This document shows positions 1 to 64,000 of a DNA stretch of 64,000 nucleotides, piece by piece. The position numbers and the translations under genes are program-made. The notes beneath the pieces were generated by a model. That model had not been told where the DNA came from and ran no database searches. It worked only from the letters and a program-made list of their open reading frames with translations. Origin of the DNA: Methylobacterium sp. J-026 (GTDB lineage: Bacteria > Pseudomonadota > Alphaproteobacteria > Rhizobiales > Beijerinckiaceae). The DNA lies in NCBI RefSeq assembly GCF_022829585.1, contig NZ_JAKSYC010000163.1:1-64000 (forward strand). Direction: 5' to 3'. How positions within the stretch are numbered: the first letter of the stretch is position 1; every line of letters starts with the position of its first letter.

Positions 1-263
1 TAGACGCAAGGGGGGCTGTCGCCGCGCGGTGCCGAGACGGTGGCGAGCGGCGTCGGCGTCCAGTCGATGCCCATCGCCTCGGCCCCGCGGGCGAGCACCT
101 TGGCGGCGGCGTTCAGCTCGTGGGCACGGTAGCGGTAGCGCTGGCGCTTGGGGCCCCACGGATAAGTGACCGGACCGGAGATCTTCAAGTCGTCCTCGAC
201 CTGATCGTAGTACAACCACATCTCGCGCCAATCGAGCGGCCAGTCCGCACCGTAGCCGAGCAG
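1..263 (-). pseudogene. GMC-family oxidoreductase fragment, 5'-truncated, runs off the left edge
   Basis: Read on the minus strand from 263 downward, the frame gives about 87 residues beginning LLGYGADWPLDWREMW and including YDQVEDDLKISGPV, YPWGP, HELNAAAKVLARG and TPLATVSAPRG. This resembles the middle of alphaproteobacterial membrane-linked GMC (glucose-methanol-choline) oxidoreductases, FAD enzymes that oxidise alcohols and sugars. The N-terminal FAD-binding glycine motif, about 200 residues earlier in the family, is absent. Upstream, the sequence turns into the start of an unrelated porin in another frame. No start codon or ribosome-binding site fits this frame, so I read it as a truncated remnant. 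The 3' part lies outside the window. Family assignment is by recognition of conserved blocks. Confidence 0.7.
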
Positions 264-417
264 CGGCGGCGTTGATACCGAAGTAGGCGCCCGTCCAGGT
301 GAACACCGGCACGGGGGTGAACACCGGCGGCGGGGCGGCGCGGCGCGGAAGGTCGGCGGCGGAAGCGGCGGCGGTGAGCGCCGTGAATGCCGCAAGAGAG
401 GTGATAAGCGTCTTCAT
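264..417 (-). pseudogene. N-terminal remnant of an Omp25/31-type outer-membrane porin
   Basis: ATG at 417 opens a classic signal peptide (MKTLITSLAAFTALTAAASA, cleavage before ADLP) followed by RRAAPPPVFTPVPVFTWTGAYFGINA. The TWTG-aYfGiNa block is the start of the first beta strand in rhizobial Omp25/Omp31-like small porins. A GGGGAT stretch about 9 nt upstream of the ATG (minus strand) can serve as ribosome-binding site, so the 5' end looks intact. After roughly 50 codons the porin similarity stops and the sequence becomes a GMC oxidoreductase in a different frame. If translated, it would yield an exported nonsense chimera. The exact junction is uncertain within about 263-275. Confidence 0.65.
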
Positions 418-640
418 TACTGTGATCCCCAGCATTGGCTCGATCGATCGGGAAACTAGGCGATCGACCTCGCCAAGGATGTAGCTTGTCTGCCACAGCG
501 GGGGGAAAGCGTGACCGTTCGGCCATTTTCGACCGGCCAATTACGGCGAATCGACGACATTCGAATTCCGACCCTCAAAAATTCGTGAGTTGTCGAGGGA
601 GAGTATTGATAATCGCCGCTCGCGGCCCGGTGCGGCGGCG

Positions 641-1966
641 TCAGACCGGCGGCGTATCGTTGGCCGCGAGGACCATGCCGGCCAGGTAGAGCGAGCCGCA
701 GATCAGGATCCGGGGCGGCCGCTCGAAGGCGATGTCCTTCACCATCGCCAACGCGGCCTCGATGCTCGGTGCCGCGTAGGTCGACAGACCGACGCCCTCG
801 CCGATCCGGGCGACCTCCTCGGCGGGACGCGCGGCCATCGTGCCGGTGATCGGCACGGCGATGAGCGCCCGCGCCAATCCGACGAAGTTGCGCAGGAAGC
901 CGTCGGCGTCCTTGGTGCCGAGCAGGCCGACGATCAGCACGAGCGGCACGTCGCTGCGCTCGCCGAGATCGGCCATGGCGGCGGCGAGGATGCGGCCGCC
1001 GTCGATGTTGTGGCCACCGTCGAGCCACAGCTCGGTGCCCGGATCGAGCTGCCCGGCGAGGCGACCGCGGCCCAGCCGCTGGAGCCGTCCCGGCCAATCG
1101 ACCTCGGTGAGCCCCTTCTCGAGGGCTTTCGTGCCGATGTCGCCGAAGCCCGCGGCGCGCAAGGCCGTGATCGCCGTGCCGGCATTGACCAGCTGATGCC
1201 GGCCGGCGAGCCGCGGCCGCGGCAGGTCGAACAGGTCGGTCTCGTCCTGGTAGACGAGGCGGCCGCGCTCCTCGTGGACGGAGAAATCCTGGTTGCCGAC
1301 CAGGATCGGGCCGGCCCCCACGGCCTCGGCGCGCCGGCACAGCACGGCGTCGGCCTCGGCATAATCCTGGGCGGCGATCACCGCCGGGCAGCCGCGCTTG
1401 AAGATCCCGGCCTTCTCGGTCGCCACCGACTCGACCGTATCGCCGAGATACTCGGCATGGTCGCGGCCGATGGGCGTGACCACCGCACAGGCGGGCTCCG
1501 CGATCACGTTGGTGGCGTCGAGCCGGCCGCCGAGGCCGACCTCGAGCAGCAGGACGTCGGCCGGGCTCTCCGAGAACAGCACCAGCGCCGCCGCCGTGGT
1601 GATCTCGAACATCGTGATCGGCTCGCCGGCATTGGCGGTCTCGCAGCGCGCGAACGCGTCCGCGAGGCGATCCTCGTCGACGAATTGCCCGCCGCCGATC
1701 CCGCCGATGCGGATCCGCTCGTGGAACCGGACCAGGTGCGGCGAGGTGTAGACATGCGCCGCCAGGCCGCCCGCTTCGAGGATCGCCCGCATGAACGCGA
1801 TGGTCGAGCCCTTGCCGTTGGTCCCGGCGACGTGGATCACCGGCGGCAGCCGCCGCTCCGGATGGTTGAGCCGCGCGAGCAGCCGCTCGATCCGGCCCAG
1901 CGACAGGTCGATCGTGCGCGGGTGCAGGGCGAGGAATCGCGCCATCAGGGCATCGGAGGAGGCCAT
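641..1966 (-). CDS. folC: Bifunctional folylpolyglutamate synthase / dihydrofolate synthase FolC
   Basis: Adds glutamate to dihydropteroate and to reduced folates using ATP (cytosolic folate pathway). The 441-residue protein has the Mur-ligase-type P-loop HVAGTNGKGST at about 45-55, the following TSPHL block, and the second FolC signature GLGGRLDATNV near residue 145. Length is normal for the family. It lies 10 bp downstream of accD and is the last gene of a trpA-accD-folC run, an order common in alphaproteobacteria. ATG at 1966 is used because it follows the accD stop closely and the first residues align with the family start. Confidence 0.95.
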   Translation of the reverse strand: MASSDALMARFLALHPRTIDLSLGRIERLLARLNHPERRLPPVIHVAGTNGKGSTIAFMRAILEAGGLAAHVYTSPHLVRFHERIRIGGIGGGQFVDEDRLADAFARCETANAGEPITMFEITTAAALVLFSESPADVLLLEVGLGGRLDATNVIAEPACAVVTPIGRDHAEYLGDTVESVATEKAGIFKRGCPAVIAAQDYAEADAVLCRRAEAVGAGPILVGNQDFSVHEERGRLVYQDETDLFDLPRPRLAGRHQLVNAGTAITALRAAGFGDIGTKALEKGLTEVDWPGRLQRLGRGRLAGQLDPGTELWLDGGHNIDGGRILAAAMADLGERSDVPLVLIVGLLGTKDADGFLRNFVGLARALIAVPITGTMAARPAEEVARIGEGVGLSTYAAPSIEAALAMVKDIAFERPPRILICGSLYLAGMVLAANDTPPV

Positions 1967-1976
1967 CGCGTCGGGC

Positions 1977-2879
1977 TCAGGCCGCCTCGGCGGCCGAGAC
2001 CGGCGCGACCGGTTCGGCGACGTTGGTTAGGAGGCCGCACAGGCGGGCGATCGTCTCCTTGAGCTGGTGGCGATGAACCACCTGATCGACCATGCCGTGC
2101 TCGCGCAGGTACTCCGCCCGCTGGAACCCGTCCGGCAGCTTCTCCCGGATGGTCTGCTCGATCACCCGGGGGCCGGCGAAGCAGATCAGCGCGCCGGGCT
2201 CGGCGAGGTGCACGTCGCCCAGCATGGCGTAGGAGGCGGTGACGCCGCCCGTGGTCGGGTTGGTCAGCACCACGATGTAGGGCAGGCGTGCGGCGTTGAG
2301 CCGCCGCACCGCCACGGTGGTCCGGGGCATCTGCATCAGCGACAGGATGCCCTCCTGCATGCGCGCGCCGCCGGAGGCCGCGAACAGCACGTAGGGCGTG
2401 CGCTTCTCCAGCGCCGTCTCGGCGCCGCGCACGAAGGCCTCGCCGGCCGCCATGCCCAGCGACCCGGCCATGAAGCCGAATTCCTGTGCGGCGAGCGTCA
2501 TCGGCAGGCCGCCGACCCGGCCGAAGCCGATCTTGAACGCGTCCTGCATCCCGGTCTTGGCGCGGGCCTCCTTGAGCCGGTCGACGTAGCGCTTCTCGTC
2601 GCGGAACTTCAGGGGATCGACGGCGGCCTCGGGCAACGCCACGTCGATCCAGGTGCCCTCGTCGAACATCATCTTGAGGCGCGCCTGGGCGCTCATCTTC
2701 AGGTGATGCTCGGAGCCCGGAATGACCCAGTGGTTGGCCTCCACCTCCTTGTGGAAGACCATCTGCCCGGTATCGGGACATTTGACCCAGAGGTTCTCGG
2801 GCGTCTCGCGCTTGAACAGGGTCTTGATCCGGGGGCGCACCACCTCCGAGATCCAGTTCATCGGTTCGACCATCGCCAC
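1977..2879 (-). CDS. accD: Acetyl-CoA carboxylase carboxyltransferase beta subunit AccD
   Basis: Beta half of the carboxyltransferase that moves the carboxyl group from biotin carrier protein to acetyl-CoA, the first step of fatty acid synthesis. The 300-residue protein starts [16 protein letters not shown]; the true start could be the internal Met at residue 7 (2861), which matches shorter homologues. The N-terminal region keeps the shape of the zinc ribbon ([20 protein letters not shown]) but only one of the four usual Cys ligands, a degeneration I recall in rhizobial AccD proteins. The oxyanion-hole region [12 protein letters not shown] and the [12 protein letters not shown] block are clear. 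The alpha subunit gene accA is not in this window. Confidence 0.95.
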
Positions 2880-2954
2880 GCGTCCGTCCGCTTCAAGCCC
2901 GTGCTGATATCAGGTGGCGCGCGCGCCGCCGCCAGGGTCTGCCGCAGACGCCGC

Positions 2955-3794
2955 TCAGGCCGCCCGCTCGACGCCGGCAGACCGCACGCCCTCGGCGAGC
3001 TCCCGCACCAGCTCCGCCACCGCCGGAACGGTCCCGGCCCCCGCCCGGCCCTCGGCATCGAGGGACCGCACGAGCGCGTCCACCAGGGCCGAGCCCACCA
3101 CCACGCCGTCGGCACCCCGGGCGATCGCGGCGGCATGGGCACCGGTCCTGACGCCGAAGCCGACGACGACCGGCAGATCGGTGTGACGGCGGATGCGCGC
3201 CACCGCCTCCGAGACCTTGCCGAAATCCGGCGTCGCCGTGCCGGTAACGCCGGTGATTGACACGTAGTAGACGAAGCCCGCCGTGTTCGCGAGCACCGCC
3301 GGCAGGCGCCGCTCGTCCGTGGTGGGCGTCGCGAGGCGGATGAAGGCGATCCCCTTGGCGAGTGCCGGGAGGCACAGCTCGGAATCCTCCTCGGGCGGCA
3401 GGTCGACCACGATCAGGCCGTCCACCCCGGCCGCGACGGCGTCGTCCAGGAAGCGCGCGACACCGTAGGTGTGGATCGGATTGTAGTAGCCCATCAGCAC
3501 GATGGGTGTGGTGTCGTTCCCGGCGCGGAAGCGGCGCACGAGGTCCAGGGTGCCGGCGACGGTCTGACCCGCCTTCAGCGCGCGCAGGCCCGCCGCCTGG
3601 ATCGCCGGGCCGTCGGCCATCGGATCGGTGAAGGGCAGCCCGAATTCGAGGATGTCGGCGCCCGCCCCCGGCAGGGCCTTCAGGACCTCCAGGGAGGTCG
3701 CGGGATCGGGGTCGCCCGCCATCACGTAGGTGACGAGAACGGCCCGGTGCTCCGCGCGGGCGCGGGCGAAGGTGGCGTCGATGCGGCTCGGCAT
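2955..3794 (-). CDS. trpA: Tryptophan synthase alpha chain TrpA
   Basis: Cleaves indole-3-glycerol phosphate to indole and glyceraldehyde 3-phosphate; indole is normally channelled to TrpB. The 279-residue TIM barrel carries both catalytic acids in [16 protein letters not shown] (Glu50 and Asp61 by my count) and the phosphate-binding GFGVRTG and [11 protein letters not shown] segments. ATG at 3794 gives the usual N-terminus ([17 protein letters not shown]). The minus-strand frame stays open far upstream to 7109, but only this part is trpA; the rest is antisense to coding genes. accD follows after 75 bp. trpB and trpF, which usually precede trpA in alphaproteobacteria, are not adjacent. Confidence 0.95.
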
Positions 3795-3980
3795 GGGGCG
3801 GGCGGTGTTCAGGGTTGCGGGGCCGTCACGGACCCGGGGTTGCCCCCGCGCTACACCAAAGCCGAGGGCCCGTGAAGCGGGCGCCCTCGGCGGCCCGCTC
3901 CGGGATCGGAGACCGAAACGGGACCCGCCCCTGCGCGCGGCCGGATTGCGGGGGGCGCGGCGCCCCGGTAGCCGTCCCGC

Positions 3981-4655
3981 ATGACCGACACTCGCCTCCC
4001 GACGCGCCGTTTCGCGGCGTTCCTGTTCGACATGGACGGCACGCTGATCAGCTCGATCGCCTCGGCGGAGCGGGTCTGGTCCCGCTGGGCCCTGGCCCAC
4101 AGCCTCGACGTCGCGCGCTTCCTGCCCACGATCCACGGGGTCCGTTCGGTGGAGACGATCCGCCGTCTCGGCCTGCCGGGGGTCGATCCCGAGGCCGAGG
4201 CCGCCGCGATCGCCCGCGCCGAAATGGACGATGTCGGCGACGTCACCGAGATCCCGGGCGCGCGGGCGCTCGTCGCGGCGCTGCCGCAGTCCCGCTGGGC
4301 GATCGTGACCTCCGCGCCCCGGGCGCTGGCGGAGCGCCGCCTCGCGGCCGCCGGCCTGCCGGTGCCGGCCCTCATGGTCGCCGCCGAGGACGTGACCCGC
4401 GGCAAGCCGGCACCGGATTGCTTCCGGCAGGCGGCCGAGCGGCTCGGCGTCGCGGCGGCGGATAGCCTGATCTTCGAGGACGCCCCGGCCGGCATCGAGG
4501 CCGCCGAGGCGGCGGGCGCGGCCGTGGTGGTGGTGACCGCGACCCATCCCGCGCCGCTGCGCACCCGCCACGCCGCGATCCGCGATTATACGCGGCTCCG
4601 CATCGATGCCGCCACGGACGGGGTCCGCCTGATCGACGCTGCTGCGTCCGCATGA
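3981..4655 (+). CDS. HAD-superfamily sugar-phosphate phosphatase
   Basis: Cytosolic phosphatase of HAD subfamily I with an alpha-helical cap (beta-phosphoglucomutase/GPP/YfbT-like). Motif I is FDMDGT, with nucleophile Asp17 and acid Asp19; motif II is the TSAP segment, motif III RGKPAPD and motif [13 protein letters not shown]. The 224-residue length fits sugar or polyol phosphatases. The substrate cannot be read from the sequence. It is transcribed divergently from trpA across a 186-bp gap and precedes a GH63-type glucosidase by 111 bp on the same strand, which is compatible with a role in sugar-phosphate recycling (inference). Confidence 0.85.
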
Positions 4656-4766
4656 GGGTGGGATCCGCGGATCCTGCGGCCGACGCGTTGGTCCGGCGGC
4701 ACCGTTGACTTTCCCCGGGCGCCGCACGGCACTATCCGGCGGACGAGTGCCGGGATCCGCGAGCCG

Positions 4767-7427
4767 ATGACAGAGCCCAACGGCGTGCCGAACAGCCTTT
4801 TCGAGACCGCCGAGGGCCTCCGGCTGGTCGCGGCGCGCGCGGACCCGGCCTGGCGCCGCTGGGGGCCGTATCTCAGCGACCGGCAATGGGGCACCATCCG
4901 GGAGGATTACAGCCCGGGCGGCGACGCCTGGGACTACCTGCCCCACGACCATGCCCGCTCCCGGGCCTATCGCTGGGGCGAAGACGGGATCGGCGGCTTC
5001 GGCGACCGGCACCTGAACTGGTGCCTGTCGCTCGCCCTGTGGAACGGCCGCGACCCGATCCTGAAGGAGCGCCTGTTCGGCCTGACCAATCAGGAGGGCA
5101 ACCACGGCGAGGACGTCAAGGAACTCTACTACTACCTCGACGGCCTCCCGACCCACGCCTTCATGCGGATGCTGTACAAGTATCCGCAGGCCGCGTTCCC
5201 CTATGCTCAGCTCGTCGCGGAGAATGCCCGGCGCGGCCTGGACGAGCCGGAATTCGAGCTGCTCGAGACCGGCCTGTTCGACGCGGGCCGCTATTTCGAC
5301 GTCGAGATCGCCTACGCCAAGGCGGCGCCCGACGACATCCTGATGCAGGTCACCGCCACCAACCGCGGGCCGGAGGCGGCGGATCTGACTCTGCTGCCGC
5401 AGCTCTGGGCCCGCAACGTCTGGTCCTGGAAACCGGGCGCCGCGAAGCCGGAGCTGACGGCCGGCGCCGACGGCTCGGCCTGGGCGCGCCATCCCGAGAT
5501 GGCGCCGATGCGCTTCTTCGCCGAGGGCGCGGCGGAGTTGCTGTTCACCGAGAACGAGACCAACACGCACCGCCTGTTCGGCGCGGGCCCGGCCGAGGGC
5601 TTCTACAAGGACGGCATCGACCGCTGCGTGGTCGGCGGCGACGGAGCCGCGGTCAACCGGCTCTCCGGCACCAAATGCGCGGCCCGCTACGCCCTGCATC
5701 TCGGCCCCGGCGAGTCCCGCACCCTGCGCCTGCGCCTGCGGCCTGAGACCGCGCCGGGGGAGCCCTTCGCGGATTTCGATGCCGTCTTTGCGACGCGTGA
5801 GGCGGAAGCGGACGCCTTCTACGCGGCCCTCCAGGCCCCGATCGCCGATCCCGAGATGCGCCTCGTCCAACGGCAGGCGCTCGCCGGCATGCTGTGGTCG
5901 AAGCAGCTCTACCATTACGACGTGCGCGAGTGGCTCGCGGGCGATCCGGCCCAGCCGCCCCCCGCCCCCGAGCGCCGGCGCGGTCGCAACGCCGACTGGG
6001 CGCATCTGCGCGCCAACGACATCATCTCGATGCCGGATGCCTGGGAATATCCCTGGTTCGCCTCCTGGGACCTCGCCCTCCAGGCGATCGTCTTCGCGCT
6101 GATCGATCCCGACTTCGCCAAGAACCAGCTCCTGCTCCTGGTCGACGAGGCCTATGCCCACCCGAACGCGGCGCTGCCGGCCTACGAATGGGGGTTCGGG
6201 GACGCCAACCCGCCGGTCCACGCGCTGGCCGCATGGCGGGTGTTCGAGCTGGACCGGGCCCTCACCGGCACGCCGGACCACGTGTTCCTCAAGCGCATCT
6301 TCAACAAGCTGACCCTGAACTTCACCTGGTGGGTCAACCGCAAGGATGCCGACGACCGCAACCTGTTCCAGGGCGGCTTCCTCGGCCTCGACAATATCGG
6401 CATCTTCGACCGGTCGAAGCCGATCGGCGACGGGGCGACGCTCACCCAGTCCGACGCCACCGCCTGGATGGCCGCCTACGCGCTCACCCTGATGCGCATC
6501 GCCATCGAGCTGGCGCTCCGGGACCCGACCTACGAGGATCTGGCGGAGAAATTCTTCGAGCATTTCCTCCTGATCGCCGCCGCGACGGGCGACGGGGTCT
6601 GGGACGAGGCGGACGGCTTCTTCTACGACGTCATCGAGACCCGGGAGGGCGCGCGCCTCCCGATCCGGGCGCGCACCCTGGTCGGACTGATCCCGATCTT
6701 CGCGGTGGCGACGATCAGCGAGCACGACTTGGACAAGCTGCCCGCCCTGCGCGACCGGATGCGGTTCTTCCTGGAAAACCGCCCGGACCTCGCGGCCCTG
6801 GTGTCGCGCTGGAACGAGCCCGGCCAGGGCCAGACCGCCCTGCTCTCGCTGTTGCGCGGCCACAGGCTGAAGGCTTTGCTGCGCCGGGCCCTCGACCCCG
6901 GAGAATTCCTCTCGGATCACGGCCTGCGCGCGGTCTCCCGCGCCTACGCCGACACACCCTTCTGCTTCACGTGGAACGGCCGCGATCTCGGCCTCGCCTA
7001 TGAGCCCGCGGAATCGCGCTCCCGTCTGTTCGGCGGCAATTCGAACTGGCGCGGGCCGGTCTGGATGCCGGTCAACTACCTGCTCATCGCCGCCCTGAAC
7101 CGCTTCCACGATTATTACGGCCCGGATTTCCGGGTCGAGGCGCCCACGGGCTCGGGACGGAGCTACGCCCTGCGCGAGATCGCCCTCGCGCTGTCACGGC
7201 GCCTGATCGGCCTCTCGACCCGCGGTCCGGACGGGCGCCGGCCGGTCTACGGGGACAGCCGGCTCGAACAGGACGACCCGCATTTCCGCGATCTCGTCCT
7301 GTTCTACGAGTATTACGACGGTGATACCGGCCGGGGCGTGGGCGCCTCCCATCAGACCGGGTGGTCGGGACTCGTGGCGCTGCTGATCCAGGAGGTCTCG
7401 ACGGCGCCCGATGCGACCTTGATCTGA
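4767..7427 (+). CDS. GH63-like glucosidase (MGH1-type glycoside hydrolase)
   Basis: Large soluble glycosidase of 886 residues resembling bacterial GH63/mannosylglycerate hydrolase-type proteins, usually annotated only as glucosidase. The first half is a beta-sandwich-like region rich in aromatics ([39 protein letters not shown]). The second half is an (alpha/alpha)6-type catalytic domain with [34 protein letters not shown] and [19 protein letters not shown], blocks characteristic of the family. No signal peptide is seen, so a cytoplasmic location is likely; substrates could be alpha-glucosides such as glucosylglycerate (inference). Its last 76 bases overlap the 3' end of the MucR-like gene on the other strand. 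Confidence 0.8.
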
Positions 7428-7810
7428 AGCCGCTGGTTGCGTCCGATCTGGCGCGAGATATCCGAGCGGCGGGCGCTGTAATCGGCCGAGACCAGCGGGT
7501 AATTGACCGGCAGGCCCCATTTGGCCTTGTAGGCCTCCGGCGAGAGCCCGCGGAGGGTCAGGTGGCGCCGCAGGGTCTTGTAGGGTTTCCCGTCCTCGAA
7601 ACTGACGAGCGCGTCGGGCCGGATCGAGGCCCGGATCTGCGCCTCGGTCGGACGCCTGACCGGCGGCGGCATCGGGCGGTCCAGGGCCAGGAGCGAGCTG
7701 TGGACCGTGGTGAGCAGATCCGGCAGGAGATCCGCGGGCACGCTGTTCCGCGTGACGTAGGCGCTGAGGATCTTCGAGGCGAGCTCGACACTCGGCGACG
7801 TGGTCGGCAT
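7352..7810 (-). CDS. MucR/Ros-family transcriptional regulator
   Basis: A 152-residue MucR-type regulator. The N-terminal half (ASKILSAYVTRNSVPADLLPDLL) is the MucR oligomerisation region and the C-terminal half has EDGKPYKTLRRHLTLRGLSPEAYKAKWGLP, the diagnostic Ros/MucR block. The first zinc-finger Cys pair is replaced around SFEDGKPY, so it may bind DNA without a classical Cys2His2 zinc site. The start at ATG 7810 is chosen because GGAGGAG lies about 8 nt upstream; the frame is open further upstream but without family similarity. Family members bind AT-rich DNA and often repress themselves; a strikingly AT-rich patch lies at about 7905-7955. The 3' end overlaps the GH63 gene by 76 bp, tail to tail. 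Confidence 0.88.
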   Translation of the reverse strand: MPTTSPSVELASKILSAYVTRNSVPADLLPDLLTTVHSSLLALDRPMPPPVRRPTEAQIRASIRPDALVSFEDGKPYKTLRRHLTLRGLSPEAYKAKWGLPVNYPLVSADYSARRSDISRQIGRNQRLQIKVASGAVETSWISSATSPDHPV

Positions 7811-8036
7811 GGCCGTCTCCTCCGTCCTGGCGCTGAGCGACAGGGCTGCATCCGTACCTTCGTGTGCCTCCGCCGACAGCGTTCCGGAGCCGGCCAGGAA
7901 ACACAACTAGTACGCGATTTATCTCACAGCCTTTTCTACCTAGAATTCTGATTCGCCGTCAACGACGATTCAAGACGAGAGCCAGTGCTCCGTCTCGAAA
8001 GCCGCATCGGCGCCGGGGACGGTTGGAGGCGATGCG
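7811..8036. promoter_or_regulatory. Intergenic region upstream of the mucR-like gene with an AT-rich patch
   Basis: This 226-bp gap holds the ribosome-binding site of the mucR-like gene near its lower end and an AT-rich stretch at about 7905-7955 (segments ACAACTAGTACGCGATTTAT and CTTTTCTACCTAGAATTC) in an otherwise very GC-rich context. MucR proteins recognise AT-rich DNA with TpA steps, so autoregulation is a reasonable inference. No clear terminator for lrgB was found. Confidence 0.35.
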
Positions 8037-8753
8037 CTAGAACAGCAGGTGCAGCGCCAGGGGGGCGAGGATCGCCGTCAGGAAGGCGTTGAGCCCCATG
8101 GCGATGCCCGCGAAGGTACCGGCCACCTCGCTTACCTGGAAGGCGCGCGCGGTGCCGATACCATGGGCGGCGAGCCCGGCCGCGAAGCCGCGGGCGCGCA
8201 TGTCGCGGATTCCCAGGGCGTTCATCATCGGCGTCACCAGGATCGCCCCGATGATGCCGGTGAGGATCACCAGGATCGCCGTGAGGGTCGGATCGCCGCC
8301 GAGGGCCTCCGCGATCCCCATGGCCACGCCCGAGGTCACCGATTTCGGCGCGAGGGAGACCAGGATCGGCTGCGGGATGTCGAGCAGCCGCGCCAGCCCG
8401 ATCACGACGGCGAGCGTCGTGGCCGCCCCGGCGGCCAGAGCCGTGAGCATGGGGATCAGCGCGCGCCTCACGGTGGCGCGCCGCTCGTAGAGCGGCATGG
8501 CCAGCACGACGGTGGCGGGCCCGAGCAGGAAATGGACGAACTGCGCGCCCTCGAAATAGACCGGATACGGCGTCCCCGTCGCCGCCAGGATCCCGCCGAC
8601 CAGGGTCACCGTGATCAGCACCGGATTGGCGATCGGGTGCCGCCCGGTGACGGCGGCGATCCGATCGGCCAGGACGTAGGCGGTCAGCGTCACCGTGAGC
8701 CAGAGCAGCGGCGTCTTGGCGAGATAGACCCAGAGGGAGAAGTCGCCGCCCAT
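8037..8753 (-). CDS. lrgB: LrgB/CidB-family membrane protein
   Basis: Integral inner-membrane protein of 238 residues with about seven hydrophobic helices and the family block SLAPKSVTSGVAMGIAEALG, followed by GILVTP-like and AHGIGTARAF segments. LrgB works with the holin-like LrgA; in Gram-positives the pair modulates murein hydrolase export, while in other bacteria and plastids relatives move glycolate or pyruvate. The start at ATG 8753 lies 2 bp from the lrgA stop, so the two are co-translated. Function here is by family only. Confidence 0.9.
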   Translation of the reverse strand: MGGDFSLWVYLAKTPLLWLTVTLTAYVLADRIAAVTGRHPIANPVLITVTLVGGILAATGTPYPVYFEGAQFVHFLLGPATVVLAMPLYERRATVRRALIPMLTALAAGAATTLAVVIGLARLLDIPQPILVSLAPKSVTSGVAMGIAEALGGDPTLTAILVILTGIIGAILVTPMMNALGIRDMRARGFAAGLAAHGIGTARAFQVSEVAGTFAGIAMGLNAFLTAILAPLALHLLF

Positions 8754-8755
8754 GG

Positions 8756-9160
8756 TCAGGGCTCCCCGTCCGTCCCGGGGGGCTCCACCAGGGCGGCGAC
8801 CGCGCGGAACACCAGCACGGTGACGAGGAGCGACAGCGCCGTCGAGACCACCAGCACGATGGCGAGCTTCGGGCCCTGCGCCCGCAGCAGGTCCAGGCGG
8901 CCGACGACGCCAACGCCGGCCGGTACGAACATCAGCGACAGGTTCATCAGAAGACCCCGCGCCGTCGTCTCCAGGGTGCCGTCGGTGAGCGCCTTCGGAA
9001 GGTAGCGCGGCAGGCCGATCCGCGCCGTGTCGCGCAGCAGCAGGAAGGCGAACATCAGCCCCATGCCGATCACCGGTCCGGGGATCGGGACACCCGCGCC
9101 GCGGGCAATGGCTTCACCCAGGAGTTGCGCCAACAGGATCAGCGCCAGGCTTGCGATCAT
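8756..9160 (-). CDS. lrgA: LrgA/CidA-family holin-like protein
   Basis: Small membrane protein (134 residues, four hydrophobic helices) with the CidA/LrgA features PIPGPVIGMGLMFAFLLL near the N-terminus and LLMNLSLMFVPAGVGVV in the middle. Acts as a holin-like partner of LrgB, whose gene starts 2 bp downstream. The terB-like gene ends 15 bp upstream, so terB-lrgA-lrgB probably form one transcript. Confidence 0.9.
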   Translation of the reverse strand: MIASLALILLAQLLGEAIARGAGVPIPGPVIGMGLMFAFLLLRDTARIGLPRYLPKALTDGTLETTARGLLMNLSLMFVPAGVGVVGRLDLLRAQGPKLAIVLVVSTALSLLVTVLVFRAVAALVEPPGTDGEP

Positions 9161-9175
9161 CGCCCGGCCCGCCGC

Positions 9176-9637
9176 TTACGCAATCCCCGCCCCCTGTTGT
9201 CCGGTTCGGCGCGCGGCCGCGATGGCGCCGTCGTCGAAGCCGAGCAGGCGGCCGAGCCGCTCCACCAGGGCCTCCTCGAACTCGTCGACCCGTCCGTCCG
9301 CGGCCGCGACCGACCACGCCATGGTCAGGAGTTCCTGGCGCTCGGCGGTGTTGGCCTCGTGGGGGATCATCTCGACGAGGCTCACCACGTCGCGGGTCTC
9401 GGAATCTATGGTGGCCGCGCGCGCGATCAGCGCCCGCGCCGCATCCGGACCGTCGGCGTAGTGGCCTTCGACCAAGCGGGACAGGCGCTCGCTCTCGGAG
9501 GGGGCCAGGATCCCGTCGACCCGCGCCACGTGAACGAGGAGCGCGGTGGCGGCGAGATGGGTGTCGTCCACGGCCTCGTGCGTGCCGACGCCGAGAGCCT
9601 CGGCCGCGTAGGCGCGCAGGCGTGCGATCAGGGACAT
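9176..9637 (-). CDS. TerB-family tellurite-resistance/acidic-helix protein
   Basis: A 153-residue, all-helical cytoplasmic protein of the TerB family (LLVHVARVDGILAPSESERL, then a second copy-like stretch MAWSVAAADGRVDEFEEALVERL). The two acidic DGxxxxxE motifs are the metal-binding hallmark of TerB domains. The start ATG 9637 matches the family N-terminus. TerB proteins act in stress and envelope-associated complexes; a real link to tellurite is not shown here. It sits 15 bp before lrgA, suggesting a joint envelope-stress role (inference). Confidence 0.85.
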   Translation of the reverse strand: MSLIARLRAYAAEALGVGTHEAVDDTHLAATALLVHVARVDGILAPSESERLSRLVEGHYADGPDAARALIARAATIDSETRDVVSLVEMIPHEANTAERQELLTMAWSVAAADGRVDEFEEALVERLGRLLGFDDGAIAAARRTGQQGAGIA

Positions 9638-9752
9638 GGCGGCTCCGGCGGATCTTGCACCGCACAGTTCGGCCGGGGGACTGGTGCCGTCAAGGACGGG
9701 AACGCATGTCGGCGCCGGGCGTGGCCGCGCTGCATCGCCCGCGCGGGTGGCC

Positions 9753-10538
9753 TCAGCGCCGCGCCGCCGCTCTGGCCCCGGCCACCAGGGGCGCCAGGAT
9801 CGCGTCCGCCGCCCGCACCACCGCCGGCCCGGCCCCGGCGGGGGTGCCGGCGTGAAACGGCGGTTCCGGTGCGTATTCGGCCACCAGCTGCGCGGTGCGG
9901 GCGTAGGTGTCCCCGCGCAGGCGGGCGGCGAGCACCAGACCGAGATCGAGCCCGGCCGAGATCCCGGCCCCGGTGACGCGGTTGCGGTCGACGACGACGC
10001 GCTCCGCCACCGGCTCGGCGCCGAGGAGCGGCAGCACCGCATCGCGCACGCACCAGTGGGAGGTGGCCCGGTAGCCGCGCAGCAGGCCGGCGGCGCCCAG
10101 GATCAGCGACCCGGTGCAGACGCTCGTCACCCAGGCGGCCCGGGCGGCGCGCCCGGTCAGGAAGGCCAGCAGCCGGTCGTTGCGCATCTGCGCCGGCGTG
10201 CCGTCGCCCCCGGGCACGAACAGGACGTCGAGATCCTGCGGGCAGGTCTCGAACGTGTCGGTCGCCATCAGCGCGAGGCCGGTATCGCTCGCCACCGGGC
10301 CGGCGGTCTCGGCGACGAGGTGCAGGCTGCCCGGGGCCAGCCCGGCGAGCAGCGCCTGCGGCCCGACGAGGTCGAGGGCGGTCAGGCCGGGATAGAGCAG
10401 CATGGCGATCCGGACCGGCCGGTCTTCCGGGATCGGGCCCGGCGTATCCGCCGCCAGCGCGAGGGGCGGCCAGAGGGCGGCGGCCGCGGCCGCGGCGGCG
10501 ACGAGGTCGCGGCGGCGCGGGCCCGGCGGTCCGGTCAC
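9753..10538 (-). CDS. Exported DJ-1/PfpI-family protein
   Basis: A 261-residue DJ-1/PfpI (class I glutamine amidotransferase-like) protein. The core runs from VRIAMLLYPGLTALDLVGP to DVLFVPGG and VTSVCTGSLILGAAGLLRGYRATSHW; Cys141 in SVCTGS is the predicted nucleophile. Relatives include isonitrile hydratases and the N-terminal domains of GlxA/FtrA regulators, but no DNA-binding domain is present. The chosen start is GTG 10538, which lies just after the tenA stop and leaves a short N-terminus with twin-arginine-like PRRRDLV followed by an alanine-rich hydrophobic segment and a likely signal-peptidase site (LALAADTPGP). Periplasmic export of a PfpI protein is notable. It follows tenA by 16 bp. 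Confidence 0.8.
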   Translation of the reverse strand: MTGPPGPRRRDLVAAAAAAAALWPPLALAADTPGPIPEDRPVRIAMLLYPGLTALDLVGPQALLAGLAPGSLHLVAETAGPVASDTGLALMATDTFETCPQDLDVLFVPGGDGTPAQMRNDRLLAFLTGRAARAAWVTSVCTGSLILGAAGLLRGYRATSHWCVRDAVLPLLGAEPVAERVVVDRNRVTGAGISAGLDLGLVLAARLRGDTYARTAQLVAEYAPEPPFHAGTPAGAGPAVVRAADAILAPLVAGARAAARR

Positions 10539-10554
10539 GGACGAGCCCGGCGCA

Positions 10555-11253
10555 TCACAGGGGCCAGGCCGCGTCGCGATAGGCGCTGTCCCAGAACATC
10601 CATTCCAGGCGGGTCGCCTGCGCGAAGGCCCGGTGCATGCGCGCCTCGATATCGGCCGAGACACCCCGTGCCGCCCGGTCGGTGGCGGCGATCATGGCGG
10701 CGACCGCCTCGGCGAACTCGGCACCCGCATAGGTGTCGATCCACGCCCGGTACGGGTTGTCGGGCGCCGCGCGGGCGAAGATGTCGTCGCCCACCGCCTT
10801 GTAGATCCAGAAGCACGGCAGCAGGGCGGCGCAGACGACCTCGAAGGGCTCGGCATAGGCCGTGGCCAGCAGGTAACAAACGTAGTGGTCGCAGGCCGGC
10901 GTCAGCGGCGTGGCCGAAAACGTCTCGGGTCCGATGCCGTAATTGCGGAAAAAGCCGCCATGGAGGGCGCGCTCCACCACGATGGCCTCCTGCGCGGCTT
11001 TGGCGAACTGCACGATCCCCTCGGGATCCGGTGCCTTCGCGGCGGCGAGGCTGAGCGCCCGGCCAAAGCCGATCAGGTAATGCGCGTCCTGCACGATGTA
11101 GTGGCGGAACCGGTCCTGACGCAGCGTGCCGGCGGCCAGTTCGGCGTTGAACGGCATCGACCGGATCGCCTCGTAGGCGGCTTCGTTGCGCGCCCATGCC
11201 GCCCGGGAGAACGATCCCGGTCCGCCCGCGCCCTGCACGTCACCTCCGGCCAT
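10555..11253 (-). CDS. tenA: TenA-family thiaminase II / aminopyrimidine aminohydrolase
   Basis: A 232-residue TenA helical-bundle protein, which salvages thiamine by hydrolysing thiamine or its degraded pyrimidines. Active-site features of the classical Cys class are present: QDAHYL (Asp56, Tyr59), ALLPCFWIY (Cys147 nucleophile, Tyr151) and a C-terminal Glu in LEWMFWDSAY. TenA belongs to the same fold as PqqC, but this protein is TenA-like. The ATG lies one base after the stop of the upstream response regulator gene, so it is translated from the same message as a two-component system. That is unusual for a thiamine gene. No thi-box riboswitch can sit in front of it given the absence of a gap. 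Confidence 0.88.
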   Translation of the reverse strand: MAGGDVQGAGGPGSFSRAAWARNEAAYEAIRSMPFNAELAAGTLRQDRFRHYIVQDAHYLIGFGRALSLAAAKAPDPEGIVQFAKAAQEAIVVERALHGGFFRNYGIGPETFSATPLTPACDHYVCYLLATAYAEPFEVVCAALLPCFWIYKAVGDDIFARAAPDNPYRAWIDTYAGAEFAEAVAAMIAATDRAARGVSADIEARMHRAFAQATRLEWMFWDSAYRDAAWPL

Positions 11254-11254
11254 G

Positions 11255-11929
11255 CTAGCCCTGCCGCTGTGCGTGGGTGACGGCGACGTGGATCAGTTCG
11301 GCCAGGGTGCGGACGCCGAGCTTCTGCCGCATCTGCGAGCAGGCATTGGTCACGGTCTTGTAGCTCACGGACAAATCGGTCGCGATGGCGCCATAGGAGC
11401 GCCCCTGGGCGAGGCGGGCGAGGATCTGCTGCTCACGCGGGGTCAGCTGCGATTCCGGGGTGCGGCGGGCATCGGCGCGCAGCATCGCCACCTCGGTGGC
11501 GAGCCGCCGGTCGAGGTAGACCTCGCCGATCCGGACCTTGCCGAACGCCTCGAACAGCTCCGCCGAGGCATGGTCCTTCAGGACGTAGCCGAGCGCCCCG
11601 GCCTCGAGGGCGCGGGCGACAATCACCGGATCGTTGTGCATGCTGAAGACCAGGATCCGCGTCTCCGGGGCGACCGCCCGGATGCGGCGGATCAGGCCGA
11701 GGCCGGCCATGCCGCTGCCCTGGAAGGTCAGGTCGCAGATCACGACCGGCGGCCGGAGCCGGTGGAAGACCCGGTAGCCACCGACCACCGTGGTCGCCTC
11801 CGCGATGGTCTCAACGCCGGCATCCTCCAGGACCCGTCGACAGCCCTGCAGGACGATCGGGTGATCGTCGATCACCAGGACGGGCAGACGGGTCGCGGCG
11901 ATGTCGATCTGGGAGGCGATGGCGTTCAT
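11255..11929 (-). CDS. NarL/LuxR-type response regulator
   Basis: A 224-residue response regulator. The receiver domain (about 16-130) has the acidic pair in VIDDHP (Asp21, Asp22), the phospho-acceptor Asp66 in VVICDL and the conserved Lys in YVLKDH. A LuxR-type helix-turn-helix follows (LTPREQQILARLAQGRSYGAIATDLSVS then KTVTNACSQMRQKLGV). It is likely a DNA-binding activator phosphorylated by the sensor kinase encoded immediately upstream; the two genes overlap by 4 bp (ATGA at 11926-11929). Targets are unknown; autoregulation and control of tenA-pfpI are plausible because they share the transcript. Confidence 0.92.
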   Translation of the reverse strand: MNAIASQIDIAATRLPVLVIDDHPIVLQGCRRVLEDAGVETIAEATTVVGGYRVFHRLRPPVVICDLTFQGSGMAGLGLIRRIRAVAPETRILVFSMHNDPVIVARALEAGALGYVLKDHASAELFEAFGKVRIGEVYLDRRLATEVAMLRADARRTPESQLTPREQQILARLAQGRSYGAIATDLSVSYKTVTNACSQMRQKLGVRTLAELIHVAVTHAQRQG

Positions 11930-13455
11930 GCGCTCGGCGCGTCGTTGTCGTCGCCCCGGTCCGGCGGAACGGGGATGGAGATGCGGACGATTGCGCCGGG
12001 ACCGGCATTGTCAAGGGTGAAGGTGCCGTCCAGCGCCTCGACGCGTTCGCGCATGCCGGACAGCCCGAGCCCGGTGCCGTGCTCGGGCGGGATGCCGGTG
12101 CCGTTGTCGCGGATCGTCACGGTCAGCCGGCCCGCGGCCTCCGCGGCCTCGGCCTCGACCCGGGTGGCGGCGCCGTGTCGCACGGCGTTGGTGGCGCTCT
12201 CCTGCACGCAGCGGAACACGGTGAGGTCCACGAGGTCGCCGTAGCCGCGCGCCAGGCCGTCGAACCGGCCGACGCACTCGAGGCCGGGATGGCGTTGCCC
12301 GAAGCCGCGCAGGAGCAGGTCGAGGCAGGTGCCCAGCGGCGCCTGCCCGAGCCCGTGCGGCCGCAGGCGGTTCAGCAATTCGCGGTTGACGGTCTGGACC
12401 TGGGCAACGATGGCGCTGATCTCGGCCGCCCGGGTCGCGAGCTTCTCGCGGCTGGGCTCGGTCGGCCCCGAAGCGATCCGTGCGATCGAGGCGGCGTTCG
12501 CCTCCAGGGCGAACAGGCAGGGGCCGAACTCGTCGTGCAGTTCGAGGGCGGTGCGGCGGCGCTCGTCGTCCTGCGCGGTGAGCAGCTGCCGGTTGAGGCG
12601 TCCGTTGGCGGCGCGCACGTCGCTCAGAGCCGCGGCCACCTTGTTGAAGCGCTCGGCGATGACCGCGAGTTCCCGGGCGCCGGGTGGCGCCAGGCGCGCG
12701 GTGTAGTCGTGGTGCTCCAGCTGCGTCAGGCCGGCCCCGAGCCGCCGCAACGGCGCCAGGATACGGCCGAGGGCGCCGTAGAGGGCGATCAGCATCGCGG
12801 CGTTGATGGCCGCGGTCGTCAGCGACAGCGCCCGGGCATAGCCCCAGATCTCGTCGATCTCGTCGAGGGGCTGCGTGGTGATCTGCGCCGTGCCGAGTTG
12901 CTGCCCGTTCACCGTGATCGGAAGGGTGTGGCGCTCGATCGGCGGCCTGATCAGGTCGGCGAACCAGCGCGGCGCCTCGCGGGTGGAGCGATGGGGCGGA
13001 GCCGAACGGCCCACGCGCTCGCCGGCATTGTCGAGAACGGCGACCCGGACGTGCCGCAGCACCTTGAAGCGCAGGTCGAGGGTCTGGAGCAGCGTCTCGG
13101 GCGGGGTCGTCTCGGACAGGCGGATCGTGTCCGCGACCAGGGACTCGACGGTCGCCAGTGAGGCCCGGGTCTCGACCCGCACCGCCGTCCGGGCGTTGAG
13201 CACGATCACGCCGCAGGAGACCAGGGCCGCCACCGCGTCGATGAGCAGGACGACGGCCACGAGCCGCGCCCGCGTCGACCACACGGCCCAGGGCCAACGT
13301 CCGGCCCGGCGGGCATCGGTTTCGGGCGCGTCCCGCATCGGGAGGTGGGTCGGTCGTGCATCCACGCCCAGATCCATAACGGGCACGCCGTCGAAGTCCA
13401 TGCGGTCGAGACCGGACGGCGGTCCGGATGACGGATTGTTAAGCAGTCCAAGCAT
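11926..13455 (-). CDS. MoxY-type membrane sensor histidine kinase (HisKA_3)
   Basis: A 509-residue sensor kinase. TM1 lies at about 64-86; the periplasmic part (about 90-205: LRFKVLRHVRVAVLDNAGER, APRWFADLI, DEIDEIW) matches the LapD/MoxY N-terminal domain; TM2 lies at about 208-230, then HAMP, then the HisKA_3 dimerisation box DDERRRTALELHDEFGP with phospho-acceptor His307, and a HATPase with CVQESATNAVRHG and DNGTGIP. MoxY is the sensor of the methanol-oxidation regulator MoxYX in Paracoccus, so an alcohol or C1 signal is possible but unproven. The start at ATG 13455 has AGGA about 6 nt upstream; later in-frame ATGs (for example MRDAPETD) would also leave TM1 intact. Confidence 0.85.
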   Translation of the reverse strand: MLGLLNNPSSGPPSGLDRMDFDGVPVMDLGVDARPTHLPMRDAPETDARRAGRWPWAVWSTRARLVAVVLLIDAVAALVSCGVIVLNARTAVRVETRASLATVESLVADTIRLSETTPPETLLQTLDLRFKVLRHVRVAVLDNAGERVGRSAPPHRSTREAPRWFADLIRPPIERHTLPITVNGQQLGTAQITTQPLDEIDEIWGYARALSLTTAAINAAMLIALYGALGRILAPLRRLGAGLTQLEHHDYTARLAPPGARELAVIAERFNKVAAALSDVRAANGRLNRQLLTAQDDERRRTALELHDEFGPCLFALEANAASIARIASGPTEPSREKLATRAAEISAIVAQVQTVNRELLNRLRPHGLGQAPLGTCLDLLLRGFGQRHPGLECVGRFDGLARGYGDLVDLTVFRCVQESATNAVRHGAATRVEAEAAEAAGRLTVTIRDNGTGIPPEHGTGLGLSGMRERVEALDGTFTLDNAGPGAIVRISIPVPPDRGDDNDAPSA

Positions 13456-13635
13456 ATCCTGTGGATAGCGGCCCCGCGAATGGGCGCGGCGACAAGTCGG
13501 ACCGACATCTTTGCGCCGTATTGCGGCTCCTCTACTGGCGGCAGAGTCGAACTGCCTCCGGATCAGCCGAGGCAGGCGACCGGTCGAGGGGAGCCCGGTC
13601 GCGCACGTCGTGCATCGTGTCAGAGCCCCCGGACC

Positions 13636-14472
13636 ATGATCGATCTCGCCCTGGACCCCTCCGAGACCCGAGAGACGCGATATCCGGTGGCCCCGCCCCG
13701 GCGTGGACGCGACCTCCGCGTGCTGCTGTTCGGGCTGGCCGGACTCGGCGTGCTCGGCGGCTTCGGGGTCGCCGCCTCGACGCTGATGGCTGGTCTCGCG
13801 GCGCCGGCTCCGGTCAAGGTCGCGACCACCGTCGCCGCTGGCGGCCGTGCCGCCGACTGGCCCGATCTGAAGGACGGGCTGCCCGCCATGGCCGGTGCCG
13901 TCGGGGCCAAGCCCGCGGACACGCAACCGGCTGCGCCGGTGGCACAGGCCCCGCGCATGGCCTCCCTGTCCGATGGATTCACCCCGGCAGCCGCGCCGAT
14001 CGCGCCGTCACCGCGCGCCAAGGCCGCGGACGTCGCCGAACTGCCGACCCGGCGGATCCCGACACCGACGCCGGTGATGCCGGTCGCGGCGAGCCGGCAG
14101 GTGGTGCCGCTTCCGCCCGCCCGCACGGCCGCGCTCCTGCCGCCCCGCCCCGCCGAGACGGTGCGGGCCCGCGCGCTGGTCGAGCCGGCCGCTCCGCCCG
14201 CGCCGAAGCCGGTCGCCGCGGCGGCACCGGCGGCAACACCTGAGAAACCGGCGAAACCGGCGCCGAAAATCGTCGCCGCCAAGCCGTCGCCGCCGGTGAA
14301 GACGGCCGAGAAGGCCAAGCGCCCCGCGCCCGCCACCGTCGCGCAGGCGGAGGCCGCCGAGCCGGAGGAGACCGAGGTGCTCGGGATCAAGCTCCCGTCC
14401 CTGGCGCCCGCCGGACGCAAGCTGAAGGAGAGCGTCGACGCCCTCGGCGAAGCGGTGAAGAGCGTCTTCTGA
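13636..14472 (+). CDS. Membrane-anchored Ala/Pro-rich protein of unknown function
   Basis: I do not recognise a family. The 278-residue protein has a basic N-terminus (PPRRGRDLR), one hydrophobic helix at about 28-52, then about 200 residues dominated by Ala, Pro and Lys (probably disordered, periplasmic). A short conserved-looking C-terminal segment follows (VLGIKLPSLAPAGRKLKESV to the end). A single anchor plus Pro-rich spacer resembles proteins that bridge inner membrane and cell wall (inference). It is transcribed divergently from the sensor kinase gene. Codon use is like the neighbours. The ATG at 13636 is preferred because the frame upstream has no sensible content. Confidence 0.6.
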   Translation: MIDLALDPSETRETRYPVAPPRRGRDLRVLLFGLAGLGVLGGFGVAASTLMAGLAAPAPVKVATTVAAGGRAADWPDLKDGLPAMAGAVGAKPADTQPAAPVAQAPRMASLSDGFTPAAAPIAPSPRAKAADVAELPTRRIPTPTPVMPVAASRQVVPLPPARTAALLPPRPAETVRARALVEPAAPPAPKPVAAAAPAATPEKPAKPAPKIVAAKPSPPVKTAEKAKRPAPATVAQAEAAEPEETEVLGIKLPSLAPAGRKLKESVDALGEAVKSVF

Positions 14473-14673
14473 GCCGCCCGCCGCCGCGCGTGCGATCGGC
14501 TTCCGATGTAGCCCTCAGGGGTATCGCCCGGTCGACGGGTGTCCAGTCCATCGCCACCACGCGCTCTCGCCCCCCTTCGCGGGGGAGGAAAACGCGCCCG
14601 TGCCCGGCACCGACGCGTGCCCCTGGGCGCCCCGCCCGTTCGGGCGAGGCCGGCGTCGGCTAGGCCTTCGGTC
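14473..14673. other. Convergent intergenic region with two GC-rich dyads
   Basis: The 201 bp between the Ala/Pro-rich protein gene (plus) and the DEAD-box helicase gene (minus) contain a C-run/G-run inverted repeat at 14564-14589 and a short dyad CGCCCG-TT-CGGGCG at 14633-14646. Either could stop transcription from both sides, although neither is followed by a clear T-tract. No small gene was recognised. Confidence 0.4.
14564..14589. repeat. Dispersed C-run/G-run palindrome, copy 1
   Basis: CTCTCGCCCCCC-TTCGC-GGGGGAGGA: a G5/C5-stem hairpin. Closely related copies occur at 29888-29912 and 44537-44559. All three lie just after plus-strand genes. Confidence 0.6.
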
Positions 14674-16428
14674 TCAGCCCCGGCCCGTGTGTCGGCCGGG
14701 CTTGGGCTCGGTGCGCGGTCCGGAGCGCTCCGCCTTGCGCTGATGCTTGCCGGCCCGCGGGCTTGCGAAGCCCTTCGGGCTGTCGGGACGGCCCTGGCGC
14801 TCGGCCGGTCCGGTATCGCCCACCAGCGCCTCGATCTGGATCTCCGGCGAGCCGTTGCGGGCGAAGGCCTCGGCGAAGCGCGCTGCCGCGTTGCCGCGCA
14901 CCTCGAACTTGGTCTCGCGGTCGAAGATCCGGATCGCCCCGATCTCCTCGCGCCCGACGCCGCCCCTGCGGGTCAGCATCGGCAGGAGCCGGCGGGGATC
15001 GGCGTTGTCGCGGCGGCCGAGATTGAGCCGGAACCAGACCGCCGGCCCCATGGCGGCGATCCGCTCGCCATCCATCGGGTCGTAGGGCGGACGCTCACCC
15101 CGCGGGGCCCGGCCCTCTCCCGGATCGCCGACCTCCTCGGGGGCCGGCAGGCGGGTGCGGTAGACGCGGGCCAGGAGGGCGGCGAGTTCCTCCGGGCTCT
15201 TGCTGGCGAGCAGCGTCCCGGCCAGGGCGACGTCCTCCTCGGCGGGGGGCTCCGCGAAGAGCGGATCGTCGAGCATGCGCTCGCCGTCCAACCGGCGGAT
15301 CTCGTCAGCCGAGGGCGGCCCCGACCATTCGGGGCTGACCTTGGCGAGGGCGAACATCTGTTCGGCCCGGCGCCGGCGGGAATTCGGGATCAGGATCACC
15401 GAGGTGCCCTTGCGGCCGGCGCGTCCGGTGCGGCCGCTGCGGTGCTGCATGACCTCGGCGTCGTGCGGGAGATCCGCGTGGATGACGAGGCTGAGGGACG
15501 GCAGGTCGATGCCCCGGGCGGCCACGTCGGTGGCGACGCAGACCCGGGCGCGGCCGTCGCGCAGGGCCTGGAGGGCGGCGTTGCGCTCGCCCTGGCCGAG
15601 TTCGCCCGAGAGCGCCACCACGGAGAAGCCGCGCTCGGTCAGGCTCGCCTGGAGATGCCGGACCGCGTTGCGGGTGTTGCAGAAGACCATGGCGGTCTTG
15701 GCGTCGGCCTCGCGCAGGAGGTTGAGCACCACGTGCTCGGTCTCCCGCGGCAGGATCCGCACCGCCCGGTAGGCGATGTCGGCGTGGCCCCTGGTCTCGC
15801 TCTTGATCGCCAGGCGCAGGGCGTCGCGCTGGTAGCGCTCGGCCAGGGCCTCGATGCCTTTCGGCAGGGTCGCGGAGAACAGGTAGGTCGCCCGCTCCGC
15901 CGGGGTGGCCGAGAGGATGAACTCGATATCCTCCCGGAAGCCGAGATCCAGCATCTCGTCGGCCTCGTCGAGGACGACGGCGCGCAGGGCGGTGGGATCG
16001 AGATTGCGGCGTTCCAAGTGGTCGCGCAGGCGGCCCGGGGTCCCGACGACGATGTGCGTGCCCTCGGCGAGCATCCGGCTTTCCCGGCGGGGATCCATGC
16101 CGCCCACGCAGGCGGTGATCCGGCCACCGGCCTGGCCGTAGAGCCAGGACAGCTCGCGCTGGACCTGGAGCGCGAGTTCCCGGGTCGGCGCGATCACCAG
16201 GGCGAGGGGCGCCCCCGGAGGCGGCAGCATCTCGCCCTCGCCGGTCAGCATGCCGGCCATGGCGAGGCCGTAGGCCACGGTCTTGCCGGAGCCGGTCTGG
16301 GCGGAGACGAGGAGGTCGCGGGCGCCGGCGGCCGCCTCCAGCACCGCGGCCTGGACCGGGGTCGGATCGGCGTAGCCGCGTTCGCTCAAGGCCCGCGCGA
16401 GGGGGGCGGGCAGGATCGGGAAAGGCAA
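14674..16428 (-). CDS. DEAD-box ATP-dependent RNA helicase
   Basis: RNA helicase of the DeaD/CsdA/DbpA group (about 584 residues). Core motifs: Q motif PTPVQAAVL, motif I SAQTGSGKT, Ia PTRELALQ, II DEADEMLDLGF, III SAT, V ATDVAARGIDLP and VI HRSGRTGRAG. After about residue 440 a DbpA/CsdA-type RNA-binding domain is suggested by GAIRIFDRETKFEVRG, followed by a basic tail. It unwinds rRNA or mRNA structures in ribosome assembly or cold response. I favour the TTG at 16428 (giving PFPILPAPLARAL, the usual family start, with GAGAG about 10 nt upstream); a GTG at 16497 would add 23 residues with no family similarity. Confidence 0.88.
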   Translation of the reverse strand: MPFPILPAPLARALSERGYADPTPVQAAVLEAAAGARDLLVSAQTGSGKTVAYGLAMAGMLTGEGEMLPPPGAPLALVIAPTRELALQVQRELSWLYGQAGGRITACVGGMDPRRESRMLAEGTHIVVGTPGRLRDHLERRNLDPTALRAVVLDEADEMLDLGFREDIEFILSATPAERATYLFSATLPKGIEALAERYQRDALRLAIKSETRGHADIAYRAVRILPRETEHVVLNLLREADAKTAMVFCNTRNAVRHLQASLTERGFSVVALSGELGQGERNAALQALRDGRARVCVATDVAARGIDLPSLSLVIHADLPHDAEVMQHRSGRTGRAGRKGTSVILIPNSRRRRAEQMFALAKVSPEWSGPPSADEIRRLDGERMLDDPLFAEPPAEEDVALAGTLLASKSPEELAALLARVYRTRLPAPEEVGDPGEGRAPRGERPPYDPMDGERIAAMGPAVWFRLNLGRRDNADPRRLLPMLTRRGGVGREEIGAIRIFDRETKFEVRGNAAARFAEAFARNGSPEIQIEALVGDTGPAERQGRPDSPKGFASPRAGKHQRKAERSGPRTEPKPGRHTGRG

Positions 16429-16734
16429 GCTTCGGGAACTCTCAACGGCCGAGCCGCGCCCGGCAGCGCGCCATCGCGCGGCGGAGGAATCAGGCACCGG
16501 ACTTTATTCGGGTGCATGTATGGTAACGCCAAGCGGGCCCGCTGACCACTCCCGCCGCAGCATGGGGCGGTTGCAGACGCGAATCGGTGGGAACGGCCGA
16601 TCAAACGCGCCCCTCCGTCCGTTCCACGACCGCAGCGCGGGCCGGACACGCTTCCTGCGTTGCGGCCCTGCGCCGGTCCCGGATATCCGCCTTCGCACCG
16701 CGCACCGGCACTGGTCGCGTCGGGGCGGCGGACT

Positions 16735-17892
16735 ATGACACGCTCTAGCAAGGTCCACAGCGGCGGCGACGCGGCCCCACCGGAGAACACCTCGGACATG
16801 TTGGCAGCCCTGCGGGTGGCGGTGGCCTGGGCGACGGTTCTCGCCTTCGCGTGGTTCGGCAAGGGCTGGCTCGGCGACCTGTCCCAGCCCGTCTTCGCGG
16901 GCGGCCTGTTCGCGTGGCTGCTCGCGGTTATCGTCTGGGCGGCCTTCGGCGTGGTGCACGAGGCCGAGGAGCTCGCCCATCGGCTCGGCGAGCCCCTTGG
17001 CACCCTGGTGCTGACGCTGGCCATCGTGATCATCGAGGTGGCGCTGATCTCGGCCGTGATGCTCTCGGCCAAGGACGCCCCCACGCTCGGCCGCGACACG
17101 ATGTTCGCCGTGCTGATGATCGTGCTGAACGGCGTGGTCGGCCTGGGGCTCCTGGTCGGCGGCCTGCGCCATCACCAGCAGCGCTACAACCTCCAGGGGG
17201 CCTCGGCCTTCCTGTCGGTGATCATCCCGCTCACCACCATCGCGCTGATCATCCCGAACTTCACCAGCTCGACCAGCGACGGCACGCTGACGAAGCTCCA
17301 GGCGGTGACGTTCTCGGTGTTCACCCTGGCGCTCTACGGCGTGTTCCTGCTGATTCAGACCGGCCGCCACAGCGAGTTCTTCCTCGACGCGGAGACCCCG
17401 GACGCGGAAGCTCCTGCCAGCACGCCCGCCGCGTCAGCTGGCGGCATCGCCAAGCACCTCGGCCTGATGCTCGCCAACGTCCTGCCGATCGTCATCCTGG
17501 CCAAGAGCCTCGCGGCGATCCTCGACCACGGCATCGCGGCCCTCGGCGCCCCCTCGGCGCTCGGCGGCGTGCTGATCGCCGCCATCGTGTTCACCCCGGA
17601 GGGGATCTCGGCCCTGAAGGCGGTCGCCCGCAACGAGCTGCAACGGGCGATCAACCTATGCCTCGGTGCGGCGACCTCCACGGTGGGCCTCACCGTCCCG
17701 GCGGTCCTGGCCATCAGCTTGCTCACCGGGCAGACCGTGGTGCTCGGCCTCAAGCCCACCGAGATGACCCTGCTCGCCGTGACGCTGATCCTCAGCACGC
17801 AGACCTTCTCGGGCTCGCGCACCACGGTGCTGGAGGGCGCGGTGCACCTCGTGCTGTTCTTCGTCTACCTCGTGCTGATCTTCAGCCCCTGA
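16735..17892 (+). CDS. chaA: Ca2+/H+ antiporter, ChaA/CaCA family
   Basis: Inner-membrane cation/proton antiporter of 385 residues with about 11 hydrophobic helices in two inverted CaCA repeats. The first repeat holds VVHEAEELAHRLGEPLG and IVIIEVALI; the second holds FTPEGISALKAVARNELQ and LCLGAATSTVGLTVP. The acidic residues in these alpha repeats are the ion ligands in the family. A short acidic cytoplasmic loop (DAETPDAEAP) lies between the halves. ATG 16735 is the first start that gives a plausible N-terminus. The gene stands alone, converging on the flavin reductase gene. Confidence 0.9.
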   Translation: MTRSSKVHSGGDAAPPENTSDMLAALRVAVAWATVLAFAWFGKGWLGDLSQPVFAGGLFAWLLAVIVWAAFGVVHEAEELAHRLGEPLGTLVLTLAIVIIEVALISAVMLSAKDAPTLGRDTMFAVLMIVLNGVVGLGLLVGGLRHHQQRYNLQGASAFLSVIIPLTTIALIIPNFTSSTSDGTLTKLQAVTFSVFTLALYGVFLLIQTGRHSEFFLDAETPDAEAPASTPAASAGGIAKHLGLMLANVLPIVILAKSLAAILDHGIAALGAPSALGGVLIAAIVFTPEGISALKAVARNELQRAINLCLGAATSTVGLTVPAVLAISLLTGQTVVLGLKPTEMTLLAVTLILSTQTFSGSRTTVLEGAVHLVLFFVYLVLIFSP

Positions 17893-17902
17893 GCCCCGGC
17901 CC

Positions 17903-18640
17903 TCAGGCGCCGAAGCGCTCGGTGCGGATCAGCCCCGGCGCGACGCCGGCGGCCACGATCAGGTCGGAGGCTGCCGCAACGAAGCGGTTCGAACCGCAGA
18001 GGAACACCTTGCCCGGCGGTCCGGTCCGCCCGAGCGCATCGGCCACCAGGGCGGCATCGAGCCGCTTGCCGCCGGGGTCGCGCGTCACCGCCAGATGGAG
18101 CGCGAAGCCCGGATCCTCGGCGGCGAGCCGCTCCAGCTCGGGGAGCGCGATGGCCTCCGCGCGGGTGCGCGTCGCGTAGATCAGCGCCGCCGGGATGGCG
18201 CGCCAGTCCTGCGCCCGCCGCCGCAGCATGGCCAGCAGCGGCACCACCCCGGAGCCGCCACCCGCCAGGAGCAGCGGCCCACCGTCCGGACCGTCCCACG
18301 AGAAGGAGCCCCCGATCGGCCCGCGCAGTTCCACCGTATCGCCGGCCGCGGCGACCTGGGTGAACCACCCCGAAACCTCGCCGTCCGGGAGGGCCTCGAT
18401 CAGCAGTTCGACGGTGCCGCTGCCGTCCGGCGCGGACGCGATGGAGTAGCTGCGCTGGGCCTGATAGCCGTCCGCGGCGGTGAGCCGGACGTCGACATGC
18501 TGCCCGGCGCGGTAGTCTTCCGCCAGGGTGCAGCGCAGCCGGACGCTCGTCACCAGCGGCGTCGCCGGGGTGATCGCGGTGATCTCGGCCGGGTGCCAGC
18601 GGAAGACGACGGGTTCAGTCACCGGTGTAGCGCTGCTCAC
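17903..18640 (-). CDS. FNR-type FAD/NAD(P)H oxidoreductase
   Basis: A 245-residue flavoprotein of the ferredoxin-NADP reductase fold: the FAD-binding block RSYSIASAP near residue 75 and the NAD(P)-binding GGGSGVVPLLAMLRRR near 130, with a C-terminal FLCGSNRFV. No 2Fe-2S domain is present. It begins inside the last 26 bp of the molybdoenzyme gene on the same strand, so the two are translationally coupled and very likely form an electron-transfer pair. A GTG at 18622 is an alternative start that would shorten the overlap. Confidence 0.85.
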   Translation of the reverse strand: MSSATPVTEPVVFRWHPAEITAITPATPLVTSVRLRCTLAEDYRAGQHVDVRLTAADGYQAQRSYSIASAPDGSGTVELLIEALPDGEVSGWFTQVAAAGDTVELRGPIGGSFSWDGPDGGPLLLAGGGSGVVPLLAMLRRRAQDWRAIPAALIYATRTRAEAIALPELERLAAEDPGFALHLAVTRDPGGKRLDAALVADALGRTGPPGKVFLCGSNRFVAAASDLIVAAGVAPGLIRTERFGA

Positions 18641-19220
18641 GCCAGGGATCGCCGTACATGTGGTAGCCGCGCAGCTCCCAGAAGCCGGCGGTGTCGACCC
18701 TGGTGAAGCGCAGGCCCTTCACCCACTTGGCGCTCTTCCAGAAATAGAGGTGCGGCACGAACAGCCGCGCCGGGCCGCCGTGATCCGGGTGGATCGGCTG
18801 GCCCGCGTAGCGGGTCGCCACCAGGGCGCGGCCGCCGATCAGATCGGCCACCGGCACGTTGGTGGTGTAGTCGTCGTAGGATTCCGCCAGCAGGAACGGC
18901 GTCGGCGCGGCGATCCCGGCATCGGCCAGCAGGTCGTCGAAGCTCACGCCCTCCCAGGTCGTGTCGAACTTCGACCACTTGGTGACGCAGTGGATGTCGC
19001 CCTGCCACGCGGTCCGGGGCAGCGCCTCGAATTCCGCCCAGCTCCACGCCTTGATCGGCCGGGATCCCTCGCGAAGGGTGAACCGCCAGGTGGCACGGTC
19101 GACGGTCGGATTCGGGCCGATCTGCAGGATCGGGAAATCGTCGGTCTGATACTGGCCCGGCGGCAGGCGCGCGCCGGTCTCGGGCGGCGGCCTGCGCCCG
19201 ACGAAGCCCCGTGTCACCAT
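18615..19220 (-). CDS. Sulfite-oxidase-like molybdopterin oxidoreductase
   Basis: Mononuclear molybdenum enzyme of the sulfite oxidase/MsrP superfamily, 201 residues, consisting only of the Mo-pterin domain. The molybdenum ligand is Cys78 in GDIHCVTKWSKFDTTWEGV; HPDHGGPARLFVPHLYFWKSAKW is the other diagnostic block. No Tat or Sec signal is visible, so it is probably cytoplasmic, unlike MsrP. The start at ATG 19220 gives MVTRGFVGRR. Its partner is the flavin reductase overlapping its 3' end. Substrate unknown; S-oxides are typical for relatives. Confidence 0.85.
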   Translation of the reverse strand: MVTRGFVGRRPPPETGARLPPGQYQTDDFPILQIGPNPTVDRATWRFTLREGSRPIKAWSWAEFEALPRTAWQGDIHCVTKWSKFDTTWEGVSFDDLLADAGIAAPTPFLLAESYDDYTTNVPVADLIGGRALVATRYAGQPIHPDHGGPARLFVPHLYFWKSAKWVKGLRFTRVDTAGFWELRGYHMYGDPWREQRYTGD

Positions 19221-19373
19221 GCCGGCCCCCGCTCTTCCCGCAAAGACTCGGGTTTGGTGCGGCGGAACACCCCACGTCAAGCCGGTCCGTGCGGTCGAAC
19301 AAACGCCCCAAATCTCGGGTGTGCTAGGGGGATTGTGCCGATGAGCGGCACGAATCGCCTTCAGGGGGATGTC

Positions 19374-19676
19374 ATGAAGTACCTTCTCGCGACGAGCCTT
19401 GTCGTCGGGAGCCTCGCCACGCTCGCGCCGGCCGCCCAGGCCCGTGACGGCATCGGCGCCGGCGGCGCGGCGGCCCTCGGCGTGCTCGGCGGCCTCGCCG
19501 TCGGCGGCGCCATCGCGTCGGCCAACAACGGCTACTACCCGGGCCGCCCGGTCTACCGCGCCCCGCCGCCGGTCTACGTCGAAGAGGATTACGGCCCGGT
19601 CTGCCACTTCGAGCGCCGCCGCACCGTCGATCCCTACGGCGACGTCTACATCCGCCGCGTGCGCGTCTGCGAGTAG
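19374..19676 (+). CDS. Small exported Gly-rich protein
   Basis: A 100-residue secreted or membrane-associated protein: signal peptide MKYLLATSLVVGSLATLAPA with cleavage after AQA, a glycine/alanine-rich hydrophobic stretch (GGAAALGVLGGLAVGGAIA), then a Tyr/Pro-rich part (NNGYYPGRPVYRAPPPVY) and a C-terminal module with two Cys (VCHFERRR and RVRVCE) that could form a disulfide. Such short proteins are abundant in Hyphomicrobiales but of unknown function. A strong AGGGGGA ribosome-binding site precedes the ATG. Its end overlaps the convergent DMT transporter gene by 31 bp. Confidence 0.75.
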   Translation: MKYLLATSLVVGSLATLAPAAQARDGIGAGGAAALGVLGGLAVGGAIASANNGYYPGRPVYRAPPPVYVEEDYGPVCHFERRRTVDPYGDVYIRRVRVCE

Positions 19677-20608
19677 GCCGGATCCGGGGCGTCCCGGCGC
19701 ACCGGCTTCAGGCGCTCGGCGCAGGCGATGCCGCCGAGGACCAGCGCCAGGGCGGCCGCTTCCGTCGCCCCGAAAGGCTCGCCGACCAGCAGGACGGCGA
19801 GGATCGCGCCGAAGATCGGCACGAGATTGACGAACAGGCCGGCCCGGTTCGGGCCGATCAGCTCGACGCCGCGCATGAAGAAGAGCTGCGCCAGGAGCGA
19901 CGGCCCCAGGCCGACGAACACCACCATCGCCCAGCCCGTGCGGCCCGGCCAGACGGCGTGCCCGGTCGCCCATTCGACGGCCAAAGGCGGCAGCGAGGTG
20001 AGCAGGGCGGCGATCGCCATGGCGGCGAAGAACGCCAGCCCGGAGACTTTGGGACGGGTCGGCAGGAAGATCGTATAGCCCGCGTAGAGCAGGCAGGCGC
20101 CGAAGACGAGGACATCGCCGCGGTTGAACGCCAGATGCGTGAGCACCGCCCAGTCGCCGTGGGTCGCGGCCAGCCCTGCTCCGACCAGCGTGAGGCCCAC
20201 GCCGGCCAGTTGCCCGGGTGTTACCGGCACCCGATAGGCCAGGCGGTTCAGGACGATCACCAGCACCGGGATCGCCCCCTGGAACAGGGCGAGATTGATC
20301 GCCCCGGTATAGGCGCCGGCGGCGTAGAACAGGCAGTTGAAGGCCGTGTAGCCCAGGCCGCCCATCAACAGGATGCGCAGCCAGTGGGGGCGCAGGACCG
20401 GCCATTCCGCGACCAGTCTGCGCCCGGCGATGGGCGCAAGAACCGCGCAGGCCACCGCCCAGCGCAGTGTCGTGATGACCTGAGGCGAGATGTGCCCCGG
20501 AGCCCAGCGGCTAGTGACCGCGTTCCCGGCCCAGAGCAGCGCCGTCGCGGTGAGCAGGAGATAGGCGGGTGCGGCCGACGGGGCCCGGGCCACCCGCTCC
20601 ACCGTCAA
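19646..20608 (-). CDS. EamA/DMT-family transporter
   Basis: Inner-membrane drug/metabolite exporter of 320 residues with about ten transmembrane helices arranged as two EamA repeats. The first repeat includes [20 protein letters not shown]; the second includes [18 protein letters not shown] and [21 protein letters not shown], the usual family ending. The substrate is not predictable. Its ATG overlaps the stop of the upstream infA gene by 4 bp (20605-20608), so it is probably co-transcribed with IF-1, an odd pairing. Confidence 0.88.
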
Positions 20609-20880
20609 CGGCGGCGGAACTGACCGCCCCGGACCTGCGGACGCGGACCGGAGGAGCGCTCGTCCTTGTGGCGGAACACGAGGCGGCCCTTCTCGAGATC
20701 GTAGGGCGACATCTCGACCGTCACCCGGTCGCCCGCCAGCGTCTTGATGCGGTTCTTCTTCATCTTGCCGGCGGTGTAGGCCACGATCTCATGGCCCTGG
20801 TCGAGTTGCACGCGGTAGCGCGCATCCGGCAGGATCTCGATGACGAGACCATCGAACTGCATCAATTCTTCTTTTGCCAT
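20605..20880 (-). CDS. infA: Translation initiation factor IF-1
   Basis: IF-1, an S1/OB-fold protein that binds the ribosomal A site at initiation. Family start [20 protein letters not shown] and conserved [33 protein letters not shown] are clear. At 91 residues it is about 19 longer than E. coli IF-1 because of a basic C-terminal tail ([15 protein letters not shown]). Some alphaproteobacteria carry two infA genes; whether this is the main copy cannot be told from the window. Confidence 0.93.
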
Positions 20881-21090
20881 GCACCTTCTCCAGTCGGACC
20901 GTCCGGCAGCAGGCGTTCCGGCAATGCGTCTTGCCCAGTCATCGAGCTTGGGAAACGCCGCAGGGCGCGGATCCGATCCGATGGACCGCCCGCGCCAGCT
21001 CAGCAGCACGCCCGCATGTAGTCGCCGCGAGAACCGGCCGCAAGTCACGGACGCGACGCAGGTTCCGTCATCGACACGATTTGCCGGCTT

Positions 21091-22242
21091 TCACGGCTCG
21101 GCGGGCTCGTTGCCGGCATAATCGAGGCGGCCGTCCGGCGTCCGCCGCCAGACCCGCAGGCTTACGCCGCCGATGCGATCCCCCCGGGCGTCGAAGCCGA
21201 CCGGTCCCAGGAGGGTGCGCAGGGGCTGGCCGCCCCGCAGCGCCTCGGCCACCTTGCGGCCATCGGCGATGCGGCCCGTCTTCGGATCGGCCGCGTGGGC
21301 GCGCTCCACCGCCTGAGCGAGCAGCTCCACCGCCGCGTAGGCGCCGGCCGCCACGCTGTCCGCCTCGGGGCTCCGCGGGACCAGCCGGCCGCCCCGGGGA
21401 TCGGGCAGGCGCGGCGGATCGGGCGCCAGCGTCATGACAGTGCCCTCGCCGGCCGCGCCGGCGGCGGTCGCGAAGGCGGGATCGAGGATGCCGTCGCCGG
21501 AGACCAGGGTCGCGCCGAGGCCGGCCTCGCGCATCGCGTGGACCAGGGTCGCGGCCTCGGGGGCGAGCCCGCCGAAATAAACCGCGTCGAGCCGCGCGGC
21601 CTTCATCCGGGCGACGAGATCGGCCAGATCGCGGGTTCCGCGGGGAAAGCCGTCGAACAGCACCTCCGGGGCGCCGGCGTCCTTCAGCTGCACCGCCGCA
21701 GCGTCGGCGAGGCTGCGGCCGAAGGTCGAGCGGTCGTTGAGGATGCCGACCCGGCGTCCGGCGAAGGCCTTGGCGAGGTAGGCCCCCGCGGCCCGGCCCT
21801 GCTGCGCGTCGCTCGGCACCAGCCGGAACAGGTTCCAGAGGTTGCGACCGGTCAGCGGCGCGTAGGTCGCGCCGGTGGTCACCGCAACCGCCCCCGCCTC
21901 CTCGTAGAGGGGTGTCGCGGCGGCGACGGCGCCGGACTCGAACGGCCCGACCACGAGACGCACCCCGTCGGCCGTCAGCTTCCGGGCGACCGCGGCGGCC
22001 TGCCTGGCATCGCCGGCGTCGTCGGCGGGCACCAGGACCAGCCTGGGACGCCCGCCGGCCGCCCGGTTGAGGTCGGCGATCGCCTGCTCGGCCCCCTGCC
22101 GGAGCCCCTGGCCGAAGGCGGCGTCCGGTCCCGTGAGCGGGGCCGAGAGCCCAATCCGCACCGGCACCTGCGCGGCGGCCGGCAGGATCGTCGCCGCGGT
22201 GGCCAGGACGGCCGCGAGGCTGAGGGCGAGGCGTCGCGTCAT
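21091..22242 (-). CDS. LivK-like periplasmic substrate-binding protein
   Basis: Type I periplasmic binding protein (383 residues) of the branched-chain amino acid/amide ABC family. Signal peptide: MTRRLALSLAAVLATAATIL with cleavage after PAAAQ. Then VRIGLSAPLTGPDAAFGQGLRQG, GVRLVVGPFESGAVAA and GRRVGILNDRSTFGRSLAD. No permease or ATPase gene lies nearby, so it is an orphan binding protein or a penicillin-binding-protein-activator-like relative. It is transcribed divergently from the aminotransferase gene across about 250 bp with no recognised sites. The start at ATG 22242 places the signal peptide at the N-terminus. Confidence 0.85.
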   Translation of the reverse strand: MTRRLALSLAAVLATAATILPAAAQVPVRIGLSAPLTGPDAAFGQGLRQGAEQAIADLNRAAGGRPRLVLVPADDAGDARQAAAVARKLTADGVRLVVGPFESGAVAAATPLYEEAGAVAVTTGATYAPLTGRNLWNLFRLVPSDAQQGRAAGAYLAKAFAGRRVGILNDRSTFGRSLADAAAVQLKDAGAPEVLFDGFPRGTRDLADLVARMKAARLDAVYFGGLAPEAATLVHAMREAGLGATLVSGDGILDPAFATAAGAAGEGTVMTLAPDPPRLPDPRGGRLVPRSPEADSVAAGAYAAVELLAQAVERAHAADPKTGRIADGRKVAEALRGGQPLRTLLGPVGFDARGDRIGGVSLRVWRRTPDGRLDYAGNEPAEP

Positions 22243-22493
22243 GACGGTACTCTCATGGGGCCACTCTACGGCGTGGCGGGCGGATTCCGGAAGACCCGCG
22301 GTCGGGCGCGGCGTACCTTCGCGAACGAGCCGCCGATGACCGCCACCTGTGAGCGAATCGGGACACTGATGCGCGCACAAGCGCTGGCGGGCGGGCGCGA
22401 TGTGCGGAATAAGGGCTTCGGCCCGGTCTCGCAGCCGGGCGCATCGCGGCGTCTGCGCGCCGCGGCGAATATCCTCTGGGACGATTGACGATC

Positions 22494-23699
22494 ATGACCT
22501 CGCTGTTCGCCGGCATCCAGGACGCGCCGCTCGATCCGATCATGCGCCTCTTCGAGGCCTTCAACGCGGATCCGAGCTCGAAGAAGCTCAATCTCGTGGT
22601 CGGCGTGTACACGGACGCGGACGGCAAGGTGCCGCGCCTGCGCGCCGTGCAGATTGCCGAGACGCGCTGGATCGAGAAGGGTCTGCCCAAGACCTACCGG
22701 CCGATCGAGGGCACCAAGCCGTTCCGCGACGCGGTCCAGGCCCTGCTGTTCGGTGCGGGCGCGCCGATCCTGTCGCAGAGCCGCGTCGCGACGCTCCAGA
22801 GCATCGGCGGCACCGGCGCCCTCAAGACCGGCGCGGACGTGCTGGCCAAGCTGTACCCGGACGCCAAGGTGGCGGTGAGCAACCCGAGCTGGGAGAACCA
22901 CAAGGCCCTTTTCACCCAGGCCGGCTTCGCCGTGGTCGATTATCCCTATTTCTCGGCCGAGACCGGCGGCGCCGACTACCCGGCCATGAAGGCCGCCCTC
23001 CAGGATCTGCCCAAGGGCTCGATCGTGGTGCTGCACGCCTGCTGCCACAACCCGACCGGTGCCGATCTCACCCTCGACGAATGGCGCGACCTCGTGCCCC
23101 TGATGGCCGAGTGCGGCCTGATCCCGTTCCTCGACATCGCCTATCAGGGCTTCGGCAACGGCCTCGACGCCGATGCCGAGCCGGTGCGCCTGTTCGCCGA
23201 ATCGGGCCAGGAATTCCTGGTCGCCTCGTCGTTCTCGAAGTCGTTCTCCCTCTACGGCGAGCGCGTCGGCGCGCTGACCATCGTGGCCGAGAACCCCGCC
23301 GCCAGGGCCAAGGTCGAGGGCTTCGCCAAGCGGCTGGTGCGGGCGAGCTACTCGAACCCGCACACCCATGGGGCGGCGATCGTGGAGATCGTGCTCACCG
23401 ATCCGGAGCTGCGCGCCGACTGGGAGCGGGAACTCGCCGAGATGCGCGACCGGATCCGGGCCATGCGCGAGCGGATGGCCGACAGCCTTCAGCAGCGCCA
23501 TCCGGATCGCGGCTTCGACGCCATCAAGGTGCAGAAGGGCATGTTCTCCTACACAGGCCTGAGCCCCGCCGAGGCCACCCGCCTGCGCGAGGAGCACGAG
23601 GTCTATGCCCTTGAGACCGGCCGGATCTGCGTGGCGGCGGTCAACACCCACAACATCGACCACGTCATCGACGCGATCGACGCGGTGGTGAAGGGCTGA
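22494..23699 (+). CDS. Aromatic/aspartate aminotransferase, class I
   Basis: PLP-dependent transaminase (401 residues) of the TyrB/AspC group. Features: SLFAGIQDAPLDPIM start typical of the group, CCHNPTGADLTLDEW, DIAYQGFGNGL, and the PLP lysine in SSFSKSFSLYGERVGAL. It transfers amino groups between aspartate or aromatic amino acids and 2-oxoglutarate. ATG 22494 is preferred; a TTG at 22485 is in frame. The 2-hydroxyacid dehydrogenase gene starts 4 bp after the stop, so the pair probably acts together on 2-oxo acids. Confidence 0.9.
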   Translation: MTSLFAGIQDAPLDPIMRLFEAFNADPSSKKLNLVVGVYTDADGKVPRLRAVQIAETRWIEKGLPKTYRPIEGTKPFRDAVQALLFGAGAPILSQSRVATLQSIGGTGALKTGADVLAKLYPDAKVAVSNPSWENHKALFTQAGFAVVDYPYFSAETGGADYPAMKAALQDLPKGSIVVLHACCHNPTGADLTLDEWRDLVPLMAECGLIPFLDIAYQGFGNGLDADAEPVRLFAESGQEFLVASSFSKSFSLYGERVGALTIVAENPAARAKVEGFAKRLVRASYSNPHTHGAAIVEIVLTDPELRADWERELAEMRDRIRAMRERMADSLQQRHPDRGFDAIKVQKGMFSYTGLSPAEATRLREEHEVYALETGRICVAAVNTHNIDHVIDAIDAVVKG

Positions 23700-23703
23700 T
23701 CCC

Positions 23704-24735
23704 ATGGCGGCCCTCAAGCGCGTCTGCCGGTTCAACGTCTGGATCAACCCCGTCTTCGACGCGACGCTGAGGGCCGAGCCCGACATCGACCTGCAGGTCG
23801 GCGACCTGCAGCGCCCGGACAGCGCGCTCCAGGCCCTGCTCCGGGCGGCGCATGTCTTCCACGTCTCGCCGTCGCGGGACGAGCTGCCGCGCCGCTGGCA
23901 CGTCACGGACGCGCTCCTGGCGGAATGCCCGAACCTCCTCGCGGTCTCGTCCGCCGGGGCCGGCTTCGACACGGTGGACGCCGCCGCCTGCACTCGGGCC
24001 GGCGTCGCGGTGGTCAATCAGGTGGGCGGCAATGCCCGCTCCGTGGCGGAACTGGCCATCGGCCTGATGCTCGCCGTGTCGCGCAAGATCTGCGTCTCGG
24101 ACCGCCTGCTCCGGACGCAGCGCGGTTTCTCGCGGGAATCGCTGATGGGCCACGAGATCGGCGGCGCGACCCTCGGGCTCGTCGGGATCGGCCATACCGG
24201 CCGGGCGGTCGCCAAGCTCGCCCGCGGCTTCGACATGCGCGTGCTGGCCTACGACCCGCTGCTCTCGGCCGAGGCGATCCGCGCCGGCGGTGCGGAGCCG
24301 GTGGACCGGGCGCGGCTGCTCGCCGAATCCGACATCGTCTCCCTGCACTGCCCCCTCGACGACACGACCCGCGGCAGCTTCGACGCGGCGACCTTCGCGG
24401 CGATGAAGCCGGGGGCTCTGTTCGTCACCACCGCCCGGGGCGGCGTCCACGATGAGGCGGCCCTCGCCGCGGCACTGACCTCCGGGCACCTCGCGGGGGC
24501 GGGCCTCGACGTCTGGGCGCCGGAACCGCCGGCCCTCGACGCGGCCCTGCTCGGGCTCGACACCGTCGTGGCGACATACCACACCGCCGGCGTGACCCAC
24601 GAGGCGCGCCGCAACGTGGCCGCCTGGGGCGCCGCGCAGATCATCGGCCTCCTGAAGGGCGAGGCGCCGCCGCGGCTGGTCAACCCGGAGGTCTGGCCGG
24701 CGGTGCTGGAGCGACGGGCCCGGCTGCTGGGCTAA
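23704..24735 (+). CDS. D-isomer-specific 2-hydroxyacid dehydrogenase
   Basis: NAD(P)-dependent dehydrogenase of 343 residues related to phosphoglycerate/hydroxypyruvate reductases. The Rossmann motif is GLVGIGHTGRAVAKLA, followed by the catalytic Arg in TTARGGVHDEAAL, the Glu in WAPEPPA and the His in ATYHTAGVTHEARRN. Interconverts a 2-oxo acid and a D-2-hydroxy acid in the cytosol. It sits 4 bp after the aminotransferase and converges (4-bp overlap) on a hydroxypyruvate isomerase-like gene, fitting glycerate/hydroxypyruvate chemistry (inference). Confidence 0.9.
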   Translation: MAALKRVCRFNVWINPVFDATLRAEPDIDLQVGDLQRPDSALQALLRAAHVFHVSPSRDELPRRWHVTDALLAECPNLLAVSSAGAGFDTVDAAACTRAGVAVVNQVGGNARSVAELAIGLMLAVSRKICVSDRLLRTQRGFSRESLMGHEIGGATLGLVGIGHTGRAVAKLARGFDMRVLAYDPLLSAEAIRAGGAEPVDRARLLAESDIVSLHCPLDDTTRGSFDAATFAAMKPGALFVTTARGGVHDEAALAAALTSGHLAGAGLDVWAPEPPALDAALLGLDTVVATYHTAGVTHEARRNVAAWGAAQIIGLLKGEAPPRLVNPEVWPAVLERRARLLG

Positions 24736-25526
24736 ACCGCCGCCCGCATCCAGCCGAGCCCCGCCTCGGTTCCGGCAGCCGGGTGGTACTCGCAACCGAC
24801 GAAGCCGGCATAGCCGACCACCTCCAGCGCCCCGAAGATCGGATCGAAGGCGATCGTGCCGGTCCCGGGCTCGTGCCGGCCCGGATCGTCGGCGATCTGG
24901 ACATGGGCGATCAGGGGCGCGTGGGCACGGATCAGCGCCGCCGGGTCGTAGCCGAGGCAGACGCAGTGATAGGCGTCGAACAGGAGCTTGACGTTGTCGC
25001 GGCCGATCGTGCGGATCGCGTCCACCGCCACCAGGGGATCGTCGATCACGTAATCGGCGATCGAGCCCGGGCCGATCGGCTCGACGATCACCGTCATGCC
25101 GCGCGCCTTGGCGGCGTCGGCCGCGAAGGCGAGGTTTTCGAGATAGGTCTCCCAGAGACGGGCCGGCTCGACGCCCACGGGCCGGACGCCGGCCATCGGG
25201 TGAACCATGCGGCAACCGAGCTGGGCGACGTAATCGAGCGTCGGCTCGATCGTGGACCGGTAATAGGCGACCTTGTCGGGCAAAGCCGCAAAGCCCTTCT
25301 CGCCCTTGGACGCATCGCCCGCCGGGAAGCCGGTCTGGACGAGCGGCACGCCCGCCCGTTCGAGCCATCCCGCCACCTCCCGGGCCGGCGTCGCGAACAG
25401 GTTCGGGTGCTCGACCGCGCGGAACCCCGCCTTCGCGGCGGCCGCGAAGCGCTCGGGAAGCGGCAACTCCGTGAACAGGAAGCCGCAATGGCCGCTGAGG
25501 CGGTCCTGGAAGGCACCGAGCTTCAT
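24732..25526 (-). CDS. Hydroxypyruvate isomerase-family TIM-barrel protein
   Basis: Sugar-phosphate-isomerase-like xylose isomerase-type TIM barrel of 264 residues, closest in layout to Hyi/OtnI, which interconverts hydroxypyruvate and tartronate semialdehyde or related 3-oxo acids. Likely metal ligands are the Glu in TVIVEPIGPGS, Asp in LLFDAYHCVCLG, the His in AHVQIADDPGRHEPG and the Glu in CEYHPA. It lies 3 bp downstream of the racemase-like gene and is probably co-transcribed with it from the LacI-controlled promoter at about 26240-26265. Confidence 0.85.
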   Translation of the reverse strand: MKLGAFQDRLSGHCGFLFTELPLPERFAAAAKAGFRAVEHPNLFATPAREVAGWLERAGVPLVQTGFPAGDASKGEKGFAALPDKVAYYRSTIEPTLDYVAQLGCRMVHPMAGVRPVGVEPARLWETYLENLAFAADAAKARGMTVIVEPIGPGSIADYVIDDPLVAVDAIRTIGRDNVKLLFDAYHCVCLGYDPAALIRAHAPLIAHVQIADDPGRHEPGTGTIAFDPIFGALEVVGYAGFVGCEYHPAAGTEAGLGWMRAAV

Positions 25527-25529
25527 GCG

Positions 25530-26201
25530 TCAGGCGCTCCTGCCGGTCTCGATCATCGCACGCATCCGGTCCACCGCCGCGTGGGGCGCGGTCAGGACCG
25601 GGACGGACACCGCCTGCCGCACCGCCTCGGCCGCCCGGGAGGTGGAGAAATGCGCCAGCATGATCGCGTCGCAATCGGCCAGCTCCGGCGCCCGCGCGGC
25701 GATCAGCCGGTTGTGGGTCTCGGCGTCACCGGCGCGCAGGCGCGCCATGGCGTCGTCCACCAGGATCGTCCGCAGGGTCGCCGGGCGCCCGGCCTGGCCG
25801 ACGAATTCCTCGAACTCGTCGGTCATCGTGCCGATGGAGGGGCCGAAGGTCGCCAGCATGCCGATGCGCGTGCCCTGCGCGATGGCCGCGCGGAATATCG
25901 CCTCGTTGGGCTTCAGGACCGGGATCGGTACGGTCGCGATCAGCCGGTCGATGGCCGGCCCGAAGGCCGAGCAGGTAATCAGGATGCCGTCGGCGCCTAT
26001 GTCGTGGCCGTAGCGGCCGAAGCGCACGAAGCGCTCGATCATGCCCTCCGAGATCGCCCCCGGCTCCCTCGCCCGGTCCAGCGACAGGCCGTCGTCGAGG
26101 AGATTGACCGTCTCGGCCTCGGGCCATCGCTCCGCGAACGCCGCCTGGATCGGCACCATGGCGACCGGCGTCGCGTGCAGGAGGACGATGCGGGGTGCCA
26201 T
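25530..26201 (-). CDS. Aspartate/glutamate racemase-family protein
   Basis: A 223-residue Asp/Glu/hydantoin racemase-fold protein. The first catalytic-type Cys77 is present in ILITCSAFGPAIDRL, but the position of the second Cys, expected in a LGC-like segment late in the chain, reads IMLAHFSTSRA. With only one Cys it may be a decarboxylase/isomerase-like member rather than a two-base racemase (inference). It is the first gene of the minus-strand pair with the hydroxypyruvate isomerase-like gene and is preceded by a LacI-type operator at 26239-26252. Confidence 0.8.
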   Translation of the reverse strand: MAPRIVLLHATPVAMVPIQAAFAERWPEAETVNLLDDGLSLDRAREPGAISEGMIERFVRFGRYGHDIGADGILITCSAFGPAIDRLIATVPIPVLKPNEAIFRAAIAQGTRIGMLATFGPSIGTMTDEFEEFVGQAGRPATLRTILVDDAMARLRAGDAETHNRLIAARAPELADCDAIMLAHFSTSRAAEAVRQAVSVPVLTAPHAAVDRMRAMIETGRSA

Positions 26202-26238
26202 GCTGTCTTCCGGGTTCGGAGCGGAGGGGCAATCGCGT

Positions 26239-26252
26239 TGTAAGCGATTTCA
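26239..26252. promoter_or_regulatory. LacI-type operator upstream of the racemase-isomerase pair
   Basis: TGTAAGCGATTTCA matches 12 of 14 positions of the perfect palindrome TGAAAGCGCTTTCA at 27420-27433, including the central GCG core. On the minus strand it lies between a possible -35 TTGCCA (26264-26259) and -10 TACAAC (26242-26237), ideally placed for repression. Presumed ligand-responsive repressor: the LacI protein encoded next door. Confidence 0.65.
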
Positions 26253-26275
26253 AATAGGTGGCAAGATAGCGCCGG

Positions 26276-27325
26276 TCACCCGGGATCGCGCCGGGGCGGC
26301 GCCGTGCTGGCCCGCAGGATCAGCTCGGCGTCGATCTCGGTGACCCGCACGACCGGGCGGCCCTGGATCCGGGCGATCAGATGGTCCCCGGCGGCGTGGC
26401 CGATCTCGGCCGAGTGGATGCGGATCGTGGTCAGGGGCGGATCGAGGAAGGGCGCGAAGTCGGAATCGTTGTGGCCGATCACCGACAGGTCGCCCGGAAC
26501 ATCGAGGCCGCGGGCGCGGGCCTCGATCATCGCCCCGAAGGCGATCTGATCCGTGCCGCAGATGATCGCGGTCGGGGGCGGCCCGCCGGCCAGCATCTGA
26601 CGGAATCCGTCACGGCCGCCGCCGATCCCGTAGGAGATCTCGATGTCGTGCTCCGGGGCGAGCCGCAGGCCGCGGACGGCGAGCGCCTGCGCGATGCCGG
26701 TCACCCGGGCACCGCCGCGGTCGTTGTCCCTGCGCAGGCCGGAGATCACCCCGATCCGCCGGTGGCCGAGATCCATCAGGTAATTGGCCGCCCGGGCCGC
26801 CGAGGCGGCGTTGTCGAAGCCCACGCAGGGGCGCTCCCGCGACAGGCTGAAGGTCTGCACCATCGGGATCCCGTGCCGGGCGATGCGGGCGTGCAGGTCC
26901 GGATGGTGGATGTCGCCGACCAGCATCAGCCCGTCGACGCCCCGCTCCAGCAGGAAGGTCGCCTCCCGCAGTTCGTCGTCCAGGTCATAGCCGGCATTGG
27001 CGGCGACCAGGGTGTAGCCCGCCTGCCGGAGGCGATCCTGGACGCTCGACAGGACGCGCACGAAGGCCTCGTTCTCGATGTTGGGCACCACCGCGCCCAC
27101 CGCCATGAACCGGCGGGTGGAGAGCGCCCGGGCGGCCCCGTTGGCGACGAAGCCGAGATCCTGCGCGGCGCGGATCACCGCCTCGCGCTTGTCCGCCCGG
27201 ACCCCGGCGGAACCGTTCAAGACCCGGGACACGGTGGCGGTGGAGACGCCGGCGCGGCGGGCGACGTCCCGCGCCACCGGGCTGCGCGGCAGCGCTTCGA
27301 GGATCTCACCCGGCAGGTCCAGCAC
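26276..27325 (-). CDS. LacI-family transcriptional repressor
   Basis: A 349-residue LacI/GalR regulator. The DNA-binding helix-turn-helix and hinge helix are in VARDVARRAGVSTATVSRVL and NGSAGVRADKREAVIRAAQDLG; the effector domain follows (FMAVGAVVPNIENEAFVRVL, VGDIHHPDLHARIARHGIPM, VPGDLSVIGHNDSDFAPFL). The helix-turn-helix begins about 20 residues in, a little later than in LacI, because of a short N-terminal extension. GTG 27325 is chosen: GGGAGAG lies about 10 nt upstream, while the longer version would need a TTG at 27370. Flanked by two related operators, it likely represses both neighbouring transcripts and itself. Confidence 0.9.
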   Translation of the reverse strand: MLDLPGEILEALPRSPVARDVARRAGVSTATVSRVLNGSAGVRADKREAVIRAAQDLGFVANGAARALSTRRFMAVGAVVPNIENEAFVRVLSSVQDRLRQAGYTLVAANAGYDLDDELREATFLLERGVDGLMLVGDIHHPDLHARIARHGIPMVQTFSLSRERPCVGFDNAASAARAANYLMDLGHRRIGVISGLRRDNDRGGARVTGIAQALAVRGLRLAPEHDIEISYGIGGGRDGFRQMLAGGPPPTAIICGTDQIAFGAMIEARARGLDVPGDLSVIGHNDSDFAPFLDPPLTTIRIHSAEIGHAAGDHLIARIQGRPVVRVTEIDAELILRASTAPPRRDPG

Positions 27326-27391
27326 GGAAATCGGTCTCTCCCTCGGCCCGTATCCTCCCGGTTCCGCCAAGCGGGCCGGGTCGGCAGTATA

Positions 27392-27420
27392 TTGACACCC
27401 GACCGGGCCGCTGGCTATCT
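27392..27420 (+). promoter_or_regulatory. Sigma-70-type promoter of the hydroxyacid oxidase operon
   Basis: TTGACA at 27392-27397 and CTATCT at 27415-27420 with a 17-bp spacer, 38 bp before the ATG of the oxidase gene. The -10 hexamer abuts the LacI-type operator, so repressor binding would block initiation. Confidence 0.7.
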
Positions 27421-27433
27421 GAAAGCGCTTTCA
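27420..27433. promoter_or_regulatory. Perfect LacI-type operator
   Basis: TGAAAGCGCTTTCA is a perfect 14-bp palindrome with the CG-centred core typical of LacI/GalR operators. It sits at the start of transcription of the hydroxyacid oxidase operon and in the shared divergent region with the lacI-type gene. Confidence 0.8.
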
Positions 27434-27457
27434 AAAACGACCCGCAGGGAGGACCCG

Positions 27458-28765
27458 ATGGCGATGCTCGACCCGCCGGCTTCCGGACCGGGAGCACCCG
27501 AGCGCGACGCGCCGACCATCGGCGGCGCCGATGCGACCGCGGCCGGCATCGCCGCCCCGCAGGCGATCGTCACGAGTCTGAAGCGCAGCGACGCGGCCAC
27601 CCCCTACCGGTTCCGCGACCTGCTGGCGCTCGACGATTTCGAGCGCCACGCAAGGCGGCTCCTGCCGCCGATGATCTTCCAGTACGTGTCCGGCGGGGTC
27701 GAAACCGGCGCCGCCCTGGCGCACGGTCGCGGCGCCTATGCCGACTACGCGTTCCTGCCGCGGCTGATGCGCGATACCTCGGCGCGGGACACCGCCACCA
27801 CGCTGTTCGGCCACACCTACGCGGCGCCCTTCGGGATCGGGCCGCTCGGCGGGGCCGCCTTCATCGCCTACCGGGGCGACCTCGTCCTGGCCGAGGCGGC
27901 GCGGCGGATGAACCTGCCGATGTGCCTCAGCGCCTCCTCGCTGATCAAGCTGGAGGACGTGCACGCCCAGAACCCGCAGGCCTGGTTCCAGGGCTACCTG
28001 CCGGGCGACCAGAACCGGATCGATCGCCTCCTCGACCGGGTCGCCGCCACCGGCTACCGGACCTTCGTGGTGACCGCCGACACGCCGACGCTCGGCAACC
28101 GGGAGCACAACACCCGCAGCGGCTTCTCCATGCCGATCAAGGTCACGCCCAAGGTGGCGTGGCAGAGCGCGACGCACCCGCGCTGGCTGCTCGGCACCGT
28201 CGCCCGGACCTTCCTGAAGCACGGGGCGCCGCATTTCGAGAACACGGAGGCCGAGCGCGGGCCGCCGATGATGTCGCAAGGGGCGGTGCGCAACACCATC
28301 GCCCGCGACCAGCTCTCGTGGAAGAACCTGGAGGCGATCCGGAAACGGTGGACCGGCAACCTGCTGGTGAAGGGCCTGCTGGCCCCGGCGGATGTCGAGA
28401 TCGCCCGGGAATGCGGCGCCGACGGCGTGATCCTCTCGACCCATGGCGGCCGCCAGCTCGATTACGCCGTCGCGCCGCTGGACGTGCTGCCGGAGATCGC
28501 GGCCCGTAAAGGGGGGCTGAAGATCATCGTCGACAGCGGCATCCGCCGGGGCACCGACGTGATGAAGGCCCTGGCGCTCGGCGCTGATTTCGTCCTGCTC
28601 GGCCGGCCGTTCATGTTCGGCGCCGCGCTGGGCAGCGTCGCGGGTGTCGAGCACGCGATGCGGATCCTGAAGGAGGAGCTCAACCGCGACATGGCGCTGA
28701 TCGGGGTGAACCGCCTGTCGGAACTCAATCCCGACTTCCTGCGCCGCGTCCCGCGGCGGGGCTGA
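27458..28765 (+). CDS. FMN-dependent alpha-hydroxy-acid oxidase/dehydrogenase
   Basis: L-lactate dehydrogenase/glycolate oxidase family enzyme, 435 residues, with a 45-residue variable N-terminal extension before the TIM barrel (FRDLLALDDFERHARRLLP). Conserved blocks: PFGIGPLGGAAF, SASSLIKLEDVH, TADTPTLGNREHNTRSGF, and the catalytic STHGGRQLDYA with the active-site His and Arg, then IVDSGIRRGTDVMKALALGA for FMN phosphate. Oxidises an L-2-hydroxy acid to a 2-oxo acid at or near the membrane. A GGGAGG ribosome-binding site precedes ATG 27458. First gene of an operon with the lactonase (13-bp gap). Confidence 0.92.
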   Translation: MAMLDPPASGPGAPERDAPTIGGADATAAGIAAPQAIVTSLKRSDAATPYRFRDLLALDDFERHARRLLPPMIFQYVSGGVETGAALAHGRGAYADYAFLPRLMRDTSARDTATTLFGHTYAAPFGIGPLGGAAFIAYRGDLVLAEAARRMNLPMCLSASSLIKLEDVHAQNPQAWFQGYLPGDQNRIDRLLDRVAATGYRTFVVTADTPTLGNREHNTRSGFSMPIKVTPKVAWQSATHPRWLLGTVARTFLKHGAPHFENTEAERGPPMMSQGAVRNTIARDQLSWKNLEAIRKRWTGNLLVKGLLAPADVEIARECGADGVILSTHGGRQLDYAVAPLDVLPEIAARKGGLKIIVDSGIRRGTDVMKALALGADFVLLGRPFMFGAALGSVAGVEHAMRILKEELNRDMALIGVNRLSELNPDFLRRVPRRG

Positions 28766-28778
28766 TCCGGAGACCGCC

Positions 28779-29837
28779 ATGCCCCATCCCGCTCCCCTCG
28801 GCCTCGCCTTCGTCGGCTGCTTCACCACAGAGCGGCGTCGGGCGCGCGGCCAGGGTATCGATGTCTACCGGGTCGGGGGCGGACTGGAGGCGTGGACACA
28901 TCTCGGCCGGGTCGAAGGCCTCGTGAACCCCTCCTTCCTGGTCTCGGATCCGGGGCGCGGCGTGCTCTACACGGTCCAGGGTGACGGCGCGGCGGCGAGC
29001 GCCTTCGCGGTCGAACCGGACGGCGGCCTGCGCGCCCTCGGCAGCGCCGGGACCGGCGGCACCAACAGCGTGCATCAGGCCCTCGAACCGGGCGGGCGAT
29101 TCCTGATCCTCGCCAACTACGCCAGCGGCTCGGTGGCGCTTCTGCCGGTCGGCGCTGCGGGTGCGCTGGCGCCGGCGAGCCACATCCTGTCACTCCCGGG
29201 CGAGCCCGGTCCCCACCGGACCGAGCAGGCCTGCGCCCATCCCCACCACGTGGTTCTGGCGCCCGACGGGAGGCACGTGATCGTGCCCGACAAGGGCCTC
29301 GACCGGGTCTTCGTCCTGCGGCTGGAGGGCGAGCGGCTCGCCATCGCGTCGGAGACCGCGATGCGCCCCGGTGCCGGGCCGCGCCACATCGCGTTTCACC
29401 CGGGCCGGCCACTGGCCTTCCTGGTCAACGAGCTTGAGTCGAGCATCGCCACCTGCCGCTGGGACGGCAGGACCGGCACCCTGGCGCCCCTGCATCTCGC
29501 CCCGACACTACCGCCGGATTTCTTCGGCGCGAGCACGGCTGCGGCGATCGTGGTGACGCCGGACGGGCGGTTCGTCTACGCGTCGAACCGCGGCCAGGAC
29601 GGGATCGCGCGGTTCCGTGTGGACGCGGAAGCGGGTCGGCTCGAGCCCACCGGCTGGACGCCCTCGGGTGGCCGCGACCCGCGCTTCATGACGCTGGCGC
29701 CGGACGGGCGGCATCTCCTCGTCGCCAACGAGCAGGGCGACTGCCTCGTGGAATTCGCCATCGAGGCCGGGAGCGGAGACCTAACGCGGACGGGGTCGCG
29801 CCCGAGCCTCAGCCCCTGCACGATCGCATTCCTGTGA
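28779..29837 (+). CDS. Lactonase-family seven-bladed beta-propeller (6-phosphogluconolactonase-like)
   Basis: A 352-residue Pgl/YbhE-type lactonase. Blade repeats are visible as LAPDGRHVIVPDKG, FHPGRPLAFLVNEL, TPDGRFVYASNRG and LAPDGRHLLVANEQG. The conserved lactonase features HPHHVVLAPDGR and PRHIAFHPG are present. Hydrolyses sugar lactones in the cytosol; given the nearby uronate dehydrogenase-like gene, an aldarolactone is a reasonable substrate (inference). Co-transcribed with the FMN oxidase. Confidence 0.88.
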   Translation: MPHPAPLGLAFVGCFTTERRRARGQGIDVYRVGGGLEAWTHLGRVEGLVNPSFLVSDPGRGVLYTVQGDGAAASAFAVEPDGGLRALGSAGTGGTNSVHQALEPGGRFLILANYASGSVALLPVGAAGALAPASHILSLPGEPGPHRTEQACAHPHHVVLAPDGRHVIVPDKGLDRVFVLRLEGERLAIASETAMRPGAGPRHIAFHPGRPLAFLVNELESSIATCRWDGRTGTLAPLHLAPTLPPDFFGASTAAAIVVTPDGRFVYASNRGQDGIARFRVDAEAGRLEPTGWTPSGGRDPRFMTLAPDGRHLLVANEQGDCLVEFAIEAGSGDLTRTGSRPSLSPCTIAFL

Positions 29838-29887
29838 CGGAGGTCGAGCGCGTCTTTGATTTTCACGACGGGTCCGATCCGCCACGA

Positions 29888-29912
29888 CCCTCCCCCCCTC
29901 TGCGGGGGAGGG
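29888..29912. repeat. Dispersed C-run/G-run palindrome, copy 2
   Basis: CCCTCCCCCCC-TCTGC-GGGGGAGGG: a nearly perfect hairpin located 51 bp after the lactonase stop; it may terminate that operon. Related to the palindromes at 14564-14589 and 44537-44559. Confidence 0.65.
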
Positions 29913-29934
29913 AAATTCCGAACCGGACCGCGGC

Positions 29935-29985
29935 TATACTTTAAAATAAGCCTATAAAAACAAATCAATAAGAAAAATCAGAATC
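29935..29985 (+). promoter_or_regulatory. AT-rich promoter/leader of the MFS gene
   Basis: Starts with TATACT (a good -10 hexamer, 29935-29940) and continues with about 45 bases that are overwhelmingly A/T (TTAAAATAAGCCTATAAAAA and more), an abrupt composition change. No convincing -35 hexamer is seen 16-18 bp upstream. A GGAGG ribosome-binding site follows at about 29991. Confidence 0.55.
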
Positions 29986-30002
29986 ATCCCGGAGGAAACG
30001 CC

Positions 30003-31298
30003 ATGTTCGATAAGCGCTACAGGTTCCTGATCGCGATCCTGCTGTTCATCGCCGGAATCATCAATTACATGGACCGCGCCGCGCTCGGCGTGGCGGCGCC
30101 GTTCGTGAAGCAGGACCTGAACCTGTCGCCCTCGGAACTGGGCGTCATCTTCAGCACATTCTTCTTCGGATACGCGATCTTCGCCTTCGTGGGCGGCCAG
30201 CTCGCCGACCGCTTCGGCCCGCGCAGCGTCTACAGCTGGGCCGCCGCCGCCTGGTCGATCCTGTGCATGCTCACGGGCGCCGTGACCGGCTTCACCCAGA
30301 TGTTCGTGGTCCGCGCCCTGTTCGGTTTCGCCGAGGGGCCGATGAACTCGACCACGAACCGGACCATCACCACGTGGTTCCCCCGCGAGGAGACCGCCCG
30401 GACCATCGGATTCACCTTCTCGGGCCAGACCGTGGGCAGCGCCGTCGCGGCCCCGGTGGTCGGCCTGCTGGCCATCCAGTACGGCTGGCGGGTGGCGTTC
30501 GTGGCGATCGGCGCCTTGGGGCTGCTCTGGGTCGTTGCGTGGCGCCTCCTGATGACCGACCGGCCCCAGGACAATCCCCGGGTCGGTCCGGAGGAGGTCG
30601 CCCTCGTCGAGCGCAGCCGGGCGGTGACCCATCTCGCGCCGTCCGACCACGCGCGCTCCCTGCGCGACTACCTGTTCCTGCCGAGCACGCTGTCGCTCGG
30701 GCTCGGCATGTTCGCGGTGAACTACACCCTCTACATCTTCCTCTCGTGGCTCCCGAGCTACCTCACCGACGCCCTGCACATGCCGGTCAAGGAGATGGCG
30801 CTGGTCGCCGCGATCCCCTGGGCCTGCGGTTTCGTCGGGTATGTCGGCGGGGGCGTGATCGCCGATCTCGTCTACACGCGCATGGGCGACAAGCTGGCGG
30901 CCCGGAAGATCACCACGATCGTGCCGCTCGCCGTTGCGGGGTTCGCGCTGATCGCGGTCAACGCCGCGGGAAGCACCGCCATGGCGGTCACGCTCATCGC
31001 CCTGGCCGTGCTGATGCTGACGAGTTCGGTGCAATCCTGCTGGGCGACGATCCACGAGCTGGTGCCGGAGGCGCGGGTCGGGGGCGTGAGCGGCTTCATC
31101 CACCTGCTGAGCAACATCTCCGGCATCATCGGGCCCACCGCCACCGGCCTCGCCGTGCAGCATCTCGGTGGCTACGCCAGCGCCTTCGTGATCGCGGCCC
31201 TGATCGCCGCCGCCGGCGTCGTCGCCATGGCGATCTTCGTGCGGCGGCCCCGCGTCCCGGAGGCGGCCGGGCCCCTGAGCGCGGCCAAGGCCGCCTGA
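30003..31298 (+). CDS. MFS transporter, anion:cation symporter (sugar-acid) type
   Basis: A 431-residue, 12-helix MFS carrier of the ACS family (glucarate/galactonate/hexuronate type). Family features: FIAGIINYMDRAALGVAAPF at the start, GGQLADRFGPRS in loop 2-3, FGFAEGPMNSTTNR in helix 4 and TWFPREETARTIGF. A likely proton-driven importer of an aldarate or uronate. It has its own AT-rich promoter region rather than being read only from the LacI-controlled operon. The uronate dehydrogenase-like gene starts 17 bp downstream. Confidence 0.88.
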   Translation: MFDKRYRFLIAILLFIAGIINYMDRAALGVAAPFVKQDLNLSPSELGVIFSTFFFGYAIFAFVGGQLADRFGPRSVYSWAAAAWSILCMLTGAVTGFTQMFVVRALFGFAEGPMNSTTNRTITTWFPREETARTIGFTFSGQTVGSAVAAPVVGLLAIQYGWRVAFVAIGALGLLWVVAWRLLMTDRPQDNPRVGPEEVALVERSRAVTHLAPSDHARSLRDYLFLPSTLSLGLGMFAVNYTLYIFLSWLPSYLTDALHMPVKEMALVAAIPWACGFVGYVGGGVIADLVYTRMGDKLAARKITTIVPLAVAGFALIAVNAAGSTAMAVTLIALAVLMLTSSVQSCWATIHELVPEARVGGVSGFIHLLSNISGIIGPTATGLAVQHLGGYASAFVIAALIAAAGVVAMAIFVRRPRVPEAAGPLSAAKAA

Positions 31299-31315
31299 TC
31301 CTGGAGCAGCATCCC

Positions 31316-32146
31316 ATGCATGCCGAAACCGTCCCGCACAGACCCGTCCTGCTCACCGGGGCCTCCGGCGCCCTCGGGCGGGTGCTGACCCGGGCCCTCG
31401 GCGCGGAGGGCTGGGCGCTCCGGCTGACCGACCGGGTGCCCTTCCCCAATCCACTGCCGGAGGGGGCGCGCTTCCAGCTGGCCGATCTGGAGGACGGGCC
31501 CGCGATCCTGCGCCTGGCGGAGGGCTGCGGCACGATCCTCCACTTCGGCGGGATCTCGGTGGAGCACCCGTTCGAGACGGTGATCGGTCCCAATATCCGC
31601 GGCCTCTACCACGCCTACGAGGCGGCCCGCCGGGAGGGGGCCCGGATGGTGTTCGCCTCGTCGAACCACGCGATCGGGTTCCACGAGCGGTCCGAGGTGC
31701 TGGACGACAACTGCGCCCTGGCGCCGGACGGCTATTACGGCCTGTCCAAGGCCTATGGCGAGCTGATGGGCGGCCTCTATCGCGACAAGCACGGGGTCGA
31801 GAGCGCCTTCCTGCGCATCGGCTCCTGCTTCCCGGAGCCCACCGACGCGCGGATGCTCGCCACCTGGCTGTCCTACGCCGACCTGACCCGCCTGGTTGTG
31901 CGGGCGACCCTGGCGCCGAGCCTCGGGCCGAAGGGCTCGGTGGTGATCTGGGGCGCCTCGAACAACCGCCGCATGACCTGGTGGCGGCAGGACGGCCGCG
32001 CGATCATCGGCTGGGCGCCCCAGGACAGCGCCGATTCCTACGCGGCGGCCCTGGAGGGGAAGACCAGCGGCAACCCGGTGGTGGAGCGCTACCAGGGCGG
32101 CGGCTTCACGGGGATGGACTATTCCCGGACGGAACCTCCGCGGTGA
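31316..32146 (+). CDS. udh: Uronate dehydrogenase-like NAD-dependent epimerase/dehydratase-family protein
   Basis: Short-chain Rossmann enzyme of 276 residues with the extended-SDR motif LLTGASGALG, and YYGLSKAYGE carrying the catalytic Tyr-x3-Lys. The block ASSNHAIGFHERSEVLDD is typical of uronate dehydrogenase (Udh), which oxidises galacturonate/glucuronate to the aldarolactone with NAD+. That product fits the lactonase in the same island, and an ACS-type carrier gene lies directly upstream. The specific substrate is inferred. An 82-bp palindromic element follows the stop. Confidence 0.82.
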   Translation: MHAETVPHRPVLLTGASGALGRVLTRALGAEGWALRLTDRVPFPNPLPEGARFQLADLEDGPAILRLAEGCGTILHFGGISVEHPFETVIGPNIRGLYHAYEAARREGARMVFASSNHAIGFHERSEVLDDNCALAPDGYYGLSKAYGELMGGLYRDKHGVESAFLRIGSCFPEPTDARMLATWLSYADLTRLVVRATLAPSLGPKGSVVIWGASNNRRMTWWRQDGRAIIGWAPQDSADSYAAALEGKTSGNPVVERYQGGGFTGMDYSRTEPPR

Positions 32147-32186
32147 CAGCAGGACGGCTGTTTCATCCGAGATCTCCCGAACGCAC

Positions 32187-32268
32187 CCTCATCCTGAGGT
32201 GCTGCGCAGCAGCCTCGGCAGAGGGATCCAGGGATCGCGCGGCAGGCTGGGGGCACCTCAGGATGAGG
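32187..32268. repeat. 82-bp palindromic element with perfect 16-bp arms
   Basis: Arms CCTCATCCTGAGGTGC (32187-32202) and GCACCTCAGGATGAGG (32253-32268) are exact reverse complements around a 50-nt centre that itself holds a shorter dyad (AGCCTC/GGCAGGCT). The arm sequence is of the kind scattered in many copies in methylobacterial and rhizobial genomes (from memory). It lies between the udh-like gene and the substrate-binding-protein gene. Confidence 0.75.
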
Positions 32269-32350
32269 CCGCATTCCAGATCCAGCTCTCTCGAACAGGG
32301 CCGGATCGACCCTTGAGTCGACAGTTTCTCAGAAAGCGATGGGACACGGC

Positions 32351-33052
32351 ATGGCGGACGAGCAGAACGCGACGCGGCTGAAATGCGCGCTGGTGGTGCG
32401 CGGCGCCTTCGACGCGCACGTCGTCCCCGCCTTCGAGGCGGCCGGGGGCCGGGTGGCGATCCACTGGGCGCCCACCGCCGTCATCATGACGGCGATCGAG
32501 GCCGGCGAGACGGCCGACGCGGTCCTGGTCCTGTCCGACGCCATGGACCGCCTGATCGCGGACGGCCGCATCGAGGCGGAGAGCCGGGTCGACGCGGTGC
32601 GCTCCCGCTATGGCATCGCCGTGAAGGCCGGCGCGGACCATCCCGATATCGCCACCGTCGAAGCGCTCAAGCGCACGCTGGTCGCGGCGCGGTCCGTGGC
32701 CTACTCGCGCACCGGCGCCAGCGGGATCTACTTCGCGGGCCTCCTGCCGCGGCTCGGCCTCGCCGAGGCGGTCAACGCCCGCGCGACCATCATCCCGCAG
32801 GGCTTCACCGCGGAGAAGCTCGTCTCCGGCGAGGCCGACATCGCGGTCCAGCAGATCAGCGAGCTGATGGTGGTGCCGGGCATCGAGGTGGTCGGCCCCC
32901 TTCCCGACCCGGTGCAGGAGGTCACGACCTTCTCGGCCGCGATCCTGCGCGGCGCCACCGACCGCGCCGGCGCCCTGCGCTTCCTCGCCGGCCTGACCAC
33001 GCCGGCAGCGGCATCGGCCTACCGCATCAGCGGTCTCGAGCCGGCCTTCTGA
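32351..33052 (+). CDS. Leaderless substrate-binding (ModA-like) protein
   Basis: A 233-residue periplasmic-binding-protein-like fold related to ModA-type (molybdate/anion) binding proteins: LKCALVVRGAFDAHVVPAFE, HWAPTAVIMTAIEAG, the hinge-like SVAYSRTGASGIYFAGLL and VSGEADIAVQQISEL. Unlike real periplasmic proteins it has no signal peptide at either possible start (ATG 32339 or ATG 32351). It therefore probably acts in the cytoplasm as a ligand sensor or carrier protein. No ABC permease is nearby. It sits between uronate dehydrogenase-like and MFS genes of the sugar-acid island. Confidence 0.7.
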   Translation: MADEQNATRLKCALVVRGAFDAHVVPAFEAAGGRVAIHWAPTAVIMTAIEAGETADAVLVLSDAMDRLIADGRIEAESRVDAVRSRYGIAVKAGADHPDIATVEALKRTLVAARSVAYSRTGASGIYFAGLLPRLGLAEAVNARATIIPQGFTAEKLVSGEADIAVQQISELMVVPGIEVVGPLPDPVQEVTTFSAAILRGATDRAGALRFLAGLTTPAAASAYRISGLEPAF

Positions 33053-33203
33053 CCGCCCGCACCCGACGGGTCCCCGTTTTCGGGGGCGCAGCCGAGCGAG
33101 CCGATGCGGCACGGGACCCCGACCCTCTCGCGTCTCCAGATGACGTCCCTGGGCTCGCGATGACGGCACGGGCGGACAACAACCGAGAAACCACGAGGAC
33201 ACC

Positions 33204-34529
33204 ATGGCCCCGAGCGAACAGGACCGGATCGTCCGGCAGGTCTTCTTCAGGCTGATGCCGCTGCTCTTCATCGGCTACGTCATGGCCTATGTCGACCGGA
33301 TCAACGTCGGCTTCGCGGCCCTGCGGATGAACGCCGACCTCGGGATCGGCCCGGCCGTGTTCGGCCTCGGCGCCGGGATCTTCTTCATCGGCTATTTTCT
33401 CTTCGAGGTGCCGAGCAACCTGATCCTGGAAAAGGTCGGCGCCCGGCGCTGGATCGCCCGGATCATGATCAGCTGGGGCCTGCTCTCCGCGGCGATGATG
33501 TTCGTGCAGGGCGCCACCAGCTTTCTCGTCCTGCGCTTCCTGCTCGGTGCCGCCGAGGCCGGGTTCTACCCCGGCGTCATCCTGTACCTGACCTACTGGT
33601 TCCCCAAGGCCTACCGCGCGCGGATCTTCGGCGCCTTCGCGGTGGGGATCCCGGTCTCCCTGGCCATCGGCGCGCCGCTCTCGACCACGATCCTGCAGCT
33701 CGACGGGCTCCTGGGCCTGAAGGGCTGGCAATGGCTGTTCCTGCTGGAGGGCATCCCGACGACGCTGTTCGGCTTCGTCTTCCTGGCGCTGATTCCGGAC
33801 CGGCCCAAGGACGCCGCCTGGCTCGCCCCCGCCGACCGGACCGCCCTGCAGGCCCTGATCGACGCGGAGCAGCGGGCGGTGGCGGGAGCCCATGGCACCA
33901 GCCTGCGCAAGGCGATCGCCGACCCGCGGCTGATCGCCCTGTCGTTCATCTACTTCGCCAATACCGGGGCCAACCTCGGCCTCGCGTTCTTCCTGCCGCA
34001 GATCCTCAAGAGCACCGGCCTGTCGGACATGCAGACCGGCCTGATGACCGCGGTGCCTTACGTCTTTGGGGTGGTCGGCGGACTGACCATCGGCTGGATC
34101 TCTGACCGGACCGACGACCGGCGCCTGACACTGGCGGGCTCCCTGCTGCTGACCGCGGTGGGCCTGGCGCTGGCCGGCTTCGCCACGGGCTCGCTCTGGG
34201 CCGTGGCGTTCATGGCGGTGGCCGCGGCGGGGCTCTACGGCGGCAAGGCGCCGTTCTGGGCGCTCCCGCCGGTGTTCCTGAGCGGCAGCGCGGCGGCGGG
34301 GGGCATCGCGCTGATCAACTGCGTGGGCAATCTCGGCGGCTTCGTCGCGCCGTCCATCGTCGGCTGGATCCGCGAGAGCAGCGGCAGTTTCGAGGCCGGT
34401 CTGTATTTCCTCGCGGCCCTGGCCTTCTCGGCGGTGATCGTGACGCTGCTCGTGGTCAACGCGCGGTTCGGCGCGACGCGGGGCGGCGCGGGACCGGTGC
34501 CCCTCCCGGCGGCGGCGCCGCCGCGCTGA
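33204..34529 (+). CDS. MFS transporter, ACS family (second copy in the island)
   Basis: A 441-residue, 12-helix carrier of the anion:cation symporter group (tartrate/phthalate/hydroxyphenylacetate type): MPLLFIGYVMAYVDRINVGF, FFIGYFLFEVPSNLILEKVG, FLLGAAEAGFYPGVILYLTYWFP and the loop WLAPADRTALQALI are all typical. It differs clearly from the MFS protein at 30003-31298, so the island encodes two distinct carriers. A 151-bp gap separates it from the leaderless binding-protein gene. Confidence 0.88.
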   Translation: MAPSEQDRIVRQVFFRLMPLLFIGYVMAYVDRINVGFAALRMNADLGIGPAVFGLGAGIFFIGYFLFEVPSNLILEKVGARRWIARIMISWGLLSAAMMFVQGATSFLVLRFLLGAAEAGFYPGVILYLTYWFPKAYRARIFGAFAVGIPVSLAIGAPLSTTILQLDGLLGLKGWQWLFLLEGIPTTLFGFVFLALIPDRPKDAAWLAPADRTALQALIDAEQRAVAGAHGTSLRKAIADPRLIALSFIYFANTGANLGLAFFLPQILKSTGLSDMQTGLMTAVPYVFGVVGGLTIGWISDRTDDRRLTLAGSLLLTAVGLALAGFATGSLWAVAFMAVAAAGLYGGKAPFWALPPVFLSGSAAAGGIALINCVGNLGGFVAPSIVGWIRESSGSFEAGLYFLAALAFSAVIVTLLVVNARFGATRGGAGPVPLPAAAPPR

Positions 34530-34652
34530 GGCGATCGGGCGCGGTACCGATATCGTCCGGGGCCGCGGGCTCCCGCGCTTCGCGACCGCAAAAAAGTCCT
34601 TATGCTCGTGCTGTCCGGACGCCCAATCCCGTCCGAACGGATCGCGCCCTCC

Positions 34653-36284
34653 ATGCTGAAGACAGCCTTCGTTGCCGCCCGCGACCGTCAACGGCTGTCG
34701 GAGATCGCGAGCATCCTGATCGGCTTCGGCGTCACCCGCGTCGTGGACCGCCTGGGCTTGCGCTACCTGCCGCTGCTGCCCCGCCGCCAGCCCCGGGTCG
34801 ATGTCACCCGCCTGTCGGAGCCGGAGCGGCTGCGCCGGGCGATCGAGGCGCTCGGGCCGACCTTCATCAAGTTCGGGCAGGTGCTGGCGAGCCGGCCGGA
34901 CCTGCTGTCGCCGACCTGGACCGAGGAGCTGCAGAAGCTCCACAGCCAGGTCGTGCCGGTGACCTGGGAGCAGATCGGGCCGCAGCTCGAGCTGGATCTC
35001 GGCGGCTCGCCGACGGAGATCTTCGCCGAGTTCGACACGAACCCCATCGCCTCCGCGTCGATCGCCCAGGTCTACCGGGCACGGCTGCACTCGGGCGAGG
35101 ACGTGATCGTCAAAGTCCTGCGGCCGAACCTGCGCAAGATCATCGAGGCGGATCTGCGCCTGATGGCCCACGGCGCCCGCATCGTCGAGAACGAGTGGCC
35201 CGACATGGCCCGCTACCAGCCGCGGGAGCAGATGCGCCACCTTGCCGACGGGCTGAACGGCGAGCTCGACCTGCTCAACGAGGCGCGCAACTGCGAGCTG
35301 CTGGCGCAGATCTTCGTGGACCGCGACGACATCGTCTTCCCGAAGATCCACTGGGAGTACTGCTCCGAGCGGGTCCTGGTTCAGGATTTCGTCCACGGCA
35401 TCCCGCCGAACGACGATGCGGCGCTGCGCGCGGCCGGCCTCGACAAGAAGCTGCTCGCCCAGAAGGGCACCGACGCGTTCCTGCAGATGGCGCTGATCGA
35501 GGGCGTGTTCCACGCCGATCCGCATCCGGGCAACATGCTGGCGATGCCAGGCAACAAGATCGGCTTCATCGATTTCGGCATCATCGGCCGGTTGTCACAG
35601 CGCCGGCGCTCGCAATTGCTGGTGCTGATCGGCGCGATGCTCAAGCAGGATGCGGACGGCCTGATGGCGGTGCTGCTCGACTGGACCGGAACCAGCAACC
35701 CCGACCTCACCCGGCTCCAGGTCTCGGCCACGTCCTTCGTGGAGAGCCATTCCTCGATCCCGCTGAACCTCGGGCTGGTGCTCACCGACTTCATGAACAT
35801 GGCCCGCGAGAACGACCTCGCGATGCCCACGGACCTCGCCATCCTGTTCAAGGGGCTGGTCACCGCCGACGGCGTCATGCGCCACCTCGATCCGGATTTC
35901 GACCTGTTCGCGGCGGCCGGCCCCACCGTCAAGGCGAGCATGCAGACGCAGTTCTCGCTCTCGGCGCTCAAGCAGAAGGCCGAGGCGCTCGGCGTCGGCC
36001 TCTACGGGGCGGCCTCGGAGCTGCCGACCCTGATCCACCTGATGCTGGTGCGGCTCAAGCAGGGCCGCGTCACCGTGGAGATCGAGATCAAGGGCCTCGA
36101 CAAGGTCACCCGCGGCATCGAGCGCGCCGCCGCCCGGGTGGCGGTGGCCCTGGTGGTCGCGGCCTTCGCCACCCAGCTGGCGCCGCGCCTCATCGACCTC
36201 GGCACACCGGTCTTCGTCTCGATCGGCTTGATTATCTTCGTGCTCGGGATCGGCTGGCTCGTCCTGCTGATGCGCAACAAGTAG
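34653..36284 (+). CDS. ABC1/UbiB/AarF-family atypical kinase
   Basis: A 543-residue membrane-associated protein of the UbiB/ADCK family needed for ubiquinone biosynthesis or isoprenoid-lipid handling. Signature motifs: the KxGQ motif in GPTFIKFGQVLASRPDLL, the ExD block in LNGELDLLNEARNCELLA, the catalytic HADPHPGNML and the metal-binding IDFGIIG. Two C-terminal transmembrane helices (VALVVAAFATQLAPRLI and VSIGLIIFVLGIGWLVLL) anchor it. I prefer ATG 34653 (MLKTAFVAARDRQR); ATG 34602 would add 17 residues. Other ubiquinone genes are not nearby. Confidence 0.9.
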   Translation: MLKTAFVAARDRQRLSEIASILIGFGVTRVVDRLGLRYLPLLPRRQPRVDVTRLSEPERLRRAIEALGPTFIKFGQVLASRPDLLSPTWTEELQKLHSQVVPVTWEQIGPQLELDLGGSPTEIFAEFDTNPIASASIAQVYRARLHSGEDVIVKVLRPNLRKIIEADLRLMAHGARIVENEWPDMARYQPREQMRHLADGLNGELDLLNEARNCELLAQIFVDRDDIVFPKIHWEYCSERVLVQDFVHGIPPNDDAALRAAGLDKKLLAQKGTDAFLQMALIEGVFHADPHPGNMLAMPGNKIGFIDFGIIGRLSQRRRSQLLVLIGAMLKQDADGLMAVLLDWTGTSNPDLTRLQVSATSFVESHSSIPLNLGLVLTDFMNMARENDLAMPTDLAILFKGLVTADGVMRHLDPDFDLFAAAGPTVKASMQTQFSLSALKQKAEALGVGLYGAASELPTLIHLMLVRLKQGRVTVEIEIKGLDKVTRGIERAAARVAVALVVAAFATQLAPRLIDLGTPVFVSIGLIIFVLGIGWLVLLMRNK

Positions 36285-36541
36285 GCGAGTTCGTCACCGA
36301 GCCCCGCCGCGGGACAAGTTTTCGCCCGCCGGCGAATACATGTCTGGATTGATAATCCCCCCCGGCGTGTTAGCGTGACCCATCCGACGATTCGTTCGGC
36401 CGCGGGCGGGGACCCCGCACCAGAAGCGGTCGAAACCGCCGGTGCATCCCAGCTTCCGACATCGCGTCGCCGCGCCTGCACATCGATGGACAGCCGGCCC
36501 CGTGCGCGAGCGCGTCGCCGGGCAACGATGGGGGGCGGGCG

Positions 36542-37777
36542 GTGGATACGGTCATCGTGTTGCCGTGGGGCGATGGGGCGGCGCGGCGCCTCGATATCCT
36601 CGAAGCCGAGAATGCCCGCCTGCGCGACCAGCTCGCGCAAGCGGCCGCACAGGCCGACCGGGAGCGGCAGCGCAGCCGGCGGCTCGGCCGCATCGTCGAG
36701 GCCGCGAGCCGCGTCGAGGCCGGACGTTTGGCGATCGAGCGGGCCCAGAACGCTGCGGTCGCGCTGCCGGGTGACCGGGCGGCTGGCCTCCAAGCCGGGG
36801 GGCCGTCCGTGGGGTTCCGGCCGGCGGCATCGCCGCTGGCCTTCAACGACTACCTGGAACTGCTCGCCCATGACGGGCGCCTGATCACCGCCACGGAGGG
36901 CGGTCCGGCCCTGTCCGGCGTCGTCGACGAGGCGGAGGCGATCGGTCGCCCCTGGATCGACGTGTGGACCCGGCCGGAAGATCGCGAGGCCGCGGCAGCC
37001 GCCGTGGATCTCGCCCGGGCTGGCCACCCGAGCCGCTTCCAGGCGCAACTCGCTGCGGGTCACGCCGTCCGGTGGTGGGACGTGGCGGTCACGCCGATCG
37101 GCGCCACGCCCGGCTGCCGCGAACGCATCCTCGCGGTCTCCCGCGACATCACCGAACTGAAGGTCGCCGAGGCGCGCCAGACGCTGCTGATGCAGGAACT
37201 CGCCCACCGGATGAAGAACACCATGGCGATGGTCCAGGCCGTCGCGGCGCAGACCATGCGCAATGCGGTCTCGCTGGAGGCGGCGGGCGAGGCCCTGGCA
37301 GCGCGCCTGCTGGCGCTCGCCAGGGCCCACGACGTGCTCCTCCAGGGTTCGTTCGCCCGGGCCTCGCTGGTCGGTCTGATCGAGGGTGCGGTCTCCCTGC
37401 ACGACGACGGCATGAGCGGCCGCTTCCGGGTCGTCGGGCCCGACCTGACTCTGGGACCGCGTCAGGGCCTGACCCTGGCGCTGATGCTGCACGAACTCGG
37501 GACCAACGCGGCCAAGTACGGCGCGCTCTCCGTCGCCGGAGGCAAGGTCGGCATCACCTGGGAGGTGACCGAGGCGGATGGGGGGCCGCGCCTGCGCTTC
37601 CGCTGGGAGGAGACCGGCGGCCCGCCCGTGACGCCGCCGACCCGCAGCGGCTTCGGCACCCGCCTGATCGCCCGCAGCCTCGCGCACGGGTCCGGCGGCA
37701 CGGCGCTGCTCAGCTACCCGCCGGAAGGGGCGGTCCTGCTCTTCGAGGCGCCGCTCGAAGCGGTCACGGTGGGCTGA
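36542..37777 (+). CDS. PAS-domain HWE-family histidine kinase
   Basis: A soluble 411-residue sensor kinase. Residues about 15-70 are a coiled coil (ILEAENARLRDQLAQAAAQA); a PAS domain follows (about 98-210, LAFNDYLELLAHDGRLITAT to ILAVSRDITELK); the HWE kinase core has the H-box ELAHRMKNTMAMVQAVAAQT, RLLALARAHDVLLQ, the N-box LMLHELGTNAAKYGALS and the ITWEV element that names the family. HWE kinases often feed stress or light-response pathways in alphaproteobacteria. Starts at GTG 36542. Its last 64 bases overlap the Hpt gene on the opposite strand. Confidence 0.88.
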   Translation: MDTVIVLPWGDGAARRLDILEAENARLRDQLAQAAAQADRERQRSRRLGRIVEAASRVEAGRLAIERAQNAAVALPGDRAAGLQAGGPSVGFRPAASPLAFNDYLELLAHDGRLITATEGGPALSGVVDEAEAIGRPWIDVWTRPEDREAAAAAVDLARAGHPSRFQAQLAAGHAVRWWDVAVTPIGATPGCRERILAVSRDITELKVAEARQTLLMQELAHRMKNTMAMVQAVAAQTMRNAVSLEAAGEALAARLLALARAHDVLLQGSFARASLVGLIEGAVSLHDDGMSGRFRVVGPDLTLGPRQGLTLALMLHELGTNAAKYGALSVAGGKVGITWEVTEADGGPRLRFRWEETGGPPVTPPTRSGFGTRLIARSLAHGSGGTALLSYPPEGAVLLFEAPLEAVTVG

Positions 37778-38118
37778 TCGGGATCGGCTTCGACCGCCGC
37801 TTTCAGCGCCTGCAGGGCCACGAGCGTGTGGTCGCGCAGGTGCCCGACATCGGCCAGCCGGTCCGTCAGGTCGTCGCCCGCCTGGGCGGTTTCCTCGAGA
37901 TCGCGGCAGGCCCGGGAAAACGCGTCGCAGCCCAGCATCCCCGCCATCGAGACGAGCGTGTGCGCCTCGCGCCCGTAATCGGCCGCCCCGCGCTCCGTAC
38001 CCTCGAACGCGGTGGCGAGGCACAGGAGGAAACGCTCCAGGATGCGCGTGAGCTTGTCGGGGCCGATCACGGCCGCGAGTTCGTCGAGCGTATCCCGGTT
38101 CACGAGCGTCAGTGACAC
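37714..38118 (-). CDS. Histidine phosphotransfer (Hpt) domain protein
   Basis: A 134-residue stand-alone Hpt four-helix protein: the phospho-accepting His is in YGREAHTLVSMAGMLGC, the Hpt signature with HxLxSxAGxxG spacing, followed by CRDLEETAQAG. It would pass phosphate between a hybrid kinase and a response regulator in the cytosol. The start at GTG 38118 is preferred because GGAGA lies about 9 nt upstream; a longer version to 38178 adds 20 basic residues without similarity. It converges on the HWE kinase gene with a 64-bp overlap, hinting at a shared phosphorelay (inference). Confidence 0.8.
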   Translation of the reverse strand: MSLTLVNRDTLDELAAVIGPDKLTRILERFLLCLATAFEGTERGAADYGREAHTLVSMAGMLGCDAFSRACRDLEETAQAGDDLTDRLADVGHLRDHTLVALQALKAAVEADPDQPTVTASSGASKSRTAPSGG

Positions 38119-38459
38119 CGTCTGTCTCCGATTGGGCACACGCGGTGCGCTCCGCGGGTTGGCGTTCGAAGGTCGCACGATCCGGAGACGGATGTTGTGC
38201 GGCTTCGCTCATCAAAATCTTCGATGACAACAGCGTGTGTCAACATTTTTACCGGGCGTGTCCTTCTGCCGGCCCTGTCGACAGACAGTTCGATGTCATG
38301 CCCGGTCGATAGGTCTTGGTTTGACTCGCCGTCGATGAAGCCAGGTTTCGTTCACGGCCGGATCGCGTCGCAGGCTCTGGCGCGTTCGGCTGTCCGGCTT
38401 CCGCGTCTCGAGCGTCGGGGGCGTTCGTCCGACGCGGATTTGACGATGCCCGCGGCAGG

Positions 38460-38485
38460 CCCGGCACCCGGGCTGGGGTGCCGGG
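38460..38485. repeat. Perfect hairpin, 10-bp stem and 6-nt loop
   Basis: CCCGGCACCC, loop GGGCTG, GGGTGCCGGG. No T-tract follows on either strand, and no gene ends here, so a terminator role is not obvious. Confidence 0.65.
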
Positions 38486-38512
38486 CGCTCGGAGGCCTCC
38501 GGGGCAGGACGA

Positions 38513-38551
38513 AGCGCATCGCGCCGGTTCCTGGATCCGGCACGATGCGCT
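38513..38551. repeat. Palindrome with 9-bp outer arms and CCGG inner arms
   Basis: AGCGCATCG (38513-38521) pairs with CGATGCGCT (38543-38551); inside, CCGG repeats flank TTCCTGGAT. It lies 67 bp upstream of the sensor kinase start. A similar GATGCGCTAG end occurs next to the lrgB stop at about 8033, suggesting a dispersed repeat. Confidence 0.55.
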
Positions 38552-38617
38552 AGGGATCGGCACCGGGCGGCCTCGTCGCCGCCGCAGGAGGCCCGCCGTG
38601 TCCGACCGAACGCCGTC

Positions 38618-40081
38618 GTGACGGCCTACAGTCTGCGGACCCGGCTGCTCGCCCTGTGGGTCCTGCTGCTGGCCTCCGCCGTCACGACCGGCTACCTGAT
38701 GTTCGGCGTCTACGCCCAGTCCACCGGCGTCCAGGTCGCCCGGGCGGATATCGCGGTCGGACGGGCCTGCCGCGAGATCATCGACCGCTACGCCGCCCTG
38801 GTCGGCGTCCGGGGTGGTTCGATCGCCGAGGCCGACCTCGCCGGGGTCGTCGAGGCGGCGCTCGCCCGCCTCCCGGGCATCGAGGGCGGGATCTGGGGCG
38901 CCTCGGACGGTCCGATCGCTTACGCCTATCCGACCTATGAGGGAACCGGCCCGAAGACCGATCTCCCCGCCGCCGAACGGGACACGATCGCGGGTCTGAA
39001 CGCCCAGGCCCTGCGCGTCGACCACGCCGTCTCGCTGAACCGGCCCAGCCGCACCCAGGTGCTGCTGCTCCAGGCCTGTCCGCTCCACGGGCCCGAGCCG
39101 GGGCTGACCGCCTGGGCCATGGGGCGCGCCCACGTCAACGACGGCCCGATCTATACGCGCTTCCTGGCGGGGCTCGGCTTCCTGGCCGCGACGGTGCTCG
39201 GCTCGGCGGCCTTCCTCGGGTGGTTCCTCTACGGGTTCTCCGGCCGGATCGCCCGGCTCGAAGCCGCCCTCGCGGCGCCGCGGCCGGACGGCGAGGACCT
39301 GCCCCGCCTGACCCGGACCGGCGAGCGCGAGCTCGACCGCCTCGTGGACGCCCTCAACGCGGCGGGCGGCCGGCTCCGGGAGGCCCGGGCCCGGGTCGTG
39401 GCCGCCGAGCGCCTGGCCGCGGTCGGCCGGCTCGCGGCGAGCGTCGCCCACGAGATCCGCAACCCGATCGCCGCGATGCGGCTGAAGGCCGAGAACGCCC
39501 TGGTCAGCGGCGATCCGGATCGGGCCGCCTCCGCCCTCCGGACCGTCCTCGGCCAGATCGCCCGCGTCGACACGCTGCTGCGCGATCTCCTGAACCTGAC
39601 GCAGGCACGCGCGCTCAACCGAACGCCGACCGCGATCGGTCCGCTGCTGGCGGACAGCGTGAGCCTGCACGAGGATCTCGCCGGCTCCGGCGGGGTCCGG
39701 ATCGAGACTGCGGTCGACGGCCTGCCGGAGGGGGATCAGCCCCATATCGACCGGGTGCAGATCGGCCGCGCCCTGGACAACCTGCTGCTGAACGCCCTGC
39801 AGAACACGCCGCCCGGCGGGCGGGTGCGCCTCGGCGCCGAGCGCGTCACGTTCGACGGCGCGGTCCGCCTGCGGCTGCGGGTCAGCGATACCGGCGTCGG
39901 GATCGATCCCGCCATCCGCTCCAGCCTGTTCGAGCCCTTCGTCACTGGCCGCCCGGACGGGACCGGGCTCGGCCTCGCGATCGTACGCGAGATCGCCCTT
40001 GCCCATCGGGGCGAGGTCGGGCTGGTCGAGGACGCGCCGGAGACCACTTTCCTGCTGGACCTGCCATGGCGACCATCCTGA
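38618..40081 (+). CDS. Membrane sensor histidine kinase (NtrB/DctB-like class)
   Basis: A 487-residue sensor kinase: TM1 at about 9-30 (LLALWVLLLASAVTTGYLMF), a periplasmic domain to about 182, TM2 at about 183-208, a HAMP-like linker, then the HisKA H-box SVAHEIRNPIAAMRLKAENA and an HATPase domain with NLLLNALQNTPPGG, DTGVGIDP and GTGLGLAIV. It starts at GTG 38618. The downstream NtrC-type regulator gene overlaps it by 16 bp, so the two form a classic sigma-54-linked two-component pair. The ligand is unknown. Confidence 0.88.
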   Translation: MTAYSLRTRLLALWVLLLASAVTTGYLMFGVYAQSTGVQVARADIAVGRACREIIDRYAALVGVRGGSIAEADLAGVVEAALARLPGIEGGIWGASDGPIAYAYPTYEGTGPKTDLPAAERDTIAGLNAQALRVDHAVSLNRPSRTQVLLLQACPLHGPEPGLTAWAMGRAHVNDGPIYTRFLAGLGFLAATVLGSAAFLGWFLYGFSGRIARLEAALAAPRPDGEDLPRLTRTGERELDRLVDALNAAGGRLREARARVVAAERLAAVGRLAASVAHEIRNPIAAMRLKAENALVSGDPDRAASALRTVLGQIARVDTLLRDLLNLTQARALNRTPTAIGPLLADSVSLHEDLAGSGGVRIETAVDGLPEGDQPHIDRVQIGRALDNLLLNALQNTPPGGRVRLGAERVTFDGAVRLRLRVSDTGVGIDPAIRSSLFEPFVTGRPDGTGLGLAIVREIALAHRGEVGLVEDAPETTFLLDLPWRPS

Positions 40082-41468
40082 TCGTCGACGACGACCCGGC
40101 CCTGCGCGAGGGGCTGGCCGAGACCGTGTCCGATCTCGGACACACGCCCCTGCCGGCGGCCTCCGGCTCGGAGGCTTTGGCGCTGCTGCGCGACAGCGCG
40201 GTCGCGGCGGTGCTCCTCGACCTGCGCATGCCCGGCGACCTCGACGGCCTGTCGACGCTGGAGCGGATCTGCGCGCTGCCGGACCGGCCACCCGTGACCG
40301 TGCTGACCGCCTTCGCCAGCCCGGCCAACACCATCGAGGCGATGCACCTGGGTGCGCACGACCACCTGACCAAGCCGATCGGCCGGGCGGACCTCGCTGC
40401 CGCCCTGGACGCGATGCTGCGGATCGTCCGGCAGGCGGAGGCCGATCCGGCCGTGCAGGCCGATCACCCGGGCCTCGTCGGATCCAGCGCGGGGATGCGG
40501 CGGGTCCAGAAGACGATCGGACTCGTGGCCGATACCGCCTCCACTGTGCTGATCCGGGGCGAGACCGGCACCGGCAAGGAGGAGGTGGCCCGGGCGCTGC
40601 ACGCCTTCTCCCGCCGGCGGGTACGCCCCTTCGTCCCGGTGAATTGCGCGGCGATCCCGGGGGACCAGCTGGAGAGCGAGCTGTTCGGCCATGTCGGGGG
40701 GCGTTCGCCGGGGCGGCGGTGGACCGGGCCGGCGCCTTCCATCTGGCCGAGGGCGGCACGCTGTTCCTGGACGAGATCGGCGACATGCCGGCATCCATGC
40801 AGGCCAAGATCCTGCGGGTCATCCAGGATTGCGTGGTCACGCCGCTGGGCGGCCGTTCGGCGCGTGTCGATGTCCGCCTGGTGGCCGCGACCCATCGCGA
40901 CCTCCCGGCGCTCGTCGCCGAGGGCCGGTTCCGCGCCGATCTGTATTACCGCCTCAACGTCGTGCCGATCATCCTGCCGCCGCTGCGCGAGCGCCTGGCC
41001 GACATCGTCCCGCTGGCCGAGCACTTCCTGGCCCGCTCGGGCAAGCGCCTCAGCCGGGGCGCCGCCTCCCGCCTGCTCGCCCACGATTGGCCCGGCAACG
41101 TCCGCGAATTGCGCAACGTGGTCGAGCGAGCCGCTGTGCTCGTGCGCGGCGGCGTGATCGACGCCGACGACCTCGACCTGCCGTCGGATAGGTCCGACCG
41201 GCCGGCCGGGGACGCGCTGCCCCCGGACTGGCTCTCCGGCGACCTGCCCGGCGCCGTCGCCCGGCTGGAGCGGACCATGATCGCCGCAGCGCTCCGCGCG
41301 GCGGACGGCAACAGGGCCCGGGCCGCCCGCCGTCTGGGGATCCAGCGCCAGCTCCTCTACGCCAAGATCGAGCGCTACGGTCTCGGCGCTGCGGGCGGCG
41401 ACCTGTCCGGAGATGCGACATCCGATGTCGGAAATAACGACGCTTCCGAGCCGCCCGACGGAGGCTAA
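40066..41468 (+). pseudogene. Sigma-54-dependent NtrC-type response regulator, frameshifted
   Basis: ATG 40066 opens a receiver domain (ILIVDDDPALREGLAETVSD, LLDLRMPG with the phospho-acceptor Asp, LTAFAS, LTKPIGRA) followed by an AAA+ domain (Walker A RGETGTGKEEVARALH, FVPVNCAAIPGDQLESELFG). The frame is lost at 40693-40701, just before the GAFTGA loop. Reading resumes one frame over with GAFAGAAVDRAGAFHLAEGG, LFLDEIGDMPASMQAKILRV, RFRADLYYRLNVVPI, WPGNVRELRNVVERA and a Fis-type helix-turn-helix (GNRARAARRLGIQRQLLYAK). Adding one base (a C giving HVRGAF) restores 467 codons. Either a real inactivating deletion or a sequencing error next to a run of six G. The only sigma-54 activator seen here. 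Confidence 0.8.
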
Positions 41469-41608
41469 GCCCTTCATCGTCCAGGCAATCGCCGGCTTCC
41501 GCCGTGGCGCCGGGGAAGCGAGGGAACCGATCCTGCGCCGGGGCGTCGAGCCCCGCGTGTGACGCTCCATCGGGGCGCCGCCGTCCTTCGCGTTGGGGCT
41601 GGACCAGG

Positions 41609-42922
41609 ATGAGCGGCATCACCACGGGTGCGACGACCCGGCATGCGGACGGCCAGACCCGCTCCACGCGCGCGCTGCGCGGCCTCGACGCGCTGAACTT
41701 CTCCCTGGCGGACGTGCGGGACGGGCTCGGCCCCTACCTCGCCATCTACCTGATCGCCGTGCGCGGCCCCGACCAGGGCTGGAACGAGGCCACCACGGGC
41801 CTCGTGATGACCATCGCGGGCATCCTCGGCCTCGTGGCGCAGACACCGGCCGGCGCGCTGATCGACGCCACCAACCACAAGCGCGCCATCGTGATCGCCG
41901 GCGCCATCGCGGTGACGGCGAGCTGCCTGATCCTGCCGTTCATCGCGAATTTCTACCTCGTGACCGCGACCCAATCGATCGCCCACGTCGCCGGCACGAT
42001 CTTCCCGCCGGCCCTGGCCGCGATCACCCTAGGGGTCGTCGGCCCAAAAATGTTCGCCAAGAGGATCGGCCGCAACGAGGGCTTCAACCATGCCGGCAAC
42101 GCGGTCTCGGCCGCGGTCGCGGGCGGCCTCGCCTACTTCTTCGGGCCGGTGGTGGTGTTCTGGATCATGGGCATCCTGGCGGCCCTCTCGATCGGCGCCA
42201 TGCTGATGGTGCCGGCCGAGGCCATCGACAACGACCTCGCCCGCGGCATGACCGAGGGCGAGGTGCAGACACAGGAGAAGCCCTCGGGCCTCGCCACGCT
42301 GCTGCAGAACCGGGCCTTGCTGCTGTTCGCGGTGCTCTGCGCGATCTTCCACCTCGCCAACGCGGCGATGCTGACCTCGGTGGGCCAGCTGCTCACCCAC
42401 CTCTCGGGCAAGGACCACGCGACGTCCCTGATCGCCGTCTGCATCGTCGCCGCGCAATGCGTGATGGTGCCGGTGGCGATCTTCGTCGGCGCCAAGGCCG
42501 ACGTGATCGGCCGCAAGCCGATCTTCCTCGCGGCCTTCGGCGTGCTCGCCCTGCGCGGCGTGCTCTACACCCTGTCGAACAACCCGTTCTGGCTGGTCGG
42601 CGTCCAGCTCCTCGACGGGATCGGCGCCGGCGTCTACGGCGCGCTGTTCCCGATCGTCGTGGCCGATCTCACCCGCGGCGGCGGCCGCTTCAACGCGGCC
42701 CAGGGCGCGGTCGCCACGGCCCAGGGCGTGGGCGCCTCGCTCAGCGCGACCTTCGCGGGGGTCATCATCGTCTCGGCCGGCTATTCCACGGCGTTCCTGG
42801 CGCTCGCGGCCATCGCCGGCCTGGGCTTCGTCCTCTACCTCACACTGATGCCCGAGACCCGCGGTACCACCACCGCCGGGAGCGAGGCCGGTCTACCGCC
42901 GGCCGTCCCGGCGAGCGCCTGA
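41609..42922 (+). CDS. MFS transporter
   Basis: A 437-residue carrier with 12 predicted helices: ALNFSLADVRDGLGPYLAIYL, GLVMTIAGILGLVAQTPAGALIDATNHKR (an MFS loop 2-3 signature region), GRNEGFNHAGNAVSAAVAGG and GAKADVIGRKPIFLAAFGVL in loop 8-9. The group resembles MFS exporters annotated without substrate. It lies 140 bp after the frameshifted NtrC-type regulator on the same strand and may be its target or a passenger; I found no -24/-12 sigma-54 promoter (TGGCAC-N5-TTGC) in the gap. Confidence 0.85.
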   Translation: MSGITTGATTRHADGQTRSTRALRGLDALNFSLADVRDGLGPYLAIYLIAVRGPDQGWNEATTGLVMTIAGILGLVAQTPAGALIDATNHKRAIVIAGAIAVTASCLILPFIANFYLVTATQSIAHVAGTIFPPALAAITLGVVGPKMFAKRIGRNEGFNHAGNAVSAAVAGGLAYFFGPVVVFWIMGILAALSIGAMLMVPAEAIDNDLARGMTEGEVQTQEKPSGLATLLQNRALLLFAVLCAIFHLANAAMLTSVGQLLTHLSGKDHATSLIAVCIVAAQCVMVPVAIFVGAKADVIGRKPIFLAAFGVLALRGVLYTLSNNPFWLVGVQLLDGIGAGVYGALFPIVVADLTRGGGRFNAAQGAVATAQGVGASLSATFAGVIIVSAGYSTAFLALAAIAGLGFVLYLTLMPETRGTTTAGSEAGLPPAVPASA

Positions 42923-42995
42923 TCGGATGCGAAGCGGGCGCGTCTATCCCCGAGCGGGCGCGTCCGTTCAGAGAGCGTGAGCCGTTGCCGCTCGC

Positions 42996-43199
42996 TCAGC
43001 CGAGCGCGGCGACCACGGCCGCGGGGATTATCGCCTCGGGTGGGGCCTTGCGCGAGACGTAGTAGAGATTGACCGCGCGCCAGAAGGCGCTCTGCTCCTC
43101 GACCGAGCGGCGGGCGAGGGATTTTTCCAGGATCGACAGGGCGGCCCGTGCGGGCTCGCTCCGCTCGAGTTCCTCGAGCAGGCCGGCGAGATGCGGCAT
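42996..43199 (-). CDS. Small protein of unknown function
   Basis: A 67-residue soluble, helical-looking protein (MPHLAGLLEELERSEPARAA, SILEKSLARRSVEEQSAFWR, AVNLYYVSRKAPPEAI). It is too short for domain assignment, but a GGAGG ribosome-binding site sits about 8 nt before ATG 43199 and the codon pattern is coherent, so I believe it is real. It is transcribed divergently from the asparaginase gene. Confidence 0.6.
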   Translation of the reverse strand: MPHLAGLLEELERSEPARAALSILEKSLARRSVEEQSAFWRAVNLYYVSRKAPPEAIIPAAVVAALG

Positions 43200-43281
43200 G
43201 GGGCTTACCTCCGAGCGGACACCAACTTCAGTAACGCCCGGGCTCCTCTAACGATCCGTTGCGCGCCTCCATCCCGCATGA

Positions 43282-44484
<1,203 letters not shown>

Positions 44485-44536
44485 GGGCGGAAACGCCTTC
44501 GATCTCCGCCGCGGCGGTGAAAGACCAAGCGCATCC

Positions 44537-44559
44537 CCCTCCCCCTCTGCGGGGGAGGG
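44537..44559. repeat. Dispersed C-run/G-run palindrome, copy 3
   Basis: CCCTCCCCC, loop TCTGC, GGGGGAGGG: perfect 9-bp arms, 52 bp after the asparaginase stop. Nearly identical to copy 2 at 29888-29912. Confidence 0.65.
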
Positions 44560-44693
44560 AGGGCACGCATCAGTTGCGCGCCGGCCGGGTTACATCCCGC
44601 AGCGCACCCTTTAGATATGGGCTCGCGACGCAGCCGCGCCGGTCGCGGCCCCGTCGGGGGCGGTCCGTCTGCACCGAGCCTGGAGGAACGAGC

Positions 44694-46520
44694 ATGACCG
44701 AGCTTCATCCCGAGGTCGCGGCGGTCACCGAGCGTGTCGTGGCACGCTCCCGCCAGACCCGGCGCGCCTATCTCGACCTGATCGCCCGCGAGCGTGAGGC
44801 GGGGGTCCGGCGCGGCACCCTCGCCTGCGGCAACCTCGCCCACGGCTTCGCGGCCTCCGGCGAGGACAAGGCGGCGATCCGCGACGAGCGGACGGTGATG
44901 AATATCGGCATCGTCACCGCCTATAACGACATGCTGTCGGCCCATCAGCCCTACGGGCGCTATCCCGAGCAGATCAAGCTGTTCGCCCGGGAGCGCGGCG
45001 CTACCGCCCAGGTGGCGGGCGGCACGCCGGCCATGTGCGATGGCGTCACCCAGGGCCAGAGCGGCATGGAGCTGTCGCTGTTCTCCAGGGACACGATTGC
45101 CCTCTCCACCGCGGTGGGCTTGAGCCACGGCATGTTCGACGGCGCGGCTCTGCTCGGCATCTGCGATAAGATCGTGCCGGGCCTGCTGATCGGGGCGCTC
45201 CGCTTCGGCCACCTGCCGACGATCCTGATCCCGGCCGGGCCGATGCCCTCGGGGCTCGCCAACAAGGAGAAGCAGCGGATCCGCCAGCTCTACGCCGAGG
45301 GCAAGGTCGGCCGCGCGGAACTCCTCGAATCCGAGTCGGCCTCCTATCACGGCGCCGGGACCTGCACGTTCTACGGCACCGCCAATTCCAACCAGATGAT
45401 GATGGACATGATGGGCCTGCACATGCCGGGCGCGTCCTTCATCAATCCCGGCACGAAGCTGCGCCAGGCCGTGACCCGGGCGGCGATCCACCGGCTCACG
45501 GAGATCGGCGGCGCCGGCAACGATTACCGGCCGCTCGGCCACTGCGTCGACGAGAAGGCGATCGTGAACGCCGCGGTCGGCCTGCTCGCCACGGGCGGAT
45601 CGACCAATCACGCGATCCACCTGCCCGCCATCGCCCGCGCCGCCGGCATCGTGATCGACTGGGCGGATCTCGACCAGCTGTCCAACGCGGTGCCGCTGAT
45701 CGCCCGGGTCTACCCGAACGGCGCGGGCGACGTGAACCACTTCCACGCCGCCGGCGGCATGAGCTTCGTGATGGCCGCGCTCCTGGATGCCGGCCTCCTG
45801 CACGACGACATTCTGACGGTGGCGGGCCAGTCCCTGCGCGACCATGCCCGCGACCCCAAGCTTGCCGGAGAAGAGCTGGTCTTCGAGGACGCCGTGGCGG
45901 AGAGCCTGGACGAGGCGATGCTGCGCCGGCCCGCCACCCCGTTCCAGCCGGACGGCGGCATGCGGCTGGTGCAGGGCAATCTCGGCCGGGCGACGTTCAA
46001 GACCAGCGCCGTAGAGGAGAGCCGCCGGACCATCGAGGCCCCGGCCCGGGTGTTCTCCGATCAGGACGACGTGCTCAAGGCCTTCAAGGCGGGCGAGCTG
46101 GAGCGGGACGTCGTGGTGGTGGTCCGGTTCCAGGGCCCGAAGGCCAACGGCATGCCGGAGCTGCACAAGCTCACCCCGCCGCTCGGCGTGCTCCAGGACC
46201 GCGGCCACAAGGTCGCCCTGGTCACGGATGGCCGCATGTCGGGGGCGTCCGGCAAGGTGCCGGCCGCGATCCACCTGAGCCCGGAGGCGCTGGGCGGCGG
46301 CCCGATCGGGCGGATCCGTGACGGCGACATCGTCCGGCTCAGCGCGGCCGACGGGCTGCTGGAGGTGCTGGTCGACGACGCGGAACTCGCCGCCCGCCCC
46401 GAGGCCGAGGCGCCGGCGCCGGCACAGGGCACCGGGCGGGAGCTGTTCGCCTTCATGCGCCACGGGGCCGACACGGCGGAGCGCGGCGCTTCGGCGATGC
46501 TCGCCGCCGCCGGCCTCTGA
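44694..46520 (+). CDS. edd: 6-Phosphogluconate dehydratase
   Basis: First committed enzyme of the Entner-Doudoroff pathway: 6-phosphogluconate to KDPG and water. The 608-residue protein is an IlvD/Edd-family [4Fe-4S] enzyme with Cys ligands in [27 protein letters not shown] and [15 protein letters not shown]. Other blocks are [18 protein letters not shown] and [22 protein letters not shown] 44694 has a GGAGGAAC ribosome-binding site. The eda gene follows 22 bp later; zwf and pgl are not in this window. Confidence 0.95.
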
Positions 46521-46542
46521 GACCGTAGGGGAGTCGCCGAGC

Positions 46543-47172
46543 ATGAACGATCTGGCTAGCATCGACGCGCTGATGCGCTCCGTGCCCGTCATCCCGGTCC
46601 TGGTGATCGAGGACGTGGCCCAGGCCCGGCCCATCGCCGAGGCCCTGGTGAAGGGCGGTCTCACCGCCCTGGAGGTGACCCTGCGTACGCCGGCGGCCCT
46701 CGACGTGATCCGGGAGATGGCTCGGGTCGAGGGCGCGGTGGTCGGGGCCGGGACGGTCCTCAATCCCCGCGACCTCGACAACGCCCTGGCGGCGGGGGCC
46801 GAATTCATCGTCTCGCCGGGCCTGACCGAGCCCCTCACCGACGCCGCGAAGGCGAACGGCGTCCCCTACCTGCCGGGCGTCGCCACGGCCGCCGACATCA
46901 TGCGCGGCCTCGATTCCGGGCTCGACCGGTTCAAGTTCTTCCCGGCCGAGTCCGCGGGCGGGATCAAGGCGCTGAAGGCACACGCGGCGGTGTTCGGCGC
47001 GGTGCGGTTCTGCCCGACGGGGGGAATCACCGAGGCGAGCGCCCCGGACTGGCTGGCGATCCCGTCCGTGCTCTGCGTCGGCGGCAGCTGGGTGGTGAAG
47101 CCCGACACGCTGGATCCCGCGGCGATCGAGATGGCGGCACGGGCGGCCGCGGGGCTGCGGACGGGGGCTTAG
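46543..47172 (+). CDS. eda: KDPG aldolase (2-dehydro-3-deoxyphosphogluconate aldolase)
   Basis: Second Entner-Doudoroff enzyme, cleaving KDPG to pyruvate and glyceraldehyde 3-phosphate. The 209-residue class I aldolase has [14 protein letters not shown] (catalytic Glu and Arg), [12 protein letters not shown], and the Schiff-base Lys in [26 protein letters not shown] and the VGGSWVV segment complete the active site. Co-transcribed with edd. KDPG aldolases can also accept related sugar-acid products, which may connect to the sugar-acid island at 22-34 kb (inference). Confidence 0.95.
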
Positions 47173-47255
47173 CGCGCTTCAGGGCGACCTGCCGCATATG
47201 GCCCTACCCGCGCACAGAGGGGGGAGTGAGCGCGTCCGCTCCGGGGCCGCCTGCC

Positions 47256-49367
47256 TCACTCCGCGGGCAGCGGCTCCCGCCGCGACCGCGGCACGAACAC
47301 GCCGCCCTCCGGCTCCAGCGTGATGCGCCGGTCATGGAAGGCGTCCAGCGTCGAGCGGTGGCCGATCGAAACGATCGTCGTCCCGGGCAGGCGCTCGCGC
47401 AGCATCCGATAGAGCGCCGCCTCGGAGGGCTCGTCCAGCGAGGCCGTGGCCTCGTCGAGGAACAGCCATTCCGGCTTGGACAGGATGGCCCGGGCGATGG
47501 CGAGCCGTTGCTGCTCGCCCCCCGACAGCCGCCGCTCCCACGTGTCGATCTCGTCCAGGCGGTCCGCCAGCTGGGGCAGTTGCGCCGCCGTCAGGGCATC
47601 CCTGATCGCCGCGTCCGAGAACTGGTCGACGGTGTTCGGATAGACAACGGCCCCGCGGAGCGTGCCCTGGGGGATGTAGGGCCGCTGCGGCAGGACCAGT
47701 GCCGATTGCCCGGCCGGCACGTCCACCCGGCCCTTGCCGAACGGCCAGATCCCCGCGATGGCCCGGAACAGGGTCGACTTGCCCGATCCGGATGGCCCGG
47801 TGACCAGGGTCGCGCCGCCCCGCGGCAGCGTTAGCGCGTCGGCGGTGACGATCGGCCGGCCGTCCGGCAGGGCGAGCACCAGGCCGCGGGCGGTGACGTC
47901 GCCGGCCGTGTCGTTGCCCTGGACGAGGCCGTAGCCGGCCGTCTCCAATGCCTCGGCCTTGGTCATCGCCCGCCGGAAGGAGCCGAGACGATTGGTGTTG
48001 GCCTTGTAGGCGGCGAGCGTCGTGTAGGAGTCGACGAAGAACGACAGGGAACTCTGCACCTGCCCGAAGGCCTGCGAGGTCTGCTGCAGGGCACCCAGGG
48101 TGATCTTCTTGGCGAAGAAGGACGGCGCGGCCAGCACCATCGGGAAGATCACGCTCGCCTGCCGGTAGCTGAAGGTGAAGGCGATCAGCTTGATGCGGCG
48201 GAAGATGATGCCGACGTAGTTGTCGATGACGCTGTGGAACAGCGTCGAGAGCCGGGAGGCCTCCGCGCGCTCGCCGCGCAGCAGCGCGATCTGCTCCGAA
48301 TAGATGCGATTGCGGGCGAGCGCGAAGCGGAAATTCGCCTCGACTTGCTCCTGCCGGAAATCGAGCCCGATCAGCGGCCGACCGATCAGGTGGGTGAGCC
48401 ATGTGCCCACCACGGCGTAGCCGATCACCAGCCAGACCAGGAAGCCCGGGATCACCGCGTCGGTGAACGGCACGACGAAGTCGCGCGACAGGGTCCAGAG
48501 GATCACCATGAACGAGACCAGCTGCGCGGCCTGGCTCAGCAGCCGGATCGACAGGGTCGTCGTCTGAACGATGAAGCTGTTGACGTCGGCCTGGATGCGC
48601 TGATCGGGGTTGTCGGCCTCCTCGTCGGTGAACGGGATGCGATAATGCGTGCCGTTGCCGAGCCAGCGCTCGTACAGGCTGTGGGTCAGCCACGTGCGCC
48701 AGCGGATGAGCAGCGAGGAATCAACGAACAGGTCGAACATGCCGATGGCGATGTTCAGGGTCGCCAGCGGTACGAACACCCAGAGCAGCTGGTACCAGAA
48801 GGCGTTGGCGTCGTATTCCTGCAGCGCATTATAGATGTCGCGGTAGAAGAAGTTGAACCGCAGCGTCAGCGCCACGTCGGCGAAGTTCACGAAGATCGAC
48901 AGGGCGACGAGGTTGCGGCCGATCCGGCCCTCCGTGGTTCCGAACCAGCGGAACAGGCCGATCTCCTTGGTGGGTTTGTCGCGGTTGGCGAAGTACGGAT
49001 CGGCGATGTTGGTGATCGCCCGGATCGGCTCGAGATAGGCGATGCCGAGCACGATCGCGGCGAACACCACCGCGCCCGTGGCCGCGAAGGCCGGGGGGAG
49101 CAGGGCCGCGACCACCGACGGGAGCAGGCCAAGGGCGGCGACGGTCTTCGATCCGGCGAGCAGCAGGTAGCCGACGCCGTAGACCGAGACGAACACCTTC
49201 AGATAGGCCGAGATTCCGTTGGAGGCGATCAGGATGCCGGCCATCGCGAATCCGGCCAGCGAGACGTAGAGCGGCGGGCTCGGGATGCCCGGCAGCGCCA
49301 GCAGGATCAGCGCGGCTACGGCCGTGAGCACGGCCTGGATCCCGAGCCCGGTCCTGAGTGCGGCCAC
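47256..49367 (-). CDS. SbmA/BacA-type ABC exporter (fused permease and ATPase)
   Basis: A 703-residue ABC protein of the ABCD/YddA group. The N-terminal part has several helices, then the SbmA/BacA-like membrane domain (NFADVALTLRFNFFYRDIYN, TWLTHSLYERWLGNGTHYRI, DEEADNPDQRIQADVNSF). The ATPase domain has Walker A VTGPSGSGKST, the signature LSGGEQQRLAIA and Walker B WLFLDEATASLDEPS. Relatives move peptides or very-long-chain fatty acids across the inner membrane. GTG 49367 is chosen because GGGAGA lies about 9 nt upstream; a TTG at 49406 would extend it by 13 residues. Confidence 0.88.
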   Translation of the reverse strand: MAALRTGLGIQAVLTAVAALILLALPGIPSPPLYVSLAGFAMAGILIASNGISAYLKVFVSVYGVGYLLLAGSKTVAALGLLPSVVAALLPPAFAATGAVVFAAIVLGIAYLEPIRAITNIADPYFANRDKPTKEIGLFRWFGTTEGRIGRNLVALSIFVNFADVALTLRFNFFYRDIYNALQEYDANAFWYQLLWVFVPLATLNIAIGMFDLFVDSSLLIRWRTWLTHSLYERWLGNGTHYRIPFTDEEADNPDQRIQADVNSFIVQTTTLSIRLLSQAAQLVSFMVILWTLSRDFVVPFTDAVIPGFLVWLVIGYAVVGTWLTHLIGRPLIGLDFRQEQVEANFRFALARNRIYSEQIALLRGERAEASRLSTLFHSVIDNYVGIIFRRIKLIAFTFSYRQASVIFPMVLAAPSFFAKKITLGALQQTSQAFGQVQSSLSFFVDSYTTLAAYKANTNRLGSFRRAMTKAEALETAGYGLVQGNDTAGDVTARGLVLALPDGRPIVTADALTLPRGGATLVTGPSGSGKSTLFRAIAGIWPFGKGRVDVPAGQSALVLPQRPYIPQGTLRGAVVYPNTVDQFSDAAIRDALTAAQLPQLADRLDEIDTWERRLSGGEQQRLAIARAILSKPEWLFLDEATASLDEPSEAALYRMLRERLPGTTIVSIGHRSTLDAFHDRRITLEPEGGVFVPRSRREPLPAE

Positions 49368-49516
49368 GCGTGTCTCCCGTCGCAACGCGCCCAGTGAGGG
49401 GCGCAACCGGGCGCCCTTGGTCCCGGTCAGTGGCGAGATAGTGGCCGTGACCCCGCGCTGTCGCGTGAAACTTTCGTCATCGTCCGGGCCTGCGTCGATT
49501 TATGCCGGCCGGCCGC

Positions 49517-49834
49517 TCACCAGTTCCATTCCTCGAAGCCCGGCTCGCGGCAATGATAGCCGATCGGGCATTGCGGGTTGTCGCGGGTGGGCACGAAGCG
49601 CAATTCGGCGATCTCGGAGCCGCTGCACTGGCCGGGGCCGCTGACGAAACGCTCGGGCGCCGCGCCGGCGGCGATCACCACGTCCCGCTCGCCTCTCACC
49701 AATGCCATCGCCTCCGCGCAGGTCATCCGGGCCGTCATCGAGCCGCGCGGCGCCCGGGATTGGGCGAACGCCTCCGCCCCGGTCGCGACCGCGACGAGGT
49801 GCACGCACAGCAAGGCGAGGGCCAGCGGCCTCAT
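49517..49834 (-). CDS. Small secreted Cys-containing protein
   Basis: Unrecognised 105-residue exported protein. Signal peptide MRPLALALLCVHLVAVATGA with cleavage after AFAQ; the mature part has four Cys (MTCAEAM, GPGQCSGSE, NPQCPIGYHCREP), enough for two disulfides, and ends in EEWNW. Similar short periplasmic proteins with a TCAxA start and a CPIGYHC-type end occur in methylobacteria (from memory). The start at ATG 49834 is based on the signal peptide; upstream in-frame ATGs exist and no clear ribosome-binding site decides. Confidence 0.65.
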   Translation of the reverse strand: MRPLALALLCVHLVAVATGAEAFAQSRAPRGSMTARMTCAEAMALVRGERDVVIAAGAAPERFVSGPGQCSGSEIAELRFVPTRDNPQCPIGYHCREPGFEEWNW

Positions 49835-50041
49835 CAGACACGGGTCCAACATGCGCCCAGGAAGAAAGTCCGCGGGCATCGCACTATCCTGCACGGGCGG
49901 GCGGCCGGAGACTGTCACCGGAATGCGCCACCGGGCGGCTTTCGCCGTCGGACCGCCGCAATCGGCGGATTATGAGATTCCTGGAACGGCCGCCCGGCAC
50001 GCCGGAGACGACGCGTCACCAGGGAGCCAAGGGATCCACCG

Positions 50042-50674
50042 ATGTCCGCCCTTTCGATCCTCGATATCTCGGCCATCCGCGCCGCGCCCGTGTCCCGCGA
50101 GCCCTACGCCTACACCCTCGGCAGCAACGTCCTGAACCCCAACGCGATCGACGCGATTCGCCGCGACTTCCCCGACATCGCCAAGCCCGGCTACCTCACC
50201 GTGGACGAAGTCGCCCTGAAGGGCCGCTTCAAGGCGCTGATCGACGAGCTGGAGAGCGATGCCTTCTCGGAGATCCTGGGCGCGAAGTTCGGGATCGACC
50301 TCGTCTCCTGCCCGCGGCTCACCACGATCATGCGGCGCAGCCAGCCGAAATACGGTTCGATCCACACCGACGGCCCCTCGAAGGTGCTGACGCTCCTCGT
50401 CTACATGAACGACGCCTGGGACGCGCCGGCCGCCGGCCGGCTGCGGGTGCTGTACGACGGCCGGAACTACGAGCCCTTCGCTGTCGAGGTGCCGCCGACC
50501 ATGGGGACGATGTTCGCGTTCCTGCGGGCCGACAATTCCTGGCACGGTCACGAGCCGTTCGAGGGCGAGCGGCGGGTGGTCCAGGTGGCGTGGCTGAAGG
50601 ATGCCTCGGAGCTGGAACGCAAGCGCAAGCGCAACCGCACGGCGCAGTTCCTCAAGGGGATCTTCGGCCGCTGA
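50042..50674 (+). CDS. 2-oxoglutarate/Fe(II)-dependent oxygenase
   Basis: A 210-residue 2OG-Fe(II) dioxygenase-fold protein. Iron ligands are the His and Asp in GSIHTDGPSK and the distal His in SWHGHEPFEGERRVVQVAWL, where the Arg that follows would bind 2-oxoglutarate. The group is related to prolyl 4-hydroxylase-like enzymes found near polysaccharide genes. The C-terminus is strongly basic (ELERKRKRNRTAQFLKG). The next gene starts 20 bp after the stop and is probably co-transcribed. Substrate unknown. Confidence 0.8.
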   Translation: MSALSILDISAIRAAPVSREPYAYTLGSNVLNPNAIDAIRRDFPDIAKPGYLTVDEVALKGRFKALIDELESDAFSEILGAKFGIDLVSCPRLTTIMRRSQPKYGSIHTDGPSKVLTLLVYMNDAWDAPAAGRLRVLYDGRNYEPFAVEVPPTMGTMFAFLRADNSWHGHEPFEGERRVVQVAWLKDASELERKRKRNRTAQFLKGIFGR

Positions 50675-50694
50675 ACGGACGCGAGGGTCGGACG

Positions 50695-51321
50695 ATGGGG
50701 GCGGTGGTGCTGGCGGATCCGGGCGGGGAACCTCGTTCCGTGTCCAGGCGTCGCTACGTGCTGCCGGTGCTCCTCGTCATCGGCTGGGCCGGGCTCTTCG
50801 CCTACAGCGCGGCCTACCTCACCGAGGACCTGCCCTTCCGGCCCCAGAAGCCTGAAGCGGCCTCACCCGCCGAAACCGCCTCCGGGCAGGCGCCGTCGCC
50901 GCGGCCGGTGGTCGTCCTCGACAGGCCGCGCGGCTCCGGCCCCGGGCCGGCCGCGGATGCGGTGCCGGCCGTCCAGGCCATTCGGGCGCCGGCTCCCCCG
51001 TCCCGTCCCGTCCCGGCGCCCGTCGGCGCCGAGTATGTCGGCCTCTGGGGGCCGCACCCCAACGCCTGCGCGGCCCGCTCGCGGCGGCGGGGCTACATCC
51101 CGGCGATGATCGCGCAGGATCAGGCCCGGGCCGGCCGCACGCTCTGCACCTTCCACGACACGCGCCGCGCCGGAAACGCGTGGGTGACCGCGGCCGAGTG
51201 CAACGACCGCGGCCGCCGCTGGGCGTCACAGGTCCGGCTGACGGTGGAGGGCGATCACCTGACCTGGTCGAGCAGCCGCGGAACCGTGACCTACACCCGC
51301 TGCGGCCGGCGCGCGGGCTAG
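50695..51321 (+). CDS. Membrane-anchored protein with a Cys-rich C-terminal domain
   Basis: No family recognised with confidence. The 208-residue protein has one helix near the N-terminus (RRRYVLPVLLVIGWAGLFAY), a Pro/Ala-rich spacer and a periplasmic domain of about 90 residues starting EYVGLWGPHPNACAARSRRR and containing four Cys (NACAA, TLCTF, AECND, TRCGRR). The domain resembles those annotated as peptidase-inhibitor-like or DUF in methylobacteria (uncertain). It overlaps the convergent lpxB gene by 4 bp. Confidence 0.65.
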   Translation: MGAVVLADPGGEPRSVSRRRYVLPVLLVIGWAGLFAYSAAYLTEDLPFRPQKPEAASPAETASGQAPSPRPVVVLDRPRGSGPGPAADAVPAVQAIRAPAPPSRPVPAPVGAEYVGLWGPHPNACAARSRRRGYIPAMIAQDQARAGRTLCTFHDTRRAGNAWVTAAECNDRGRRWASQVRLTVEGDHLTWSSSRGTVTYTRCGRRAG

Positions 51322-52484
51322 GCGTTCGACCGCTCGGCCGCCTCCAGCACGATCCGCGCGGCGGCCCGGCTCGGCGTGTCCGCATCACGGAGCCGCATCC
51401 GCGCGTCGATCCGGGCGAGCGCCGCACATTGCGCCGCGCGCGCCGCGCCCCCCGTCAGGAGGGGCGACAGGGCTTCGGCGAGCCGTTCCGGCGTGCAATC
51501 CGCCTGGACGAACTCCGGCATGGCGTTCTCGGCGAGGATCAGGTTCGGCAGAACGATGCTCGGGACCTGGATCAGCCGGCGGGCGATGACCTCCTCCATC
51601 CGGGAGACCTTGTAGGCGACGACCATAGGGACGCCCGCCAGCGCCAGTTCCAGCGTCACGGTCCCCGAGGCCGCCAGCGCCGCGCGCGCGCCGCGGAACG
51701 CCGCGTATTTCGGCGCCTCGCCGGTGACGATCCGCACAGGAGCCGGCCAATCCGCCGACAGGCGCTCGATCAGGGCGCGGTGGCGCGTCACGGCGGGCAG
51801 CACCGCCTCGACCGGCAGCACCCGCCCCAGCCGGGCGAGCGCCTGTCCGAAGACCGGCATCAGCCGCTCGATCTCGGACCGGCGGGACCCGGGCAGGACC
51901 ACGAGGCTGTACGGCTCCGCCTCCCGGTGCCGGAGATCCGCGCCGGCCGGGCGCAGCTCGGGCAGGCGCTCGATCAGCGGGTGCCCGACATAGGTGCAGG
52001 GCGGCCCCCCGAGCCGCAGATGCGCGTCGGGCTCGAAGGGCAGCAGCGCCAGCACGTGGTCGATGAACGGGCGCATGCCCTTCGCCCGCCAGGGGCGCCA
52101 CGCCCAGACGCTCGGCGAAACGTAATCGATGATCGGGATGGCGGGGGCCGCCCTGCGCACCCGCTTGGCTACGGCGTGGGTGAAGCCGGGGCTGTCGATG
52201 ATCACGAGCACGTCCGGCCGGGCGCGCACCGCCGCCTCGGCGGTCTGGCGGATCCGCCGCAGGAGCGTGCGGGCGCGGGCAAGCACCGGCAGGTAGCCCA
52301 TCACCGCGACGTCATCCAGGGGGAACAGGGAGGGGAAGCCCGCCTCCGCCATCGCCTCGCCCCCGACCCCCCCGAAGGCCGTATCGGGGGCCGTCTCGCG
52401 CAAAGCCCGCATCAGCTTGGCGCCGAGCTGGTCGCCGGAATCCTCGCCGGCGACCAGCCAGATGGTGGGTGATCGCGCCGTCAC
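51318..52484 (-). CDS. lpxB: Lipid A disaccharide synthase LpxB
   Basis: Joins UDP-2,3-diacylglucosamine to lipid X, forming the lipid A disaccharide at the inner-membrane face. The 388-residue GT-B glycosyltransferase starts TIWLVAGEDSGDQLGAKLMR, with IDSPGFTHAVAKRVRR, YVSPSVWAWRPWRAKGM and LPGSRRSEIERLMPVF, all standard for LpxB. The GTG start at 52484 overlaps the lpxI stop in a GTGA. Last gene of the minus-strand envelope block. Confidence 0.93.
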   Translation of the reverse strand: MTARSPTIWLVAGEDSGDQLGAKLMRALRETAPDTAFGGVGGEAMAEAGFPSLFPLDDVAVMGYLPVLARARTLLRRIRQTAEAAVRARPDVLVIIDSPGFTHAVAKRVRRAAPAIPIIDYVSPSVWAWRPWRAKGMRPFIDHVLALLPFEPDAHLRLGGPPCTYVGHPLIERLPELRPAGADLRHREAEPYSLVVLPGSRRSEIERLMPVFGQALARLGRVLPVEAVLPAVTRHRALIERLSADWPAPVRIVTGEAPKYAAFRGARAALAASGTVTLELALAGVPMVVAYKVSRMEEVIARRLIQVPSIVLPNLILAENAMPEFVQADCTPERLAEALSPLLTGGAARAAQCAALARIDARMRLRDADTPSRAAARIVLEAAERSNA

Positions 52485-53344
52485 GGCGCGCCCCCGTAGC
52501 CGACCACGAACAGGCCGAGCCGGTCCGCCTCCGCGGCGGTGGCGGCGCGGTCGATCACCAGGGTCCCGCCGGCTTCGAGGGCGAGGCCGACACAGCCGGC
52601 CCGGGCGGCGTTGCGCACCGTGCGCGGCCCGACCGCCGGCAGGTCGACGCGCAGATCCTGGCCGACCTTGGGCGCCTTCACCAGCACGGTCGCGGGGAGC
52701 GGCCGCCCCCAGCCGAGCGGTCGCCGCCCGAGGGCGCGCGCCCGGGCGAGCATCCGGTCCGTCCCTTCGGGTCCCTCGGCGGCCAGCACCCGCGCGCCGG
52801 CCACCACCACGGCCTGCCCGAGGTCGAAGGGCGAGAGCGCGGCCAGCACGCCGCACCCGGTCCGGATCGAGGCCGCCGCCTCCGCGCCCGGCGCCCGGCG
52901 CCCGATCGGCCCCTCCGGGCAGAGCAGATCCGGCGCCGCCTCGTGGACGCCGAGGATCCGGTGACCCTCCTCCTCGACGAGGGTCAGCGCCGCGCGCAGG
53001 AGCCGGTCGTCGCCGCCGCCCGCGATGGCGCGCAGGGCCTCCCGGTTGCGCAGGGCCGCCCCGGCGTTGAGGATCGCCGCCGGGCTCGGGCGCGAGACGC
53101 CCCCGGCCGGGATCACGATGGCCGGCCCCCATCGGCGCAGCAGCTTCAGGGTGGCGGCGAGGTCGAGGAGGTCGACGGTGGCATCCGCGCTAGCGCGCAG
53201 GCCCCGCCCGGTGAAGCCGCGCAACGCGATCACCCGGAACGGCCGACGCGCCCGGCGCAGGGATTCGGCGACGAGTTCGGGCAGGCGCCCGGCCCCGGCG
53301 ATCAGCACGAGGGAGCCCTCGGGCACAGGATCGGCCTCCGCCAT
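52481..53344 (-). CDS. lpxI: UDP-2,3-diacylglucosamine pyrophosphatase LpxI
   Basis: LpxI replaces LpxH in alphaproteobacteria, hydrolysing UDP-2,3-diacylglucosamine to lipid X and UMP. The 287-residue protein has the family start LVLIAGAGRLPELVAESLRR, the central GDDRLLRAALTLVEEEGHRI and ending blocks LVKAPKVGQDLRVDLPAVGP and GCVGLALEAGGTLVIDR. The Asp in VKAPKVGQDLRVDLPAVG is the metal-binding residue in the family. Between lpxA (12-bp gap) and lpxB (4-bp overlap). Confidence 0.93.
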   Translation of the reverse strand: MAEADPVPEGSLVLIAGAGRLPELVAESLRRARRPFRVIALRGFTGRGLRASADATVDLLDLAATLKLLRRWGPAIVIPAGGVSRPSPAAILNAGAALRNREALRAIAGGGDDRLLRAALTLVEEEGHRILGVHEAAPDLLCPEGPIGRRAPGAEAAASIRTGCGVLAALSPFDLGQAVVVAGARVLAAEGPEGTDRMLARARALGRRPLGWGRPLPATVLVKAPKVGQDLRVDLPAVGPRTVRNAARAGCVGLALEAGGTLVIDRAATAAEADRLGLFVVGYGGAP

Positions 53345-53356
53345 GGCCCGGGCCGT

Positions 53357-54175
53357 TCAGGCGGCGCCGATCGGGGTCGGGACCTCGCGCGGCGTGCAGA
53401 TCGAGCGCTTGCCACCGACGCGGATGAAATCGAGGATCTCCCGCACCGCCGCGTGGGACTCGAAGGTCGCGGCCACGTCCTCCACGCGCTCCATCAGCGT
53501 GCCCTCCGGGGCGAAGAGCAGGCGGTAGGCCCGCCGCAGGGCGTGGATGTCCTCCCGGGCGAAGCCCCGGCGCTGCAGGCCGATGATGTTGAGCCCCGAC
53601 AGGCAGGCCCGGTTGCCCAGCACCATCCCGTAGGGAATGCAGTCGTTCTCCAGGCCCGAGAGCCCGCCCACGAAGGCATGGGCCCCGACCCGGGCGAACT
53701 GGATCACGGCGGCGCCGCCGCCGAGGATCGCGTAATCGCCCACCGCGCAATGGCCGGCCAGCATCACGTTGTTGGAGAAAATGACGTGATCGCCCACCCG
53801 GCAATCGTGGCCGACATGGGAATTGGCCAGGAAGGTGCCGTGATCGCCCACCACCGTCTCGAGGCCGCCGCCGCTCGTGCCGGGATTCATGGTGACGCCC
53901 TCGCGGATCAGGCAATCCGAGCCGATCGTGAGGGTCGAGGCCTCGCCCCGGTATTTCAGGTCCTGCGGCGGGTGCCCGATCGACGCGAAGGGGAAGATCC
54001 GGGTGCGCGGGCCGATCGTGGTGCGGCCCGCCAGGACCACGTGGCTGACGAGTTCACAATCCGGCCCGAGCTCGACCTCGGGCCCGACATGGCAGAAGGG
54101 ACCGATCCGCACCCCGTCGCCGATCCGCGCGCCCGGCTCGATCACGGCGCTCGCGTGGATCGCGGCCGCGCTCAC
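53357..54175 (-). CDS. lpxA: UDP-N-acetylglucosamine acyltransferase LpxA
   Basis: First enzyme of lipid A synthesis, O-acylating UDP-GlcNAc from 3-hydroxyacyl-ACP. The 272-residue left-handed beta-helix shows hexapeptide repeats from [20 protein letters not shown] onward; the catalytic His is in [14 protein letters not shown], and [12 protein letters not shown] introduces the C-terminal helical domain. The GTG start at 54175 overlaps the fabZ stop in GTGA, so the two are translationally coupled. Confidence 0.94.
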
Positions 54176-54648
54176 TCGGTCACCAGCATGGCGCCGATCT
54201 CGGCCTCCGCTACCAGGGTGCCGTCGACCCGGGCCTCGCCGCGGAACCACCACATGGTCCGGCGCTGGTTCATCTTCCGCATGTGGAAGCGCACCTGATC
54301 GCCGGGGGTGACCGGCTTGCGGAACTTGCACTTGTCGATGGTCATGAAGAACACCTGCTTGGTGCGCAGCTCGTCCGTGCGGATATGACGGCAGCAGATC
54401 GCCCCGGCCGTCTGGGCCATGCCCTCGATCAGCAGCACGCCCGGGAAGACCGGCAGGCCGGGAAAATGCCCCATGAATTGCGGCTCGTTGGCCGTGACGT
54501 TCTTGATCCCGACGCAGGATTCGTCGCGGTCGATCTCGACGATGCGGTCGACCATCAGGAACGGATAGCGGTGCGGCAGCAATTCCAGCAGCGTCTGGAT
54601 ATCGGCTATGCCCAGCTCGCCGCCGGTCTCGCGCGCCGCCTCACTCAT
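54172..54648 (-). CDS. fabZ: 3-Hydroxyacyl-ACP dehydratase FabZ
   Basis: Hot-dog-fold dehydratase of fatty acid elongation, 158 residues. The catalytic His is in [20 protein letters not shown], with the catalytic Glu following in [25 protein letters not shown] is the family start. ATG 54648 gives [13 protein letters not shown]; an upstream start at 54690 would add 14 basic residues without similarity. Lies between lpxD and lpxA, as in many Gram-negatives, balancing acyl chains between membrane lipid and lipid A. Confidence 0.94.
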
Positions 54649-54781
54649 CAAATCCCGCACCTCGACGTGCCGCCCGCGGCGGCCTGGCATCCGGCCGCCG
54701 ATGGCGGACAGAGCGCTCTCTTCGGAAGAAATCGCCGGAAGCGCAAGGCCTTCCGGACAAACCGGCCGGATCCGGGAGGGC

Positions 54782-55840
54782 TCAGGCCTCGTCCTCCGCC
54801 GGGGCCTTCCCGGAGCGCTCGGCGAGGCGCGCCAGCGTCGTCAGCTCGCGGAACCAGGCCCGGACCGGCTTGGCCGGCGTCCCGCCCCAGCGGCTGCCCG
54901 GGGGCACGTCGCGGTTGACGTTGGACGAGCCGGCGATCTGCGCGCCGCGTCCGATGCGCAGATGGCCCACCACCCCCACCTGCCCGCCGAGGACCACGTA
55001 ATCCTCCAGCGTGGTCGAGCCGGAGATGCCGACCCCGGATACGATCACGCAGTGGCGCCCGATGACGACGTTGTGGGCGATCTGCACGAGGTTGTCGATC
55101 TTGGTCCCCTCCCCGATCACCGTATCGCGCGAGGCGCCCCGGTCGATCGTGGTGTTGGCGCCGATCTCGACATCGTCCTGCACGATCACCCGGCCGATCT
55201 GCGGGACCTTGAGATGCGTCGCGCCCATGGCGAAGCCGAACCCGTCCTGGCCGAGCCGCGCCCCCGGGTGGAGGATCACCCGGTTCCCCAGCAGGGCGTG
55301 GCTGAGGGTCGTGCCGGCGCCGATCGCGCAGTCGCGCCCGATGCGCACGCCCGGGCCAATCACCGCGTTCGGGCCGACCACCGTCCCCGCCCCGATCTCG
55401 GCGCCCGGGCCGATCACCGCACCCGGATCGACCGTGACGCCGTCCTCGAGCCGGGCCTCCGGATGGACATGGGCCCCCGGGGCGATGCCGCGGGCGGCGA
55501 ATTGCGAGCCGGGACGCAGGGCGTCGGGGTGAAGGCGCCCGAGCAGCGTGGCGTAGGCGCGGTAGGGATCGCGGCTGACCAGGGCGACGGTCCCGGCCGG
55601 GCACCGGGCCACGAACCGTGGCGAGACCAGGCAGGCGCCCGCCCGGGTCGTGGCCAGCGCGTCGCCGTAGCGGGCATTGTCCATGTAGGCGAGGTGCTGC
55701 GGCCCCGCATTTTCCAGGGGCGCCGCACCGACGAGCCGAGCTTGCGGATCGGCGCCCTCCGGGAGGGCGGCGCCGGCGACCCCCGCGATCTCCGCGAGGG
55801 TCAGATCTGCCGCGGCGGCGAAGAAGATGAGGTCGGTCAT
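54782..55840 (-). CDS. lpxD: UDP-3-O-acylglucosamine N-acyltransferase LpxD
   Basis: Adds the second (N-linked) 3-hydroxyacyl chain of lipid A. The 352-residue trimeric beta-helix enzyme has a uridine-binding N-terminal domain, many hexapeptide repeats ([20 protein letters not shown]) and the catalytic His in [17 protein letters not shown]. The start at ATG 55840 follows a strong hairpin (55850-55879) and has no purine-rich ribosome-binding site, unlike its neighbours; fabZ begins 133 bp after its stop. Confidence 0.94.
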
Positions 55841-55849
55841 GCGCGATAA

Positions 55850-55879
55850 CGCGCCGGCCCGGGTGATCCGGCCGGCGCG
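55850..55879 (-). terminator. Strong hairpin between bamA and lpxD
   Basis: Perfect 10-bp arms CGCGCCGGCC (55850-55859) and GGCCGGCGCG (55870-55879) with a 10-nt loop, ending 9 bp before the lpxD start. On the minus strand it is followed by GTTATC, not a real T-tract. It could attenuate read-through from bamA or occlude lpxD translation initiation. Confidence 0.6.
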
Positions 55880-55892
55880 CTTGAGATTTTGA

Positions 55893-58463
55893 TCAGAAGC
55901 GCGAGCCGCCGGAGAAGCGGAACGCCTGGGTCTGATCCTTGCCGATATGCCCGATCTTGTTGAGCAGCGGCACGTACACGGACTGACCCTCGTCCTTCGT
56001 CAGGGCGTAGGCGTAGTCGAAGCGGATCGGGCCGAGCGGCGAGTTCCACAGGATGGACGCGCCCACCGAGGAGCGGATCGCGGCGGTGTCGCGGACGTTC
56101 ACGCATTCCGGCTCGACGCCGATGGTGAAGGCCGAGAAGTTGCACTTTCCGGTCTGCGGCGCGGTGCCGTTGATGAACCCGTCGCCGTTCACGTCGAAGC
56201 TGCGCTTGCTGTGATAGCCGAACAGCGTGCCGGCATCGGCGAAGAGCGCGCCCTTCAGGCCCAGGTCGCGCGGGACGCCCGGCAGCGGGAACTGCACTTC
56301 GAGGGTACCGCCGATATAGGTCGAGCCGCCGATCGCGTTCGAGCGGGCGTCGGCGATGCCGACGTCGCGCGGACCGATGCCGTTCGGCGCGAAGCCGCGG
56401 ACCAGCGACGGGCCGAGGAAGAACTCGTCGGTGACCCGCAGGGGCTGGCCGTTGATCGACTGGATGTGGCCGCCCTGGAACCGGACGAAGCCGATCACGT
56501 CCTCGAAGAGCTCCTTGTAGTAGCGCGCATCGGCGGTCACGCGGAAGAACTTGGAGTCGCCGCCGAGGCCGGCCACGTCGGGCTTCAGCTCGGCGTAGAG
56601 GCCGTTATGGGGCGCGCCGACGACGTCGAGGGTCGAGTAGGCGAGCGTCAGGCCGGCCAGGGAGGTCAGCGTGTTGCCCTGCGAGCCCTTGATGGCGATC
56701 GAGGCCTCGCCGTCATAGGCGCAGTTCGGGTAGAGCGCCTGCCCGCCGATGTTGCGGCCGGTATTCGGGTCGATCGTGCCCGCCGCGTAGGTGGCGGTGT
56801 AGCCGGGGATCGGCACCGAGCAATCGTTGTACGGCCGCTTCAGGGTGTTCGGCACCTTCAGCTCGGTGTTGTACAGCGAGTAGCGCAGCGTGACGCCGAA
56901 CTCCTCGGTGATCGGCAGGCCGAGGCGGAGCTGCCCGCCATAGACCGTGGTCTCGTAGCGCGAGTACCGGGTCAGGTCGGAGTACTTGTAGAAGGCGTCG
57001 AAGCCGGCGGCGAGGCGGTAGCCGAGGAAGTACGGCTCGGTGAACGAGAAGTCGACGCCGCGCGAGTACTGGCCGCCGGTGCCCGCGAGGCGGACATACT
57101 GGCCGCGGCCGAGGAAGTTCGACTCGGAGACCGAGACCTCGCCGATGATGCCGTCCTGGGTGGAGTAGCCACCGGCCACCGAGAACGAGCCCGTGGGCTG
57201 ATCCTCAACGTCGATGTTGATCACCACCCGGTCCGGGGCCGAGCCCGGCTCGTTGGAGAAGCGGACCTTCTTGAAGAAGCCCAGCCCGTTCAGGCGCCGC
57301 TCGGCGCGGTCGGTGAGCACGCGATTGTAGGCGTCGCCCTCGGCGATATCGAGTTCGCGGCGGATGACGTAGTCGCGGGTGCGGGTGTTGCCCCGGATGT
57401 TGATGCGCTCGACGTAGACGTGCGGGCCGTCCTCGACCACGAAGCCCAGGGAGACCTGGTGGGTCGCCGGGTCGCGCTGGCCGGTCGGGCGGACCTGCGC
57501 GAACGGGTAGCCCGCGCGGTTCACCTCGCGGGTGACGTTGTTCAGCGTCTTCTCGACATCGTCGGCGTTGTAGACGTCACCCACGGCGGCCGTGATGCCG
57601 CCGTCGAGCCGGGCGGTATCGAGCCCGGGCAGGCGCGTATCCACCTGGACCGCGCCGACCTTGTACTGCTCGCCCTCGTTCACCGTGACGGTGATGACGT
57701 AGCCGGAGGACTCGCCCTCGACGTAGCGGGCGTCGGCGCTCACCACCTGGAAATCGGCGTAGCCGTTCTTCAGGTAGTAGCGGCGCACCTGGTCGAGGTC
57801 GTTGGTGATACGGTCGGGATCGTAGACATCGGAGGTCTTGATGAACGACAGGAAGTTCATCTCCGAGGAGCTCATCAGCCCCTTCAGGGTCCGGTCCGAA
57901 TAGGCGTTGTTGCCGACGAAGTTGATCGAGATGATGCCGGTCTTGTCGCCCTCGTCGACCTGGTAGATCACGTCGACGCGGCCGTTGGGCAGGTCGACGG
58001 TGCGGTAGGTCACCTTGGCGGTGCCGCGGCCGAAGCGCTTGTAGACGTCGCGGATGCGCGCCAGATCGGCGTTGACGATCGCCTCGCTGTAGGGGCCGCG
58101 GGCCTTGGCCTCGACCACGCCCTCCAGGGTCGCCTTCTCGATCTTCTTGTTGCCCTCGAAGACCACGCGGTTGATCAGGTTGTTCTCGCGGACGGTGACC
58201 ACCGTGCGCCCGCCCGACTGGGCGACCTTCACGTCCGAGAACATGCCGCTCGCCAGCAGATTGCGGCGGGCCTCCTCGGCCGAACCCGACGCCGTGCCGG
58301 TCACGTAGGACCGGACCGTATCGGCATCGACGCGCTGGTTGCCCTGGACGACGATCTGCTGCGCCTGGGCCGCCCCGCCCAGGACGACGCCAAGACCAGC
58401 AGTGACTAGGACGATGGTTCTCCGCACCGACTTGCGTCGGTGCTTCCCCGTCAACGACATCAT
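55893..58463 (-). CDS. bamA: Outer-membrane protein assembly factor BamA
   Basis: Central Omp85 subunit of the BAM complex that folds beta-barrel proteins into the outer membrane. The 856-residue precursor has a signal peptide ([20 protein letters not shown], cleavage AQAQQ), five POTRA domains (repeats beginning [51 protein letters not shown]) and a C-terminal 16-strand barrel; [11 protein letters not shown] is the conserved VRGF/Y loop and the chain ends in Phe (GGSRF). The barrel loops contain extra Cys ([28 protein letters not shown]). Two ATGs in tandem at 58463/58460. Preceded by a 435-bp gap and followed by lpxD. Confidence 0.95.
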
Positions 58464-58898
58464 GCAATCGCCCGTTTCTGTTCTGGTCGCGGGGGTTAGC
58501 CCGTCACAGGCGACCGTTGGTCGGCCGTCCTGATCACCTGGTCCAAGCGTGGCTTCGGTCCAAGCGTAGCTCTTAGCGGGATTCCCCTGCCAAGCAAACG
58601 CGCGGGAGGCCATCGTCAGGGGATTTTGGGGGGTCGTGGCCTTCGCGCCACTTAACGAAGCGCCCCGTCGGTCGGCAAACGGCGGATCGTGGTAAACGCC
58701 GCGTAAACACCTGCCACAGCGCGATTTTTCACGCCCGCAGAGGAACGTGGTCACGGCCTGTTAACCGGATTTTGACCCGTCGGCGGGGCCGAGATCGGGC
58801 GGCTTCGGGGCCGGATCGCGGCGGGAATCAGGCATCGTTTCCGGTGGAGATCGGACAGGATCCCCAGGCGCCTCCCGCCGGTCCGCAACGCCTCCGGA
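58464..58898 (-). promoter_or_regulatory. bamA upstream region
   Basis: The 435 bp between rseP and bamA are unusually long for this gene pair and probably carry an independent bamA promoter. They include a direct repeat GGTCCAAGCGT at 58540-58550 and 58557-58567 (17-bp period) and a less GC-rich stretch around 58700-58780 (GGTAAACGCCGCGTAAACAC; CTGTTAACCGGATTTTGACC). I could not fix -35/-10 hexamers with confidence and saw no small gene. Confidence 0.45.
58540..58567. repeat. Tandem 11-bp direct repeat upstream of bamA
   Basis: GGTCCAAGCGT occurs at 58540-58550 and 58557-58567, starts 17 bp apart, 77-104 bp before the bamA ATG. Same-strand spacing of about 1.5 helical turns could suit a regulator binding to two half-sites. 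Confidence 0.55.
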
Positions 58899-60053
58899 TT
58901 AGGTGTTCCGCCAGGACGCGCCGAGGTTGAGGATGTCGTTCCAGGCGGCGAACAGCATCAGCATCAGGACCAGCGCGAGGCCGATCCGGAAGCCGATCTC
59001 CTGGGCGCGCTCGCTGAGCGGGCGGCCCCGGACCACCTCGAAGGCGTAGAACAGCAGGTGGCCGCCATCGAGCAGCGGCACCGGGAACAGATTCAGCAGG
59101 CCGATCGAGACCGATAGGAGCGCAATCAGCCCGACGAGGCCGCCGACGCCGCCGGTTTTGGCGACCTCGCCGGAGACGCGGGCGATGCCGATCGGACCCG
59201 AGAGCTGGTCGGCGGATTCGCGGCCGGTGGCGAGCTTGCCGAGATACGAGAAGGTCCGCTCGACGACGAAGTAGGTCTCCTTCACGCCGAGGTTCAGGGA
59301 CTCGACGGGCCCGTAGCGCACGAGGCGGGCCTCGGACCCGGCCGGCGAGCGGATGCCCAGCCGGCCGATCCGGTGGCGGCCGAACGGCGTCTTCTCCTCG
59401 AAGGTGGCGGGGGTCGCCTGGATGGTGATCGGGTGATCGTCGCGCTCCACCGTAAAGGTCAGCGGCGTCCCGGCGCTGCCCGTCACCGTCCGATACATGG
59501 CGTTGAAGTCGCCGATCGTTTCACCGTCGATGGCGGTGATCACGTCGCCCGGCTGGAACCCGGCCTGGGCGGCGACGCTGCCCGGCTCCACCGAGGAAAC
59601 CCGGGCGGGCAATTCGTAGCGTCCGCCGAGCCAGATCGCGCCGGCGAAGAGCAGGATCGCCAGGATGAAATTCGCCACCGGGCCGGCGGCGACGATCGCG
59701 GCGCGCTTGGCCACGGGCTGGGTCGGGAAGCTGATCGCCCGCTCCTGCGGGCTCATCCGGGCGACGGCCTCGGGGTCGGGCATGCTCGCCCCGTTCACGT
59801 CGCCGTGGAACTTCACGTAGCCGCCGAGGGGGATCGCACAGAGCTTCCAGCGGGTGCCGCGGCGGTCGTTGAAGCCGAACAGTTCCGGCCCGAAGCCGAG
59901 GGAGAAGGCGTGGACGCCGACGCCGCACCAGCGGCCGACCAGGAAGTGGCCCATCTCGTGCACGAACACCACGACGGTGAGCACGAACAGGAACGGGATC
60001 AGGGCGCCGAAGAAGCCACCGGCGGTGCCGCCCATCGCGTTGAGGAAGTCCAT
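58899..60053 (-). CDS. rseP: Site-2 intramembrane metalloprotease RseP
   Basis: Zinc protease that cuts membrane-bound anti-sigma factors and remnant signal peptides. The 384-residue membrane protein has the zinc site FVHEMGHFLVGR in helix 1, a single PDZ domain (about 170-260; VEPGSVAAQAGFQPGDVITA) and the third zinc ligand in LFPVPLLDGGHLLFYAFEVV. ATG 60053 gives MDFLNAMGG. In many alphaproteobacteria dxr is immediately upstream; here the dxr 3' end is about 3.8 kb away, separated by an efflux cassette. Confidence 0.94.
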   Translation of the reverse strand: MDFLNAMGGTAGGFFGALIPFLFVLTVVVFVHEMGHFLVGRWCGVGVHAFSLGFGPELFGFNDRRGTRWKLCAIPLGGYVKFHGDVNGASMPDPEAVARMSPQERAISFPTQPVAKRAAIVAAGPVANFILAILLFAGAIWLGGRYELPARVSSVEPGSVAAQAGFQPGDVITAIDGETIGDFNAMYRTVTGSAGTPLTFTVERDDHPITIQATPATFEEKTPFGRHRIGRLGIRSPAGSEARLVRYGPVESLNLGVKETYFVVERTFSYLGKLATGRESADQLSGPIGIARVSGEVAKTGGVGGLVGLIALLSVSIGLLNLFPVPLLDGGHLLFYAFEVVRGRPLSERAQEIGFRIGLALVLMLMLFAAWNDILNLGASWRNT

Positions 60054-60189
60054 AAGCCGATCCCTGGCCGCCTTGGCGCCGGTATCCCGCTCCGGCACAT
60101 CCCGACATCCTAGCAGATCGGGGGGGCGCACCGCCAACGCAATCCTGCGCGGGATCGCGCAGCGTCGCGGCCCCCGGGGGGCTGGGCCG

Positions 60190-61776
60190 TCAGTGGCCCC
60201 CGCCGCCCCCGGGCCCCCCGCGCGGGCGCCGAACCAGCGGCACCGCGCAGGCCATCGCCAGGAACAACACGGTGAGGGCGAGGAACACGTCCTCGAAGGC
60301 CATCACCAGGCCCTGGATCCGCACCGTGTTGGTCATGGCCTTCAGCGCCATGTCGGGGGCGGCGCTGCCGAAGGATTCGAAGCCGCGCTGGAGGCTGTCG
60401 AGGCGCTCCAGGGCGGCGGTGCTCGTCCAGCTGAAGCGCTCGTGCAACCGGGCGAGATGCAGGTCCCACCGGTCGTTGAGGACCGTGTTGATCAGGGCGA
60501 GACCGACGGCGCCGCCGAGGTTGCGGGTGAGGTTGAACAGGCCGGAGGCGTTCTTCATCCGGGCCGGCGGCAGGGTGCCCAGCGCGATGTTGTTGATCGG
60601 GATCATGCACAGCATGAGCGAGCAGCCGCGCAGGATCTGCGGCAGCAGCAGTTCCCTGAAGTCCCAATCCTTGGTGAGGCCGGTGACGATCCAGGTGCCG
60701 CAGGCGAAGCCCGCGAAGCCGAGCCCCATCATGATCCGCGGGTCGAGCTTGCCCGAGAGCCGGCCGGCGATCGGCGCGGTGATGAACATGAACAGCCCGG
60801 AGACGAACATCGTCTCGCCGATCATCAGCGCCGAGTAGCCGCGCACCCGGGCGAGATAGACCGGGTAGATGTAGGTGAGCCCGTAGAGCCCGATGCCCAG
60901 GACGAAGCTCGCGACGCAGCCGCTGGCGAAGTTGCGGTCGGAGAAGGCGCGCAGGTCCACGATCGGCTGCTTCGCCGTGAACACCCGCCAGAAGAACAGC
61001 AGCCCCGAGACGCCGCAGATCACCGCGCAGGCGAACACCGCCTCGTCCTGCAGCCAATCGTGGTTCGGGCCCTCCTCCAGCACGTATTCGAGGCAGCCCA
61101 GGAAGCCCGCCATGAAGACCAGGCCCAGCCAGTCGAAGGCCTGCAGGAGCGCGTGGTTGGGCTTGTCGAAATCGACCAGGATCCAGGTCGAGACCGTGAC
61201 GAAGATGCCGGGCACGACGTTGATCAGGAACAGCCAGTGCCAGGACATCAGGTCGGTCAGGTAGCCGCCGACCGTGGGGCCGATGGTCGGCGCCAGGGTC
61301 GCCACGAGGCCGATCATCGGCGAGACGATGGTGCGCTTCGAGGGCGGGAAGATCGTGAAGGCGGCCGCGAACACGGTCGGGATCATGCCGCCGCCGATGA
61401 AGCCCTGCGCGGCCCGCCAGACGATCATCTCGCCGATCGACGTGGAGGTGGCGCACATCAGGCTCATCAGCGTGAAGCCGCCCGCCGAGATCGCGAACAT
61501 CCAGCGGGTCGAGAGCACCCGGGACAGGGTGCCGGAGAGCGGGATCGAGATCACCTCGGCGATAAGGTAGCTGGTCTGCACCCAGGGGATCTCGTCGCCC
61601 GAGGCCGACAGGCCGGCCTGGATCTCGTTCAGGGAAGCCGAGACGATCTGGATGTCCAGGATCGCCATGAACATCCCGAAGACCATGCAGACGAACGCCA
61701 CCATGCGGCGGCGGTCCAGCGGGGGCTCGGCGGCGCGGGCCGGCGCGCCGGGCGTCAGGGCGGCGGTGGCGGCCAT
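60190..61776 (-). CDS. emrB: DHA2/EmrB-type MFS drug efflux permease
   Basis: A 528-residue, 14-helix MFS exporter of the DHA2 family: VFGMFMAILDIQIVSASLNE (motif D region), QGFIGGGMIPTVFAAAFTIF, GLVATLAPTIGPTVGGYL (motif C, antiporter signature) and NVVPGIFVTVSTWILVDFDK. Works with the EmrA-like adaptor encoded just upstream to expel toxic hydrophobic compounds across both membranes. The C-terminus is glycine-rich. The adaptor gene ends 8 bp upstream. Confidence 0.9.
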   Translation of the reverse strand: MAATAALTPGAPARAAEPPLDRRRMVAFVCMVFGMFMAILDIQIVSASLNEIQAGLSASGDEIPWVQTSYLIAEVISIPLSGTLSRVLSTRWMFAISAGGFTLMSLMCATSTSIGEMIVWRAAQGFIGGGMIPTVFAAAFTIFPPSKRTIVSPMIGLVATLAPTIGPTVGGYLTDLMSWHWLFLINVVPGIFVTVSTWILVDFDKPNHALLQAFDWLGLVFMAGFLGCLEYVLEEGPNHDWLQDEAVFACAVICGVSGLLFFWRVFTAKQPIVDLRAFSDRNFASGCVASFVLGIGLYGLTYIYPVYLARVRGYSALMIGETMFVSGLFMFITAPIAGRLSGKLDPRIMMGLGFAGFACGTWIVTGLTKDWDFRELLLPQILRGCSLMLCMIPINNIALGTLPPARMKNASGLFNLTRNLGGAVGLALINTVLNDRWDLHLARLHERFSWTSTAALERLDSLQRGFESFGSAAPDMALKAMTNTVRIQGLVMAFEDVFLALTVLFLAMACAVPLVRRPRGGPGGGGGH

Positions 61777-61784
61777 GGACCGGC

Positions 61785-63020
61785 TCAGCGGAGCGCGGTG
61801 CTGACCGGCGGCCCGGCGGCGGCCCGGTCGAGGACCGAGCGGTCCGCGCCGGCGCGGGTATCGACCCGCACCACCGCCGATAGGCCCGGCCGCAGCAGGC
61901 CCTCGCGGGCCACCGCCTCGGGCACGCGCACCCGCACCGGCAGGCGCTGAACGATCTTGGTGAAGTTGCCGGTGGCGTTGTCGGGCGGCAGGAGGCTGAA
62001 CACCGACCCGGAGGCCGGCGAGAACGATTCCACCACCCCCTGGATCTCCCGGTCCGGATAGGCGTCGACCGTGACCGTCACCGGCTGGCCCGGGCGCATG
62101 CGCTGGACCTGGGTCTCCTTGAAGTTCGCGTCGATGTGCACGCTCTGGAGCGGCACGAGGGCGGCGATCCGGGTCCCGGGCGCGACGTAGGCGCCGGCCT
62201 CCACGGCCTTGTTGCCGACGACCCCGTCGAAGGGCGCGCGGATCACCGAGAAGTCGAGGTCGCGGCGGGCCCGGTCAACGGCGGTGCGAAGTTCCGCCGC
62301 CACGCTCTCGGCTTCGCGCTTCTGCGCCTGGAGGACGTCGACATTGGCCCGCGCTGCGGCGAGGCCGGCCTCCATGGCCTTCACCGAGGCCTCGGTCCGG
62401 TCGCGGTCGGCGCGGGTCTGGTCGATGCGCGACTTGGCGACGTAATCCGCCTGCATCTGCATCGACCGGGCGAAATCCGCCTGGGCCCGGACGGCGTCGG
62501 CCCGGGTTGCGTCGAGCTGCGCGGCGGCCTGGGCGACCTGCGCCTGGGCCGCCTCGGCCTGCCGGGCGATCCGGGCGATGGTGCTCTCCTGGGTGGCGAG
62601 CTTGTCCTGCGCGGCCTGGAGGGCGAGGCGGTAATCGCCGTCGTCGAGCTTGGCGATCACGTCGCCCTTCCTGACCGACACGCCGTTCACCACCGGGACG
62701 GATTCGAGGTAGCCCGAGACCTTCGCGGCGAGAACCGAGATGTCGGCCTGCACGTAGGCATCGTCGGTCGCGACGAAGAAGCGTCCGACCGTCCACCACT
62801 GCCAGGCGACAGACGAGCCGATGCCGAGCGCGGCCACCAGCGCGGCGAGCAGGACGACTCGCCGGAGCGGGCGCTTGCGGGCGGGGGCCGCATCCACGAC
62901 GGGCATGGTCGGCTCTGGCGCGGCGGGGGCGGGTGCACGCGGTGTCGTGGTCTCGGCGCGCGTCTCGTCACCGCATTCGCCGGTGGGGGACGGCCGATCG
63001 GCCTCCTCGCGGAGAGACAT
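61785..63020 (-). CDS. emrA: EmrA/HlyD-family periplasmic adaptor
   Basis: Membrane-fusion protein (411 residues): cytoplasmic N-terminus, TM helix at about 53-72 (VVLLAALVAALGIGSSVAWQ), barrel-sandwich halves (YVQADISVLAAKVSGYLESV and RAPFDGVVGNKAVEAGAYVA) flanking a long alpha-helical hairpin rich in Ala/Gln/Arg, then the beta-barrel (DANFKETQVQRMRPGQPVTV). It links the EmrB-like pump to an outer-membrane channel. Divergent from the TetR gene, with two TetR operators in the shared 139-bp gap, so expression should be induced by the regulator's ligand. Confidence 0.9.
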   Translation of the reverse strand: MSLREEADRPSPTGECGDETRAETTTPRAPAPAAPEPTMPVVDAAPARKRPLRRVVLLAALVAALGIGSSVAWQWWTVGRFFVATDDAYVQADISVLAAKVSGYLESVPVVNGVSVRKGDVIAKLDDGDYRLALQAAQDKLATQESTIARIARQAEAAQAQVAQAAAQLDATRADAVRAQADFARSMQMQADYVAKSRIDQTRADRDRTEASVKAMEAGLAAARANVDVLQAQKREAESVAAELRTAVDRARRDLDFSVIRAPFDGVVGNKAVEAGAYVAPGTRIAALVPLQSVHIDANFKETQVQRMRPGQPVTVTVDAYPDREIQGVVESFSPASGSVFSLLPPDNATGNFTKIVQRLPVRVRVPEAVAREGLLRPGLSAVVRVDTRAGADRSVLDRAAAGPPVSTALR

Positions 63021-63039
63021 CGCACCACCTCACGGATAG

Positions 63040-63058
63040 TGACCGAACCGTTCGGTCA
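63040..63058. promoter_or_regulatory. TetR operator, emrA-proximal
   Basis: TGACCGAAC-C-GTTCGGTCA, a perfect palindrome with 9-bp arms, 20 bp before the emrA-like start. On the minus strand its TTGACC end can double as a -35 hexamer of the pump promoter. Confidence 0.8.
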
Positions 63059-63107
63059 AAAATTCGGCACCGCCTTGACGCGACTCCGAAAGCGCCTCAG
63101 GTTACGT

Positions 63108-63126
63108 TGACCGAACGGTTCGGTCA
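63108..63126. promoter_or_regulatory. TetR operator, tetR-proximal
   Basis: TGACCGAAC-G-GTTCGGTCA, identical to the first operator except for the central base; centres are 68 bp apart. It lies 34 bp before the tetR-type ATG, just after a possible -35 TTGACG at 63075-63080, so autoregulation is likely. Confidence 0.8.
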
Positions 63127-63159
63127 AGCGTGACAGCGTCTCGGACGCGGAGCGAAACC

Positions 63160-63798
63160 ATGGCTCAAGGTGCGGTGCTGGAGCGGGGACAGGCCCAGCA
63201 CGAAGGCGACAAGCGTCGGCAGATCCTCGACGGCGCCCGCCGGGTGTTCCTGGGGTCCGGGTTCGACGGGGCCAGCATGGGCGAGATCGCCCGGGCCGCC
63301 GGGGTCTCCAAGGGCACGCTCTACGTCTATTTCGACAGTAAGGAGGCGTTGTTCGAGGCGCTGACCATTCAGGAGAAGAGCCGCCTGGCCGAGGCGCTGT
63401 TCACCCTCGACGCGGACGATCCCGACGTCCCAGGGGTGCTGAACCGGCTCGGCGTGAGCTTCCTCAGCGAGATGTGCCGGCCCGAACACGTCTCCCTGGT
63501 CCGCATGGTGATCGGGGCCAGCGAGAAGTTCCCACGCTTCGGGCAAGTCTATTACGAGGCCGGGCCGGCCTGCGGCGTCGAGCGTCTGTCGGGTTATCTC
63601 GACGCGCAGGTCCAGGCCGGTCGGCTGCGGATCGCCGACACGGAACTCGCCGCCCGCCATTTCCTGCATCTCTGCCAGGCCGGCCTGCTGACGCGCCTCC
63701 TGTTCGGCGCGGGCGGCATCGCCGACGCGGCCGGCCGGCAGCACCAGGTGGACGAGGCGGTGCGGATGTTCCTGGCCGGATACGGGCCGACGCCCTGA
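63160..63798 (+). CDS. TetR/AcrR-family transcriptional regulator
   Basis: A 212-residue TetR repressor. Helix-turn-helix region: RRQILDGARRVFLGSGFDGA, SMGEIARAAGVSKGTLYVYF then DSKEALFEAL, all canonical. The C-terminal part is a ligand-binding domain of the AcrR/TetR_C type (RFGQVYYEAGPACGVERLSG). ATG 63160 is preferred over an upstream in-frame GTG at 63130 that would fall inside the leader. Presumably represses the emrAB-like pump and itself through the twin palindromes. Confidence 0.92.
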   Translation: MAQGAVLERGQAQHEGDKRRQILDGARRVFLGSGFDGASMGEIARAAGVSKGTLYVYFDSKEALFEALTIQEKSRLAEALFTLDADDPDVPGVLNRLGVSFLSEMCRPEHVSLVRMVIGASEKFPRFGQVYYEAGPACGVERLSGYLDAQVQAGRLRIADTELAARHFLHLCQAGLLTRLLFGAGGIADAAGRQHQVDEAVRMFLAGYGPTP

Positions 63799-63810
63799 CC
63801 CGCGCCGCTC

Positions 63811-64000
63811 TCAGCCCGCGGCGCGCAGCTCCGGCAGGGCCTCGGTGCTCCAGACCCGGACATGAGCGTCGATGGAGAGCGCCTCGTCCACGTCGGCCGG
63901 CGCGGTCCGGTACAGCCCGGCGAAGTGGCCGCAGGCCCGCTCGACGAGGTCGCTGATCCCGTAGAAGCCGATCCGGCCGGCGATGAACGCCGCCACCGCG
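63811..64000 (-). CDS. dxr: 1-Deoxy-D-xylulose 5-phosphate reductoisomerase, C-terminal end (partial)
   Basis: The last 62 codons of a gene entering from the right edge: AVAAFIAGRIGFYGISDLVE, then ADVDEALSIDAHVRVWSTEA and the stop at 63811. This matches the C-terminal helical domain of DXR (AF-aGRIgF, then the -IDa- helix), the second enzyme of the MEP isoprenoid pathway. Most of the gene lies beyond the window, so active-site residues cannot be checked. In alphaproteobacteria dxr normally precedes rseP-bamA-lpxD on the same strand, as it does here except for the intervening efflux cassette. Confidence 0.8.
   Translation of the reverse strand, partial: AVAAFIAGRIGFYGISDLVERACGHFAGLYRTAPADVDEALSIDAHVRVWSTEALPELRAAG

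Follow-up and report, generated by a model that had tools for sequence, protein, structure and literature searches.

The locus described here raises the question of what its sensor kinase serves: a signaling system shared with the enzymes encoded behind it, namely TenA and a DJ-1/PfpI protein with a predicted export signal, or the regulation of methanol oxidation. The locus lies in a stretch of 64,000 nucleotides from Methylobacterium sp. J-026, analyzed as a whole and referred to here as the window. Its features are the following, with the basis of each assignment in brackets.

11926..13455, minus strand: sensor histidine kinase, 509 aa, probable MxcQ and as such orthologue of methanotroph MxaY (Pfam, genus-wide presence, best match of the Methylocapsa aurea kinase)
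12844..13200, minus strand: LapD/MoxY periplasmic sensor domain, kinase residues 86-204 (Pfam PF16448)
11255..11929, minus strand: NarL/LuxR-type response regulator, probable MxcE and paralogue of MxaB (Pfam, regulator tree, helix alpha1 comparison)
10555..11253, minus strand: tenA, thiaminase II / aminopyrimidine aminohydrolase family (Pfam, PDB match, catalytic residues)
9753..10538, minus strand: DJ-1/PfpI protein, isonitrile-hydratase-like, with predicted export signal (GTG start; Pfam, PDB 3ewn, InhA)
13456..13635, no strand: intergenic region between the divergent genes, presumably with both promoters (position)
13636..14472, plus strand: divergent gene, Ala/Pro-rich, probably a membrane-anchored protein (frequent neighbor of the kinase)

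The kinase, regulator, tenA and pfpI genes all lie on the minus strand. Kinase and regulator overlap by 4 bp (ATGA), one base separates the regulator stop from the start of tenA, and 16 bp separate the end of tenA from the GTG start of pfpI; these coordinates confirm the gene set and spacing described in an earlier note on this DNA. The kinase start is uncertain, being annotated at 13455, with 13401 favored by the gene caller. The kinase combines LapD_MoxY_N, HAMP, HisKA_3 and HATPase_c domains, LapD_MoxY_N (PF16448) scoring 31.1 bits against a cut-off of 25, and this set bears out the proposal of a MoxY-type sensor. The regulator consists of Response_reg and GerE domains. In the alignment, R134, P162 and W164 of the kinase are invariant in all 68 kinases that have those columns, and E199 and W204 in 70 of 70. 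In the AlphaFold model of the kinase (pLDDT 77, pTM 0.40), two long helices flank a small alpha/beta domain. E95, E199 and E202 align with positions 37, 141 and 144 of a short homologue. As a separate observation, published suppressor mutations affect glutamates E147 (M. buryatense) and E37 (Methylomonas), in the numbering of those proteins.

The tenA product belongs to TENA_THI-4 and has TenA (1tyh) as its best PDB match; its score against NCBIfam TIGR04306, 125.9 bits, lies below the cut-off of 130. An Asp, a Tyr, a Cys, a second Tyr and a Glu, the five catalytic residues of thiaminase II, are kept in all 44 rows with those columns, the window included, and one more row is gapped. The family expected by the earlier note is thereby borne out, and the enzyme is probably of the thiamine-salvage type. 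The pfpI product belongs to DJ-1_PfpI and aligns with InhA over about 205 residues; its Cys141, Thr142 and Asp56 align with the catalytic Cys101, Thr102 and Asp17 of InhA. By alignment, the catalytic Cys, Thr and Asp of isonitrile hydratase are thus present, and the protein resembles that enzyme. With this Cys and a twin-arginine signal at its N-terminus, it is probably the exported, Cys-dependent protein that had been claimed, export being predicted. The literature searched, with older and subscription papers outside its scope, yielded no account of isonitrile hydratase InhA as a DJ-1 protein, of TenA paired with isonitrile hydratase, or of thiaminase or TenA in Methylobacterium, and no mention of TenA was found in the accessible text of PMC7391723.

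One answer to the question is that a thiamine fragment in the periplasm, an isonitrile or a similar compound is the signal of the kinase and is processed by TenA and PfpI, so that the four genes make up one pathway. The gene order does extend beyond one strain: of the 37 genus genomes, 24 have kinase-regulator-tenA and 12 have all four genes in order, and in the named collection tenA stands behind the regulator in 44 of 79 loci (counted when at most 900 bp away) and the four-gene order in 25 of 79. This recurrence, the catalytic residues kept in both enzymes, and a tenA tree compatible with one joining event followed by long retention speak for such a pathway. The genes nevertheless differ in distribution: of the 37 genus genomes, all have the kinase (cut by a contig end in one), 32 have tenA, and 25 have a pfpI orthologue (67% or more), which adjoins tenA in 12 of the 25. 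Among the 32 tenA-bearing genomes, tenA lies behind the regulator in 24 (including G016, in which an ORF lies between the two and tenA is broken) and elsewhere in 8; in some genomes it is absent from the locus and the kinase-regulator pair remains. Outside the genus, a search of up to about 7 kb next to 40 related kinases gave no TenA or PfpI homologue (E 1e-8) at any of the 40, some loci being cut by contig ends. Furthermore, no export signal was seen in TenA and PfpI is predicted to be exported, which would place the two in different compartments. The kinase is present in every genus genome examined and stays when tenA leaves, so the evidence does not support it as sensor for a pathway of TenA and PfpI; sensing of thiamine or isonitriles is likewise unsupported, and we regard the single pathway as very improbable. 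These data point to a relocated regulator rather than a thiamine sensor.

A link of the pair to the mxa cluster is indicated both by search and in trees. Used as query, the Methylocapsa aurea kinase, which ends its mxa cluster (mxaA-C-K-L-D-E-kinase-regulator), found a match in all 111 genus genomes searched. In each of 109 there is one match, 43-49% identical and with an E value of 1.5e-97 or better, and the matches in G012 and G849 are cut at contig ends. Further kinases match much more weakly (E 8e-34 or weaker, among the matches listed), and the best match in the window genome is the window kinase. Among the 40 related loci outside the genus, 18 have the pair beside methanol dehydrogenase genes (mxaF-J-G in 9, xoxF in 6, mxa accessory genes in 3), xoxF and mxaF neighbors being called when the dehydrogenase was >60% identical to the probes; at the other 22, mxa or xox genes were not found at the thresholds used. 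Relatives of the window kinase outside the genus are 31-45% identical to it. In a kinase tree that, like the regulator tree, is a quick one with long-branch warnings, the genus kinases form one clade (support 100) nested in a clade of 58 rows, whose 22 non-genus rows come from mxa (9), xox (4) and other (9) contexts; 2 of the 6 xox loci (L112, L133) fall in a more distant clade. The hint at a C1/PQQ-related compound in the earlier note is counted as supported. Within the genus, the kinase was not found in the mxa cluster: in all 9 genomes with both on one contig, kinase and mxaI are 61 kb to 2.6 Mb apart, and in the window genome the two are on different contigs (C2 and C116). Because 7 of 37 genus genomes have the kinase without mxaI, mxaFI cannot be its only target.

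In the regulator tree, 36 kinase-linked regulators, 19 MxaB and 5 genus orphans share one clade with support 95, and the kinase-linked regulators form their own group with a support of 66 only. Helix alpha1 (regulator residues 23-36) was compared with the rest of the receiver domain. Between kinase-linked regulators and the five orphans the values are 96% vs 67%, and against the mxa-cluster regulator of G046 they are 78% vs 43% for the kinase-linked regulators and 66% vs 41% for MxaB. Between kinase-linked regulators and MxaB they are 63% vs 59%, i.e., without special conservation, and among MxaB themselves the helix is variable (64%). The controls gave 44% vs 44% (regulator beside xoxF in G046) and 58% vs 43% (L085). 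A shared partner helix was therefore dropped as proof that the kinase serves MxaB, which this comparison fails to show.

The identity of the pair can be approached through M. aquaticum 22A, which, in the accessible text of PMC9260416, has the gene order tonB_Ln-mxcQE and requires mxcQE for MxaF-dependent growth. This order led us to give up our first idea, a hitherto undescribed Methylobacterium MxaY, in favor of MxcQE. In the M. nodulans-type clade, the kinase gene has, at 9 distinct loci, a same-strand TonB receptor gene (about 824 aa) 136-440 bp upstream of it; a search of 4 clade genomes gave one match to the receptor in each of 3 and two in G036. Based on gene order and trees, we conclude that the pair is probably MxcQE, orthologous to methanotroph MxaY-MxaB and moved from the mxa cluster, with tenA joined behind it and pfpI in fewer lineages. 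It might instead be a further, unnamed two-component pair, of the MxaY kind and related to methanol dehydrogenase but distinct from MxcQE: the equation with MxcQE is by gene order only, and two loci do not fit it, those of M. aquaticum DSM 16371 (L224), where the TonB gene is on the opposite strand 3 kb downstream, and of M. crusticola (L217), with no TonB gene within 5 kb upstream. However, each genus genome has one close kinase of the MxaY kind, the receptor gene recurs upstream of it as described, and the MxaB homologue of 22A bears the name MxcE2 (PMC5784242, accessible text), implying a likeness of MxcE to MxaB; we therefore consider an unnamed pair improbable. Three points in the accessible portions of the literature count against the MxcQE reading: M. 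buryatense, which has MxaY, has no MxcQE homologues (PMC6115532), deletion of the regulator gene beside its mxaY left the switch unaltered (PMC5018670), and suppressor mutations of Methylobacterium fall in mxbD (PMC7356819, PMC7391723). The same literature refers to M. extorquens MxaB as an orphan regulator and treats MxcQE and MxaY as separate systems (PMC5018670, PMC6115532, PMC9291206, PMC11845868). No equivalence of MxcQ and MxaY was found in the accessible parts of PMC5784242, PMC5018670, PMC11845868, PMC6115532, PMC7391723, PMC9291206, PMC7356819, PMC9260416, PMC5874918 and PMC8879981, older and subscription literature being outside the scope.

As a further alternative, tenA and pfpI could be pure passengers with promoters of their own, their adjacency having no regulatory meaning. 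At 12 of 44 named loci, regulator and tenA are more than 60 bp apart (maximum 721 bp, approximate, from BLAST ends), and both genes are found elsewhere in other species; against this, the distance is at most 60 bp in 32 of the 44 and a single base in the window, and most tenA-bearing genomes keep the adjacency. A tenA promoter buried in the regulator 3′ end was rejected as a candidate, as fourfold-site variability is not lowered in the last 28 regulator codons (0.26 vs 0.13-0.28 elsewhere; 19 sequences, a weak test). Pure passengers thus seem rather unlikely to us, and the four genes may be co-transcribed. No riboswitch was found at the locus, as anticipated: Rfam at the gathering threshold gave no match in the window or in five related loci, whereas two TPP riboswitches precede thi-like genes of the same genome, one before a thiC-like gene and one before thiO-S-G-E-like genes. 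On the other side of the kinase, the divergent gene is its neighbor in 70 of 79 named loci, and its product has no Pfam match. The block GCCGCAATACGGCG in the intergenic region keeps a constant distance to the divergent gene and a variable one to the kinase, and was therefore dropped as a kinase operator.

MxcQE is the two-component system required by Methylobacterium for MxaF-dependent growth on methanol, and MxaY is the kinase of the lanthanide switch in methanotrophs. In the MxcQE reading, the ancestral pair would have been part of the mxa cluster (mxa...DEH-Y-B). A duplication of the regulator gene in the Methylobacterium lineage would have left the MxaB copy in the cluster without a kinase, and the other copy, MxcE, would have moved away together with the kinase; tenA may then have joined behind them, possibly once, and pfpI in fewer lineages. 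As its signal, the periplasmic MoxY domain would read a methanol-, methanol dehydrogenase- or lanthanide-related state, upon which the kinase would phosphorylate MxcE, whose regulon would include dehydrogenase genes. TenA and PfpI would be made by read-through from the same message, outside the signal pathway, and their level would follow regulator expression. More tentatively, MxcQ may be a displaced MxaY that phosphorylates both MxcE and MxaB, in which case the lanthanide switches of Methylobacterium and of methanotrophs would come from one ancestral mxaY-mxaB pair, and TenA, joined in certain lineages by an exported enzyme resembling isonitrile hydratase, would be tied to expression of the switch. 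Were MxcQ an MxaY orthologue, one kinase family would explain the switch in both groups, findings would be transferable between them, and orphan MxaB would have a single candidate kinase. The tenA link poses the question of why a thiamine-salvage enzyme would be made together with a methanol regulator.

Among known systems, TenA (thiaminase II) of B. subtilis shares family and the five catalytic residues with the window TenA; unlike it, the latter sits in a regulator operon, with no riboswitch found nearby. The window PfpI keeps the Cys, Thr and Asp of the Pseudomonas isonitrile hydratase InhA, but differs by its twin-arginine N-terminus and is closer to 3ewn, a ThiJ/PfpI family entry, than to InhA. 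MxaB, the orphan of the Methylobacterium mxa cluster, belongs to the same clade as the window regulator (43-62% identity), but has no adjoining kinase in the 19 loci fetched. The MxaY-MxaB pair of alphaproteobacterial methanotrophs (e.g., Msil_0484-0485) is matched by the window pair with 45% and 57% identity to Methylocapsa aurea, although the window pair lies outside the mxa cluster. Finally, MxcQE of M. organophilum XX, M. extorquens AM1 and M. aquaticum 22A is a sensor kinase with a regulator in Methylobacterium, as here. Judged by gene order from the accessible text on 22A, the nine M. nodulans-type clade loci share its placing behind a TonB receptor gene, whereas in the window tenA and pfpI come after the pair and the divergent gene, not a TonB gene, comes before it.

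Four genes on the minus strand of the window form the row under study, with a divergent gene beside them:

13455-11926, minus strand: sensor kinase
11929-11255, minus strand: response regulator
11253-10555, minus strand: tenA
10538-9753, minus strand: pfpI
13636-14472, plus strand: divergent gene, opposite the kinase

The gene positions and close spacing described in the earlier note are borne out, with a 4-bp overlap of kinase and regulator, a one-base gap before tenA and a 16-bp gap before pfpI. By Pfam models, the kinase is a MoxY-type sensor, the regulator is of the NarL/LuxR type, tenA encodes an enzyme of the TenA family and pfpI a DJ-1/PfpI protein. The divergent gene encodes an Ala/Pro-rich, probably membrane-anchored product for which the Pfam search gave no match; in the window's clade, the conserved block GCCGCAATACGGCG lies about 108 bp before this gene.

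The kinase and regulator, hereafter the pair, are the constant part of the row. The kinase is found in all 37 genomes of the genus set, i.e., 36 relatives and the window genome, one copy being cut by a contig end. tenA is present in 32 of the 37, and in 24 of these it stands behind the regulator; among the 24, the contig of G032 stops after tenA, and in G016 (locus L060) tenA is split in two pieces, and an opposite-strand ORF beside it separates it from the regulator. A pfpI orthologue (at least 67%) occurs in 25 of the 37 genomes and adjoins tenA in 12. The four-gene order singled out in the earlier note is common to 12 of the 37 genomes, and hence is not confined to the window strain. Where tenA lies elsewhere (eight genomes), the pair still adjoins the divergent gene in all eight and, in four, also a gene that reads as helicase-like; in the five genomes without tenA, neither of these genes was seen beside the pair. 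In a named collection of at least 80 loci, which partly overlaps the genus set, 79 of the loci listed belong to Methylobacterium, Methylorubrum or closely related MAGs; Methylocapsa supplies one. Among the 79 listed, the regulator lies within 200 bp of the kinase at 78, and the divergent gene is found at 70, tenA at 44 and pfpI at 25.

A single clade with a support of 96 unites the 30 close orthologues of tenA; 24 of them are linked to the pair and six stand behind an aldose-epimerase-like gene. At L041, L043, L046 and L049, loci of one clade, tenA overlaps the latter gene by 4 bp, and formamidase- and amidase-like genes lie upstream (all three names by reading of the sequences). In TenA, Asp56, Tyr59, Cys147, Tyr175 and Glu217 align to the catalytic residues of the family and are kept in all 44 alignment rows having those columns. 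No TPP riboswitch was found at the four-gene locus; the two in the window genome precede a thiC-like gene and thiO-S-G-E-like genes (names by reading). The best structural-database matches of PfpI are 3ewn and then InhA. The Cys motif is present in 23 of the 25 operon PfpI orthologues, the other two being fragments, and a twin-arginine pair precedes a hydrophobic stretch in 24 by eye and in 19 by a stricter motif script.

The pair is likely MxcQE, because a TonB receptor gene precedes the kinase in a related clade, as published for M. aquaticum 22A. There, PMC9260416 places mxcQE behind a TonB receptor gene, and reports that this receptor gene is needed for XoxF-dependent growth and mxcQE for MxaF-dependent growth. 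In the M. nodulans-type clade, a gene for a TonB receptor of about 824 residues precedes the kinase on the same strand in nine distinct loci (L087-L089, L090 with L226, whose contig has the same length, counted as one, L218, L220, L221, L222 and L225). At L224 (M. aquaticum DSM 16371) the receptor gene is on the opposite strand, 3 kb downstream; at L217 none was seen in the 5 kb upstream, and L091 is cut. At four loci of other genera (L141, L142, L144 and L239), a receptor of the same family, 41-44% identical, is encoded 215-434 bp from MoxY-type kinases.

Another regulator, which shares its clade with that of the pair, follows mxaA-C-K-L-D-E-H in 19 of 19 loci fetched, with small gaps or gene losses in single loci; this is MxaB. 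The mxa names of the preceding genes follow the published order mxaFJGIRSACKLDEHB, as printed in PMC7391723.

Several results speak against this reading of the pair. mxaI is missing from seven of the 37 genus genomes, all of which retain the kinase. In the window genome, locus L244 (G000:C116, 3503-12862) carries mxaF-J-G-I and an mxaR-like gene, followed by unrelated genes, of sugar-transport and rhamnose type by reading; mxaSACKLDEHB were not seen after the mxaR-like gene. A search of this genome for mxaL gave only a weak match (35% over 129 residues), and a regulator search at 1e-40 did not find a second MxaB-like regulator. MxaB thus seems absent from the window strain, and the pair would therefore act via its own regulator. 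Comparison of the partner helix, alpha1, did not favor MxaB as partner of the kinase. In M. buryatense, according to PMC5018670, deletion of the regulator gene next to mxaY left the switch unchanged. The M. nodulans-type clade has orphan regulators (L075-L079) whose alpha1 helix is nearly that of the kinase-linked regulator; they are perhaps the 'MxcE2' of PMC5784242.

Beyond the genus, an order-level search of 397 genomes found a related kinase at 1e-60 in 85, 76 of them outside the genus, and 40 loci were fetched from 33 of these outside genomes. The pair adjoins mxaF-J-G at nine of the 40, with an mxaH-like gene between at all but L111, and xoxF at six; mxa accessory genes adjoin at three more (L120, L135 and L145, the last with the regulator on the opposite strand and a kinase 33% identical). 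The remaining 22 showed no such mxa or xox gene at >60% identity within the stretch covered; among them, a PQQ dehydrogenase of 46% identity is encoded at L123 and L128. In G046, NCBIfam models over cut-off name the neighbors PQQ dehydrogenase, MoxJ and cytochrome cL. The kinase matched at 1e-60 in 31 of 398 genomes sampled across the phylum. A query with the Methylocapsa kinase matched strongly once per genome in 109 of 111 genus genomes, and in the other two it hit a contig-end fragment. The kinase and regulator trees agree, within their limits. Finally, the sensor domains of MxaY and MxcQ, each fused to EnvZ, gave methanol-responsive chimeras, as reported in PMC8879981, which fits with MxaY and MxcQ being one family.
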